Assembly (NCBI GenBank): GCA_030280995.1
Contig: JASXTE010000015.1
Coordinates: forward strand, 22,154,501-22,218,500
Reading direction: 5' to 3'
DNA from: Hemileia vastatrix
Taxonomy: Eukaryota > Basidiomycota > Pucciniomycetes > Pucciniales > Zaghouaniaceae
DNA length: 64,000 nt
Part shown: one piece after another, positions 1-64,000 of the stretch
Position numbering within the stretch: the first letter of the stretch is position 1
How the letters are laid out: every line of letters begins with the position of its first letter
Made by a program: the position numbers and the translations under genes
The notes under the pieces: generated by a model
Databases searched by the model: none
What the model was told of the DNA's origin: nothing
What the model saw: the letters and a program-made list of their open reading frames with translations, nothing else

Positions 1-786
1 GGGTTTATCATTGAAGTATCAATCACACTAAAGAAGTAGTTACATTAGAATATTGATTAGTATGCCTACTAGAACCAGCCTCTACTGATCTCAAGTTATC
101 ATCTCCCATTCCAGAATTACCTGATGGAACTGAATTAGTAACAAGAAAGGGAAATTGAGATTCAATGGAGGGCTTTAACATGGTTTTGGCAAAACATGGA
201 AGTGGTTTTTTTTCCTTCTTCTTCCTCCTTGGTAAGGGTGAGGAGAAGATTGGTTGAATTTTTGGGGTCTGGAGGGACCTGCCTGGTGAGATTGTTGCAT
301 TTGTTGAGCTTGGGTGGAGTCCCACTGCTATTTTTAAACTTCCACCTTTTTCTGTTGATGAGGAGGCAACTGAGGAGGGGGTTTTCTGCTTGTGGAGGTT
401 TCCTCTTCTCTTGGAGAAAAGTCTCTACATTTTTTAGTTCTACTTCTAGGAACTCTACCTTTTATTTTAGCCTGAGGTTCTCTGACTTCAACTCCTTGAT
501 GTTAGTTGGCAGGTTGTTTACCTGCTGCTTTGAGGGAATCTTTTTAATTTGGAAGCCTTTGGGAAGCTCTGCTGGGGGAATCACTTGGGGCTTTGAGTCC
601 AGAGGAGTCTTCTCTTTTTTTATCTCTACCTCCTGCATTTCTACATCCTGTTTGGTTCAATAATTGATTTATTTGAGTAAGTTTAGCAGTCAAAGGAGAA
701 CTTACAGAAGACTCATCATAATCAATCAGGTCCAAATCCTCTTCACGGGTAGTAGAAACACTTAAATCAGCCATTGTTTGTATCAC
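1..786 (-). pseudogene. gag-like N-terminal module of a gypsy-type element (copy A, truncated by window edge)
   Basis: Minus-strand reading begins at ATG 786 or the in-frame ATG at 774 (MADLSVSTTREEDLDLID) and runs leftward with several stops and frame changes. The product is hydrophilic, with a Lys/Glu/Arg-rich stretch near 330-480 that looks coiled-coil, then a Pro/Ser-rich stretch and the motif KPSIESQFPFLVT near 160. The same modules, in the same order, recur on the minus strand at 2590-3215, and a comparable N-terminal coiled-coil plus linker heads the gag of gypsy 1 at 33.9-34.5 kb. I infer a retroelement gag leader region; no catalytic motif is present and the element continues off the left edge. 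Confidence is limited by the decay. Confidence 0.45.
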
Positions 787-879
787 TTGAGCTGAGAGAA
801 AAAGGAAATATTAATATTTAATTGGTTATTATTATATTTTTAAAAAAATAAAAGATAAAATAAAAATATTTTAAGTATA

Positions 880-1275
880 TGATCAATTACCAGGATTTTA
901 AATCAACTGAAATAATTATTAAAAATTTTAATTAATCAAGTTAACTAAGATATTTATATTTTATTACCAGGATTTAAATATATCAACTGATATAGTAAAA
1001 TAATTTATAAGTTATCAGTACAAGGAGTCAACTGAAATAATTAACACAATTCTTAATCAAAAATAATTTATATATTGATATATAATTACCAGGACTAAGT
1101 GTCAACTGAATCTTTAATTAACAGGACTATATGTCAACTGAAATAATTTAATATAGTTTTTAATCAATTAATTAATTTATATATTATTATTTTAATACCA
1201 GGACTAATTTTCAACTGAAGTAATAAAATAATATTTTAATTATCAGGACAAAATTTCAACTGAAATAATCAAAAA
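880..1275. repeat. degenerate minisatellite, core TACCAGGACTAA..GTCAACTGAAATAATT
   Basis: About seven imperfect copies of a core reading (T)ACCAGGAxTxx...TCAACTGAAATAAT occur at roughly 888, 965, 1015, 1085, 1118, 1195 and 1237, separated by AT-rich spacers of variable length (35-80 bp). It lies immediately upstream, in the minus sense, of the copy A gag-like module, so it is probably in the leader or LTR of that element. No coding potential is seen. Confidence 0.7.
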
Positions 1276-2589
1276 AATATATATAATATAATTTATTAAT
1301 GTAGTTATATTACTTCTAGGACTAAGAACAAAGATGCTCTATCTTGGTCAACTAGGAAAAAAATATATATTATATACCTGAAACCTCCCCCTGTAATTTG
1401 AGCAATTTAATTTCAACTACAGAGTGCTGAGTAAAAGATAAATGTATATAATGAAATATGCAGAGTGAGACCTACAAATAATAAATGTTATAGTCACTAA
1501 AAATATATAGGACAATTATGCCTATATAAGCCTTAAATTTGGGGTAAGGTTTGATTCCCACTCACAGAAAAAAGGTTAGTCACATGCCTTTTGACATTCA
1601 TTGTTTGTCGTTTGTCCAAAAATTGCTATTGGTGTGTTGGAGTCAATAGTCTTACGGTCGCCAGCATCAAGATATCAATGGGTCAACCAGAATTTGGAAA
1701 GGCTTCCAACTATCAGGATGTCTCTTTTGGTCTAGAAGAATTTTCAACAGTCCAACAGCGGTGATAGTTGTAGGAAGACTCAATATTTCGAAATTGTGTA
1801 CATATTTATTTCATTATAAGATATTACTCAAGTAAAAGGTAAAAAGAGTTATTATAATTCTTTTCAAGAATTAGAAATATGCAGATGTAAATACTTAGAT
1901 AGTAAATAGTAGTAATAAATTAATTTGTTGTATATAAAATATAATGTGTAAAGTAAGAATGGAATGAAAGAAAATAGCCAGAATAAGAGCCAGAATAAGA
2001 GCCCTTATATAGGCAAAAAGGGGAGAAAATATGGAATAAAAATTCTATATACATGAGTATGGGAGAAAGAACAATTCAAATATTAAAGTTTTTCTATAAA
2101 GAATGCATCCATATACCTTATTTAACTATATATGTCCATTTTATTTATTTTATTTTATTTTGCTGTAAATGTCAAAGTAAGAAAAAAATAATTTGGATTT
2201 AATATTAAGTATTAATAAATTTTTATTTCACCTCTCAACTGTCATGAGGAAATTTTCAAAGGATAAAAAATGAGGGACATTAAATTTAAATAATTACTTG
2301 ATTTTACTTATTTTAATTAGTTAAATTATTATATGTAAATTGAAAAGTAAGTATAATTAAGAAAATAAGAAATAAAGGTGTTTCTCTATCCTAGTAAAGA
2401 ATTAATTATTTACTGGGTAAGTCTAGTAGCCTGGCTGAAAGATACCCTATTTAACTCACCTTCAATGCTTTTTAACCTTGTTCAGTTAACAATCTATTAA
2501 TTTTTTGGTAAATTGTAAGTTATTCATTATCTAATTTTGTTTTGTGATTATGTCTCTCAAATATTGATCATTAATAGTTGCTACATTAG
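1276..2589. other. AT-rich non-coding, probably LTR or leader of copy A; LTR-like end at about 2441
   Basis: No gene is visible. The stretch ending GCCTGGCTGA near 2441 resembles the right terminus of the solo LTR at 4249-5386 (GCCTGGCTGACA), so an LTR of that family probably ends here, in the right place to be the 5' LTR of the minus-strand copy A. I could not fix its left boundary, and the final CA is not preserved. 1981-2010 holds a short direct duplication (CAGAATAAGAGC twice). Confidence 0.35.
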
Positions 2590-3215
2590 GAGCATTTCTC
2601 AGGAGAGAGATAGAGTAATTTTCAAGAGCCTCATCAACTTCAGGATCAATTGATTAATCTATATTAGCCATCTCTGGATTTATCATTGAAGTAGCAATTA
2701 CAACTAAAGGGTTATTTACATGACTAGAGCATTTATTACTTTCTCTTCTTGAACCAGCTTCTCCTAGTCTCAAAGTGTTATATACCATCCCATATTTACC
2801 TGAAGGAGCTGAATCAGTAACAAGAAAAGGAACTTGAGATTCAATGGAAGGCCTTACCATGGTTTTGGGATTATTTGAATATGATTTTTTTTCTTACTTC
2901 TGCCTCCTTGGTAAGGGTGAGGAGGAGTGGTATTGAAGTTTTGGGGCCTGGTGGGTCATGCTTGAGGAGCCTGTTTCACTTGCTGAGGCTGAAGGGTGTC
3001 CCATTGGGTGTTCAGCTATTCCCATTTCCATTTTGACACTTCCACTTTTTCTTGTTGTTGAGGAGCCAACTGTGGAAGGGGTTTTGCTACCTGTGGATGT
3101 TTCTTCTCCTCTTGAAGATAAGTTTCCATGCTTCTTATTTTTTTTTCTAGGGGCTCTACCTTTGCCCTTATTTTGAGTTTCTCTGACTTCAACTTGGGAA
3201 CATTCAATTCAATCT
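2590..3215 (-). pseudogene. gag-like N-terminal module (copy B)
   Basis: Minus-strand translation gives a charged segment (KIRSMETYLQEEKKHP) followed by a Pro/Gln-rich linker and, further left, the shared block RPSIESQVPFLVTDSAPSG at about 2790-2850. It is a diverged copy of the module at 1-786: both share the PSIESQ.PFLVT block, the Lys-rich run and the same trailing sequence. The reading is broken by stops. At about 3215 it abuts the plus-strand gag of a different chromovirus, so the two modules stand head to head, which implies an inversion, a nested insertion or a deletion junction here. Function is inferred only from similarity to the gypsy 1 leader. Confidence 0.45.
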
Positions 3216-3289
3216 GTAGAGGACATCCCTAGGTATTTCAAAAATTCTAGTGAGAAGGAAGAAGTCAAGGATACAATGCATGAGGAACC

Positions 3290-4140
3290 ACCATCCCCAG
3301 CTTCCAACCCTTTGGGCTAAGCTTCTTAACCTTGTCCAGCTCTTTCATTGGAAGATTTTATGAAATTATCATTAAAATCAATTTCTAATCTTTCTCCCTT
3401 GGAGAGCTCTAAATTTAAAACTTCCTCAATGAAATCACCAGTTAAATTCAATGGAGAACATCCTGAAAGATTGCAACCTTTTTTGCAAACCTGAAAATTT
3501 TTCTTCCACAATGACCCTTTAAATTTCAATACAGATTTCTCCAAGATCAACTCTTTAAGTTATTTGGTGACCCTAACAAAAATGATAACACAGAAATTGA
3601 CTTAGATTTCTTTTGCATGAACAATAATGGTAAAGATTCTGAATATATCTGGAATTTCAGGGCTCTACAAATTCAAGTAGGTTGGAATGATGCAGCCCTA
3701 AAGTATCATTTCAAAAATGGACTGCCTTCAAGGTTACTTGAACAACTAAATCTTCATGGTCAGAAAATGTCAACCTTAATGGATCTAATGGATAGGATCC
3801 TCAAACTAGATAGCATTCACCAAAGCCATCTTCAACAAAGGTGTCATGCCAATGAATGTAATGGTTGAAACTTCAAATCCAGAACTTCTTTGAATAATCC
3901 TTGACCCACTTAATCTTAATCTCAAACCAAACCTAATCAAAAGGGTAAATAAAACTCTTGATCCAAAGGCTGTACCCCAGGCAATATCAGTAAGGTATTG
4001 GATCTAAAGGTGTAATTGAAGGAAGCTGAGAGGAAAATAAGAGCAGATCATGGGTTTTGTATGTATTGTGGGGGTAAAAACAAGTTGTATGAATGTGATA
4101 TATTAAAGAATAGAGAAGGTAACAGTTCCAAGTTAAAAAA
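3290..4140 (+). pseudogene. chromovirus A gag (capsid-like) with degenerate zinc knuckle
   Basis: Plus-strand gag read in pieces: VKFNGEHPERLQPFLQT near 3441, a frameshifted section to 3600, then the longest intact piece, 3617-3868, containing the capsid-type segment FRALQIQVGWNDAALKYHF and LPSRLLEQL. Downstream at about 4050-4110 is FCMYCGGKNKLYEC, a CX2C...C knuckle in which the usual His is missing. The gag would package RNA into cytoplasmic particles in a live element; this one has stops and small deletions. The family assignment is firm because the retrotransposon-gag pattern leads directly into a chromovirus pol. Confidence 0.75.
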
Positions 4141-4248
4141 CTTGTGAATAGTTTACTTGTGTGCAAAGCAAACTATTTTATATCTGCCAGAGCACTGAAA
4201 TTCATGTCCTAAGGACTGGAGTTGCTCTTAACCTTTTGAGACTAATTC

Positions 4249-5386
4249 TGTCGGTCAGTCGTCTAGAAGAGGTAAGGAAAATAGGAGAAAAGGAGGAGGG
4301 AAGGAGAAGGACAAGGGAAAATAAAGAAATAAATCACAATAATATATATTTAATTTATTTGAGAGGGAAACAACGGTGAGCAACTTTGAGAGGTGACAAA
4401 AACTTAGATTTTATTAACAATAATATTATTAAATGTAAGGGTTCTGTGCGGCAAGCACTTTTAATTACTATCAGACTTAAAGCAACCTTTAATTTGTTAT
4501 ATAGACTTTTAATTAGATTTGTATTACTAATAAAAAAAATATAAACGTAATAAAATAGTTATTTAATTTGTTGAGTGTGTAATAAGTGATGAGGCTACAG
4601 GGGATTATCCAAGGCCCTTTTATAGGCAATGGGTCCTCTGAAGCGCTACTATCTTTGTAAATACAATGATTAGAATGAAGTAAAACAAATATATCAAAAG
4701 AGTAAATGAAACATAACAATATAGAGAAAAACATGAAACAATTAATTAAAACCCCAATTAAGAATCCAATTTTCCCGTCATTAATTCCCAAATCAGTAAG
4801 TGAAAAATAGTGAATAACTAAACAAGATTGGAACATAGGAACTATGAGAAAAATAATTCCAAACAGATGGTACAGTCTGATTAAAGGACATTTTAAGTGA
4901 AACAAAAAATAATTTGATGCAACAAAACATGCAATTAATCTCAATTTAGTCCAAATTAATTTATTTGTTTTTTCTAACACAATTAAGGGTCAAAAGAAGC
5001 GTCATTAATTATTGTTTAGTATCATATGAGAGGTATTATTTAATATATAAATTTAAGTAATTAATTTAAATATATTATAAATCAATTTTACACTTATAAT
5101 TATAATATATGTTTTTCAATTAATTAAATATAAATTTATAATTATTAAATACATAAAAATGCGCCATTATTTGTAGAATATATTATATTATGTTCAATTT
5201 AAATGTATATAAAAATATATATAACCAATAAATTTAATGTAACACTTGTATATAATAAAATACTTATATAATTTCATTATGCAATAAAATATTAAGTTAT
5301 ATTCATTAAATACAATTCTTACCCACTCTTTAAGGTTTTATAATTTATATATCATTTACTGGACTCCTGGAAAAGCCTGGCTGACA
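4249..5386. mobile_element. solo LTR with 5-bp TSD AATTC, inserted in chromovirus A
   Basis: The block starts TGTCGGTCAG and ends CCTGGCTGACA, with the TG...CA ends of an LTR and a short terminal inverted repeat (TGTC/GACA). It is flanked by perfect direct repeats AATTC at 4244-4248 and 5387-5391. Its length is 1138 bp. It carries no element genes, so it is a solo LTR left by LTR-LTR recombination. The ends resemble the gypsy LTR family at 18.7, 26.0, 35.1 and 50.6 kb, though the interior is diverged. Confidence 0.85.
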
Positions 5387-5539
5387 AATTCTTTTTAAGG
5401 AGGATTTTACCTTCAGTTGACTTATTGACTCTTGAGCTTCAATTTCATTTATCAGTTTATCTTTTCCCAAAAAACTTAAACTGACATTTGTAGACATTGA
5501 CCAAATTTCAATTTATCTGGTCAAATAAGAGGAACCCAA

Positions 5540-7430
5540 ATGTTGGGTTAGTAAGAAAGTTTTATGGGTTTTTAACTTTCTAAATTTTCCTTTCTTCAAG
5601 TGGGAATTAACAGTCCTGGATACCCCAAGTATGGACAATACCATTCTTGTCCATGACTTCTTACATAATTAGAACTTCAAAATTGATTGGTCACAGGGAT
5701 TAATCACCCCTTTTTCTAAGTATATTTCTGATTCATTAATTCAGTTCAATAGGGAATTAAACAACCCACCTGACCAATCCTGCTAGAGGACACTTCTATT
5801 CCAGATGTATCGCAATTATCTGATTTTCCTTTAAATGAGAATTTGGCTAACCATTCTAGTTTTACTACTTTACTTGAAGAGGATTTCAATAGCCTTGAAG
5901 TAATCAATTTTTGCTCTCTAAATACAGGTCTACCCTTAACAGACTTCTTCAAAGATTAGGAAGATGGTCAAATCAATATTGAAGCCATTAAATTGGCTCT
6001 ACCTGAAGTTTACCATGACTTCATTGATGTTTTCCTAATCTGTAAGACCAACAAAATACTGTCTAATTGACCCTAAAATCATCAAATATATTTAATAGGT
6101 GCAGTACCATTGGCAGTTCCTGGCTATTCTTTGTTGAAGGACAAATCTCAGGTTCTTCAAGACTACATTTCAGATAATTTAGCAAAAGTTTTCATTCAAG
6201 CCAGTAAGTCACCAACCAGATCTCCAGTTCTTTTTTTAAGAAAAAAGATGGAAGGCTTAGGTTATGTGTTGATTATAGAAAGCTCAATGCAGTGACTAAG
6301 AAGAAAAAATATCCTGTACCTCCTATGTCATTACTTATTACCTTGTTTGATGGTGCTAATTTTTTTTTCAAAAATTGATCTCAGAGGTGCTTACAATATT
6401 ATATGTATTGCAGCAGGTCATGAACCTTTAACTGAAATGCATACCAGATTTGTTAGTTTTTAATATTTATTAATGCCCTTCGGATTGTGTAATGCACCAT
6501 TGACTTTTAAAACTTTTGTCAATGATATCTTCCAAGATATTGGTGAACAGTTTGTTGTTGTCTACCTGGATGACATTTTAATCTTCTCAAAGACCCTTGA
6601 AGAAGATATCCAATATTTCAAGATGGTTCCTTCTTATCTTCAAGAACAAGAACTCTACGCCAAGCCCACTAAATGTAAACTACATCTATAAGCTATCAAC
6701 TTTTTGGGCTTAAAATCGTCCACTGATGGTTTAGTCCTGGATGATAAAAAGGTTAAAAAGGTCTTGGAACAGCCAGAGCCAACCAACCTAAAATTCTTAC
6801 ATGGATTTTTGGGTTTCGCAAATTTCTATAGAAGATTTATAAAGGATTACTCTAAAACTATTGCAAATCTTACTTCTATTCTTAAAAAAGATACTCCCTT
6901 TGTCTTCACAGAAATAGAACAAAAAGAATTTGAAGCATTGAAGTTTGTGTTCACCACAGCTCCAATTCTTTGACACTTTGATCCTGCAGCCTCCACAATA
7001 GTTGAGACAGATGCTAGCAATTATACTATAGCTGGGGTAATATCTCAATTAAATCCTGAAACAAAATTGTTTCATCCTGTTGCATTTGAATCAAGAAAAA
7101 TTATTGCAGCAGAATAAATTTATGAAATTCATGATAAAGAGTTATTAGCTATTATTCCTTATCTTAAAAAATGGCATTCTTTTCTTCTCAGTCTAAATAT
7201 TTATTTTCAAATCCTAACTGATCATAATGCTTTGAATTACTTCATGTTTTCCAAAGTAATAAATAGATGTCAGGCTAGGTGGGCTGATTTCTTATCTGAA
7301 TTTTATTTTAATATCACCTACCACCCAGGAAAAAATTGTGTAGTTCCTGATATTTTATCACATTGGGAAAACATTTATTTGCAGAACGAGGAGGCATTTG
7401 CTGACCATAATCCAGAAAATGTGAAATAAA
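5540..7430 (+). pseudogene. chromovirus A pol: reverse transcriptase and RNase H
   Basis: After a broken linker that includes the segment VLDTPSMDNTIL near 5610, RT motifs follow in order: the fingers region near 6110-6295, a DYRKLNAVTKKKKYP-type motif near 6270 in a shifted frame, MPFGLCNAPLTF at 6473, and the catalytic VVVYLDDILIFS near 6557-6590 with YLDD intact. LHGFLGFANFYRRFI near 6800 is the classic RT connection. RNase H follows with VETDASNYTIAG at 7001, HDKELLAII near 7130 and TDHNALNYF near 7220. Stops at about 6466, 6690, 6972 and 7117, plus frameshifts, make it non-functional as read. The enzyme would copy element RNA into cDNA. Confidence 0.9.
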
Positions 7431-7639
7431 TTTTCAACTGATTGATTTTAACAAATCATTAATTTAATTCAATGACAACACAATCAATTCAAAATCCCCT
7501 ATCCAAAATTTGAGCAGCTCATTCAAAGGATGATTATTGTTTGGGGATTTAAGACAAAATACTCTTGAAGCAAGGAACCAAGAGATTCAGTATAGAATCA
7601 GGTCTGTTAGTCTTTGAAGGTAGAGTAGTCATACCTGGC

Positions 7640-8330
7640 AATAAGGATATAAAGTTATGAATTCTTAATAGTAGATATGATTCTCCATTATCTGGTCATT
7701 TTGGTGCTGATAAAACCTACCAGTTAATAGTGGGGGATTTCTTCTGGCCAGGAATGACCAGTAAAATTAAGGCCTATATTGAGGCCTTTTATGAATTTAA
7801 TAATAACAAGGTACCTAAACACAGGAAGCATTGGTTGCTTCAAACACTTCCAATTCACTCTAAACCATGTGAATCAATTTCAATGGATTTCATTTCACAA
7901 TTACCACCATCAGATAATTTCAATGCTATATTAGTCATAGTTGATATATTTTCTAAAATGTCTATTTTTATTAAAAACAATACTAGTTAAACTGCAAAAG
8001 ATTTAGCTAAATTATTTTGAGAGTTTGTCTTTTCTAAACATAGCTTACCCACTGATATTATTTCAGATAGAGGATCCCTGTTTTTCTCTACTTTCTAGAC
8101 TCAACTTTGTCAACAATTAAATATTATGAGGAATATTTCTACTGCTTATCATCCTGAAACCAACTGGCAAACCAAAAGAAATAATCAAATTCTCAAAAAA
8201 TATCTTCAAATGTATGTCAATTATGAACAAGATGATTGGGCCACATGGTTACTATTGGCCAAATTTGCTTATAACAACTTGACACATTCTTCAACAAAAA
8301 AATCTATGGAGTAAATCCTTGATTCAATCC
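7640..8330 (+). pseudogene. chromovirus A integrase, catalytic Glu and zinc Cys lost
   Basis: An HHCC-type zinc region is recognisable (SGHFGADKTYQL near 7695), but the expected Cys-x2-Cys reads F-Y-E-F near 7780, so both cysteines are now Phe. The core keeps the first Asp (ISMDFISQLPP, about 7880) and the second (IISDRGSLFF, about 8060). The third acidic position, normally in the QTER motif, reads NWQTKRNNQ near 8165, i.e. Glu to Lys. Stops occur at 7988, 8017 and 8096. The family role is insertion of cDNA into chromatin; this copy is dead on three independent grounds. Confidence 0.85.
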
Positions 8331-8589
8331 AATTCATGTAGGAATTAATCATCCTGCTTGAAATTATCGTTGAACTATTTCATGACTTCAAGGCAAGCTC
8401 CAATTAAACCTTTAGGTGGAAAATCAAAGATATAAGGAACAGGTCAACAAACATCAACAATCTGCTCCACCTCTTAAAACAGGAAATAAAGTATGTCTCA
8501 ACCCTAAAAAAATTCCAAAAACCTGACTATCAAGGAAACTATCAGAAAAGCACTTGGGTTCATTTGAAATTGATGCAGAAGTTTCTAAA

Positions 8590-8916
8590 ATTGAATTTTG
8601 ACTCATGTTACCTTTAAAATGGCAATCAATTCATCTTGTTTTTCATATATCTCTTCTGGAACTTGCTCAAGAAACATACCTGGGTAAGAAACAACCTCCT
8701 CTGGAACTGGACAAAGTAGAAGATAATCTAGAGTGGGAAGTAATTCAGATTCTTGATTCAAGAAGGCACAAGTACAAGCTTCAATACCTTGTGCAATGGG
8801 AAGGCTACCTTGATGATTCAAATAAATCATCTTGGGAACCAGCCATCAATGTTTCAAACTCTTCTGGACTTTTAAAATATTTTCATATCAAATATCCTAA
8901 AAAATCTAAACCTTAA
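8590..8916 (+). pseudogene. chromovirus A C-terminal chromodomain
   Basis: Plus-strand reading 8605-8916 contains LEWEVIQILDSRRHKYKLQ, then the aromatic-cage segment YLVQWEGYLDDSNKSSWEP and a C-terminal helix ending at 8916. This is a canonical chromodomain; in chromoviruses it follows integrase and directs insertion to methyl-histone-marked heterochromatin. The domain itself is uninterrupted, whereas the linker upstream (8330-8600) has stops. Confidence 0.88.
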
Positions 8917-9764
8917 ATTCAATTTTTCTTTAATTAAAACTTTTAAAACATTTTTTTCTTTCTATTTGTTTTCTTTTTTTTGTCTAAATATAATTTAAAA
9001 TTTCATATATTTTTTTATTAATTTTCTTTTCTTTTCCTTTCTAAAATTTCTAAATACTTAAAATAAATCAAACTCAATTTAAATTTAAAAAAAAAATCAA
9101 AATCAAAATCAATAAATTAAAATAAATTAAAAATAAACTAAATTTAAATTTCTGTTTTTCTAAATCTTATTACACCAAATTACATTTTTTCCTTCTTTTA
9201 AATAGTTCTTTATATGTTTTACAAACTTCAATTCAATCTCAATTCATTCTTTTTATTCTTTCAAGCTCATAAATTTATTTTCTTTTTCTTCTCCTACCTA
9301 AAAAATTTGCAACCATCAACATATTCATGAAACAATTCAAATCATCTTACACCTCAACTAATTTTAAACCGGAAATCTTTGTCTTTCTAAAAAAAAAAAT
9401 TCTCTTTCTTCCCTTAAAATATATTTTATTGTTCTTAAAAACACATTTTCTTTATTTATAAAATTTTCTGTAAAAAACAACTTTTTTCTTTTCTCTTTTT
9501 TATCTGAACTACTAAAATTAAACTTAAATTTTCAAAATAAAATAAACTCAAATTAAATTAAATTAAGTAAAAAAACTAAAATTTTCTTTCTCTCTCAATT
9601 TCAATTTTCTTTTTCTTTTAAATATTAAATTTCAATTTTTTTTCTTTAAAATAAATAAATTTCAATAAAATTAAAACAAAAAGTTTTAACAAATATTCAA
9701 TATAAAACTATATACAAATTTTCTTTCTTTTTTCTTTTTCTTTTCCTTCTATTTCAAAATCTTA
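8917..9764. other. AT- and T/C-rich non-coding stretch
   Basis: A strongly pyrimidine-biased plus strand (runs of TTTTC and CTTTT) with long A runs; no ORF with recognisable content. It probably represents the 3' untranslated part of chromovirus A. Confidence 0.6.
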
Positions 9765-10690
9765 TCTTCTATTTTTGACCAAATCAATTCCTTCATTTTC
9801 TCAACCAATCTTTTAATTTCCTTTCTACCATTCTTGAAAACCAATTCCTCCCCAACTGGAACCACCTCTCCAATGTCCAGTAATTATTTGGATACATAAT
9901 AAGAAGCTGCATTGATTATCCTGTCAATCTTGTCACAAAATTTTTTGACAAAAGTGGTTTTAAAAGCCTGCCCTGGCTTCTTTGACCACACTTGATTCAT
10001 CTTGATCTCCCCTTTCAATGCACCAGAAGTGGGTTCAGTCAGAGTAACCCATGAGGGACCAGCTTTGACTTGAGGTTAAACCACCACTATCTCTGGTTTT
10101 ACAGGCAATTCTTTATCAATTTCTACCTCCTGAAGAGAAGAATCAGTTAGCTACTAAAGCAAAAACAAAATTTAAAAGCTTTAAAATACTCACTTCAAAC
10201 ACAGGATCAGCTTCAATAAATAACTTAGGCCTGGTGGGTCCAACTACTTCCACCACCTCTTCATCTTCATCCTTGATAACTATTCAATGTTGGTTTACAG
10301 TGGGAGAAACCTCTACTAACACATCTGATCCATCCTTGACCAACTCATTGACCTCTTAATCCAGAGCCATTGGTCTTTTCCCCTGATTCAGACCAGCTAC
10401 CCAACTGGAGATTTTCTTCCTCTCCTCCTGATCCAGTATCTCCTCATTACCATCCACCACCAAATAATTTTTGATGGGAACTTCCCAAATTTCTTCAACA
10501 ATGGCCTGATCTTTAGAAATTGACCAAAATTTTGTCTCAGAGAAACGATCCTCAATGGCTGAGTTCTTCTCCAAAGCATCACATGTAACTTGATGTCATC
10601 AACAAAACTCACACTTCTTGTGAGGGCCTTGGGATGTGGTGCTCTCCACACAAAAGAGGTCCATAGCTATGCATGATTTGCACACTATAT
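9765..10690 (-). pseudogene. broken coding remnant of unknown family
   Basis: The minus strand carries coding-like, low-stop stretches in successive frames: an upstream piece near 10,651-10,560 (segment PHPKALTRSVSFVDDIKLHV), a 72-residue piece at 10,574-10,356 (segments WSISKDQAIVEEIWEVP and SWVAGLNQGKRPMALD), an acidic piece near 10,330-10,200, and after a gap at about 10,190-10,130 a basic helical piece down to 9765. The middle break could be an intron or decay. I do not recognise a domain. Its position between a chromovirus 3' end and an LTR-like block suggests a gag or accessory ORF of a minus-strand retroelement, which is inference. Confidence 0.35.
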
Positions 10691-10861
10691 TGAATTTCTG
10701 CATGGATTTCCAGCTGTCAGAATGGGGGTGGGGTTTTTATTATCAATCATGATAAAATATTTAAATTAAAGCTATTTACCAACTCTATTAATTTTTTTTC
10801 AAGAAGAAGGAAATGATAAGTTCTCATGCTCAACAGAGCTCACATTTTATACCCAGGCATC

Positions 10862-11639
10862 TGTCAGATACCATGTGACACTTGAAGAAAAAGTCAATCT
10901 TTTAATCCATAAATCAGTGCACAAATGCATACTCAAAGTGCAGAAAGCAACATCTACCTAGTAACTGCTTTTTCCCTTTGTTTTCTCAATTCAAAAATGC
11001 TAGCAACTGGGCTATCTAAACCTTAAATCTAAATTAGTCAATCATCTGCTTATACTTTTCAAATTTAAGCAAATGTGTGATGTATTAGTTCTCAGATCAA
11101 TAGTATAGTTTCAATGTTGGGTTATTGTGTTTTTTATGGGTAATTAAAGGTCTGTAAGTAGGAATAGGAGTAAATTTAAAGGATCTGTGGTATATATTGG
11201 AGGTTCAGTGATAAATTAAGGGCAGTTTATTAAAGGGCTCAATGTGATGTGGAGTTGTCTATATAGCTGGGGGGATTTGGTTTGACATTACTTAGAATTA
11301 AATTATAATATTGTTGTGATAGTAGTTGAACTTATATAAAGCTATTATTGTTTCCTACCTTTCTTAATAATCAATTTCTCTTCAAAATATTAAAACTTCT
11401 AAACCCCTTTTGATTATTAAGTTCAAACCCATTGTGAGATTCCTTGAATTTTAGGGTTACTCTACCATACATTATTATTCATCTTGAACTTACCTCAAAG
11501 AAAGTAATTTATCTTTGATGTATCTTCAAACCACTCCCTTGAAGCATTCCTCTCTTCTTCAAAGAAGTCTTCAATCACATTCACCAATCTCACTTACCCA
11601 GGAACACCCTCAACCTTGTGTGTAGGCCATCTGGTGACA
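10862..11639. mobile_element. LTR-like block X', inverted relative of solo LTR X
   Basis: It starts TGTCAGATACC and ends CTGGTGACA (TGTCA/TGACA ends). Read in reverse complement it aligns along its length with LTR X, which is now split as 18,179-18,708 plus 36,261-36,719: shared landmarks are the Val-Gly-like string CAAGGTTGAGGG.GTTCCT at one end and TTTGCTTAAATT.GAAAAG plus a TTGAGAAAACAAAGG block toward the other. No matching 5-bp flanks were found (GCATC versus AATAC), so it may be one LTR of a longer element, or it may have lost its TSD. Confidence 0.55.
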
Positions 11640-12843
11640 AATACTGTGAAAAGAAAACTATAATTCTCAGGTTTTTAAATAAAAAATAGAAAAGTTTTTT
11701 AGAATACATATCAGGTGAGTCAGGCGGGTCCCTTTATTGTTCTCACCCCATATTTTTTCTCATTTCACTGAAAAATCCTTTTATATCCCAGGAATTTGTA
11801 CTTTGTCAAAAGTTCAGGTTTTTCAATTAAAGATATTGCATCACTTTAATTCTTACTTAGTTCAATTTCGCTCATAATTTTTTTACATAATATTTTTAAA
11901 GTGATGAAAAATTAAGAAATTGATCTTGTTTTGATTCAAGCCCCTGGCTGACATCCCTTCTGATGAATACTGTTAGATTCCCTAAAAGTCGGTCTCTTAC
12001 CTAAAGGTCCCTCTTTTAGGTTTTGTGTTCTGATTACCCAGTATTTTTTCGTACCTAATTCTCTCCTCTCCTCTCCTTGCTTTTAATTAGGTTTATATTA
12101 ACTCTCCTTTCCTTCATGCTCCTATCTGGATGAGATTGTCTGAAAGTAAAAAATGAACCTCATTTGAGAAGAAAGACAAAATAAATGAAACACACAAATA
12201 AAGGGAGAAGAAAAATGAGAACAAATAAATAAATCTAACACAAAGGATCTAATTATGGTTGAGTTTATCTTTTTGAAAAAAATTTAATTAAAGCTAGCAG
12301 AATGCTTCTGATCTTCTGGAATTGAGATAAAAGATCAAAAGAGAAAGTAACTAATTAAATTTTGAGTGATTCTTTGGACCTGCAAATCAATACAATATCC
12401 ATGTCATAATTAGCAATTTTATAATCAATAAAAGAATTTCAAGTGACAGAAAACATGAAACAATCACTGTTGGTACACGTTCAATTGAGAATTTGAGAAA
12501 AAAAATATGACTGCTACATTAATAAAAAGAGTTAAGAAAATATCCACCAAACAATTTCACTGATCCATTTTCAACCATAAATCTACATATTCGTCTCAAG
12601 TTTGAAGTAAAATCTCATCTTCTTCACGGAAAATTTATGTATAAGCTAAGTGCAAACAAAAGATGAAACTAATAGAATACGCATTTAAAAAAAAGCTGTC
12701 ACCTGTTAACTGAGTCATATCCCTGATTGAACTATGTTCAATTAGGAAGGGGCACCGGCTAGCAGGTGCCAAAATTTTCTTATGGTTAGGAGTTTCAAAA
12801 ATTGAGTACAACATCTTTGCAATGACTTCGATTTCATAGCATT
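11640..12843. other. intergenic, 3' flank of the peptide transporter gene
   Basis: No gene recognised. A GCCCCTGGCTGACA string ends near 11,952 and resembles the right end of the gypsy LTR family; its left end was not found. The remainder is AT-rich. The part nearest 12,844 should hold the 3' UTR and polyadenylation signals of the minus-strand transporter gene. Confidence 0.5.
12751..12770. repeat. GGCACC-N8-GGTGCC hairpin in the transporter 3' flank
   Basis: A perfect 6-bp-arm inverted repeat (GGCACC ... GGTGCC, 8-nt spacer GGCTAGCA) lies about 75 bp past the transporter stop codon, followed on the plus side by AAAATTTT. The same arms with a different 8-nt spacer occur at 36,565-36,584 inside LTR X. 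Function is unknown. Confidence 0.6.
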
Positions 12844-15750
12844 TTAATGGATTTTAGGTTCTTGCTTTGAAAAATTTCCTTCTGTTATTTCCAACAATTG
12901 TTGATGTTCTTGATCTGTTTGTCTCTCACAAAGGTAAAAAAGTATTCCGGCAATGAATGACAACACTGCCATAGTCCCATAGTTCCACCTGCCAAATGTA
13001 GTGATCCTTTCAATGAACACTATACTTATTTAGCCTTTGTGCATTAAAAATGGAAATAACATACACCAGTAGTGGATCGCCTGAAAGTGGATTGAAGGCT
13101 TCCCCAATAGCGCTTGATATGCCAGATCTGAAATCATGATGAGCGTTAAGATTTTGAATGACTTAATAGTCACAAAAATATCTTTGTAAAAAATGCACTC
13201 ACTGAAATAAGAATACAGACATCACTAAACTCCTCATGTTTTTAGGAGCCAGTGTGAATGCATATCTAAGAAAGGAAATCGCATAATTGTTTTTTTTTGT
13301 TTTGAAATAAGCCAACAGGATCAGATAATCTTAAAAATTTAGATTAAAGCATATCAAAAAGATCAAAGGAACAAACTCGAGCCCAGTTATCGAAGCCAAT
13401 ATTTCGGATATTGCTATCAAGATATAAGAAGGTGTTTGAACCCAAACCGAAAGCTCAACTGGTCTGCAATTATTTCCCCCCGCCTGGTAGCCACATTCGC
13501 TTCTTTGATAAATTATATGTTGCACTACTGCAGCACAAACCATAGCCATAGATCCACAGAGAAACCCACATGTGATTCTCTTGATAGGAGTCTAGTTTGG
13601 ACGGGGATGGGGTAGATAAAATTGAGTTACACTATGCATGTTGAAGTAAATTGTGGGTGAAATTACAAAATTGATACCTAGCCTTCTCAGACCAGGGTAA
13701 ATAAATGTGTCGCACTAATTAAGATTGTGAAAAGGAAAGTTAAAAAAAATCCATACTATGTACACTTATGTAAATAAAACATACTATTGGAATCAAGATA
13801 ATTAATGCTAGCGGGTCGAGATTGGAGAGGACATCGTTGGGTAAATTATGTGTGTTCAAGATCCCTGCTTGAGATGTTAAATTATTGTTCTATATAGATA
13901 TAAATACAATCAGTTGAAGGTCAGAATAAATTGGTCAAATCACGCGTACCATCTGATTGTAAGTGAGCCAATAGCTTTATTGTCCAATTCAAAAATGAAA
14001 ATATTACTAATGAGGTTTTGATCAAAATAGATAATTGAAACAAACATTGGGAACCACAAAAAGACTTTGCAAGCTTTGAAACCTCGTCGAACTTCGTCAA
14101 CCCATTGATCGTCAAAGACCATCCAATGGGGTTTAGTTTCACCCACTTGTTCTAAATAACTAGGCTTGACGCGGTCCCAGAAAGTTACTGAATCAGCACT
14201 CTTACTCTTGCGAACTTTCCAACTTTTTTGAAAAGCAAATTTCCATAGGCGCATTGCCCTAGCAAATACAGAGCCTGTGTGAGGTCGAATGACATATAGA
14301 GGCCGTCCCAATATCATGACCACGGGACAAAGAATGAAGAGGAGCGTTGGCAACAAATACGCTGTTCATTTGAAGGACCAAATAAACAATCATTTCAAAA
14401 ACAAGGAAACATGAGCCGTCAGTGACTGTCAAAAAATATTGAAAGTAACTAAAATAGTGTGCTATAAGAAAGACTCAGGTAACAAATAGAGTAAAAGAAT
14501 TTCTCTTAAAAAAATATACTGCCTTACCAAGCCAAAACCCAATATATTTTTCAGCATAAGCCATACCAATTTGTCCGACTAAAGCTCCAATGTTCTTGAA
14601 ATGAAATTTGGAAATTCAAATGCATAAAATAAATAACTTGCAAATTTTGGAGAAAGTTTCATGTCTTATTTCTGATATATAACTCACAATCATCAAATAA
14701 AAATACCTAAAAATATGAAAGCCCTGCTGTCAACAGAAGAGATAGCCAGTAGAAGAATGCCAAGTAAATGTATTCAAAGTGACAAACATATAAATTCGAC
14801 CAGCCGTCAAGGCTGGGTCAATAATAATTCTTTCACCAGAAGCGGTAGTCTTGACAACCAATTCTTTCCCATCTTTCTGAGATTCAGTTTGCTCCGCTAC
14901 AAGTGGGCTGATATTAGGCTTAAAGCCTCCGGTTCCAATGCCCATGATCTTACATTGATTTAGAGTTTTCCCAATGTAAAAAGAAGCCCGTGAAAAAGGT
15001 AAACAAATAGAGTATGCATTAGCAAAAAATGACTCGGGATCAATAGAGTTCGACCATAAATTCAAAAGGCTTTACGATTATTGCAACAATAAAACAAGGC
15101 AAACTGTGATTACGGTCAACAATCACACTAGGCACCGCGGAGACAACCAGGAGGGTGTGACCAACAAGAGCTATGACAACAGACACTAGAATGGTGTTAT
15201 AGCGTCCCAAATGGGCATCCGCAACATAAGCTCCAAATAGAGGACAGATGTAAACCCAAAAAGTGTTGAATGTGATGATTCCTGTCGATGCTTTTTGACC
15301 CATACCAAGAGCACCAGAGTGAACATAACCATGCCCCCCAGCACCAGTTCTTGAGCCTGGAGGAAGTGGTCTCTGACTAAATCGACAATCGTCATAAATC
15401 AAGAAATGAAAATTACAAATCAACGAGTGAGAAGATATGATTTCGTTGATATCTAAGACATTCTAGATAGAAATAAGAACGATAAAAAATCAAAAAATCC
15501 TGATAACTTACATAAAGTTTGTAAATACGACAGTAGTTCCATAATAGCTAAATCTTTCGACCAATTCAATAAAAGCTATGAGGTATGCAGCCAGACGAAT
15601 AGGGCCAGGAATACGTCTAAGCTTGGTCTTCTCCTCTTCTGTTGGTTTGTTGCTGACAGTCAGGCTAGGATTGGAAAGTTCCTCCACAAAAATTTGTGGA
15701 GAGTGGTTATCAGACTTTAGAGAGGATTCATTCTTTAAGTATGGATCCAT
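12844..15750 (-). CDS. PTR2: PTR2/POT-family proton-coupled peptide transporter, 13 exons
   Basis: Proton-coupled di/tripeptide importer of the POT (PTR2) family, expected in the plasma membrane. I reconstructed exons (minus strand): 15750-15512, 15376-15076, 14948-14788, 14706-14688, 14594-14528, 14361-14046, 13974-13950, 13889-13785, 13714-13667, 13591-13377, 13265-13203, 13127-13065, 12988-12844. All introns are GT-AG with fungal-type donors (GTAAGT, GTATGT, GTTTGT). The total is 1767 nt, 588 aa, the usual length for fungal PTR2. Diagnostic segments: ELVERFSYYG in exon 1, QRPLPPGSRTGAGG and GALGMGQKASTG in exon 2, GIGTGGFKPNISPLVAEQ in exon 3, ALVGQIGMAYAEKYIGFW, FPIYWLTYNQM across the 25-nt exon, and LAPKNMRSLVMSVFLFQ. 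The start is chosen because an in-frame TAG lies directly upstream. No break was found: the only intact host-type gene in the window, wedged between transposon blocks. Confidence 0.93.
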
Positions 15751-17437
15751 CTACAGCTGTGACTGAAATTGTGATTATGAAAGTAAAGTCAATAATAAGT
15801 TGGTTGTATATCGATGGTGCTGAAGTGGAAGTATACAATAATTGTGAAAGAAGTGAGGATCTTAAATAGCTAGCCTATACAGGTTTAAAAGAGAATTGGC
15901 GAGTCGCGGAGGCTTAAATACAGTAATAATAACAAATAGTGCAATCAAAGAAGGGTTTTGCGTCAACAGTTGTATGTAAAAATTGTTTTGGGGGTGCTTT
16001 GAAAGCACAAATTAAGCGTAACAGAGTAGACTCGTCGCTTTAAAACTCAGCTGTTACTCTACTTTTTCCGACAAAGTAAAAGACAGATTCACCCTCTGCT
16101 ACAGTTTAGAAACACATCAATTTTAGGGCGTTTAGTAAAAGCTAGAATTTAAGGATTCTGCGAATGACAAGATCAAAAAAGTTGTTTATTGTTTCATCAA
16201 TATCAAGAGACGTAAAAGGTTGCTTTTCAACTTCATTTAAGCCTCATCAGCATTGATACTATTCTTATTATTCTTATTATTTTCATCCGTGTGAATACTT
16301 CTACATTTCACAAACTATTTACTAACATTTAAGGCACAAAAGTATTATAATTATGGCAGTATGGACGAAAAACATATCTTAGCACATAAAAATGAGTTTT
16401 TACCTGGTTGATGATAACAAGTAACATCACTACACCAATGGAACTTGTGTAGATAATCAATCGATGAATCCACCCGAGTTAATGATCTTTATTTGGGCTA
16501 TCTTATGTCATTAGTAAAAAAAACCTTGAAACAGATTAAATTTTCTAATAAAACTCATGAGCTTAGCAAATAGACTTGGTTTTATTTTTATACCACACGC
16601 GTAGGCCCGTATCAATCACAAGATATGGATTACGCCGTTATCTCGAGACTGAGAAGTGGCATGATGTAATCTACATATGATTTATTGAATCTAACAAATT
16701 AATGATTATCTCCAGTGATATGCACCAGCAAGTTAATAAAATAATTTAACTTGATTCTTTCCTTGCTGCATTGTTTTTTCATGTCAAGAGAATAGTAAAA
16801 TCATTTTCTGCTTTGAAGTTTAAGGCAATTTTTTTAAGGCTTCCGTTTTATTATTATCGCCTCTCGTTGGCCTTAATGTTTTTGCTAACCAGAGAGAAAA
16901 AAACTCGGAAGTCTATTTATTGGTAAATAATGAACTAAGAACCATATCAATATAACTGTCTATACTCTGGCGATGGCGCAACCTTAAACCAAAATTGCAA
17001 CATATTGCAGTGACGGACGCAAGGTGGAATGGTGATGGAAAAAATTGAACACATACCTTCCAGGTGGTCTCGTCATGGTATCTGAATTTTTAGCTTGGTA
17101 GTTATTTTATTTGTTAGAAGAATTCACAAGAATGTAAGAGCAAGTTTGTGAGTGGTGGTCTATTTGTTTCGGTGTATAGCGTAGGATGTAGAACATATCA
17201 TACATTACTTTAGAAACACGTGTCATCGACTTTTCCACTTCATCCTTTCAAAAGAAATGCAAAAAAAGGCGCAAAACCTCATATTTCACCATCATTAAAG
17301 AGTATGGCAACATCCATCGTCCTTTAATTGTAGTGTACTAACATGTGTCCAAGCTCGGCAACAGCCAAAGTTACCCAAAATTTCAGTATTGTATATATTG
17401 AGAGTATTGTCACAAAACATGTTTGGTTTTTTATATT
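15751..17437. other. intergenic, 5' flank of the transporter gene
   Basis: No supported gene on either strand. It holds the presumed promoter and 5' UTR of the minus-strand transporter. No convincing core-promoter motif stands out. It ends at the ATT flank of the Harbinger element that begins at 17,438. Confidence 0.55.
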
Positions 17438-17627
17438 AGGGGTATCAAAGTATTTGCTTCCGCCATTAGGGATCGGCTTTTTTTTTCGCCCGGATCCAAC
17501 AGTATTAATGGCACAAGATTATTATCCACTAGCCCCCCCCCCCCCCCGAGGCTAGTGAATAAGAAAATTGATATAACCCATTTATTTTGCTCTACTACCC
17601 TAATTTTCAGTCATAATGGCAAATCCA
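17438..17627. mobile_element. Harbinger 3, left terminal part (base of the nested stack)
   Basis: It starts AGGGGTATCAAAG, matching the AGGGGGTATCAAAG-type terminal inverted repeat of Harbinger 1 and 2, and is preceded by ATT, the same trinucleotide duplicated around both of those. The subterminal TTATCCACTAGCC...GGCTAGTGAATAAG palindrome follows at the same relative position. The element is interrupted at 17,628 by copia 2 and resumes at 56,263, then after the CACTA insertion at 63,208. Its far end is not in the window. Confidence 0.78.
17522..17563. repeat. subterminal palindrome of Harbinger 3 with poly-C loop
   Basis: Arms TTATCCACTAGCC and GGCTAGTGAATAA flank a run of more than a dozen C. 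The equivalents in Harbinger 1 and 2 have almost no loop. Expansion of the C run is probably replication slippage. Confidence 0.8.
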
Positions 17628-18708
17628 TAAAAAAACTCTTTTTGTAAGAACAATTAATGTTTCCTTATTTTCTATTTTATTATTATCATTTTTATCTTAT
17701 TTCCATATCTATTTAAGTAGATGTTACTTTCACACCTGTAGAGACATGCTTGCGTATTTTGTGGCGTACCTCTAGTCTGCTATTCAATCATGATCTTTGT
17801 TGAGCAAGATACTAATTTATATACTGGGTTGTGTATTTTTTTTCTCGTCTTTTCTCTCTTGCTCAAATCATATTTATTTTTGATTCTTAGGTCAGATCCA
17901 AGTATTCTCTAATTTATTTTTGTTACTATAGTTATTGATCTTTACAACTAATGTATATAGGTAACAGTAGCAAAGACCATTCCTAGGGCAGATCATTTTT
18001 ATTAACGTCTGCCTTTTTTCATTTATAAAAGGTAGACTTTGTATTTAGCTGTTATTTATTTTATCTAATGTCTTTTCTCTCACACTCAAATCATATTGAT
18101 TTTTGATTCTTAGGTAACAACAGCAAAGACCATTCTAAGAACAGATCATTTTTATTAACATCTGCCTCATTTTCATTTTGTCACTGGACAACCTATGCGC
18201 AAGGTTGAGGGAGTTCCTGAGTAAGTGAGATTGGGGATTTAGAGTTGAAACTGCTTTGAGACACAGAGGAATACCTTAAAGAAGTGGGTTGAAGATATGT
18301 TGACAGAACTTATCCTGCTTTGAGATATGTTCAAGGAGAATATTAATATAAATAAAAACGTGATACTAATACTCAAAGAAATCTCACAAAGGGTTGGAAA
18401 CTTAATAATCAAGGGAAATGATTTAAGGATTTAGGATTGATTTAAAAATGATTATTAACAAAATAAAGGTAACAAGAATAGCCCAATATGTATCACTAAA
18501 AATTTAACTATGATCACATCAATATTATAATTTAATTCTAAAGAATGCCGAATCAAAACCAATCCCATTTATATAGACAAATCCACCTTGCATTGACCCT
18601 TTTAATAAATGTCATTACCATATCACAGACCCCTTAATATTGCCCCCCTGTTCCTACTCACAGACCCATTAACAACCCTCAGACACACAATAACCCACAT
18701 TGAGAATA

Positions 18709-20520
18709 TGTCAGTGTATGCTAGTATCTAAGTATGATTTAATAGTAAATGTTAATGGTCAAACTACTTATTTATAAATGATTTAGTGATTAAACCTTAG
18801 GGGAAGACTAATAAAATAGTTAGGCTCAGTGTTAACTCACAATATTTGGATTGGTGCATGCTAGTGGTGGAAAATAGGTTAATAAAATATTGTTATAGCT
18901 AATATAAAGATAATATCAATTTATAAATGCTTTATAATATATTTATATATGATAATAATTGTATTATAATGTTTATTTGAATTCTAGTAAGTAAGTGATG
19001 TCCAATAACCCATCAAATCCTCTCTTACTTATACCAAAATCCACTGGAGTGCACAGACCTTCAATCCAGATGATGTCACTGCTCTCCCTGGAATTTACAG
19101 CACTGTGAGGGACTATCACCTCCTGATGGCTCCCACTTCAAGAAGTTTCAACACCTAGACCTCCAGTAAGGACCCTCCATCACATTTAATGATATCATAA
19201 ACCCATACCATAGATAGAGAAAACAAATAAAAGCAGATAACATAAAGAAACAGGTAAAATAACTCATCCAAAGAGTATATAATGGAACCCAAAGCATATA
19301 AAGGAACCAAATCAACTTTCCAAGCCCCCAATAAACATCCTCAAGCATCCACATTAACCCTGTAGTCATATCCCAACCCATATATCTGTGAAAATCCATC
19401 AAAGGAAGTAGATTAAGTTGTCCAAACTGGATATAATAAGACAGAAAGCCCTACTTAGGAGAATTCAGAGATCCAAGTAAGAAATAGCGCAACAGGAGCT
19501 CAAGGATTCAGAAATTCAAGTAAGCAATAGTGCAACACAATCTCAAGGATTTAGACCAGGTCACCTGCAGTGGAAAACAGTTAACTATCAATTTCAAATA
19601 GGACTAACAAGAATTAAAGTATGATGAAGTAAACAGTAAGTAAAGTAGGATACCTTTTTAGGAGGATTCAGAGATCCAAGTAAGCAATAGCGCAAAACAA
19701 GCTCAAGGATTCAGATCAGGTCACCTAAAAGATATAAGGGCACAATGATATAAGAGAATGGAAATGAGAATCAAAAAAGAATTGGAGAAGAAATTAACTG
19801 CAGAAAAAAACAGTTAACTGAGGAAAAATGCTTATTTGGACTGTCCTTTTATCTAATTACTGGTCAGGTTTCTTATGCAGGTAAATAAGCAAGAGGATCA
19901 CAATTATAGACTAAGCAGGAGTAAATACAATAGGCTGAAGAACTACTCTAGATGTAAATACACATAATTGAAATGAGATAGGATACTGAGGAAAAAATGA
20001 GGTGGTTGATGTGATGCTGAGGTATTGTTCGAGTAACTGAGATAGAGTATGGGTCAAGTCTTTCAATCTGACAGATATATGCGCCTGAAATAGGTGTATA
20101 TGCTTTTGTAGGTGTTTTGAATCCTTTGAATATGTCCATATGACCTAAATTAAGCAGAACAATAAAGCTTGTAGGCTTTTTAGAGGTTAAAACCCGCTTA
20201 TAGACCTATATATACATAATATAACTACATATTTCATTGAATATGAGGTTTATGCATACATATAAGATTATGTATGTCTATAATTACCTAATATCACTTA
20301 AGATAAGTATATCATGACTCCATTAGCACTTTAAAAACTATTCTAGGGCTATGGATAAGCTATTTAAACTTATATAAGTCATTTAATAGTGTAATAAATA
20401 TATATATAAGCATAATAACCATATATATAAGTATTATAACTATAATTTTTACTTATAAGCTTAATTTAATTATATTTTAAGCATACAAAATACTCAGTGC
20501 TGGGGATTCCTAGGCTGACA
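18709..20520 (-). mobile_element. 3' LTR of gypsy 1, enlarged to 1812 bp
   Basis: TGTCAGTGTATGC...CTAGGCTGACA. It is 638 bp longer than its partner because of the block at 19,436-20,073. Across the shared part it matches the solo LTR at 50,551-51,710 better than its own 5' LTR at 35,082-36,255. Confidence 0.88.
19436..20073. repeat. 638-bp extra block inside the gypsy 1 3' LTR, with internal repeats
   Basis: It is absent from the other three LTR copies, which read straight through TCCAAACTGGATATATG. GATATA occurs on both sides (19,430-19,435; 20,074-20,079), as a target duplication would. Inside are direct repeats of a unit containing GATTCAGAGATCCAAGTAAG and GCTCAAGGATTCAGATCAGG (about 19,460, 19,500 and 19,670). 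It ends CTGACA. No ORF; the element class is not recognised. Confidence 0.65.
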
Positions 20521-20531
20521 CTCCCTTACCC
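20521..20531 (-). promoter_or_regulatory. polypurine tract of gypsy 1
   Basis: On the minus strand GGGTAAGGGAG lies immediately before the 3' LTR start TGTCAGCC. Its position and composition fit the plus-strand primer for reverse transcription. Confidence 0.75.
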
Positions 20532-20629
20532 AAAAAAGCAATAAAAAAATGTTAAGACATTTTTAATTAATAAGTAAGGAGTGAATAGAAAAATAATTTT
20601 TAAAATTTCTATTATACATATACTGAATT

Positions 20630-22195
20630 TTAACAGTATTATTTTATTTTAAATTTTTTCAAGAGATTTTTAAGATCAGAGATTTCATTTTCTGTAATTC
20701 AATGGTCATGTTAACTTCATTTATTTTTGAACCTCAATAGATACTCAACTCCCTTTTCTTTTGTAAGGTGTCTCTCTTTAAGTATCTTTTCAATTTCTGC
20801 TTTTTTCAACTATTTCTTCAGGTTGATGTTTATGCCTTCCTGATCTTCTTTTAAATGGAGCAGTATCACTAGAATAGTATGGTTTTATAAGAGAAATAGG
20901 AAATACTGGATGTTTTCTATCATATGGTGCATTTAGAGTAACTACAAAAGCATTGTTACCAACCATCTTTTTTACTACAAATGGTCCAATGAATGGATCT
21001 TTCAATTTAAACTTACCATTTAAATTGAAATTTAGTGTAAAAGTAAGGACTTCATCACCCTCTTTGAACATTTGCTCTTTATGGGCATTATCCAATATTT
21101 TCTTCTCATACTCAAATGCCTTATTTATACATTCTTGAGCATTCTTTCTGCATAATTGTTGCATCTGAAGAAAATATTTTGTACCTGGATTGATATCCAA
21201 TATAGGTAATTTATTAAGAGTTTTAGCAGGGGTATTAGGTACATAACCCTACCATAACTCAAATGGCTTTTTGCCAGTGACAGAATGTACTGTACTATTG
21301 TATGCAAATTCTAAACCTGGGATAAGGGTTACCTAATCTTGAGTGAATTTGACATTGTCTTTAAAATCAAGACCAAAAGCACAATATCTTCTTGTCATAT
21401 CTTTTAAAGTTTGTATCATTCTTTCTGCTAGCCCAACAGTTTGTGGATGGTGTACTGTAGAAAGCTTTAATTGATTCCCTGAAACATCCATAAGTGATGT
21501 CCAGAACTCAGAAGTAAATTTTGGATCTCTGTCTGAAACTATTGCTTTGGGGAATCCCGATATATTTAACATTTGTTTCCACCATAAAAAAGCTAGGTCC
21601 TTTGCAGAAACCTCTTTGTTGGCAGGAATAAATTAACACATTTTTGTAAATCTATCTAAAATTACCCAGCAGGAGTTATAAATATTATTCCATGCTATCG
21701 GAAAAACTGTTAAAAAGACCATGTTAACTTTTTCACACAGAGATTTTGGTTGCTCAATTCGTTGTAACAAACCAGCTCTCTTGCCTGTCAATTTTTTAGA
21801 TTTTTGACAAGAATCACATGTCTCAACATATTTTTGAACATCATCAGAATTTTTAATCCACCAATATGTATTTTTTACTCTGTTTAATGCTTTATTAAAT
21901 TCAAAATGACCTGCTAATATATCATCATGACATATACTTATCATTAACTCCTTCATTGAAGGGGGAATCACAATTACATTACTTATTTTTTTCATGTAAT
22001 ATATGAAACCATCCTCAATGGAAAATTTTCCTTTTTCTAATGCTTCCCTATATTTTTGTGGTAATGTTTTTATTAAAACACTCATTGAAGCATTAGATAA
22101 ATCTTTTAATATTGTAGTAATTTTACTCAAGTCAGGATCTGAAACATAATTGTCAAGAATTGTTTGCATAAATTCATCCTCAAGATCTACAATAT
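20630..22195 (-). pseudogene. gypsy 1 integrase with C-terminal chromodomain
   Basis: Minus-strand pieces. An HHCC zinc domain is present (AGHFEFNKALNRV, then ETCDSCQKSKK) at about 21,780-21,925. The core has CWVILDRFTK with the first Asp (about 21,650), IVSDRDPKF with the second (about 21,530) and VGLAERMIQTLKD with the catalytic Glu (about 21,430), so the D,D,E set is retained. A post-core segment GDEVLTFTLNFNL...FPISLIKPYY lies at about 20,870-21,050. A decayed chromodomain follows at about 20,650-20,810 (EIEKILKERHLTKEKGVEYL and a tail ending NLLKKFK). Stops and frameshifts occur at about 21,630, 21,330 and 21,250 and in the chromodomain. The chromodomain marks gypsy 1 as a chromovirus. 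Confidence 0.85.
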
Positions 22196-22295
22196 AAATT
22201 CCATAAATGCTAATAATCTCTGTTTCAGGAACATAAGCAGGATTAACATCATTATTAGGTAGAGGTACTCTAGATAAAAGTTCTAAATTAGAGTG

Positions 22296-22577
22296 TTAGG
22301 TTCCTAATCTATGTGTAATAGTAATTGATCCTCTATATTCTTGTACATCCAATTGCCATCTAAACATATGCCTATTAGGGGTTTTCATGTTTAAGAGTGA
22401 TTTAACTGCACTACATTCAGTTATTAACTCAAATGTTTTGTCTTCAAGGTAATAATGTAGCTTCTTAAGAGCCCATACTACTTCCAAGCATTCAAGTTGA
22501 GTGGCACCATATTTCAATTCACTACCTCTTAGAGTATGTGAAATATAGCAAGTTACCACTTCTGAAATTTTTCCTTC
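22296..22577 (-). pseudogene. gypsy 1 RNase H, C-terminal part (split by Harbinger 1)
   Basis: Minus-strand reading with YGATQLECLEVVWALKKLHY, the RNase H segment containing the catalytic-region Glu, followed by FELITECSAVKSLLNM (equivalent to the TDHxxL motif, here TECSAV) and FRWQLDVQEY. The N-terminal half is at 30,650-30,892 and the reading frame continues across once the Harbinger insert and one copy of its TSD are discounted. Confidence 0.88.
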
Positions 22578-22664
22578 AATAGGAGGTATCAAAGTTGAGG
22601 GATCCACAATGAGGGATCAGGAATTTTTTTCCCAGGATCAGACATTATTAATTTCTGAAGATTT

Positions 22665-22694
22665 TTATCCGCTAGCCCCAGGGCTAGTGGATAA
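22665..22694. repeat. subterminal palindrome of Harbinger 1
   Basis: TTATCCGCTAGCCCC next to AGGGCTAGTGGATAA: 15-bp arms with two mismatches, about 85 bp from the transposase-side end. It is shared with Harbinger 2 and 3 and may be a transposase or host-factor site. Confidence 0.85.
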
Positions 22695-22998
22695 GGAATC
22701 CACAATAATGCATTATTGCACCTCTTATACCCCAATTTCCATTCCTAATTCCTGATCCAAAACTCATCACATCCATGATGGATTTTTAAGAAAGTCACAT
22801 GAATTATAATTGCTGATGCCATCCTTAAGTCTTTCCTCACTCTATGCTTCTTAATTTTTGTGTCAAAAACTTAAAGTTTTTTTCTATCTACACACCCCAA
22901 CTGCACATTTGGCGGTGAATTCCGACTTCCCTCATCACATAAGCCTTCCACCAACAACTATATAACACCTCTCTACTAGGCAGTTACTTCACTCAACT

Positions 22999-24219
22999 AT
23001 GAATTCTATTGCTTTACTTTTAGTTATTTACTATAAAACAGACTCTGATTTAGAAGATGCTTTAGAAAATTTTCACTCTTCCCAAAAAGTGTTACATAAA
23101 CCCAAGGGGGCCAAATCTTCATCATGATCCCAGATATGATCTCCGCTCCATTCTCAAAATTCCTCAACTAAACTTCACTCAACTATTTTAAACTTCTGCC
23201 AATTCTTTCTTCAAGCTTGATCAACTCATCTCCAAAAATCATATCTTTCATAACAATTCTCAAAATAAACAGCCTGATCCTGCTATTCAAATTGCTGTTG
23301 CACTATGTCGCTTTGGCTCAAATGGAAATGGTGCTGCTGTAAAATGTTTGGAAAATCTCTTTACCATAGGATATGGTATATTGATATTATACACCAAGCG
23401 TTGTATGATTGCCATCCTTTCCCTCAAGTCTCAAACACTTGCTTGGCCAACTCCACAACAGCAACTTAAATGCTCTCAAGTAATGCAAGATTAAGGTGCC
23501 CCTGGCTGTGTAGGTTTTGTTGATGGCAAAAATATACCTTTGAGTCAAAAGCCTGCTCATGATGGAAACCATTATTTTGATCACAAAAAAAGGTTTATTA
23601 AAAATGTTCTATGTTTTCACATCTTTCATAAACTAACTTTTAATCTTCTTTGTAGATACTATATTGCTGTTCAACTTGTCTGTGACATCAACAAAAAGTT
23701 TATTGTTTTTCATAGTGGCTGCCCTGGCTCATGTCATGACTCTTTGTCTTACAAAGAATGTGGATTTCTCAAAGTCCTGACTCATACTTTGACGAATCTC
23801 AGTACCTCCTTGCAGACTCAGCATATGCAAGTGGAAAGTACATTATACCTACTTTCTGTGGCGCAACTTTAGAAAATGACCCCAAAACCACCTTTAATTA
23901 TCACCTCAAAAAATCAAGAGTGCGGATTGAACATGCTATTGGGATTTTAAAGGGAAGATTTTCTAGTCTCCAGGAGCTCAGAATCCACTTTCAAAAAAAA
24001 TTGTAGATAAAAACAGCAAATTATTGGATCATGACTTGTGTTATACTCCAAAATATCCTAACTAATATAAAGGATGAGTGGAATGATCTTTATGAAGAAG
24101 AGGATCCTGAACCAACACCGGCTCTCCCCTCTTTTGAATCACAAAACATTCATTCAACCGGCATACACTCTGTCATTATGCCCATCACCCTCCACCATTT
24201 TGACACACAAATCTTTTAA
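22999..24219 (+). pseudogene. Harbinger 1 DDE transposase, broken copy
   Basis: It begins MNSIALLLVIYYKTDSDLED and follows the Harbinger 2 transposase throughout. Stops and frame changes start around 23,105 and recur (for example 23,492 and 24,004). Recognisable catalytic neighbourhoods are the HDS stretch near 23,730, LADSAYASGKYIIPTF near 23,812 and RVRIEHAIGILKGRFSSL near 23,920. The intron position of Harbinger 2 is conserved (GT near 23,593, AG before 23,658). The frame resumes to a C-terminus ending near 24,219. The product would have cut and re-inserted element DNA. Confidence 0.85.
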
Positions 24220-25632
24220 TTTTTTGTTTTCATACTCTCCAAATGTCCACTTTGTATACTTTATTCATTTGACTTGGTATTTTTGTTTGTTGCATTTCAT
24301 TTTTATTTTGAAACTATGGGGAATATCTCTTTTTTTGGATGGCTCATTGGTTTTCTTTCACCAGCTCAACATGAAATCACATAATTTTTCACTGTTTCTT
24401 TTTTCATTCATCCCTCATATCCTTTTCATCTTCTCCTCCAAAATCCCTCTATCAATTTGGTTTCATTTATTTTTTCATCTCATCTCTCCAGGTAAGTCAT
24501 TTTATTCTTTTTTTATTTGTTTTTTTGATTGCTAATTATAAAATTTTTTGGTTTTTGTTCTGTTTTGTTTTTTTATCTAAATTTTTTTAAGTGGTTATTT
24601 TTGATTTCAATTGTAAAATTAACCTTTTTTTTCTCTCCCTCTTTACTTTATTTTTTAGCTCAATCACCCTACTCTTCATCCCTCCTTGGCACGGTCATTA
24701 CCCCCCCTTTCCCCTATTTTACTTTTTTTTGGCTCCATGTCATTAAAACACATACATATCACATACTCCATATTCAATTTCCCTACAATTCCAACATCAA
24801 TCTTTTTCACTCTATTTTTTCTACTTTTCAATCAAGGTAGGTTTCATATCCTTTTTTATGCCTATATGATATCTCATTCCTTTTATGAAAATTTCATACT
24901 TAAATATATGTATGACTCTTATCTGGATAACAGTGAACTTATTAAACTCTTTTTGTTATCATCTCAATTACCACTTTTCAAGTTTTTGTAAAATTTTGAA
25001 AATAAGACTTGGAATTAGGGTTATTTTTATTTGAATCTAATGTTATTTTTATTCAAGATTCTCCTGAAGGCTACCTTTCATTTCCCACAAACAGATTTGA
25101 ATTTGGTTCAGTGGTTGCTGAGATATTGACCATTAACATTAAGCCATTTTTTCCCAATTTAAATTTTTATTTCATTTTTTATGTAACAAATTAGGTTTAG
25201 GTTTATTTAAATTAGATGTCCTTTAACTGAAGATTCTACTAAAGCCAATCTCTCATTTCACACAAACAGGTTTGAATTAGGTTCAGTGTTCGCTAAGATT
25301 TTAACCTTTGAAGTTAAGCTATCTTTTCCAAATTTCACTTATCTTATTTCACGTTTTTTGTGCATAATTAGAGAAAAAGGATTCTTAAACTCTTATCTGA
25401 TTATTATCTAGGCTTTTATCTCCCTCTTTTTGAACTTTTCATCATCACTGTTCAAGTTTTTGTGAAAATTTGAAAAAGTAGAGTCAGAATTAGGCTTAGG
25501 TTTATTTGAATCAACTGCCCTTTTAGCTGAAGATACTTTAAGATTACATAAAGAAACTAAATTTTGTGAGTTTTATTTTTTTCCAATTTATTTTTTTGGT
25601 TTTTGACACAAATTTTTTTTAAAGAGAAAAAA
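24220..25632. other. spacer of Harbinger 1, T-rich, non-coding
   Basis: Long T-rich plus-strand reading frames here (about 24,074-24,991) are low-complexity Phe/Leu/Ser strings with no counterpart in Harbinger 2. A short C-run near 24,697 may be the collapsed remnant of the large C-rich inverted repeat seen in Harbinger 2. 25,010-25,190 and 25,195-25,330 contain two diverged copies of a block with TTTCCCACAAACAGATTTGAAT. Confidence 0.6.
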
Positions 25633-28142
25633 ATGTCTATTTCATCAGAATCACCTCTTACTTCTCTATCATCATACTCTTTATCATCTTTATCATCTTT
25701 TTCAAATTCAACTTCATTTCAATATTCATCAAATTGTTCAGATAAAAAAATGTCTATCTCTTCAGAATCACCTCTTACTTCTCTATTATCATCCTCATTG
25801 TCATCCTCTTTATCATCTTTATCATCTTTTTCAAATTAAACTTCATTTTAATCATCATCCAAAAGATCAAAAAAAATTATGATGTTTGAAGTCAGCAGAA
25901 TAAAAAAATATAAAAAAGAAAATTCACTTGGATTGCTTATTTGGCCATATATCAAATATTGATTACTGTAAATGTCAGTGTATCTAGTATATAAGTATGA
26001 TTTAATAGTATTTATTAATGGTCATACTACTTATTTATAAATTATTTAGTGATTAAACCTCAGGGGAAAATTATTAAAATAGTTATACTCAAATAAAACT
26101 CACAATACTTGAATTTAAATGTGTGCTAGTGGTGGAAAATAGATAAATAGAATATAGGTATAGCTTATATAATTATAATATCAATTTATAAAGATTTTAT
26201 AATATATTTTTAAATGATAATAGTTGCGTTTAAATTTTTAATTGAACTGTAGTAAGTAAGTGATGTCTAATAACTGTCAAAATCCTCCCTTACTTATACC
26301 AAAATCCACTGGAGTGCACAGACCTTCAATCCAGATGATGTCACTGTTATCCCCGGCAATTACAGCACTGTGAGGGCCCATCACCTCCCCATGGCTTCTA
26401 CTTCAAGAAGATTCAACACCCAGACCTCCAGTAAGGACCCTCAATCACAGTTAATGATAACACAGACCCATACCATAAATAGAAAATCCAGATAAAAGCG
26501 GATACTATAAAGAAACAGGTAAAATAACTAATCCAAAAGGAATAAAATGAAACCCAAAGCGTATAAAGGAAAAAAATTAAATTTCCAAGCCTTCAATAAT
26601 ATCCCCAAGCATCCATATTAACCCAGAAATAACCTCCCAACCCATAAATCCGTGAATATCCATCCAAGGAAACAGATTAAGTTGTCCAAACTGAGTACAT
26701 GCGCCTGAAATAGATGTATATGCTTCTGTAGGCGTTGTGAATCCACTTAATACGTCCATATGACCTAAAATAAGTAGAAAAACAAAGGCTATTGGCTATT
26801 AAGAGGCTAAAACCCACTTATAGACCTAAATATACATAATATACTGCATATTTCACTGAATATGAGATTTATGTATACATATAAGCTTATGTATGTCAAT
26901 AATTACTTAATATCACTTAAGATAAATATATTATGACTCCATTAACACCTTAATAAGTATTATTAGTCTATGGATAAGCTAATTAAACTACTATAAATCG
27001 TATAATAGTATAATAATTATATATATATGTATTATAATCATATATATAAGTATTTAACCTTATTTCTAAGTAATAAGCTTGATGTATTTAAGGTTATCTT
27101 AGTTTAAAAATAAGAATAACTCAGTCCTGGATATACCTAGGCTGAAAATAAAACTAGGGTGGATCAAAAAAATTCTTATCCAAATGAGTTACCAGAAGAT
27201 TTAAAATATTCAACCAAATCAGGGACAATGAAATTAAAGCAGTTATCAGTAATTCTTTTAAGCCTCAATTTATTTATGAAAATCATTCTTTTAATTGTTC
27301 AAAAGATGAAACCTTTAATCAACTATCCAATCTCATAATAACACTATATCAATTGGCTTTGGCTTGTTTACCATTAAGAAATACAAATTTGTTGGGTGGT
27401 ATTATGATTTGATTTGGTTGGAGACCAGGATTTGGTAAAAGCTCTTCTCTTGGTATGTCTGATAATATATGTTTCTTTCTTAAAGTCATGTCACTAATTT
27501 TATTTTCATAGGCATCTATTCTTTACTTAAAAATTTATCTAAAGCTGAAAAAGATGACAATTTTTTCTTATGGGACACCTTACCTTCTTTCAATACTTTT
27601 ATTGCTCTTTGCCTCAAAAAACTCTGTAATAAAGCTTTTGAAAAGAATCATCAACTTGCTACCAAAGCTGGAATACTAAATTTTTGTGACTCAGAATTGG
27701 TAGAAATTAGCGACCAATATCTTTTATTTTCAAACTTTATTATTACTCATTCAGGATTCCAAAATAAGATTCATATCAATAGGAATAATGCCAATTATCT
27801 TAGATTTGGAATTCTCTCATACATCAATCTGATAGCTGGACAACCTATTCCTTCCCCAGCTAAAATAAAAGGTCATGGGTTATACTTTCTGGATCACAAC
27901 TGTATAATTTATTTTGGATTGGGAACTGGAATCATTGAAAATATTTGAAACTCTTCTAAGGATAATCACCAAACAGCAAAAGCTCCCCCTGGTTTGGAAT
28001 CTTTTCATGACTTTACTAATTTTGGCTTCTCTTTCCAAATTAATCAAAAACTAATCCAATAAATAAATAAGGTAAATAAAGAAGGTAAATTTAAAAGATA
28101 TAAAAAACTTTATGTAAATCAAAAAAGTATGGGGATGAGTAG
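25633..28142 (+). pseudogene. Harbinger 1 Tet/JBP-like dioxygenase, broken by a solo LTR
   Basis: The N-terminus is a Ser-rich low-complexity tract (MSISSESPLTSL...) that is duplicated in tandem (from 25,633 and again from 25,750). A solo LTR interrupts at 25,973-27,147. The gene resumes with SYPNELPEDLKYST near 27,170, uses a GT-AG intron at about 27,451-27,510, and then reads almost continuously through the oxygenase core: IHINRNNANYLRFGIL near 27,769, PSPAKIKGHGLYF near 27,855, a GIIE segment near 27,930 and DNHQTAKAPPGL near 27,965. Stops at about 27,409, 27,946 and 28,060, plus frameshifts, make it a pseudogene. It is highly similar to the copy at 42,518-43,766, including HIN where HxD is expected. 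Confidence 0.75.
25973..27147 (-). mobile_element. gypsy-family solo LTR inside Harbinger 1
   Basis: TGTCAGTGTATCTAG...CTAGGCTGAAA, 1175 bp, same family as the gypsy 1 LTRs. The flanks GTAAA (25,968-25,972) and ATAAA (27,148-27,152) differ by one base. This is the innermost layer of the seven-deep nest. Confidence 0.85.
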
Positions 28143-28429
28143 AGTCATCAAATATTTTTTATTTTTTCATAAATTTTTTATAAATACCTCTTACATTTCT
28201 AATTCTTAAATTAAAGTAATGGGCCAACAACCCTATGTTGTATAAATGGGAATCATGACAAAATTTATTTATTTCATGAGGTTCCTCAGCCTACACTTGT
28301 GGAAAGTTTCAAACATTTGTTTCTAGATGTATCCAAATTTTGGCTAGAGGAGTTGTCATTACTTTAAAACTAGGGAAATTGATATATATTAGTTGTTTAT
28401 ATATTAATTTATGTAATTATTTTAAAATT

Positions 28430-28765
28430 TGGTGATTTTCACCCCTTACTTCAATAAAATGCAGGGGAGGGTATCGCTAAATTTTCAAATCTGACATGTG
28501 AAATTTATGACTTAGAAAAATTTTGGTGATACCCATCCCTCGCTTCAATAAAATTCAGGGGAGAGTATTACCAAATTTTTATATGAGACTTGTGAAAAAA
28601 AATTGACTTGAAATTTTGGTGATACCCATCCCTTACTTCAATAAAATGCAGGGGGGGGGGGTATTGCCAAAATTTCATATAAGACTTACAAAATTTTTTA
28701 CTTGAAAGAATTTTGGTGATTCCCACCCCTTAGTTCAATCAAATGCAGGGGTGGGATAAAAAAAA
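28430..28765. repeat. about 92-bp tandem repeats between oxygenase and SANT genes (Harbinger 1)
   Basis: Four imperfect units, each with TTTTGGTGAT.CCCA.CCCTTACTTCAATAAAATGCAGGGG in part (split here by variable positions), then an AT-rich half with a (T)GACTTG or GACATGTG string. Within a unit CCCCTTACTTC and the GCAGGGG side form a C4/G4 hairpin. The inverted counterpart is at 41,810-42,225. Confidence 0.85.
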
Positions 28766-28967
28766 ATTCAATTTTTACTTAAAATTTCAACTAAAAAAGA
28801 ATTTTTAACATTAAAAATTCTTGAAAAGTTTATTTAAAAAAGAATTTATAACATTAAAATATGAAAATTCAACTAATGATGGATATAGTAAAGAAATAAA
28901 GGAAATTAATTAAAATTTTGTGTACAATTAATTATGAACAGTTAAAGTGTGATAGAAATAAAAAAAA

Positions 28968-30357
28968 CTAGTCATCAAACAATTTCTTTAAATGTTCAAT
29001 TTCCTCAACAGATTTATTAGCTTTAACACATTCAATCAAGAAATATTTCTTTTTGTAACTTTTCTCATGATCAAGCTTATATTTCATCTGTTCCATGAGG
29101 TTTTGATGCTTGAGTGTTTTGTCCTCTTTCTTTGATTTTTCAATACTTAGATATAACTCAAATTTCTTCTCCTCCAAGTCTTGTGACCTATCATCTTTCT
29201 GTAAAGAGTGTTTGTACTTCCTCTCCTCCAAGACTTGTGCCCTATCATCCTTCTGTAAAGAGAGTTGGAACTTCTTCTCTTCCAAATTATGTACCCTGTC
29301 ACTCCCCCTTAAAGAGATCTCATATTTTTTCATTTCAAACTTTGGAGTCTCTTAAGAGACTTCCACTTTTTCTAGAGTTATAATAAATATAAACAAACAG
29401 TAGAAGAAAATCAGAGTAAAGAATTAAGAGGTTTGGTATCACTTACCAGCATCACGTTTCTCCAAAAAATCTTTGATAGAAGAAAAAAGGGTTTGAGATG
29501 AAGTATCACTTTTTCTTCTTCTTTGAGAGTTGAAATTTAGACTACTTGAAGCCCTTTGCTTTTTTTTCAAGGTCACATTTTCCTCCTCATCATTGTTTCT
29601 GGCTTCTGACTCAGTTGATTGTGGCTCCTGCGTTTCTTCTTCAGCCATTTTAAAAATAATTAAATGTAAATAAAAAAGAATTGGTAAGATAAAAGAAAAA
29701 AACATACTTGAGTTAGATCAGGTTGGTTTATATTGCCATAAGGATCTATTGAAAAGATATATTAATTTGTGGAAGTTAGATGAGGGGAGGCTTGAGTAGA
29801 AGAAGAAGAAATAAGATTTCTTTTGACATCATGCTCAGAGATAGCATCTTCACCATCCAACATTTTTGCAGGATTAACATCAGCTCACTCTCAAAAATAG
29901 CATCCATCTCTTTAAAGTAAGGACATAAAGAATCAAGTTTATTGTCTATGGATTTGATGCCCTTAATGATATTGAAGTCAGTAATACCAAAACCAGTAGA
30001 ATATGAAAGAGTCTTTGCCTTCTTGTATTTGGCTCAATAATTCTTGAAGTGTTCAGAAATCTGTTTAGGTAAAAGATTTATCCTTCCCTTGGTCTTATTC
30101 CATAATTTGTTGGTCATTAAAAGATAACCATTAACTTTTGATTCTGGGGGCCATCCTACTTTAGTTGCATTTTTAGTACCAAAACAAGAATAATAGTTAG
30201 ATTTAGATTTCTGCAAGTTAATAAGAATGAGATGATCATCTTTTTATAATTTAACAGTCAATTATTTCTCAGCTGAGTGGGGTAAAGAGGGAGTAGTGCA
30301 ATTTGAAGAACAACTGGGGGAAGGCTGCCTTTGAGAAGATCTATGATGACAGGGCAT
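28968..30357 (-). pseudogene. Harbinger 1 SANT/Myb-like protein, broken copy
   Basis: It starts MPCHHRSSQRQ at 30,357 (minus) and parallels the Harbinger 2 gene. The trihelix-like segment is near 30,040-30,210 (NATKVGWPPESKVNGYLLM), with an in-frame stop near 30,034. Frames are lost near 29,880, then an acidic exon follows (STESEARNNDEEENVTLKKK, about 29,580-29,650) and the C-terminal repeats of an 18-residue unit (SLQKDDRAQVLEERKYKH type) at 29,130-29,330, ending at 28,968. In PIF/Harbinger systems this partner binds DNA and helps the transposase enter the nucleus; here it is non-functional as read. Confidence 0.8.
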
Positions 30358-30649
30358 GTTAAGATAAATGAATATGAAAAGGGGAAAAAACAAGCAGATG
30401 AGATAGAGAGGTGTTCTGAATAGAGAGAACAGGAGTGTGCAGAAAGGTAGAAGTCATATCCAGAGAGTAGTTAAAGATGTGGTTATGTAAAATTGAGTAA
30501 AAAATGTAGGATAAGAGGTCAACTTTGACACATAAAATTTCTAATAACCCAATTATTAGCAAAAATAATTAGGGAAGATGATTGGGGTATAAGGATTTTT
30601 ATCTGCAATTAATTAAATTGTGGATCATTCAACTTTGATACCCCCTAAT

Positions 30650-31729
30650 AAGTTGTTTTTGATGAAAAGCAGCACCCAAACCAAGAAAACTTGCATAAGT
30701 ATACAAGACAAAAGGTAATTGGAAATCTGGTAATCCCAAGATGGGGGCTGTCATTAAACATTCTTTCTGCATAATAAAAGCCTGTTGTATTTCATTATTA
30801 CAAATGAAAGCTTCTGATTTCTTTATCAGTGTTGTCAATGGTGCAGCAATTAATTGGTAGTTTTTTGTATATTGTCTATAATAACCATACATACCAAGAA
30901 AAGATTGTACATCCTTTACATTTTAAGGAATTACAATATTCTTGATTGCAGCCACCTTATTTTGGTCTACACATATTTGTAAGCCAGATAAAATATGACC
31001 AAGCGCTTTTAAAGACTCAAACCCAAATTTACATTTTTTCAATGCAAGGGTTATTTTTATTTCATTCATCTTCTGAAATTCCTTCTTCAAATGGATTAAG
31101 CATTTATCATATGTCATAGAGAACACTATGATGTCATAAATATATACCATTATCGATCCTTCAATCATTTCATTATGGAATGATATATCCATTAACTTCT
31201 GAAATACTGAAGGAGAATTGGATGGTCCAAAGGGTATCCTGACATATATATAAATTCCCATATGTGTTGTTATCAACAAAAAGTTCTGTGATTTCTTTTC
31301 AACAGGAGTTTGATGGTACCCTTTATATCCATCTATACAACTTATTTATTTAGCACCTTGAAGGGCAGCATGTATAGAGGCAATCATTGTCAAGGGGAAA
31401 ATATCATCTAGTGTAAATGTAATTAAAGCTCTATAATCACTGAACAGTCTTTCTTTATCTTGTTCATAAGAAATTAGCACTGGTGATATCACACAATATT
31501 TTGGTGCAGCTTCAACATTTTCAATAATGTTCATATTTAACAACATTTTAATATTATCCTCCATGTCTTTTCTCTTCATTGGTGAAGCAGGGTAAGATTT
31601 CTTTTTAAGACTAGCAGGAATATTATTCATTTTACAGGTTAAACTAATTTTCATCTCATGATCTTTTACAAGGCCAAGTTCATTAGTCTCATGTGTAAAA
31701 GACATTGGAAATGCTTTAATTAAGTCCAA
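30650..31729 (-). pseudogene. gypsy 1 reverse transcriptase and start of RNase H
   Basis: Minus-strand RT: LFSDYRALITFTLDDIFPL near 31,420, IPFGPSNSPSVFQKLM near 31,215, catalytic box VYIYDIIVFS near 31,140 (YxDD reads YIYD, so the first catalytic Asp of the pair is Tyr), ALGHILSG near 31,000, then MYGYYRQYTKNYQ near 30,870 and the RNase H entry FVLYTYASFLGLGAAFHQK near 30,690. Stops lie near 31,345 and 30,922. The altered catalytic box alone would abolish activity. Confidence 0.88.
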
Positions 31730-32017
31730 AATATTAATTTTCTCAGTTTCACTTATCTGAGTGCCAAATCATGCTTTTGAAATTTCTCTTTCCAGAAGTT
31801 CCATCTCACTGGATTCTCTTCCTTTACAAGGAATATCTATTACTGACTCAATGTGTAAGACTGTGTTAAAAGAATTTATTTTAAATTTTCTTTTACCATT
31901 CACACAAATTTTAAAATTATTATTATCAGGGTCTAATTTCACACCAAAATTTGTCAGAGTTTCATTACAAATGATAAAACAGCTACTACAATTAGTATTG
32001 TCCATTACTACAAAGAT

Positions 32018-32330
32018 TCAAGTTATTCTAACATAACTATGTTGATATTTAAAGAAAAAAGGAGCTCTGTAAGTACCAATGGGGTGTAGTAATGATCCAA
32101 AACCTCTCCAATTTTTACTTTGAAGGGGTTCAAGCTTTGAATTATAATAACTATCAATTTTCTGTAACTTATATGCAGAAACAAAAGAACCAGAAGCTCC
32201 TGTATCCAATACTATATTTAAAGTTTCTCCAGAAATTACTGCTGGAACCATGATAGGTGTCATTCTTAAGTTGTCAGCTTGAATATCCTTAATTATTTCA
32301 GAATCTTCAAAACTCATTAATGATAAATTT
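32018..32330 (-). pseudogene. gypsy 1 aspartic protease
   Basis: Minus-strand reading with NIVLDTGASGSFVSAYKL near 32,180-32,225, the DTGA active site of retropepsins, preceded by a hydrophobic PAVISGETL strand. The downstream linker to RT is at 31,769-32,005. The protease would process Gag-Pol in the particle. The active-site triplet is intact, but the surrounding polyprotein frame is broken. Confidence 0.82.
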
Positions 32331-32499
32331 CAGTCCATACTTAATTTTTGATTTTCAAAGAAGGACAAATCATCTTCCAACATACAGACCTCATTTTCAT
32401 CACCATATGAGATATTACTGACACAATCACTTGAATCTTTACTTTTTCCTGTTTTATTTTCAGATTCATTCTGATTTTCAACAATATTTATATTTTTCT

Positions 32500-34573
32500 C
32501 ACATTTGTGAACTTTAACCCAAGGCTTATTACACTAATAACAAATTTTAGTCTCATACTTTTTAGGTACTACAGGTGCAGTAGGTTTTTTATGCTTTTCC
32601 TGCAGTGGTTTTGAATTCTGATTTTTTAAAGGTTCATTATTTTGTTTATAAGTGGTGTACCTTGCTTCATATTTATAGTTCAATAATATTTCATTACAAA
32701 TATTAATAGATTCAGAGTATTCATTAACCATAATTTTTCTAGCTACGACAATGTCTCTGACAGATAAAGGTAATTTATATATTATTTTATCTTTCAATAA
32801 GTTAAAATTCATATTTGGCCCAATGGCTTTTAATATTTTTTTTAAATTCAGTAAAAATATCATAGGTTTCTCACCATTCAACGGATTATACCTTGTTTTC
32901 ACATATAATATTTTCTGAGCTAGTCTGAATTGAGAACCTCCAAATTGTTTTTAATCAGGGTTTTCCATTCAGCCCAAGAGTAATCTTTACCCTTACTTAA
33001 TACAGCTTCAAACCATAATAAAGCAACATCATTAAATAATGAAATTAGTTTTGATGTTATTTCTTCATCTGGAAACTTATATGAGAATTGTAAATTGTCA
33101 ATTCTTTGAATAAAATGTTGCCAATCAGAGCTGGCTTCCCCATCATAAGTTGGGTACTGGTCAATTTTTGGCCAATTCTTCCAATAGGATTTAATATCAT
33201 TAATCCTGGGAAAATTCAATAACTCATTTACTTTATATAAATGGCCTTTTATTTCCTCTTGTACTGATTTTTGACTTACATTTAATCTTTCAGATTTGAC
33301 ACTTCCACCAGATTTTTTGATTTTTGGAGGTAATGGGAATGATTGAGATTCATTTTTGTAAATGAATGGATTATTGTTATACTGTGTATACTTATGATTA
33401 TCCTAATTAATTAGTAGATTGGAAGTTTCAATCTCAACCTTAGTTAATCTTTATGAAAATCAGAGACACTTTGATTTGTTTGTGCAAAAGATAACTTTGT
33501 TCTTGATTAATATTTCAATAAATGTGCTTCATACAATTTTTATAACTCACAGAATTTGTTTGAAAGGTCACTATATTTATTATTTAAGGAATCATTTATA
33601 AGAGTTAGAGCCAAGTGTGCTTTCTATAATTCTTTATTTCTTGAAGCCAGTTGAGAAATATTCAATGTTATAAACAAAATTGTGTCACCTGTGAGCTTCA
33701 TTGCCTGTTCCTCACACTCAGTCATTCTATTCCATAATTCTGAAACAATTCTATGGACAGTTGGATTTTTGTTAAAATACTCAACATCTTCCTTCTCAAA
33801 TTCTTCAATATTTTGTGAAGATCTCAACTCACTAATAAAATGTGGAAACTGAGGGTTAACTGTATTATTATCATAAATAGGACTATTGTTATTAACAAAA
33901 GATAAATCAGGTGTATCTACATCAAAACTTAATTGTCTTAAGTCTTCCTTAATTATCTAAACAGATTTCACATCAATTATATTACCTGCAATGTAATCAT
34001 CATTATTGTGTGAAATATGAGAAGGCAATCTACTTACCAATGGATAGGAGCAAGCCCTGATTTTTTGCGCTTTTTCTTTGGCTTGTAGGGGTGAGTTGAA
34101 GTGGTCTGATGGGGGGGTAGATCCTTGTTGAAGTTGTGACTGGCCCACTGTTTGTGAAACCATGCCCATTTACATTTCTCTACAAATATCTTGTCCTAAG
34201 ACTGACCTGATCATCCTTAGATAGGGGGTGGCTGGTTTAGCTGTACTCCCTTCAGCTCTGCCAGAGTTTTGATAATTGCTGTAATCCTATCCTGCAGTTG
34301 ATTTCCACCTTTTCCACTTCCTTTATGATAGAAGATTTTGACTCCTCCAGCTTCAGAACTTGTTTTTCCAAGTGGGAAAGTTGATCCTGAAGAGGAGGTG
34401 ATGTCTTATTTATGGTTATCTTTTTAAATAGGGCCTCCTTTACCTCTATGCTCAATTTTTCTGGCTGTGGGCAGGACTGGCCTTCCATAGTAATGTCCTG
34501 GAACATTGTTTTTAGCTTTAGAACTGGTATTTAAAGCAGGTTTATCACTTACATTATCCAGTGGAGCACTCAT
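32500..34573 (-). pseudogene. gypsy 1 gag with coiled-coil head and CCHC knuckle
   Basis: It begins near 34,573 (MSAPLDN). A coiled-coil segment (LSHLEKQVLKLEESKSSI, about 34,350) is followed by a linker (33,957-34,169), a helical region (33,624-33,827), the capsid-like segment TYDGEASSDWQHFIQRI near 33,120 with LWFEAVLSKG near 33,000, and a second capsid piece at 32,534-32,902. A zinc knuckle CY*CNKPWVKVHKC lies at about 32,505-32,550 with a stop codon inside it. The CX2C...HxC spacing is the form used by many Ty3/gypsy gags. Several frameshifts are present. Confidence 0.8.
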
Positions 34574-35081
34574 TATGTCTAAAAAAACTATTTTTTACGT
34601 CTGCAAATGGAAAAACTGTATGGAAATCAGTATACAAAAAATATTAGCAATATAAATACTAATAAAAGTGCTGGAGCTTACCCTGAATTTATTTTTTTGT
34701 TTATTTAAATGAAATATAATAAAAATTCAAAAAAATCTGTAAAAAATTAAATAATAAGTTTAAATAGACCCTTATATGGTTGAATAATTATCTTATCAAG
34801 CTTTAAAAAAATACCAATTTAGTTGGGTGTTATATTGGTGACCAAATACCAAGTGAAATTGGGTTTATATTGGGTACAGTTACAACTGTAAATACCTAAT
34901 TTTTATTTTAAAAAATTATTAGAATTACTATATGGGTTATTTTCCGCAATTATTGATATATTATGACCCACTAATGTTCTTCAGACTCAAATATTTTGTT
35001 TTTATGAGCTATACTAGAGTAAAAATCATGTCCTAAGGCTTATACTAAATAATAAGTAATATTTAAGGAAAGACCCCTGAT
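34574..35081. other. leader of gypsy 1 between 5' LTR and gag
   Basis: AT-rich and non-coding. The bases next to the LTR (minus strand ATCAGGGGTC) would be the primer-binding site but do not start with TGG, and I cannot name the tRNA. The TTTAGTTGGGT...TATTGG and AAATTGGGTTTATATTGG strings near 34,820-34,880 are a short internal repetition. Confidence 0.55.
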
Positions 35082-36255
35082 TGTCTGTGTATGCTACTAT
35101 CTAAGTATGATTTAATAGTAAATATTAATAGTCCAACTACTTATTTATAAATGATTTAATGATTAAACATTAGTGGAAGACTAATAAAATAGTTATGCTC
35201 AGTGTTAACTCACAATATTTGGATTGGTGCATGCTAGTGGTAGAAAATAGGTTAATAAAATATAGTTTTAGCTAATATAAAGATAATATTAGTTTATAAA
35301 TACTTTATAATATATTTTTATATGATAATAATTGCATTATTATGTTCATTTGAGTTTTAGTAAGTAAGTGATTTCCAAATACCTGTCAAATCCTCACTAC
35401 TTATACCAAAATCCATGGGAGTGCACAAAGCTTCAATCCAGATGATGTCACTGATCTCCCTGGCTATTACAGAACTTTGAGGGCCATAAACTCCCCATGG
35501 CTTCCACTTCAAGAAGCTTCAACACCTAGACCTCCAGTTAGGACCCTTTATCACAACTAATGATATCATACACCCATACCATAAATAGAGAAAACAGATA
35601 ATCGCAAATACCATAAAGAAACAGGTAAAATAACTCATCCAAAGAGTATATAATTAAAATCAAAGCATATAAAAGAGCCAAATCAGCTTTCCAAGACCCC
35701 AATAACATCCTCAAGCATCCATATCAACCCAGTAATCATATCTCAACCCATAAATCCGTGAAAGTCTATCAAAGGAAGGAGATTAAGTTGTCCAAACTGG
35801 ATATATGTGCCAGAAAAAGGTGTATATGCTTTTGTAGGTGTTGAGAGTCCATTTAATACTTCCATATGACCCAAATTAATCAGAAAAATAAAGCTTATAG
35901 GCTATTTAGAGGTTAAAACCCACTTTTAGACCTATGTATACATAATATAACTACATATTTCATTGAATATGAGGTTTATGCATACATATAAGCTTGTGTA
36001 TGTCTATAATTAATTTATATCACTTAAAATAAGTATATTATGACTGCATTATCACCTTAGTAAGTATTATAGGGCTATTGGTAAGCTATTTCAACTTATA
36101 TAAGTCATTTAATAGTGTAATAAATATATATATAAGCATAATAACCATATATATTAGTATTATAGCCATAATTTTTACTTATAAGCTTAATGTAATTAAT
36201 ATTATCTTATTTTAAGTGTAAGAAATACTCAGTGCTGGGGATACCTAGGCTAAAA
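35082..36255 (-). mobile_element. 5' LTR of gypsy 1
   Basis: TGTCTGTGTATGC...CTAGGCTAAAA, 1174 bp, with the terminal CA lost. It pairs with 18,709-20,520 through the shared GAATA target duplication. Confidence 0.88.
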
Positions 36256-36564
36256 GAATATCACATTGATTTGCTTAAATTGAAAAGCATAAGCATGTAA
36301 TTGAAATTAATCAACTAATTTAGATTTAGAATTTAGACAAAGTGCAGTCAAGTAAGCAATTTTAGATTGAGAAAACAAAGGAAACACAGTCACCACAAAA
36401 AACACCTTGAACCTGCTAGCAGTTGCCAATCCCTCAATAAATTTGTGACACAAGAATAATTTAGATTTGATGCGACAAAAGCTAGCATTCTCAGTGTTCA
36501 GTGCACAGTAATGCCTGAAGAATTACAGCTGAGCTGGAACTGAATAAAATAAAAGATAGGGATT

Positions 36565-36584
36565 GGCACCTGTGATCAGGTGCC
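36565..36584. repeat. GGCACC-N8-GGTGCC hairpin inside LTR X
   Basis: The same 6-bp arms and 8-nt spacing as at 12,751-12,770, with spacer TGTGATCA, itself nearly palindromic. It is followed by a T run. Confidence 0.6.
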
Positions 36585-36819
36585 CACATTTTTTTTCTGG
36601 TGAGTTGCTAAGAAAATCTTGCTTCTGCACTTTGCTTATTGATTTATTTGTGACAATTGTGCCCAGGATTATGGACTTAGTGAACTGCTTTTATTTTGAG
36701 AGTCACACATTGTGTGACACATTTATAAAAGGTAACAGTTCAAAAGACCATTCTAAGGGCAGATCATTTTTATTAATGTCTACCTCATTTTCATTTATAA
36801 AAGAATTTAGGTGTTTTCA

Positions 36820-36831
36820 GGTTATGAGCCC
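36820..36831 (+). promoter_or_regulatory. primer-binding site of copia 1, half-tRNA type
   Basis: GGTTATGAGCCC abuts the 5' LTR end (...GTTTTCA). Its reverse complement GGGCTCATAACC matches the anticodon arm of initiator tRNA-Met as known from other eukaryotes, the internal priming mode described for Drosophila copia. Copia 2 has the same site with one change at 55,834-55,847. Confidence 0.72.
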
Positions 36832-37399
36832 AGAGCTCAAGTGAATGACATCAGACAATACATTTACTTTTCCATAACCAGAACCATCAAACTTATCCAA
36901 TTCCTCTACTTCTAGTTTTGATACTGCTTGACCTGCTTCTCAGCCAATTGTTAAATATAATTTTACTTTTATTTACTACAGTCTCAACAATCTCTCCATG
37001 TAATACTGAATCTAAATATTAAATTCATTTTATTTTTTTCCACATGTAGTAATTTCATTATTATGTGAAGTAGCATTTAAATTATTTTTCAAATAAAAGG
37101 AGATGCATTATCTTTGTTATTCTGCATCTCCTTTAATATTCTATCTTATACTTTATTCTTGAACTCATTTCTCTAGTATTTCTCATACTAACTTTTGATT
37201 TTCTCTTTAGTTTCTCTTATTAAAGTGCTTCTTCTCTCAAGACTTGTCTCTTTCTATCTTGATTAACTTTTGGTGTTTACATCTTTGGTTCAAGTATTTT
37301 GTTTTCTCTTATTAAAGTGCTGCTTCTCTCAAGACTTATGTCTTTCTATTTTTATTAAATTTTGTCATTTAAATCTATGGTTCAGTTTAAAACCAACTA

Positions 37400-38340
37400 T
37401 GGATTTATCCAATGAAACTGGTGGTGATACCTTACAAAAATTTCCTGTTCTTAGTTCCAACAATTTTCATGAATGGTGAATAAGGATGAGAACACGTCTC
37501 ATGTACCACAATCTTAAAAACATTGTTTTTGGTCTTTAAACGCTGCCTCCAACTGATGCTTCCAAAAACATCAAGCTTGAGTTTCAAAAATGTGCAGATA
37601 AAGCAACAAAAATCATTATTTTCAATCTTGATGCCACTAATATTTCTGCCTTTGTTACCAATGAGGACATGGAGAAGCCATGGCATATTTGAACTAAGCT
37701 CATCAATCAGTATGCCATTATTGATGCTTCCAGTTGAGCTTCAATTTTTGCTTGCTATCATGATGTCAAATTCCATAAAGGTAATATCCTGGGTTTTGTC
37801 AATGACTTAAGAACCTGCATTAATGAATTAGGTGCTGTTGGAGTTTCAGTCAAAAGTGAGAATGAAGCTCACTGTCTTTTGAGGCAACTTCTAGAATGTT
37901 ATGCTACTCACAAGGCTTTAATCTTAAATTCCTGTGAAGTCACTCAAACTCATCTCTCTGTTGCAAGTTTCATTTCATGACTTGCACAATTTTCATCTGA
38001 AATTAAATCTGAAAATTCTTCTGGATCTGCATTGTTAAAAGAAGTGAAAGGCAATCAGAAAACCAAATAGGAATATTGTTGAGATGGAAAACACAATCCT
38101 AAGGCCAAAAACTGGAGTATGATTGTTTTTGACTTCATCCAGAAAAGAGAAAAAGTTTCCCTAATTCAAACACCTCTAAAATCAAAGAAGTTCATGAAAA
38201 TTTTTGCTGTGGTCCAGAAAAAATCAGTCAGGCTAATCTTTCAAAATCATCCTCAAAACTTTTTGTTTTTGACACCAGTGCTACTGTACACATGATCAAA
38301 GATTTCTCTAATTTTAAAACCTATTTTCCTTTCCAATAAA
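37400..38340 (+). pseudogene. copia 1 gag and protease
   Basis: It begins MDLSNETGGDTLQKFPVLSS and shares SxNNFHEW with the gag start of copia 2. Helical gag segments follow (FVNDLRTCINELGAVGVSV near 37,795). The zinc region keeps only KHNPKAKNW of the CxCxxGxHNPxAxH pattern near 38,085. The protease box reads VFDTSATVHMIKD near 38,265, i.e. DTSA where DSGA or DTGA is expected. In-frame stops occur from 37,477 on. Gag would package copia RNA. Confidence 0.8.
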
Positions 38341-38599
38341 CCTTAAAACTTGGGAATGATTATATCATTTACAGTATTTGAAAAGGTTCCATCAATCTTG
38401 TCAAACAAAGATAAACCATCATGTTAACCAAATGTCTTCATGTTCCACAAATAAGTCAAAATCTCATTGGACATGGTCCTTTCATCACTCATGGATACAA
38501 AAAAAATACAAATAAAGACGGAGTTTTAAAAATAATGAAAGATGATGAGTTTGTTTTAAATGGAAAATAGGATGCCACTGAAGGACTTGTTATTTTAAA

Positions 38600-39700
38600 C
38601 ACAAAATTTGGTGAGTTATTCAATGTCAACATTGAATAAATGCTCATGTCTAATTCCAAAACTTTATGGCATCATATACTAGGTCACTCAAATCCTCAGT
38701 ATTTGGATTAAATTTAATCCAAAATGGGTTTTAAATTTCTAAGTGATTTTAGCTTTTGGGAGCCCTGTGTATATTCAAAACAGAATCATTCTCCATTTCC
38801 AGATGCATTACCCAGAGGCTCTTTTTTCTTAGAATATCTTCATTGTGACCTTAGAAGATAAATTTCACCATCATCTTATGGTGGAATTTCTAATTATTTC
38901 AAAATTACAGAATCCTTTACTTCCTATTGACTTGTATTCTTATTAATCAATAAATCCAATGCATTTGAAACATTTTAAAATTTTAAAAATCAAATTGAGA
39001 ATGTTTCCAATTCAAAAGTTGCAAATTTGGTATGTGATGGAGGGACTAAATTTGTTAATTGAAATATCAGCAAATTAGTTCTCAAAGAGGGTTTTAAGAT
39101 GATTATATTTTCACCTTATTCGCCTCAAAAAACCCAATTGTGGAATAAGGGAATATAATTAGAACTGAAATGGCCAAATATCTTTTTTTTCATGCCAAAA
39201 TGCCAATTGAATTTTGGGGAGAAGAAATCAATACTTTAGTGTATTTGGAAAATAGACTTCCTTCAGTTTCTATCAACTTTCAGACTGCATTTAATATGAG
39301 GTTTGGTAAATATCCCAAGTGTTATTATATTAAGGTTTTGGTTGTACAGCATATGAATTGATCAATAAATTAAAGAGAATTAGGAAATTTATCCAAATAC
39401 TATAAAGTGCTGTTCTCTTGGTTATGCCAAGGAGATGTCATCCTACCAATTACTTTTTTGGACAAAAAATTTATCACCTATTCAAATAATGTTGTTTTTA
39501 ATGAATAAAGCTTTCTAATACTAAGTCCACTGATTGAATCTCAACTGGCTAATGCTTTTGCTGAAGACACTTCTTTATTACTAATAGTTTCATCCATTCT
39601 ACCAACTGAGCCTTCTCAATTTCAAATAGTTAATCAAGAGTCAGAAAATCCTATTCCAGACCTGTCATCTGAACCAAATGATTCAACTCCCATAAATAAA
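38600..39700 (+). pseudogene. copia 1 integrase region
   Basis: The GAG-pre-integrase motif TLWHHILGHSNPQYLD is near 38,662 (the usual R of LWHxRLGH reads I). Frames shift repeatedly afterwards: SNSKVANLVCDGGTKFV near 39,008, IFSPYSPQ near 39,105, then an intact piece at 39,170-39,361 (AKYLFFHAKMPIEFWGE, NTLVYLENRLPS). Ser/Pro-rich linker sequence near 39,560-39,800 leads towards RT. Harbinger 2 interrupts at 39,919. Confidence 0.8.
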
Positions 39701-40269
39701 TATTGGGACTATCAATTTACATCCGACACAGCTTCCAAAGATATTAGTTTTTTGATTGACACTGGAAATATTATTGAAGGTACAAGACAAAGAGTCCCAA
39801 GAGAACTAAACAGTCTTGTTGAAATCAAAAAACTATTTATCTTCTGTTGATTCAATCACTTCCCATTCTCAACATGATAAAATTCCCAATGTATATCTTT
39901 CCAATCCCCTTACTTATTAGGGGGTATCCATGTTGACCGATCCGCAATTAAATTAATTTCGGAAAATAATCTGCATACCCCAATTATCTTCCGCAATTAT
40001 TTTTGCTAATAATTGGGTTATTAGACACTTTACGTGTCAATGTTCACCTCTTATCCGACATTTATTTACTCAATTTTCCATAACCACATCTTGGACAACT
40101 TTCTGGATATCCCAGCCTTCTACCTTGCTGCGCACTTCCATTCTCATCCCATCCTGTTCATTCTATCCGCTCAGAATTTCTCCCCATTTCATCTATTTGA
40201 TTCTTCTCCTTTTCATCTCGCTATCTCATCTGCTTGTTTCTGCTCCTTTTCATCTTCATTTATAATAAC

Positions 40270-41667
40270 ATGCCTTGTCATCCTAGATCTTCTCAAAGGC
40301 AGCTATCACCCAGTTGTTCTTCAATTCCCACTACTTCCTCTTTTCCCCGCTCAGCCAAGAAATCAAAGACTGTTCAATTAAAAAAAGATGATCATCTCAT
40401 TCTTATCAACTGGCTGAAAACCAAATCTAACTATGATTCTTGTTTTGGTACTGAGTATGCCACTAAAGTAGGACGGCCCCCCACATCAAAAGTTAATGGC
40501 TATCTTCTAATGGCAAATGAATTACGCAATAAGACCAAGGGAAGGATTGATCTTTTGCCTAAACAGATGTCTGAACGCTTCAAGCATTATCAAGCAAAAA
40601 ACAAGAAGGCAAAGGCTCTTTCATCTTCCACTGGTTTTGGGGTTACTGACATTGATATAACTAAGGGTATAAAATCCATAGACAATAAACTTGATTCTTT
40701 ATGTCCTTACTTTAAAGAGATGGATGCAATTTTTGGAGAGCGAGCCGATGTTAATGCTGTAAACATGTTAGATGGAGAAGATCCTATCTCCGAACATGAT
40801 GTTGAAGCAAATCTTTTCCCATCCTCTTCCGCCACTCAAGCCTCCCCTCTTCTAAATTCTACAAATCTAGATAGCTTTGCTATTGGTCCTATTGGTGATT
40901 TAACCCAACCCAATCTAACTCAGGTCTGTTTCTTTTATCTTATCAATTCTATTTTTTTATTTACTTATATTTTTCTTATTTCTTAAAAGGCTGATGAACA
41001 AACCCAGGATCCTCAATCAACTGAGTCTGAAGCTAGTGACAATGATGAGGAGGAAAATGCTACGTTGAACAAAAAGAGAAGGGCTTCAACTAGTCTAAAT
41101 TTCCTCTCCCAAAGAAGACGAAAAAGTCATACTTCATCACAAACACCTTTTTCTTCGATGGAACAGTTTTTAGAGAAACGTGATGCTGGTAAGTGATATC
41201 ATACCTCTTATTACTTTACTCTGCTTTTCTTCTACTTTATGTTAATTTTTATTCTCACTCTAGAACAAGTGGAAATTGCTAAAGAGACACTGAGCTTTGA
41301 AAAGGAGAAATACGAGCTCTCTTTAAGGAGGGATGACAGAGTACAAGATTTGGAAGAGAGGAAGTATGAGCTCTCCTTACGGAAGGATGATCGGATCCAA
41401 GATTTGGAGGAGAAGAAGTTTGAGCTCTCTTTACAGAAGGATGGTAGGGCCCAAGATTTGGAGGAGAAGAAGTTTGAGTTAACTCTTAGTATTGAAAAAT
41501 CCAAAAATAAGGAAAAAACACTCGAGCATCAAAACTTAATGGAACAGATGAAGTATAAGCATGATCTCCAAGAAAGTTCTAAAAAGAAAGATTTCTTGAT
41601 CGAATGCATTAAAGCAAACAAATCTGTTGAAGAAATAGAACGTTTAATGAAATTTTTTGTTGACTAG
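40270..41667 (+). CDS. SANT/Myb-like accessory protein of Harbinger 2, 3 exons, about 418 aa
   Basis: Exons 40270-40923, 40990-41188 and 41264-41667 (GT-AG; lengths 654+199+404, frame-consistent) give about 418 aa. Residues about 35-120 form a basic helical domain (DDHLILINWLKTKSNYDSCF, TKVGRPPTSKVNGYLLMANE, LLPKQMSERFKHYQAKNKKA) that fits the SANT/trihelix type typical of the second PIF/Harbinger protein. An acidic stretch (ESEASDNDEEE) and a basic KKRR/RRRK patch follow, a possible nuclear signal. The last exon holds three and a half tandem copies of an 18-residue unit (KYELSLRKDDRIQDLEEK), a likely coiled coil. A weaker upstream ATG at 40,234 is in frame; 40,270 is chosen because the Harbinger 1 copy shares MPCHxRSSQRQ. 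The role (DNA binding, transposase import) is family inference. Confidence 0.8.
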
Positions 41668-41809
41668 TTTCTTTTATTTCTTTCACACTTCATGTGTTCA
41701 TATTTATTTGTACATAAATTTTACAATTATTTTCTGTATTTCTTGAAATATCGTATTTTAATGTTAAATATTCTTTTTTTAAATAAAATTTTCAAGTCTC
41801 CTTTGAAAA

Positions 41810-42225
41810 TTTGACAATCCCCCACCCCTGGATTTTTTTGAAGTAAGGGGTGGGTATCACAAAAATTCTTTCATGTCATGAATCTTGAAAGTTTTATATG
41901 AAAATTTGGCTTTACTACCCCCTGCATTTTACCGGTATCCTAAAAATTCTTACATGTCAAGAATTTCACAAGTCTTATAAAAAATTTTGGCACAACCCCC
42001 CATGGATTTTATTGAAGTAAGGGACGGGTATCACAAAAATATTTACAAGTAAAAAAAATTCTATATCTGTTTAAAAAAATTGGCAATACTCTCCCCTGCA
42101 TTTTATTGAAGCAAGGGGTGGGTATCACCAAAATTTTTCTAAGTCATCAATTTCACATGTCAGATTTGAAAATTTGGCAATACCCCCCCCCCTGCATTTT
42201 ATTGAAGTAAGGGGTGGAAGTCATC
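41810..42225. repeat. about 92-bp GC-spiked tandem repeats (Harbinger 2)
   Basis: At least four units containing CCCC(C)TGCATTTTATTGAAG followed by TAAGGGGTGGGTATCAC, then an AT-rich half with CATGTCA and GAATTTCACAAGTC. Each unit pairs CCCC with GGGG around the GCATTTTATTGAAG stretch. The block fills the gap between the 3' ends of the convergent SANT and oxygenase genes, and the same family lies at the same place in Harbinger 1. Confidence 0.87.
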
Positions 42226-42517
42226 TAAATTTAATATAATTACATAAATTATTAAATAAATATCTAATATATATCAATTTCCCTAGTTTAATGTAATGAC
42301 AATCCCTCAAGCCAAAATGCAGACCAAGTCGAGAAACATAAGTTTGGGACTTTCTACAGGTATAGGAAAGAGGAACCCCATGAAACAAATAAATGTTATC
42401 ATGATTAACTGTTATACAACACAAGGTCGATGGCTCATCACATTCTTTGAGAAAATTGATATATAAAAAATATTTATTAAAAATTTATGAAAAAATATAA
42501 AATTTTCGATGACAACT

Positions 42518-43766
42518 CTAATCCCCATACTTTTTGGATCTAGATAAAGTTTTTTTAAATCGAATAACTTTACCTTCTTTCTTTACCTTATTGATTCTTT
42601 GTATCAACTTATTACTGATTTGAAATGAGCAACCGAAATGAGGGAAATCTTGACAGGATTTCAAACCAGGAGGAGCTTTGGTCGTTTGATGATTATCCTT
42701 AGAAGAATTCCAAATAGTTTCGATGATACCATTTCCCAAACCAAAATCAATGATGCACCGGTGGTCTGGAAAATATAAACCATGTCCTTTGATTTTAGCT
42801 GGAGATGGTATTGGGTGGCCAGTTATCGGATTGATATATGAGAATATTCCAAAAGTAAGAAAATTGGCATCATTCCTATTGATATGAATCCTATTGTGGA
42901 ATCCAGCATGAGTGATAATAACATTAGAAAATAAAAGATATTCGTGGCTGATATCTTCCCATTCAGAGTCACACCAATTCGGTATTCCAACTTTGGTTGC
43001 AAGGTCATGATTTTTTTCAAATGCCTTATTACAGAGCTTTTTGAGTTGAAGAGCAAGAAAAGAATTAAAGTAGGGTAGAGTGTCCCATAAGCGAAAATCT
43101 TCATCTTTTTGTGCTTTAGTGATATTATTGAGCAATGAATATATACCTATATAATTGAAATAAGTGAAATGATATTAAGAATGGAACAAAAATTATTAGA
43201 CATACCAAGAGAATATCCTTTGACAAAACCAGGTCTCCAACCAAAACCAATCATGATACCACCCAACAAATTCTTATTCCTTATAGGTAATCGAACCAAA
43301 GCCATTTGATAAAGAGTTATGATAAGATCGGATAGTTGATTAAAAGCTTCATCTTTTACACCATCGAATGAATGAACTTCCAAAATGAATTGAGGCTTAA
43401 AAGCATTGCTGATAACTGCAACAACTTGATCATCTCCAAATTCTGTTAGATATTTGATATCTTCTGGTAATTTTTTCGGATATTGATTTTTTTTATCTAC
43501 TTTAGTTTTATAAAAAAAAATGTTTGGGATATGACGAAAATAACTTTCGCAGAGAGACTTTTTTTTTAAATATCTTTTCTTCTGATGAGACTGATTATCT
43601 TTAATTTTTTTGATGATTTAGAAGATGATTGTATGGAAGTTGATTTCAAAGAAGATGATAGAGTTGATTTCAAAGAAGATGATAGAGATGATAAAGATGA
43701 AGATGATAAAGAAGATAAAGATGAAGATAAGAGAGAAGTAAGGGGTGAATCAGAAGAAGAAGACAT
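42518..43766 (-). CDS. Tet/JBP-like 2OG-Fe(II) dioxygenase encoded by Harbinger 2 (one apparent frameshift)
   Basis: Minus strand. 43,766-43,206 gives a Ser-rich tract (SSLSSSLKSTLSSSLKS) then, after a one-base frame slip near 43,570 next to an A9 run, PEDIKYLTEFGDDQVVAVIS and NLLGGIMIGFGWRPGF. A GT-AG intron (43,205-43,147) follows; the exon at 43,146-42,518 holds the core, in all about 395 aa. Core order matches the fungal Tet-like oxygenase pattern: metal-site segment RIHINRNDANFLTFGIFSYI (42,886 leftwards), KGHGLYFPDHRCIIDFGLGN, GIIETIWN, the distal His in KDNHQTTKAP, and FGCSFQIS near the end. In that family HxD and a later His bind iron; here HxD reads HIN. Family members oxidise 5-methylpyrimidines, but substrate and activity are unknown here. 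The intron and core are conserved in Harbinger 1, which argues it belongs to the transposon. Confidence 0.68.
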
Positions 43767-43789
43767 TTTTTTGATCTGAAAAAAAAATT

Positions 43790-44384
43790 AATTGTCAATA
43801 AAATTTTAACTCAAATTTTTTTTAAAAAAAATTCCTACCTAATAATAAAAAAAGCTGTTTTTTTATTTTAAAAATAAAATTGAAAAAAAAACCAAAAAAT
43901 CAGTAAAAAATTTTCCAAAAAAAAAAATTATAAAAAAAAAACCTGAGGTTTTATTTTAAAAAACACAATCAAAGCAAAATCCTATTAAAAAAAATTAATA
44001 ATTAAATTCATTCAAAAAAGAAAATTTCAGTAAGAATTAAAACACAAAAAAAAAAAAAAAAAAAAAATTAAAAGTGAACCTGAAGATTGGTTATTAAAAA
44101 CCTTCTCACAAGATCATGAAAAAAAAAAAATCAGTAAAATCAAAATAAAAAATTAAAAAAATTATTTAATTAAAATCAAAATCACAAAAATTAATTATAG
44201 AAAAAATAAAAATAAAATTATAAACCTTTTTTGTTTTGTAAATAAGAGGGACAGTCCTTATCAGCAAAAAAATTTTTTTTTTCTATATTACTGCAAAAAA
44301 AATAAAAAAAATAATCAAAATTACAAACAAAAATTTGTTAGTATCTTTATTTGAAAGTTAGTAACCCATCTTTATCTCCCATTA
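43790..44384. other. A-rich spacer of Harbinger 2
   Basis: Long A tracts (for example 23 consecutive A near 44,050) with no coding content, between the oxygenase 5' end and the inverted repeat. A TGTAATATAG-like promoter for the oxygenase could lie here, but I see no defined motif. Confidence 0.6.
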
Positions 44385-45165
44385 AAGTCCCCTTTTCCCC
44401 CTCAAATGCTCTCCTTGCCTGCCTCAAAATCCCCCTGAAATACCCCCCTTTCCCCCCTCTTTAGGTCCCTCATCACCCTCCTTCCCCCCTCATTAGCTGC
44501 CTCAAACCCCCCCCCCCATTCCCCCCTCTTTAGCTCCCTCAAACCCCCCCCCCATTCCCCTCACCTTAGGCGCCTCAAACCCCCCCCATTCCCCTCTCCT
44601 TAGGCGCCTCAAACCCCCCCCATTCCCCTCTCCTTAGGCACCTCAAACCCCCCCCATTCCCCTCTCCTTAGGTACCTCAAACCCCCCCCCCTTCCAATCT
44701 CCTTACCCCCTCCCAAACCCTTTCCCCAGCACCCACCCCCCCCCCCCCCCACCTCCATGTTAACAAACGATCTGTAACGATCGTTTGTTAATAAACAGGG
44801 GGGGGGGGTAGAGGAGGATATAATGATTAGGTAGGGGGGTAAAGTGAGTAGAAGGGGGGGAAGGGGGGGTGTTTGAGGCGCCTAAAGAGAGGGAAAGGGG
44901 GGGTTTGATGTGGGTAAAGAGAGGTGAAGGGGGGGTTTGAGGCGCCAAAAGAGAGGTGAAGGGGGGGGGTTTGAGGGACATAAAGAGAGGGGAAGGGGGA
45001 GTATTGAAGCACCTAAAAAGAGGGGAAAGGGGGTGATGAGGGACCTAAAGAGGGGGGAAAGGGGGGATTTGAGGCAGCTAAAAAGGGGGTAAAAAGGGGG
45101 TCAGAGACAGGTAAAGAGAGGGAAAAAGGGGGGCCTTGAGGATCATAAAGAGAGGTGAAGGAGAG
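44385..45165. repeat. large C-rich/G-rich inverted repeat built of about 33-bp units
   Basis: The left arm (about 44,385-44,758) is made of units like CCTTAGGCGCCTCAAACCCC plus a C run and ATTCCCCTCT. The right arm (about 44,800-45,165) has the inverted units (GAGGCGCCTAAAGAGAGG, GGGGGGG, TTTGAGG). The centre is a perfect 12-bp-arm palindrome, TAACAAACGATC-TGTAAC-GATCGTTTGTTA (44,761-44,790). The proline/glycine-rich ORFs it creates on both strands are artefacts. It lies between the oxygenase and transposase genes and is absent or collapsed in Harbinger 1. Confidence 0.85.
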
Positions 45166-45229
45166 AAAAAAAAACAAAAAAATAAAAAGATAAAAAAGAG
45201 AAAAAAGCAAAACAAAAATTAGTTTACCC

Positions 45230-45297
45230 TAGAACAAAAATAATAGAAGCACTTACAAAAAAAACAAAAAAACCAAAAAAAAAGCAAAAAAAAAGCA

Positions 45298-45328
<31 letters not shown>

Positions 45329-45370
45329 ATCATGATTAGCAAATAAAAAACCATGAAAAAAGAAAAAAAA
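45230..45370. repeat. (A)nGC microsatellite
   Basis: AAAAAAAAAGC-type units are repeated at about 45,275-45,330 in an A-rich spacer just outside the inverted repeat. Length variation is likely. Confidence 0.7.
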
Positions 45371-45677
45371 TGACCTACCTGGTGAGTTGAGTTGAGAAAA
45401 TAAATGCAACCAAAATATTTGAGGGATGTTTGAGGAGAGGATGAAAAGGATATGAGTGATGAATGAAAAAAAAAATCACTGACAAAATATGCGATATAAG
45501 AAAATATGCGATTTCATGTTGAGGAAGTGAAAGAAAACCAATGAGCCATCCAAAAAAAAGATATTCACCGTAAATTCAAAAAAAAAAATGAATATGCAAC
45601 AAACCAAAATACAAAACCAAGTGATTAAAGTACACAAAGAGGACATTTGGAAAGTATGAAAACATAAAAATAAAAAA

Positions 45678-46988
45678 TTAAAAGGGTGAAGAGAAATGTT
45701 GAAGAGTAATTGGCATTATAATGGGGCGTATGCCGGTTGATTGAATGATTTGTGAATCAAGGGAGGGGAGTGCCAGTGGTGGTTCAGGATCCTCTTCTTC
45801 ATAAAGATCATTCCACTCATCCTTTAAATCAGCTAGAATATTGTGGAGTATTACGCAAGTCAAGATCCAATGATTTGCAGTTTTGATCTCCAATTTTTTT
45901 TGAAATTGGATTCTGAGCTCCCAAAGACTAGAAAATCGTCCCTTTAAAATACCTATAGCATGTTCAATTCGTACTCTTGATTGTGCAAGGTGATAATTAA
46001 ATTTAGTTTTGGGGTCATTTTCTGAAGTTGCACCACGGAAAGCAGGTATAATGTACTTTCCACTTGCATATTCTGAGTCTGCAAGGAGGTACTGAGATTC
46101 GTCAAAGTATGATTCAGGGGATTGAGAAATCCTCATTCTTTGGAAGACGGAAGAGTCATGACATGATCCAGGGCAGCCACTGTGAAAAGCAATAAATTTT
46201 TTATTGACATCATATACAAGTTGAACGGCAATAGAGTATCTAGAAAGAAGATTAAAAGTTAGATTGTGAAAGATGAGAACTTGGAGAAGATTTTGAAGAA
46301 ACCTTTTTTTGCGATCAAAATAATGGTTTCCATCATGAGCAGGCTTTTGACTCAAAGGGATGGTTGTGCCATCAACAAAACCTATACAGCCAGGGAAACC
46401 TTCAGCTTGCATTACTTGAGAGGATTCAAGTTGCTGTTCTGGAGTTGGCCAAGCAAGAGTTTGAGACTTGAGGGAAAGGATAGCAATCATACAGCGCTTG
46501 GTGTATAATATCACGGTACCATATCCTATGTTAAAGAGATTATCCAAACGTCTTACGGCAGCACCATTTCCATTTGAGCCAAAGCGACATAGAGCAACAG
46601 CAAGTTGGATGGCAGGATTACGCTGTTTGTTATGAGAATTGTTATGGAAGATAGGATGATCGGAGATGAGTTGATAAAGTTTGAAGAAAGAATTGGGAGA
46701 AGTTCTAAAAAGTTGGGTGAAGTTTAAATGAGGAATGTTGAGAATGGAGGCCAGATCATATCGGGGATCATGATAAAGATTTGGCCCCCTGGTGATGATG
46801 TAACGCTTTTTGGAAAGAAAACACATATAAGCTAAAGCATCTTCCAAATCAGAGTCAGATTTATAGTAAAGAACTAAAAGAAAAGTGATAGCATTCATTG
46901 TTGAGTGAAGTAGCTTCCTAGTAGAGAGGTGTTTCATTGTTGCTGGTGGAAGGGTTAAGTGATGAGGGAAGTGGGAATTCACCGCCAA
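45678..46988 (-). CDS. PIF/Harbinger DDE transposase (DDE_Tnp_4 type), Harbinger 2, intact
   Basis: Minus strand; an uninterrupted 436-codon frame, but 46,302-46,240 (63 nt, GTTTCT...TTTCTAG) is very probably an intron, giving 415 aa; without it HYFDRKKR joins the expected YSIAVQL strand. Catalytic segments: GFVDGTTIPLS with Asp206, GCPGSCHDSSVF (Asp257 after splicing), LADSEYASGKY with Asp283 and RVRIEHAIGILKGRF with Glu321, in the order of the RNase H-like PIF/Harbinger nuclease. An N-terminal helical segment (RRLDNLFNIGYGTVILYTKR) follows a CRFGSNGNGAA motif, as in the family. The C-terminal EEEDPEPP tail is acidic. It would excise and re-insert elements bearing the AGGGGGTATC ends together with the SANT partner. 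All catalytic residues are present, so activity is possible. Confidence 0.92.
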   Translation of the reverse strand: MAVNSHFPHHLTLPPATMKHLSTRKLLHSTMNAITFLLVLYYKSDSDLEDALAYMCFLSKKRYIITRGPNLYHDPRYDLASILNIPHLNFTQLFRTSPNSFFKLYQLISDHPIFHNNSHNKQRNPAIQLAVALCRFGSNGNGAAVRRLDNLFNIGYGTVILYTKRCMIAILSLKSQTLAWPTPEQQLESSQVMQAEGFPGCIGFVDGTTIPLSQKPAHDGNHYFDRKKRFLQNLLQVLIFHNLTFNLLSRYSIAVQLVYDVNKKFIAFHSGCPGSCHDSSVFQRMRISQSPESYFDESQYLLADSEYASGKYIIPAFRGATSENDPKTKFNYHLAQSRVRIEHAIGILKGRFSSLWELRIQFQKKLEIKTANHWILTCVILHNILADLKDEWNDLYEEEDPEPPLALPSLDSQIIQSTGIRPIIMPITLQHFSSPF

Positions 46989-47201
46989 ATGTGCAGTTGG
47001 GGTGTGTAGATAGAAAAAAAACTTAAGTGTTCGCCACCAAAATTAAGTAGCATAGAGTGAGGAAATACTTAAGGATGGCATCAGCAATTATAAGTCATGT
47101 GACTTTCTTAAAAATCCATCATGGATGAGATGAGTTTGGGATCAGGAATTAGGAATGGAAATTGGGGTATAAGAGGCAGGATAATGCATTATCGTGGATT
47201 T

Positions 47202-47233
47202 CTTATCCACTAGCCCTGGGGCTAGTGGATAAG
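47202..47233. repeat. perfect subterminal palindrome of Harbinger 2
   Basis: CTTATCCACTAGCCC-TG-GGGCTAGTGGATAAG: 15-bp arms without mismatch, about 85 bp from the transposase-side end. No equivalent is visible near the other end (39,919-40,050), so the two ends are asymmetric. Confidence 0.92.
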
Positions 47234-47320
47234 AATCTTCCGCAATTAATAATGTCTGATCCCGGGAAAAAAAATTCCTGATCCCTAATTGCGGATCCCT
47301 GAACATTGATACCCCCTATT

Positions 47321-49118
47321 TTGAAGCTATCAATTGAAGAGATGGTGACTCTTGTATTGAAGTCATTGATAAAGAATTAAATTTGATACATCAACAAAAG
47401 GTTAGAAATATTGTAGAAAAACCTGCCAACATTCTATCAATAGGTTCTATTTATGTGTTTAAGATAAAAAGAGATACAGACAAAAAAATTTAAAAGTACA
47501 AGAATAAATTATGTGTGCAAGGTTTCTTTCAAAAGGCAGGTATTAATTACTTTAAAACATTTGCTCCTACTAGAAGATTAACTATTCTACATGTTATAAT
47601 AAGTCTTTCTGCACAAGAAGATTGGGATTTTATTCAGATGGATATAAAAGGTGCATTTTTATATTGAAAAATCAATGAAGATGTTTACATAAATATTCCA
47701 CTTGGAATGAAGAAGCCTCCAGAATTCATTAATCCAGTATTATTGCTTAAGAGATCACTTTATGGTCTTAATAAAGCATCTAGATGCTGGTATACAAAAT
47801 TGATAAATTTCATTCATTCCCTTAACTTTTATCCTTCAGCTACATTCATGTGCATGTCAATGATTTATTGAACTTTGGCAAATATGTGGAGTGGTTCAAA
47901 GATGCCATATCTTTACATTTTGATATGGAAGACAATGCAATACGCAATATAGGGGGTTGACTTGCTAGCAAGTCCTCAACCTGAACTCAGATGGAAATCA
48001 GACTGAACTCATACTGAACCCATACTGAACTCTACTTGAAAGCCCACCTAAAACTGTTCTTCTGAGTGGTGTTCATCCCTGATTTTATGGTTCCTTTATA
48101 AATAGCTCAATGTTTTTTCAATCTGTGGTGAGTTTGGGTCCAAGGTTACAGACTTGCTAGCAAGTCCACCCCCTATATTGTGTGGTGATGGCTATGTAAG
48201 TTTTATATTAGGAATAAGGGTATTTAGAGACAAAAGAGCCAGAAATTTATTGTTTTATCAAGATCAATATATCAAAGACTTACTTGCATCTTATTTCATG
48301 ACAAATTTTATGCCAGAAAGCACAAAAATGCAGATGAGTAAACAGCTATTTCCAGCCACTAAAGATGAAATAGATCAGTTTTAATGCTTAAACATCAATT
48401 ATTGTCAAGCTGTTGGATTACTTAATTAAATTACTCAGGCAACAAGACCTGGTATTTACTTTATCAACATTCAACTTGCTCAACATTTAGTTTCCCTGGA
48501 ATAAAACATAATATAGCTTTAAAAAGAATGTTACAATATCTTAAAAATACCATAAATCTTTCACTTTCCTTTCAAGCCAATTCTCATTTTGAGAATGAAA
48601 GACATTATAGTTACTCTTTTCCAACTGTTTTTTCTCATTCTAATTGGGAAGACTGTCAAGTAACCTGTTAATCCACCACAGATTATGCCTTTATCATCAA
48701 TGGAGCTGCTGTTAGTTGAAGATGTAAAAAACAGAACACTGTAGCACTTAGTACTAGTTAAGCCAAATCCAAAGCCACAGTTGATGCAGCTCAAGAGACA
48801 ATCTGTATGAAGACCCTTTTAAATGATCTTAACTTTGATTTCAAGTCTTCATCTAAATTGTTTTCAGATAATAAATGTTCTATTTCTCTCTGTAAAAATC
48901 CTGTTTTTCATACCAGAACTAAACATATAAAAATTCAGTTCCACTGGATACAAGAGCAATTATCTTCTGGAAAAATTGATCTTCAATATAGTCCCTCAAC
49001 TGACATGATTGCCAAAGTTTTTACCAAAGCTCTCAGTAAAGAAAAATATCAAAATTTTGTTAAGAGAACTGGTTTGAATGGCATGATTGATAGCAAGGAG
49101 GGATGTAAGGAAAAATAG
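47321..49118 (+). pseudogene. copia 1 reverse transcriptase and RNase H (after Harbinger 2)
   Basis: Plus strand: INDEED-like leader, then SIYVFKIKRDTD near 47,450, KLCVQGFFQKAGINYF near 47,510, DFIQMDIKGAFLY near 47,629 (first catalytic Asp), LLKRSLYGLNKASRCWYTKL near 47,750 and the second catalytic box reading HVNDLLNF near 47,848 (HVDD or YVDD expected). A 250-bp CACTA-type MITE sits at 47,938-48,187. GYVSFILGIRVFRDKRA follows at 48,190. RNase H at about 48,650-49,118 includes LSTS*AKSKATVDAAQET, KHIKIQFHWIQEQL and MIAKVFTKALSKEKYQNFVK. The stop at 49,118 lies 15 bp inside the 3' LTR. Several in-frame stops. Confidence 0.87.
47938..48187. mobile_element. CACTA-like MITE, 250 bp, TSD ATG
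   Basis: Ends CAATACGCAATATAGGGGG and CCCCCTATATTGTGTGGTG, flanked by ATG at 47,935-47,937 and 48,188-48,190. Discounting it restores the copia 1 RT frame exactly. Just inside each end is the palindrome GACTTGCTAGCAAGTC. CAC-type ends with a 3-bp TSD fit the CACTA/EnSpm class. No ORF. Confidence 0.82.
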
Positions 49119-49662
49119 ATGTTTCCTTATTTCTATTTTATTATTTTTATTTTTATCTTATTTCAATATCCATTTAAGTAGATGTTACTTTCAAATCTGT
49201 AGAGACATGCTTGCATATTCTGTGGTGTTCTTCTAGTCTGCTATTCAATAATGAACTTTTTTGAGCCATAAAATAATTTATATACTGGGCTGTGTGATTT
49301 ATTTTCTCATCTTTTCTCTCTTTCTCAAATCATATTTATTTTTGATTCTTAGGTAAGATCCAAGTATTCTCTAATTTATTTTTGCTACTATAGTTATTGA
49401 TCTTTACAAATAATGTATTTAGGTAACAGCAGCAAAGACCATTTCAAGGGAAGATCATTTTTATTAACATCTGCCTTGTTTTCATTTATAAATAGTAGAA
49501 TTTGTATTTAGCTGTTACTTAATTTATCTAAGGATTCTCTCATGCTCAAAAAATATTTATTTTTGCTTCATAGGTAACAGTAAAAAAAGACCATTCTAAG
49601 GGTGATCATTATTATTAACCTCTGCCTCATTTTCATTTTTAAAAGGAATTTGAGTCTTTTCA
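49104..49662 (+). mobile_element. 3' LTR of copia 1
   Basis: TGTAAGGAAAAATAG...GAGTCTTTTCA, 559 bp, directly after a purine-rich tract (GCAAGGAGGGA). It contains two tandem units starting GGTAACAG at about 49,421 and 49,573. Confidence 0.85.
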
Positions 49663-50271
49663 TTTTTGTAAGTAAAAATTAAAAAGATGTTAATAAAAAA
49701 TCTGCCCATTTAGTAATGGTGTTTTACGCTTTTAACTTTTATAATTAATAATTAAAAAGACATTAATAAACAATCTTCCTCTTTAGTAATGGTCTTTGCT
49801 GCTGCTGCCTAATTGGTAGAAATGAATATATTATTGAGCAAGAGAAAAGTCCAGTAACAACTAAATTTAAAGCCAAACCTTTTATGAGTAAAAATTAAAC
49901 AAAAATTAATAAAAAATCTGCCCCTTAAGTAATGGTCTTTGCCACTGTACTCTATTTAAATTATTATAAGTTAAAAAGAAATTAATGGCAAAATAACTTT
50001 GAATAGAGACTAAGGAGAAACTAAATATGACCTAATTTGTAGAAGTGAATATATAAGTGAGTTAGAGAAATAACTGAGAAAAAAAGAACAGATTTAGCAC
50101 AGTATATATATCAATATCTTGTTCAATATGAATATATAAATATGATTGAATAACAAAAAGAAGAGCATAACTAAGTGTGGGTATGCTTCTATAAATCTAA
50201 AATTTAACATCTATGGATATAAAAAGAAATAAGAAAATAAAAAAGTAAAGAAAAATTCATTTGTTCTTACA
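49663..50271 (-). mobile_element. 3' LTR of copia 2 (main part), inverted to the copia 1 LTR
   Basis: On the minus strand it starts TGTAAGAACAAATG at 50,271 after a purine tract, GCAAGGGGAGG. It carries inverted copies of the AGTAATGGTCTTTGC/GTTAATAAAAAATCTGCC units. The last 15 bp of this LTR lie at 17,628-17,642, beyond copia 1. Confidence 0.78.
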
Positions 50272-50289
50272 CCTCCCCTTGCAATCAAT

Positions 50290-50538
50290 CACCACACAAT
50301 ATGGGGGGTGGAATTTCTAGCAAGTCTTCAACCTTGGACCCAGATTTACCACAGCTTGGACACACATTGGGCTATAGACAAAGGAAACATACAGTCAAGG
50401 ATAAACACCACTCAGAAGAAAATTTTTGGGTGGTTTTTTAAGTATATTTTAGTATGAGTTCAGTATGAGTTCCATTGTGTTCTGTCTGAGCTCGGGTTGG
50501 GGACTTGCTAGCAAGTCCACCCCCAATATTGCTTAATG
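50290..50538. mobile_element. CACTA-like MITE, 249 bp, TSD AAT, at the end of copia 2 pol
   Basis: Left end CACCACACAATATGGGGGG; right end GACTTGCTAGCAAGTCCACC then CCCCAATATTGCTTAATG; AAT at 50,287-50,289 and 50,539-50,541. The outermost bases on the right have decayed. Same family as 47,938-48,187. Confidence 0.75.
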
Positions 50539-50550
50539 AATCATATCTTC

Positions 50551-51710
50551 TGTCAGTGTATGCTAGTATCTAAGTATGATTTAATATTAAATATTAATGG
50601 TCCTACTACTTATTTATAAAATATTCAGTGATTAAACCTCAGGGGAAGATTAATTAAATAGTTATACAAAATATAAACTCACAATATCTGGATTGGTGTG
50701 GGCTAGTGGTGGAAAATAGGTTAATAAAATATAGTTATAGCTAATATAAAGATAATATCAATTAGTAAATTCTTTAAAATATATTTGTATATGATAATAA
50801 TTGTTTTATAATTTTTGTTTTAGTTGTAGTAAGTGATTATTGATGTCCAATAACCCATCAAATCCTCCCTTACTTATACCAAAATCAACTGGAGTGCACA
50901 GACCTTCAATCCAGATGATGTCACTGCTCTCCCTGGAATTTACAGAACTGTGAGGGACTATCACCTCCTGATGGCTCCCACTTCAAGAAGTTTCAACACC
51001 TAGACCTCCAGTAAGGACCCTCCATCACATTTAATGATATCATAAACCCATACCATAAATAGAGAAAACAGATAAAAGTGGATAACATAAAGAAATAGGT
51101 AAAATAACTCATCCAAAGAGTATATAATGAAGCACAAAGCATATAAAGGAGCTAAATCAGCTTTACAAGCCACCAATTACATCCCCAAGCATCCATAGTA
51201 ACCCAGTAAACATATCCCAACACATAAATCTGTGAAAATCCATCAAAGGAAGCAGATTAAGTTGTTCAAACTGGATATATGTGCCTGAAAAAGGTGTATA
51301 TGCTTGTTTAGGCATGTTGAGTCCATTGAATACGTCCATATGACCTAAAATAAGCAGAAAAATAAAGCTTGAAACCTACTTATAGACCTATATATACATA
51401 ATATAACTACATATTTCAATGAATATGAGGTTTATGCATACATATAGGCTTACGTATGACTATAATTACTTAATATCACTTAAGATAAGTATATTAGGAC
51501 TCCATAAGCACGTTAATAAGTACTATAAGGCTATAGATAAGCTATTTAAACTTATATAAGTCATTTAATAGTGTAATTAATATATATATAAGCATAATAA
51601 CCATATATATGAGTAGATTAACCATAATTTTTACTTATAAGCTTAATTAAATTAAGTATATATTTTTTAAGAATATGAAATACTCAGTCCTGGGAATACC
51701 TAGGCTGACA
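50551..51710 (-). mobile_element. gypsy-family solo LTR, TSD TCTTC, inside copia 2 RNase H
   Basis: TGTCAGTGTATGC...CTAGGCTGACA, 1160 bp, with perfect TCTTC repeats at 50,546-50,550 and 51,711-51,715. It is nearly identical over long stretches to the 3' LTR of gypsy 1. Confidence 0.92.
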
Positions 51711-53170
51711 TCTTCCAATCCAAATTTCTTCACCAAGTTTTTAAATTTTTCCATACTGAGGGCTTTGGTGAAGACATTTGCAATCATGTTGGTGGAAGGC
51801 ATGTATTTCAAGTCTACTTTTCCATTCAAAATTTGTTCTCTTATCCTATGAAATTAGATTTAAACATTTTTGGTTCAGGGATGATTCTAGGGATTTTTTC
51901 ACTGGGCAAGACACACTTGATTTTCAGAAAATGATTTGAGGATGATTTGAAATCAAAACCAAGATCACTTAAAAAGGTTTGCATAAATATTGCCTCATTC
52001 GCTGCATCAGCCATTCACTTAGATTCAGCTTCAGTGGTTCCAAGAGAAACCATACACTTTTTTCTACAATGCCAACTGATTGTGGTACCATTGATAATGA
52101 GGACATAACCCATGGTAGAGCATTGAGTAAATTGACATCTGTCCCAATATGCATCAGCATAAACTGTTGGAAGGAAATAACTATAATGACCCTCATTGAT
52201 GAAAGAAAAATCAGAATGGAAATAAATGGATAATTTTATTGTACCCTTGAGATAGTGTCTAACTCTTTTAAAAGCTAACCAATTTTTAATGTCAGGTGCA
52301 TTTAAGGGTTGTGAAAGTTGGCTGTTTATGAATGCAATATTTGGTTGTGTAGCTTGTGTGATGTAATTAAGTCTCCCTGAAGACCTTAAATATTTTTTAT
52401 TAAGCTATAAAAAAGCATCAATTTTATCTTGAGTAGCTGGTAAAAGTCGTGTATTCATTTGAATTGGTGTATTTGATGTTTTTCAATCTGACATATCATA
52501 GGAGACAAGAAGATCCTTTATTTCTTGATCTTGAAAGAGTGAAAATTTTTCCAACAGTATGATCTCTTGTTACTTGGATTCCCAAGATCCTCCATGTTTA
52601 ACTTTGAATTAATTTCATCTTTAAAACATGAGATATCTTTTCCAAAAATTGATAAATCATCAACATGTACATGAATGTTACATGGATGTGTCAAACTATC
52701 ATGAATGAAAAGACAAGGACTGCAGCTGAGCAATAAATATTATGGGAAGTAAAAAATCAATTATTTTGGTGTACCAGAATCTCAAGGCTTTTTTGAGTCT
52801 ATATAGTGAACTTGTTAAAATCATGATGGGTTTCTCAATTCTCAATTGAAAATTCATAAATACCTCATCAGGTTTTCCATACAGGAATGCCCCTTTGACA
52901 TCCCTTTGAATAAAATCACAATTTTCTTGTTTAGAAAGACTTATAAGAGCTATTAAGGTGGTAAGTCTACCAGTTGGAGATAATGATTTAAAATATTTAA
53001 TACCAGCCTTTTGAAAGCTTCCTTGCACACAAAGTTGAGCCTTGTATTTTTGTATGTTACCATCAGTATCCCTTTTTATTTTGAAAAACCAAATTGAACC
53101 TATTGTAGGAATATCTGGTTGTTGCTCAAAAATTTCATATACACTCTGCCTTTTTATAATATTCAATTCT
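51711..53170 (-). pseudogene. copia 2 reverse transcriptase and RNase H
   Basis: Minus strand: SIWFFKIKRDTDGNIQKYKA near 53,080, DFIQRDVKGAFLYGKPDEVF near 52,905, SLYRLKKALRFWYTKI near 52,790 and the catalytic NIHVHVDDLSIFGKD near 52,655 (HVDD intact). RNase H pieces follow: PQSVGIVEKSVWFLLE near 52,085 and KYMPSTNMIANVFTKALSME at 51,750-51,810. The C-terminus is cut by the solo LTR at 51,710 and a MITE, then resumes at 50,545-50,268. Many frameshifts. Confidence 0.85.
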
Positions 53171-54763
53171 TGATTGATTGTTTCATTTCACAAATAACCA
53201 TCTCTTTGGTTGGTGGCTTCAGAGTAAGTGAGAGGGTCTTACAGATATAGTACTGGTAAATTATGATGAATGGATTTATGGTTAATTGATTCTGTTGTTT
53301 ATAAATAGGAATTAATTTCCATGGCTTTATTTAATTTTTGTGTGGCTCTACAGTGACCAGTTTCAATAATGTTTTTTGTATTAATTGATGAATTGATATC
53401 TTTTGGTGAAACATTAGGTGTAAGTTTAAAATCTCAAAATCTATTTGTGAGTGGAGGATTTTTGTCAACAGTATTCTGAGTTTCTTGTGCTGGAACTGTA
53501 GGAGTGAGATCTTTACCATGAGTTTCAGAGTCAGATGAAGTAACATCATCAAGAAAAACTTCTGAGAAATCTGATTCAACTGTTATATGTTGAATTAGAA
53601 ACAAATTTTCATCAAAAAAATGTTGTGAGAATAAATAATACTCCTATTTTCAATTTAAAGTAATCAAAAAGAGCTCATGTATTCTGTGTAACCTAGAAAA
53701 AAACACTTGATCTAATTTGGATATAATTTTCTTTTTCTCTTTGATTTGTTAATGAGCCCACAAGCTGCACACCCAAGAACTCTAAGATGATTTATTTTTG
53801 TATATTTCCCAAATCTCATGTTGTAGGCAGTTTTGAAATTGATTGAAGATGATGGTAATCACTTCTCAAGATAAACAGCTGTATTAATAGCTTCTTCCCA
53901 AAATTCTATAGGCATTTTTTCATGAAAAACAATTTCTTTCTCCATTTAAGTGGTTTTTCTATTTCCTTGTTCAGAAATTGGATTTTGTTTCAGTGTATAG
54001 GGTGAAGTGACAATCATCTTAAATCCATATTTAATGCTTATATCATTGAACATTTTTTATGATCTTTGTGTCTCCATCATAAACAAAGTTAGAAATTTTA
54101 TGATTAGAGATATTTTCAATTTGACTTTTAAATTGCAAAAAAAAATTGAATGTTTTGAATTTATAAGAAAGTAGAAAAAAACAGTATGAGGTGTAGGAAT
54201 ATGTTATTTTGAAATAATATGAAGCACCACCATATGATGGTGGAGAGATTTTTCCACTTAAATTAAATGTAAATATTATAAGAATAAAGTACCTCTAGGT
54301 AAAACACCAGGAAATTGACTATGAGAATTCTTTTCATTTACACAGGGCTCACAAAGAACAAGGCTACCAGAAAATTTAAAACTGATTATAGATTGTATTT
54401 TTTCTAAATATTGAGAGTTTGAGTTTCCTAATCTATAGCTCCAGAGAGTCTTTGAGGTGGCCATGTGAAAGGACTTCAAGCAGGGAACATAGTTCTCACC
54501 AAAATCTGCATTTATGACTATGAGACCATCAGAATCATCCCATTTCCCATCCAGAATAATTTCTTTTGTTTTTGAGATGGTCATATTTCAATTAGCATCA
54601 ACTTTTTGACTACATCCTTGGGAAATAAAAGGACCAATTCCAATCAAATTTTGACTAATCTGAGAGACATGTAAACAATCAGTTAAGGTAATGACTTCCC
54701 TTGGAGTGACAAGGTTAACTGATCCTTTTCCTGCACAGTAAATAATTTCACTATTACCAAGTT
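53171..54763 (-). pseudogene. copia 2 integrase and linker, heavily decayed
   Basis: GAG-pre-integrase motif ATSKTLWSYRLGNSNSQYLE at about 54,425-54,480 (both His of LWHxRLGH replaced) with CEPCVNEKNSHS near 54,330. The integrase core from about 54,250 to 53,650 is fragmented in all frames. 53,331-53,579 is a Ser/Thr/Leu-rich linker to RT. An outer reading near 54,276-54,584 holds the best-preserved part. Confidence 0.75.
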
Positions 54764-55822
54764 TTATTGGTCAGAAAAAAGATGATACAATTTAAAGCCC
54801 AAGTGTTCTTTGATCATATGAATGGTAGCTCCACTATCAAGAATGATTTTTTTTGAGAAGTTAGAAGTATTTTCCTTAAAGATCTTATCTAGTCCACAAG
54901 TGACATAAGTGTGCACTTCATCATTAGCTTTTAAGACATTTCCAGTGTTTTGACTCTTTTGTTTCTCTGGATGCAACTGAAATAAAACATCTTCTGAATG
55001 CTTAGCCTTTGGATTGTGTTTTCCATCTTGGCAAAAATCCCATTTTTATTTTTGATTGGGTTTTTCTTTGTTTAATAAGGCTGAAGTAAAACTGACAGAA
55101 TTCTGCAATTCAATTTCACTAGATAGTAGGGACAGACAAGATAATAAGTTTCCCACAGATAAATTAGTTTTAGTGACTTTTCAGAATTTCAGAATCAGGG
55201 CTTTGTGAGTTGAGTAGCACTCAGGTAATTGTCTGAGGAGTCAATTTTCCTCATTCTCATTGTCAACTGAAACTCCAAAAAATCCTAATTTGTTAATCCC
55301 AGTACTTAGTTTATTGACAAATCCCATCAGATTGCCTTCATGAAATTTAACATTGTGATATCAAGCAAAAATTGAGGAGCAATTTAAAGCATCAGCAGCA
55401 GCATGCTGATTAGCTAGTTTTGTGAAAATTTGCTTTGTTTTATCCATGTCATCATTGATAATGAATGCAGCAATATAAGCAGAGTTGAGTTTTAAAATTT
55501 AAATATTCATGGCTTTATCTTCCCTTTTTTGAAACTCTAACTTTACACTTCAAGATGTGTCCTGAGCAGACATCTATTCAAGACCAAAAACAAGATTTTT
55601 AAGATTTTGATAATTAAGTAGTGCTCTAATCCTAATTCTCCATTTGTGAAAATTGTTAATGCTGAGAGCAGGCATATTCCTGAGAGTGTCCCTGGAAGAT
55701 AAAATAGAGGGATCCATTGTTGTTGGTGAAGTTGGATGGGAAGTATAAAAAGAAATTGCAGAGCTATTGGAAGAAGCTGAGGGTGCTGGCGATGGAATTG
55801 TGAATGAATTGCTATATTTCAT
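54764..55822 (-). pseudogene. copia 2 gag and protease
   Basis: It starts MKYSNSFTIPSPAPSASSNS at 55,822 (an alternative Met at 55,717 aligns with the copia 1 start). The gag head has SINNFHKWRIRIRALLNYQN near 55,650. A zinc region reads FCQDGKHNPKAKHSED near 55,010-55,040, close to the CxxxGxHNPxAxH pattern. The protease active site is in KKIILDSGATIHMIKEHLGF near 54,810-54,850 (DSGA intact). Stops occur at 55,574 and beyond. Confidence 0.85.
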
Positions 55823-55833
55823 TCACTTGAAAA

Positions 55834-55847
55834 CTGGGATCATAACC
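55834..55847 (-). promoter_or_regulatory. primer-binding site of copia 2, half-tRNA type
   Basis: On the minus strand GGTTATGATCCCAG lies directly after the 5' LTR. It equals the copia 1 site except for one base, consistent with initiator tRNA-Met anticodon-arm priming. Confidence 0.68.
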
Positions 55848-56257
55848 TGAAGAAATACTTTTATAAGTAAAAATTAAACAGACATTAATAAATGATCTTC
55901 CCCTTAAGCAATGGTCTTTGCCACTTTTACCTATTTACATTATTATAAGCTAAAAACAAATTAACAAAAATAAAACTTTGAATGGAAACTGAAGAAAAAC
56001 TAAATAAGACCTAGTTGGTAGAAATGAATATATTATTGAGTGAGAGAAAATACAGATAAAAACAGAGCATATTTATCTCAGTATGTATATTTATATCTTT
56101 CTCAATATGAATAAATAAACATGATTGAATAGCAAACAGAAGAATTTCACTAAGTGTGGGTATGCTTATATAAATGTAACATTTAACATCTACAGATATA
56201 AATAGAAATAAAAAATAAAAAAATAAAGAAATAAAGAAACAAATTTTTTTTCTTAAT
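55848..56257 (-). mobile_element. 5' LTR of copia 2
   Basis: 410 bp. It aligns with 49,663-50,271 (minus) from the AAGAACAAAT-like start to ...TATTTCTTCA. It is shorter because it has fewer internal GGTCTTTGC units. TSD ATCCA follows at 56,258. Confidence 0.78.
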
Positions 56258-56262
56258 ATCCA

Positions 56263-56527
56263 TTCCACACTAAAAGTAAATTTACCATTAAACTAAATCT
56301 GGATTTGTAATACTCAATTCTTACTTCCATCTTCATTCAAATTTCCAGCTTTTTTATTTCTTAAACTCTCTCTCTAGTAAACAAAAACGTGAGACAACCC
56401 TCAACCTGTTAAAAACTTCTGTTAACTAGAGATACTATTGCCTTTGCATTAAAAGTGGCTTCTGATGCAGAATCTGATCTGGAAAAAAAATTTCTTTTTA
56501 TAAAAAATCTTCTACAAAAGTTCTACA
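56263..56527 (+). pseudogene. Harbinger 3 transposase, N-terminal start (resumes at 63,208)
   Basis: After the copia 2 TSD the Harbinger sequence resumes. 56,430-56,510 reads RDTIAFALKVASDAESDLEK, which aligns with MNAITFLLVLYYKSDSDLED of the Harbinger 2 transposase. It is cut at 56,527 by the CACTA element; at 63,211 the reading continues with the equivalent of the RGPNLYHD segment (TAGCTTCAAGGGGGCCAAAA, matching 23,091-23,113 of Harbinger 1). The Met codon is not preserved and further stops follow. Confidence 0.7.
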
Positions 56528-57359
56528 CACCACGCAATATGGGGGGCGGACTTGCTAGCAAGTACACAACCTGGAAGCTGAATTCATATCCAGTTGAGCA
56601 TACATTGAGGGAGTGATGTAACTATTATGAAGAAACAGTAAAATTACTTTGAACACACTTTGAAGGACACTTGAACATTTATTGAAAAACCAGCAATCAT
56701 TATAAAAATAATATTGTGGCTAGGCTTACAGGAATTTTTGCAGGAATATTGAGATAAGTGAAACCCACTACCAAAATACTTGGGCACATTCATACAATTG
56801 TGAATAATCATTTATTTTATTCATTGTTTAATAATAATAAAATTCTTATATAAATTGAAATAAAAGTTCATTTTAAATGTGTTTATAGGATATTTTTACC
56901 TATCAACTGATAGAGGAATCATCCAATACTATAAAAAGTTATTCAAGAAAAAACATTTATTAAACTTATAATTTCATCAAATGTTTATCAATAAAGTTTT
57001 CTAGAATTATATATTTCTTCTCATTGTATGAATATATACTTTTGTATATTTTTCAAGCTTTAAAAGATTTGTGGAGGTTACATCACTCTCAAAATTGAAG
57101 TTAGAAAAAAATTAGTCAGCTGCATAATTTAAAGAATTAATGTTTATGCCATAATTCTAGAATTAAAAAAAATATATGGGCTCTATTTTTTCAAAAAACT
57201 AATTTACTGTTATCTTAATTATAGTAAAAAAAATAATGGTTAAATTTTTATGAGAATAAAACATATAGCAAAAATGTGGTGCACAATATTTATAATTTTT
57301 TTTTGTTTTCATTATGTTTCACTTTCAATGCCCTATAATTATTATATCTTTATATTATT

Positions 57360-58080
57360 TACATTCTTTCAAAATTCTTCTTTCTACTAATTTCATCCCT
57401 TCTCTTGTGCTTCCAATTCTCTTCCCCTCTCAAGTATTCTTGCATTTTTAATTGTAGTGATACTCTCTTCTTTAATCTCTCCCACCACCCCTTGTTCCCC
57501 CCTTCTCCAACCCTCTCCCTTGCACCTCAGCTAACTTTTTTTCTCCACTTTTCACCTCTTTTACTTCTTTCTCCACCCTTCTCCACTTCTTAATACTCCT
57601 AATAACTTTATTCACTCTTCTTCTCAGCCCCTTTTCATCTATAGGGACAAAAATGGGTGACTTGGGAAGCAAAAGAGGTGGGGTGAATAGAAAAAAGGTT
57701 AAGATGATGTGGAAGGGAAATGGTTGGGGTTGGGAGCAAGAATAGTGGGGTTGGAAGCAAAAGGGTTGGGTTATTGTCAAAAGGGTGTGTTGGGGTAAAG
57801 GGGGCAAGAAATGTTGAGAATTGAGGTTTGAGGAAAAAGAGGCAGGGTGGAGTGGGGAAAAGTTTGAAAGAGGTAAGGATGGATGAATAGGGAAGTGAGA
57901 GTGGTAAGATGAGGTGAAAAGTTAAATTGGATTTGAGGGGAAAGGCCAGGAGTACTGAAACTTACTCTGGGAAGGCTGGAGAGTTCAGTTAGTGTGTTGG
58001 GATGGTTGTCTGAACAGGAGATGTGGGAAGATAATGGGAAGGGATGAAAAGGCATAAACCAAATTTTTAGAGGTGAAAAG
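57360..58080. repeat. pyrimidine-to-purine strand switch block
   Basis: 57,360-57,640 is strongly C/T-rich on the plus strand (CTTCTCC, CCACCCC, TTCCCC), and 57,640-58,060 switches to G/A-rich (GGTTGGGGTTGGGAGC, GGGGTAAAGGGGG). The Pro/Ser/Leu-rich ORFs on both strands follow from this composition and are not genes. It resembles, more loosely, the inverted repeat of Harbinger 2. Confidence 0.65.
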
Positions 58081-58720
58081 CATGTAAAATGAGGCAGAAA
58101 AAAACTGGAGGTGAACTCTATTGTTCAGCCAAAAAATAGAGTTCACGCTGTTGGTTTGAATTACTTATTTTTCACTTTTTAAAAAAATGGGTAACTCCTG
58201 TGTATTTTCTATTTGTACCCCTAAATCCAAACAAGATAAATCTTTGTTTGTTGTTTTTAATAAATACTGAAATTTGTGACAGAAGATGCACTAGAATGTA
58301 AAATTTAGCCATGAAATAGAATTTTAATTTTTTACAAATTATTTTACAGAATGTTTCTGAAAACTATACATAAGACATAAAACCAATTAAAATAGGTATA
58401 TTTTTGAAACAAGTTGAAAAAATGAACAAAATATATATTAAGATTTCAAACAGATTTGCATTTTTTATTTCATGAGATGAATTTCTTTATATTTTAATTT
58501 AGTTCTAAATACTTTTAGTGAGATGTACAACAGCGTCAAATTAAGTCATAGAGTTTAAAAAAAGGTTTAAAATTTGATATATTTCAAAATTTTGCTAGAT
58601 TTCATTCTCCATGGTTAATATACATACCAGAATAATTACCTGAAAAAACTAAAAAAAATAGTAAAATGTAATATTTTAAGTTCCTCAATATTATTTTCAG
58701 GCTGAGGTAAAGTACAGAGA

Positions 58721-61284
58721 TGTTAACTAGCTTGAATGGTCAGTTGTCTAGAAGATTTTAATGGTCCTATATGAATACTGTAGTACAAATCCAATAAGTA
58801 TTATAATGTAACTCAATATAAGGGTCTCAGTAATTTTAATCTCACTAATTATATATGGCTTACAATCTTATAGTTGGTAGAAAAATAGATTAAATAAAAT
58901 CAGATACCATTCAAAGACTTTATAAGTACTATTGATATGTATTGTAATTGTATTGGTTATATGTTTAATTGTAATGATAAAGAATGAAGAAAATAAGACC
59001 AAAAACCTCCTCCTTTTATACACAATTACTTCCCCAATGCCCCCTATGATTTACCAGCTCAATACACAGTTAATGACTCCTCATTCTAGCCAATATAAAT
59101 TTTCAGAACCAAAAAGAGTGACTAGTAACATATTTAGAATGATATCACCCGCTGTAGACAATCCTATAGTACTAGCTATAGGCCTTGACCAAGGGAGTTG
59201 GAGAAAAACCAGAGAGAAAATCCCCTGTCCCTTTAGAAAAATAGAGTGAGATTTACTTGCTAATGTAAGTTGGTTCCTGTTTTGCTAAAGCTCCTGTTTA
59301 ACACACTTGACTGCTTGATGAGCCAAGAAATTAGTCACCAGATAGACTACCAGACCAAAGAACTGAAATGTAGAACAAAGTCCACACCAGAGACAGCAAA
59401 GATACTTGATGTAGGCTGCAAATCCACACCAGAGACAGCAATAATACTTGCTATAGCTTGCAAGACTATAACAGAGAAAACAGTTGCCAAGGTTAAGTTA
59501 AATGAAGAACTCACTTGCAACAAACACAGCCAATTGTGGCCAGAAAACAGTGAAAACTGAGTGAGGAACAATGATATCACCTCCGGATGGTTGTATGATG
59601 ATTAAGGTTGCCCCAAACTGTCTTATTCACTATGTGAACACAGACCACTAACTAAGAGCCCATCCGCACCCATCAATCTGGCGCCTGTACCCGCCAAATT
59701 GCATAAAAAACCCTCCTGAAGTGCTCCCCAACCTCCTAAAACAGAGGCGGGGGGGCCGCCCGACGTCAGAGATGCCGCCTGAAGCGGCCCAGCCTCCCTG
59801 AAGCCAGAAAACCAACAAAAACCACTGATCTACTTAGAAAAATTAGCTACAACTACTAAAACCTTTAAAACATGGAATTTCACTATAACAACATTGAGAC
59901 ATGAAATATAGAGAAAAATTAGCTCTATCCAATGGTACTAAGCACTTAACCCTAAGACTTAAGGTTAGCCCATAAAACACGAAAAACAAAATTAAACAGC
60001 AATCTTTTATAAATGAAAAATGAGGAAATGACCCCTTAAACCTCAGAATATAAAAAATGTCTTCAAGACATAAAATATTGAGAAAAACCAGGGCTATCCA
60101 ATGATAGTACCCACATACCCGCAGACCCAATATCCACGGAATAAAACCAGAAAAATACCCTATTCCTTAACAGATGTCAATTAAGACATGCACAAACCGC
60201 GCCAAATCACACAACAAAGGCCCCTGCCAATGTTGGAAGACCACATCGCCAAAATCCTGTAGTAATAGGGATAATCCATCAAAAATAAAGAATAAGCAAA
60301 AAAGAGAGTATATGCGTATTATACATTAATATAAAAGGCCCAAAAGGGAAAATTAAGATTAATTAATACTTAATTATAAGGGGGATTAACTGTAGAAATG
60401 TTGGGGCTAATCATGACATTATACTACATGAAATTCACATTCAAAAATAACCAAAATTGACTGAGAAACCACCTAGAAACCCAAAAAAGGGCGTGAGATG
60501 TGGGGTAGCTACATGCAGTCCTTGGAAGGAGCTTGCACGGGTAAATCCATGACTAATTTAGGAAAATTTAAGCGTGGTAGTGAATTAAAGCTCCAAGAAT
60601 GACGTTATTAATGAAATTAGTGCATATAAAGAGGGTCAATGCATCTATAATTAAGCTAGGACACTAAATAAGCATCTGTCACCTATTTTAGTGTGTTTCC
60701 CCACAGTGGGCGTAGAATGTGGGGTAATTATAGTGTGAAAAAGCTAACTTTGCTAAAAATGAAGGTATTCACACAGGAAAAATGAAGGCAGTTTGTGGCC
60801 AGTACACAGAAGCCATTTCTGGCATAAAAAACACCAAATTTGAAAAGTGTTATTTTTATGCATTTGAGTAGCCAAATCAATAGTCGTTATTAAGAAAAAT
60901 TGAACTGTCAAAGCGCATTTTTAATATTATTAAATTTATAGCGCATATAGTCAACTTTTAAGTGACTTAAAGGGCATTTCTTGTTTTTTACATAAAACAA
61001 TGAAAATAACAGCTTTAAGTGTACTTAAAAATTATGTAGCCTTATATTTAAGGTTTTTAAGATTACACTAAAATATTCTAAATTATTATTAAGTACATAA
61101 GACTTATAAAAGGTGGATATATGCGTGTATATAAGGTATTATAATGGCATATTTTGTATATTATCATAATTTTACTTATGTATACTATTTGTGTACTCTA
61201 ATTTATTAATCCCATGTATAGTACATGTACTTAACATAACTTATAAGTACTTTTTACTCAGTTCTGGGAATATCTAGGCTGACA
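58721..61284. mobile_element. LTR-like block related to the gypsy LTR family, 2.56 kb
   Basis: The start TGTTAACTAGCTTGAATGG and end CTCAGTTCTGGGAATATC-TAGGCTGACA resemble the gypsy LTR ends (TGTCAGTGTATGCTAG and ...TACCTAGGCTGACA). Internal AATGGTCCTA..., TTGGTAGAAAAATAGATTAA and CAAAGACTTTATAAGTAC strings also follow that family. The flanks AGAGA and ATTGG do not match. A GC-rich patch (59,640-59,800) and the ORFs at 58,932-59,560 and 59,843-60,130 have no recognisable product. 59,380-59,460 contains a direct repeat (TCCACACCAGAGACAGCAA twice). Confidence 0.5.
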
Positions 61285-63100
61285 ATTGGTACAATAATCT
61301 ATTAAGTAACACAACAAGCTCCTTGAGTCCTTTTTTTCACTAAAATTTTTTCATTGCAATGACTATATATATTTTCAAAAAATGATATATCTTAGTTTAT
61401 GTGGAACTTAGGTTGAACTCCCAATTTAATCCTGTTTTCAACTGTGGTTCAAAAAAAATTGCTTGAAGACCTCTAAATGTAAACATAAGTATATTTATTT
61501 ATCACAAATATATATATTAAATACTTTGAAGTTGTGAAACTAAATAAAAATGATGGATAATTTTGAAAAAAAACTTTATTAATAATAGTTGTAAGTTTAT
61601 TTTATATTATAATGATGTGATTTATTTTCTTTATGATAGATTAAGAACCTTACTTAAAATTCATTTTATATAGCTATAATATATAGAAAAGGTGTCAGAT
61701 TTTCTGTTTAAATTCAAAATAGTTGAAGAGAAAAACAAATTGTTTTAAGTACAAATTATATAGATCCCTCAGGACATCACTATGATTTTTTTGGATGTAT
61801 ATGTGTAAATTAAAGTGAAGCCTCATAGGATAAACTTGGTATTTTCTTAAAAAATCAAATAAATATCTTTTTCATCAATATATAATTTAACTAAGATTCA
61901 AATTTTAAGCTTACTTTTCTTGTTTAAATCTGTACTGAAGTGTTGAAATATTCTCTATTGAAATTAATTTTTATAAAAATATACTTAATCTAGTATCTCT
62001 TTTTGATCAGACTAATTACAAGAAGATTTATAAAATCTAATGTTTAAATGAAATATAAAATGGATTTTATTTCATTGACTTAGAAACTGCTTGGCAAAAT
62101 AATATTATTATTACCTATCATTTTGAATATCATATTTCTAGTAAATCATTGATAGGTCCTTGTCCCATATATATTATTTAAGAATTATGTGCAAAATTTC
62201 AGATGTGAATTACTCCTGTCAAAACTTTTGTTCTAAAAAAGAAAGAAGTGATTATGAACTGCTTCACTAAATTTTTCCCTCAACACCATTAAATTGAAAT
62301 ACTTTATATATTCATTAAAAATTTTTATTAACATTTAGTTTAATCATAATAAAATACTTTTTACACTGCCTTTTTTATATGGCTATAAATAAAAATATTG
62401 ATTGTGTATTTTTTACTAAATAGATATCATATAGTATTTTTTCAGTGAGAAATTAATATAATGATGAAAAAATACCACTCATGATGGAAATTTTTAAAAT
62501 ATATGGTTCTTATTACAAGGTGGACACTGTGATTATCCCACAATACAGCATTTAAGCACAATTTAGAGTTAAAATTACATTTATAAGATATTTAAACTTT
62601 TATTCTTTGTTCTATCTTTAAAATTCATCATGTAGTTTTAATTTCAGTGTTTTATAAAGAAAATTAACTGAGTAGTGATTAAATCAATTCAATTAAATCT
62701 AATTATCTGGAATAAGCAAGTACTATAAACAAAGATTATAAAAATTAGTTGATGTGGTTTAGATTTAAGAATTGAAGCCTGTAATTATATTTTAAAAGGG
62801 GTTTTCAATTATAAGAGTTATTAATTTTTATATATATTCTTTTTTAAAAAAATTAATAAACTCATTAGACAGTTCAAAAGTAATATTTTGGAAAAAATAG
62901 TATATTTTTTAGTCTTTTTAATGATCAATTGCTATTTGAAATGAAATTTGAATTGTGTTTTATGAAAAAGTACTGTGAATTAATCAGATTCTTAAGATAC
63001 CTTTTGTTTGTATTTCTATTAATCTTTCATTAACCTCTCAATATTATCTCAGCATATCATCATCCATCCTTGGTTAATAGCTCTAGATGAGCTTAAAGTA
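61285..63100. other. AT-rich interior of the CACTA-like element, no gene
   Basis: No ORF above background on either strand. Nothing recognisable other than A/T tracts. The last part (63,110-63,180) has serial AGTTCCATCTGAGTTCCAT-type repeats, as do both small MITEs, which show GAACTCATACTGAACCCATA. Confidence 0.6.
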
Positions 63101-63274
63101 GAGTTCAGTATCAGCTCATTATAAGTTCCATCTGAGTTCCATCTAAGTTCCATATAAGTTCAAATCGAGGACTTGCTAGAAAGTCCCCCCCAAAATATTG
63201 TGTGGTGACATAGCTTCAAGGGGGCCAAAAATTCTCCACAACTCCTGTTATGTGTAATTGACAAAGGTATAGTA

Positions 63275-63585
63275 ATTTAAATCTAATAAGGTTTTTCACA
63301 AATAATTGTGATATCTCACTCAATTTTTTAGCTAAAAATTATTTTTTCAAGATATAGGAAGATTAAGAAGCTGGATTAAAATTAATGGGCTATTCAGACT
63401 TAAAATTAAAGTAAAATTGAAAGAGTTATATATGTTTTAATTTAAAATGTGTTTTTTTCTAATAAGTGCCATATTTCACTAAAATGTTTAGCAACAATCA
63501 TCTTTTAAAGATATTGAAATATTAATCTGATGAATCCAGATTTAATGAGCTGTTCAGACTTAAAATAAAATTAAATTGATAAAGT
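63275..63585. repeat. tandem duplication of about 150 bp
   Basis: Two diverged copies, about 63,275-63,425 and 63,440-63,585, share CTAATAA..., GATAT.TCACT.AA..TTTAGC, AGATAT.G.A.ATTAA and a trailing CAGACTTAAAAT(T)AAA. It follows the short Harbinger 3 transposase remnant, so it is either decayed Harbinger 3 or yet another insert. Confidence 0.6.
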
Positions 63586-64000
63586 GAAATATGAGTGAGT
63601 GAGGGGAAAGGTGAACCAGGGTGAGGGGAGGGAGGAACGAGGGAGAGTTTCCAATGAGTTACTTCATTGTGAAACCAGTGCTTTTGGTTAAGAAAGTGTA
63701 GATTTGAGTGAAATGGTCTACTCAAACTACTCATAATGGTTGACAGGATATCTACAACATTATTTAGACATGATGAAAACCATATTCAACAGTAATGAGA
63801 GCTAAATGCTGTGGTGGGTATTGGATGAGGGAAAGGTAGTGGCTGGTGGAGGGGAATATGCCAAAAAAAAATTACAGGGACTTCTTGGAGTTTACTTTTT
63901 ATACAATGCAAGGGGGTAAGATGGCCAAGTTTTGCTAGTGAAAAACTAAGAAAAAAGGGTGAATTAGAGTATAAATTTGATACTTCAAACACCAAATAAC
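63586..64000. other. window end, G/A-rich then AT-rich, no gene recognised
   Basis: 63,595-63,655 is purine-rich (GTGAGGGGAGGGAGG). Minus-strand ORFs at 63,522-63,995 are low-complexity Ser/Pro/His strings without a recognisable domain. Confidence 0.5.

What the first reader, a model, noticed from the sequence alone, without database searches (positions are those of the whole stretch)
39919..47317. A Harbinger transposon that carries a Tet/JBP-like dioxygenase
Harbinger 2 encodes the usual DDE transposase and SANT-like partner plus a third gene whose core follows the fungal Tet-like 2OG-Fe(II) oxygenase order (metal-site His region, GxxF strand, IDF..xxGIIE, distal HQT, FGxSxQIS). Tet/JBP genes are known to travel with KDZ transposons in basidiomycetes; an association with PIF/Harbinger is, as far as I know, not standard. 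The enzyme could modify methylated element DNA to escape silencing or regulate transposition.
Basis: partly seen in the sequence, partly recalled or inferred. Interest (0 to 1): 0.88.

Follow-up and report, generated by a model that had tools for sequence, protein, structure and literature searches.

The report
Coffee-rust transposon carrying TET-like dioxygenase
A cut-and-paste transposon, in what is very probably the coffee leaf rust genome, carries a gene for a DNA-demethylase-like enzyme; such transposons were described in other rusts in 2025, but this one leaves a different target-site scar, its enzyme gene seems to have been swapped between element families, and in this copy the enzyme's iron site has been lost by a mutation typical of methylated DNA.

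Summary
The element is real: 7,399 bp, ~32-bp inverted repeats, ATT on both sides, a DDE transposase (PF13359, E 6e-25), a partner protein and a TET-like oxygenase (PF20515, E 4.5e-36). The genome matches the published Hemileia vastatrix Race I assembly. Three things differ here. (1) Empty sites of five insertions show a 3-bp AWT duplication, not PHISTA's TA; with AG-starting repeats this fits the Pangu group better. (2) TET has a different history from its neighbours: L062 has transposase and partner dS 0.21 and 0.36 from the window element, but TET dS 2.27. (3) This copy reads H-x-N where four outside homologues read H-x-D at the iron site; the codon spans a TCGA hypermutation hotspot, and 661 of 2,137 exact-match copies genome-wide read Asn. 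So the family encodes a constrained, probably active TET (dN/dS ~0.1 between families) and this copy is most likely a dead member. The partner's SANT label is not established; no activity was tested. A new variant of a known kind.

The parts
39919..47317 (.). Whole TET-carrying PHIS (PIF/Harbinger superfamily) element, family A, 7,399 bp
   Evidence: Termini; genes; multicopy
39916..39918 (.). Left target-site duplication ATT
47318..47320 (.). Right target-site duplication ATT
39919..39950 (+). Left terminal inverted repeat (28 of 32 match the right end)
47286..47317 (-). Right terminal inverted repeat
40270..41667 (+). Partner gene, three exons (40270-40923, 40990-41188, 41264-41667; splice sites read by eye), with charged repeats in its last exon; Myb/SANT identity not established
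   Evidence: PF13837 E 0.0053, below cut-off, only in the sister-family protein; helical low-confidence model
42518..43146 (-). TET-like oxygenase, exon with the metal site and C-terminal part of the domain
   Evidence: PF20515 E 4.5e-36
43147..43205 (-). Intron of the TET-like gene, 59 bp, GT..AG (read by eye)
   Evidence: sequence; exon join agrees with homologue P0003
43206..43617 (-). TET-like oxygenase, upstream exon (N-terminal part of the domain)
43618..43766 (-). Probable Ser-rich N-terminus of the TET-like protein, in a different frame in this copy
   Evidence: One search compared with the open 393-aa frames of sister copies L055 and L057
42878..42880 (-). Asn codon AAT where homologues have the iron-binding Asp (HxD)
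42884..42886 (-). First metal-site His of H-x-D/N
42689..42691 (-). Distal metal-site His (NHQTT)
45681..46937 (-). DDE transposase, presumed intron 46240-46302 (read by eye); D 46371-46373, D 46155-46157, E 45963-45965
   Evidence: PF13359 E 6.3e-25
41996..42217 (.). 94-bp tandem repeat 3' of the TET gene; also present, up to ~90% identical in pieces, in the sister family
44443..45161 (.). C-rich (34-bp unit) and G-rich (33-bp unit) arrays facing each other, between TET and transposase genes
22581..30646 (-). Second, more decayed copy of the same element (TSD AAT), its TET gene interrupted by an insertion; also H-I-N

Best explanation
This is one copy of a large PHIS (PIF/Harbinger-superfamily) DNA transposon family in a rust fungus, very probably Hemileia vastatrix. 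Shown: it encodes a DDE transposase, a partner protein and a PF20515 TET-like dioxygenase between ~32-bp inverted repeats, and the family inserts with a 3-bp AWT duplication. Shown by sequence comparison: the TET protein is held under strong purifying selection between families, and its gene has a history different from those of the transposase and partner genes, best explained by replacement between element families. Inferred: an intact copy's enzyme oxidises 5-methylcytosine on element DNA, which slows silencing and C-to-T decay and so helps the element move, with the enzyme acting as a replaceable accessory module. This copy is a decayed member: its iron-ligand Asp became Asn by a CpG transition at a TCGA site, so it is expected to be catalytically dead, although its transposase frame is open (through the presumed intron).
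For: PF20515 E 4.5e-36 and DDE_Tnp_4 E 6.3e-25. TSD: 22 of 24 terminus pairs carry the same AWT on both sides (binomial P 1.8e-5 if only TA were duplicated; 22 of 25 if the gene-less L012 is counted), and 5 of 12 insertions tested have paralogues aligned without a gap at the junction with a single AWT (the window's two copies are not among the five). Constraint: A-B TET exon dN 0.11-0.15, dS 1.26-1.45, ratio 0.08-0.12 over 18 pairs. Exchange: window copy against L062, dS 0.21 transposase, 0.36 partner, 2.27 TET; control pair window-L009 0.13, 0.13, 0.15; TET exon identity 58% without the intron; tree conflict. Decay: C-to-T 130 of 432 (30%) at TCG against about 1-3% at non-CpG sites in 36 family-A copies; the Asp codon lies in ATCGAT, G-to-A in 10 of 36; genome-wide exact 17-mers 1,476 Asp and 661 Asn.
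Against: No activity is shown for this enzyme, and Kojima says none is validated for fungal transposon TETs. The structure model of a named homologue failed (mean pLDDT 34) and a 7-sequence profile found no solved structure at E <= 10. Strong CpG decay in TET-carrying copies argues that protection is weak. L015 has transposase and partner without TET, so TET is not kept in cis by every copy. The exchange rests mainly on one divergent locus (L062, its stretch cut before the left end) plus the A-B contrast; the A+B TET node has only 69% support, and dS values above 1 are imprecise.
Confidence: 0.8

Rival explanations
1. The element is simply a PHISTA family as defined by Kojima 2025, inherited vertically with its TET gene, and nothing about it is new except the host.
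For: Closest named transposases are Puccinia coronata (55%) and P. striiformis (54%); three genes, TET present, TA next to GGGGG on both flanks; Kojima reports PHISTA in six rusts with a third protein lacking Myb/SANT.
Against: Empty sites show a 3-bp AWT duplication, not TA, so the defining feature is not met unless PHISTA's TA was mis-called; TET and transposase histories conflict.
Confidence: 0.3
2. The HxN site is not decay but a distinct enzyme state (a non-catalytic, regulatory TET-like protein kept by selection in part of the family).
For: 661 of 2,137 exact-match copies carry Asn, and so does L055, a sister-family copy with an open 393-aa TET frame.
Against: The Asn change has about the frequency of TCG transitions in general (10 of 36 here, 30% over all TCG sites) and the silent change on the other strand of the same CpG is about as common (8 of 36); all four outside homologues have Asp.
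Confidence: 0.05
3. The similarity of family A and B TET genes reflects stronger constraint on TET, not gene exchange.
For: A-B TET dN/dS is very low (0.08-0.12) and A-B TET dS is itself 0.84-1.63 in the pairs tested.
Against: Against Austropuccinia, TET is less conserved (38-41%) than transposase (49-50%), yet between A and B it is more conserved (78% against 62%); non-coding repeats 3' of TET are up to ~90% alike; constraint cannot explain L062, where TET is saturated and its neighbours are not.
Confidence: 0.15
4. The oxygenase gene is an unrelated host gene or chance ORF trapped in a transposon.
For: The genome holds very many PF20515 stretches (150 of 150 scored candidates over the cut-off), so some may lie in transposons by chance.
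Against: 6 of 8 termini-selected elements have it between the other two genes and it is under purifying selection across families.
Confidence: 0.02

Closest known systems
TET+ PHISTA elements (Kojima 2025, PMC12730594)
   Same: PHIS/Harbinger transposase, TET gene, a third protein without a clear Myb/SANT domain, rust host, transfer of TET between elements
   Different: TSD here is 3-bp AWT by empty sites, PHISTA is defined by TA; host is very probably Hemileia (Zaghouaniaceae), not among the six PHISTA host species named there; exchange here is between families of the same superfamily
Pangu / Harbinger2 group (Han et al. 2015, PMC4482050)
   Same: ANT target duplication, inverted repeats starting AG or GG, DDE transposase plus an ORF without known motifs
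   Different: Pangu autonomous elements average ~3.5 kb with two ORFs and no TET is mentioned; transposase phylogeny against Pangu references not testable here
Dileera (KDZ) elements with TET in Puccinia and Melampsora (Iyer et al., as cited in PMC12730594)
   Same: TET-like gene carried by a rust DNA transposon
   Different: Different transposase lineage (DDE_Tnp_4 here)
CcTET of Coprinopsis cinerea (as described in PMC12730594)
   Same: Fungal transposon-related TET with measured 5mC oxidation
   Different: AG type, whereas rust TETs are PU type in Kojima's scheme; no sequence match of our profile to any solved structure at E <= 10

Membership tests
PF20515 Tet-like 2OG-Fe(II) oxygenase | Profile match over the curated cut-off | tested here: met
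   125.3 bits against 27, profile positions 10-211 of 211
PF20515 Tet-like 2OG-Fe(II) oxygenase | Complete metal triad H-x-D...H in this copy | tested here: not met
   H-I-N...H in both window copies; the family majority is HxD, so the family meets it and this copy does not
PF20515 Tet-like 2OG-Fe(II) oxygenase | Double-stranded beta-helix fold | tested here: inconclusive
   Model of homologue P0003 failed, pLDDT 34
Tet_JBP PF12851 | Profile match | tested here: inconclusive
   Not listed at E <= 1, where HMMER filters drop most weak matches
PHIS / PIF-Harbinger superfamily | DDE_Tnp_4 transposase with D, D, E | tested here: met
   PF13359 E 6.3e-25; residues located by motif
PHISTA (Kojima 2025) | TA dinucleotide target duplication | tested here: not met
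   3-bp AWT in 22 of 24 pairs and at 5 insertions with empty sites
PHISTA (Kojima 2025) | Transposase groups with PHISTA references | not testable with these tools
   Repbase and the paper's supplement not available; nearest named proteins are Puccinia
PHISTA (Kojima 2025) | Third protein without Myb/SANT | tested here: inconclusive
   No Pfam hit over cut-off; PF13837 E 0.0053 in the sister family only
Pangu / Harbinger2 | ANT target duplication and AG/GG-starting inverted repeats | tested here: met
   AAT or ATT, AGGGGGTATC or AGGGGGTGTC
Pangu / Harbinger2 | Transposase phylogeny | not testable with these tools
   No labelled Pangu references in reach
Canonical PIF/Harbinger or Nuwa | TWA, CWG or TNA target duplication | tested here: not met
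   Duplication is AWT
Canonical PIF/Harbinger or Nuwa | Myb/SANT partner protein | tested here: inconclusive

The most novel reading that the evidence does not exclude
In Hemileia, TET is a free module of PHIS transposons: a segment of up to ~3 kb with the TET gene is swapped between element families while transposase and partner stay put, and the host's TCG-directed decay repeatedly disarms the enzyme at one spot, because its iron-ligand codon spans a TCGA site. The ANT duplication would move these elements, and perhaps all TET+ 'PHISTA', into or next to the Pangu group.
Probability: 0.45. Interest if true: 0.6.

Novelty: new variant of a known kind. Interest (0 to 1): 0.45.

Why it matters
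It extends TET-carrying Harbinger elements to another rust family, corrects or splits their target-site definition, and gives a natural experiment: over two thousand recognisable TET copies, about a third disarmed at the iron site, next to TET-less relatives in the same genome. That makes it directly testable, from existing long reads, whether transposon-borne TETs protect their own DNA from methylation and hypermutation.

Tried and rejected

Rejected: TA as the duplication; chance ORF; Asn as a conserved alternative metal site. Considered but not claimed: that TET protects the elements. CpG observed/expected: this copy 0.36, L059 0.38, L013 0.36, L060 0.31, L009 0.19, second window copy 0.15, family B L057 0.40, L055 0.32, L056 0.24, rest of the window 0.17; age is not controlled.

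Rows dropped: from the 44 TET exon matches of 400 bp or more, 2 duplicates were removed and 6 divergent or family-B copies counted apart. From the terminus pairs, L012 was left out of the 24 (AAT on the left, TAT or ATT on the right, depending on the partner end, so it does not agree); for L013 the end at 7502, not 8095, was taken as the partner because partner-gene pieces of the host copy flank 242 and 7502. L002 and L009 overlap.

Not obtained: a genome-wide count of paired termini of the short non-autonomous copies; the server was busy each time. TET trees with Puccinia TETs were not possible: the one TET protein search returned 4 relatives, two of Austropuccinia and two unnamed.
Full report
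What is there. The stretch 39919-47317 is bounded by AGGGGGTATC in inverted orientation; the two ends match at 28 of the first 32 bases. It holds, from left, a three-exon partner gene on the + strand, a TET-like oxygenase gene with a 59-bp intron on the - strand, facing C-rich and G-rich tandem arrays, and a DDE transposase gene with a presumed 63-bp intron on the - strand (splice sites read by eye). Pfam gives PF20515 (Tet-like 2OG-Fe(II) oxygenase) E 4.5e-36, profile positions 10-211 of 211, and PF13359 (DDE_Tnp_4) E 6.3e-25; PF12851 was not listed at E <= 1. The element seems to sit inside a Copia-type retrotransposon: a reading frame to its right matches RVT_2, E 1e-8, while the frame tested to its left matched nothing. 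A more decayed copy of the same design, with an insertion in its TET gene and a stop in its partner gene, lies at 22581-30646.

Which genome. The host genome has 747,610,610 bases in 791 contigs, with contigs of 35,997,290 and 71,415,227 bases. The Hemileia vastatrix Race I assembly paper (PMC10652848, part 1 of 2 of the text read) reports 747,980,110 bp, 794 scaffolds, N50 35,997,362 and a largest scaffold of 71,415,227. The match is close enough to name the coffee leaf rust fungus with confidence, although the handle itself is unnamed. NCBI places it in Zaghouaniaceae.

Copy number. Termini: 9,552 forward and 9,425 reverse exact AGGGGGTATC against 483 and 476 for the reversed-pattern control. 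A search with the window's TET protein gave 220 matches after scoring 117 of 18,625 first-look candidates; the PF20515 search scored 150 of 10,849 and every row listed passes the cut-off, with none in the 14 control genomes; both counts are lower bounds. Of 8 stretches on contig C2 that I chose only by facing termini 5-8 kb apart, 6 match all three genes (transposase partial in L010, frames broken in several), L015 matches transposase and partner but not TET, L012 matches none. Terminus pairs 195-200 bp apart (L017-L021) show that short non-autonomous copies exist too.

A sister family. Five further loci (L055-L058, L061), picked because they match the TET query at about 79% or lie high in the PF20515 list, form a second family, B. 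Termini AGGGGGTGTC were found at both ends of L055, L056 and L057, at one end of L061, and not in L058; L055-L058 match all three genes, L061 lacks the transposase in the stretch fetched. L055 and L057 have an open TET frame of 393 aa. Between the window copy and L057 the transposase is 62%, the partner 51% and the TET domain 78% identical.

Target site. Next to GGGGG...CCCCC the flanks look like TA, the duplication that Kojima gives for his PHISTA elements. But the base beyond agrees as well: in 22 of 24 terminus pairs both flanks read AAT or both read ATT; the exceptions are L015 and L023 (chance of 22 or more of 24 under independence 1.8e-5). L012, without genes, was left out and would be a further mismatch (22 of 25). 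Of 12 insertions tested against the DNA held, 5 (L009, L010, L013, L056, L059) have paralogous empty sites that align without a gap at the junction and hold one copy of AWT; the other 7, the two window copies among them, had no such paralogue in hand. L013 is an insertion into another copy's partner gene; 22 rows, 21 distinct places, show its empty site, five of them family B at 66-68% identity. L009's site is A+T-rich and the weakest of the five. The duplication is therefore 3 bp, AWT, and the repeat starts with A. Han et al. 2015 (PMC4482050; passages and two sections read) give ANT duplications and AG- or GG-starting repeats for the Pangu group (Harbinger2 in Repbase, according to Kojima), TWA for PIF/Harbinger, and CWG or TNA for Nuwa. 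On these features the element is Pangu-like; the phylogenetic test was out of reach.

The enzyme and its metal site. All four outside homologues found, including two of Austropuccinia psidii, read H-x-D at the first half of the iron site; both window copies read H-I-N. In 36 distinct family-A copies of the domain exon (44 matches, two duplicates dropped, 2 divergent and 4 family-B copies counted apart) the codon is Asp in 26 and Asn in 10; in family B 2 and 2. C-to-T change is 130 of 432 at TCG, 25 of 144 at CCG, 8 of 36 at GCG, 2 of 36 at ACG, and about 1-3% in other contexts. The Asp codon lies in ATCGAT, TCG on both strands: G-to-A (Asp to Asn) 10 of 36, C-to-T (silent) 8 of 36. Genome-wide, the exact 17-mer with Asp occurs 738 + 738 times and that with Asn 356 + 305 times, with none in the controls: 661 of 2,137 (31%) have lost the ligand. 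In the 100 places listed for each, 36 Asp copies have the silent T and 1 Asn copy does (counted by eye); once one strand of the CpG has changed the other rarely follows, as expected for decay that needs a CpG. The Asn is thus best read as methylation-linked decay. TCG hypermutation in repeats of Puccinia and Microbotryum is reported in work that Kojima cites. The window copy's Ser-rich N-terminal frame also lies in a different frame from the following domain exon. It is most likely a dead TET in an otherwise recognisable element.

Is the family's TET kept by selection? Between six family-A and three family-B copies without stops in the exon (two of the six with Asn), dN is 0.11-0.15, dS 1.26-1.45, ratio 0.08-0.12 (18 pairs). 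That is strong constraint across a long separation, against the idea of a passenger gene. The copies were picked as good matches, which favours intact ones, and dS of this size is imprecise.

The TET gene has a history of its own. L062 has a transposase 86% (298 residues; the stretch was cut before the left end) and a partner 82% identical to the window copy, inside family A in both trees (93% and 100% support for its grouping with the second window copy and L016), but a TET only 60% identical (58% over the metal-site exon) and outside the A+B TETs (the A+B node has only 69% support). In the TET tree the second window copy and L016 also fall with family B (99%). Synonymous divergence, window copy against L062: transposase 0.21, partner 0.36, TET 2.27; against the second window copy 0.28, 0.36, 0.83; against L016 0.34, 0.44, 0.68; a concordant control, against L009: 0.13, 0.13, 0.15. 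Against family B (L057) the transposase and partner are saturated while TET is at dS 1.15 (1.63 for L059, whose aligned stretch includes poorly matching parts), and the A-B similarity block (79% over ~1.6-1.7 kb) runs past the gene into non-coding tandem repeats that are up to ~90% alike in pieces. I conclude that TET genes have been replaced between families at least once; direction and mechanism are open. Kojima reports such transfers between superfamilies and found one case over 70% DNA identity.

The partner. Its last exon holds charged 54-bp tandem repeats. Pfam finds no Myb/SANT domain in the window protein at E <= 10 and PF13837 at E 0.0053, under its cut-off, in the family B protein. 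A single-sequence model is helical with low confidence.

What is known and what is new. Kojima 2025 (PMC12730594; abstract, passages, methods, sections 3.1.4 and 3.4, part 1 of 2 of the discussion and figure legends read; supplement not read) already describes Harbinger elements with TET in six rusts and proposes escape from silencing. Hemileia is not among those six, and the full-text search Hemileia + Harbinger did not list that paper. My searches 'PHISTA' + transposon, transposon + TET dioxygenase + rust fungi + Harbinger, three of four terms, and Hemileia + Harbinger listed no other paper whose title or abstract start describes this association; the library lacks most subscription journals and I did not open the other listed papers for this point. 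To my knowledge from these searches, new here are the host, the AWT duplication shown by empty sites, the within-superfamily exchange of TET, and the quantified loss of the iron ligand at a CpG.

Mechanism, with what is shown and what is inferred. Shown by sequence: insertion with 3-bp duplications; the TET gene's constraint, separate history and decay. Inferred from family knowledge: oxidation of 5mC by intact copies, in cis or in trans, keeping elements transcribed and sparing some C-to-T loss. Against strong protection: family-A copies have lost much CpG, and L015 lacks TET. The likeliest picture is an arms race with partial protection.

Noticed in passing
window 44443-45161; L055 3331-3765; L057 4452-5000: C-rich and G-rich tandem arrays (33-34-bp units in the window copy) facing each other between TET and transposase genes in both families, with an A+T-richer palindrome between them in the window copy and L057; possibly a protein-binding or replication-blocking region.
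   Followed up: partly
L017-L021, L016 9212-9405, L022 230-429: Short (~195-200 bp) copies with the same termini and 3-bp duplications: a non-autonomous family that may make up many of the ~19,000 termini.
   Followed up: partly
L013 242-7502: An element inserted into the partner gene of another copy of its own family, with 21 distinct empty-site copies in the DNA held.
   Followed up: yes
L015: An element matching transposase and partner genes but no TET gene, with non-matching flanks (AAT/ATT); a possible TET-less control.
   Followed up: partly
L062 4430-4999: The divergent TET keeps H-L-D with the Asp codon outside a CpG, so it lacks the TCGA weak spot of families A and B.
   Followed up: partly
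window ~25980-27050 within 22581-30646: A ~1.1-kb repeat, with further copies near 19, 35.5 and 51 kb of the window, interrupts the TET gene of the second element.
   Followed up: no
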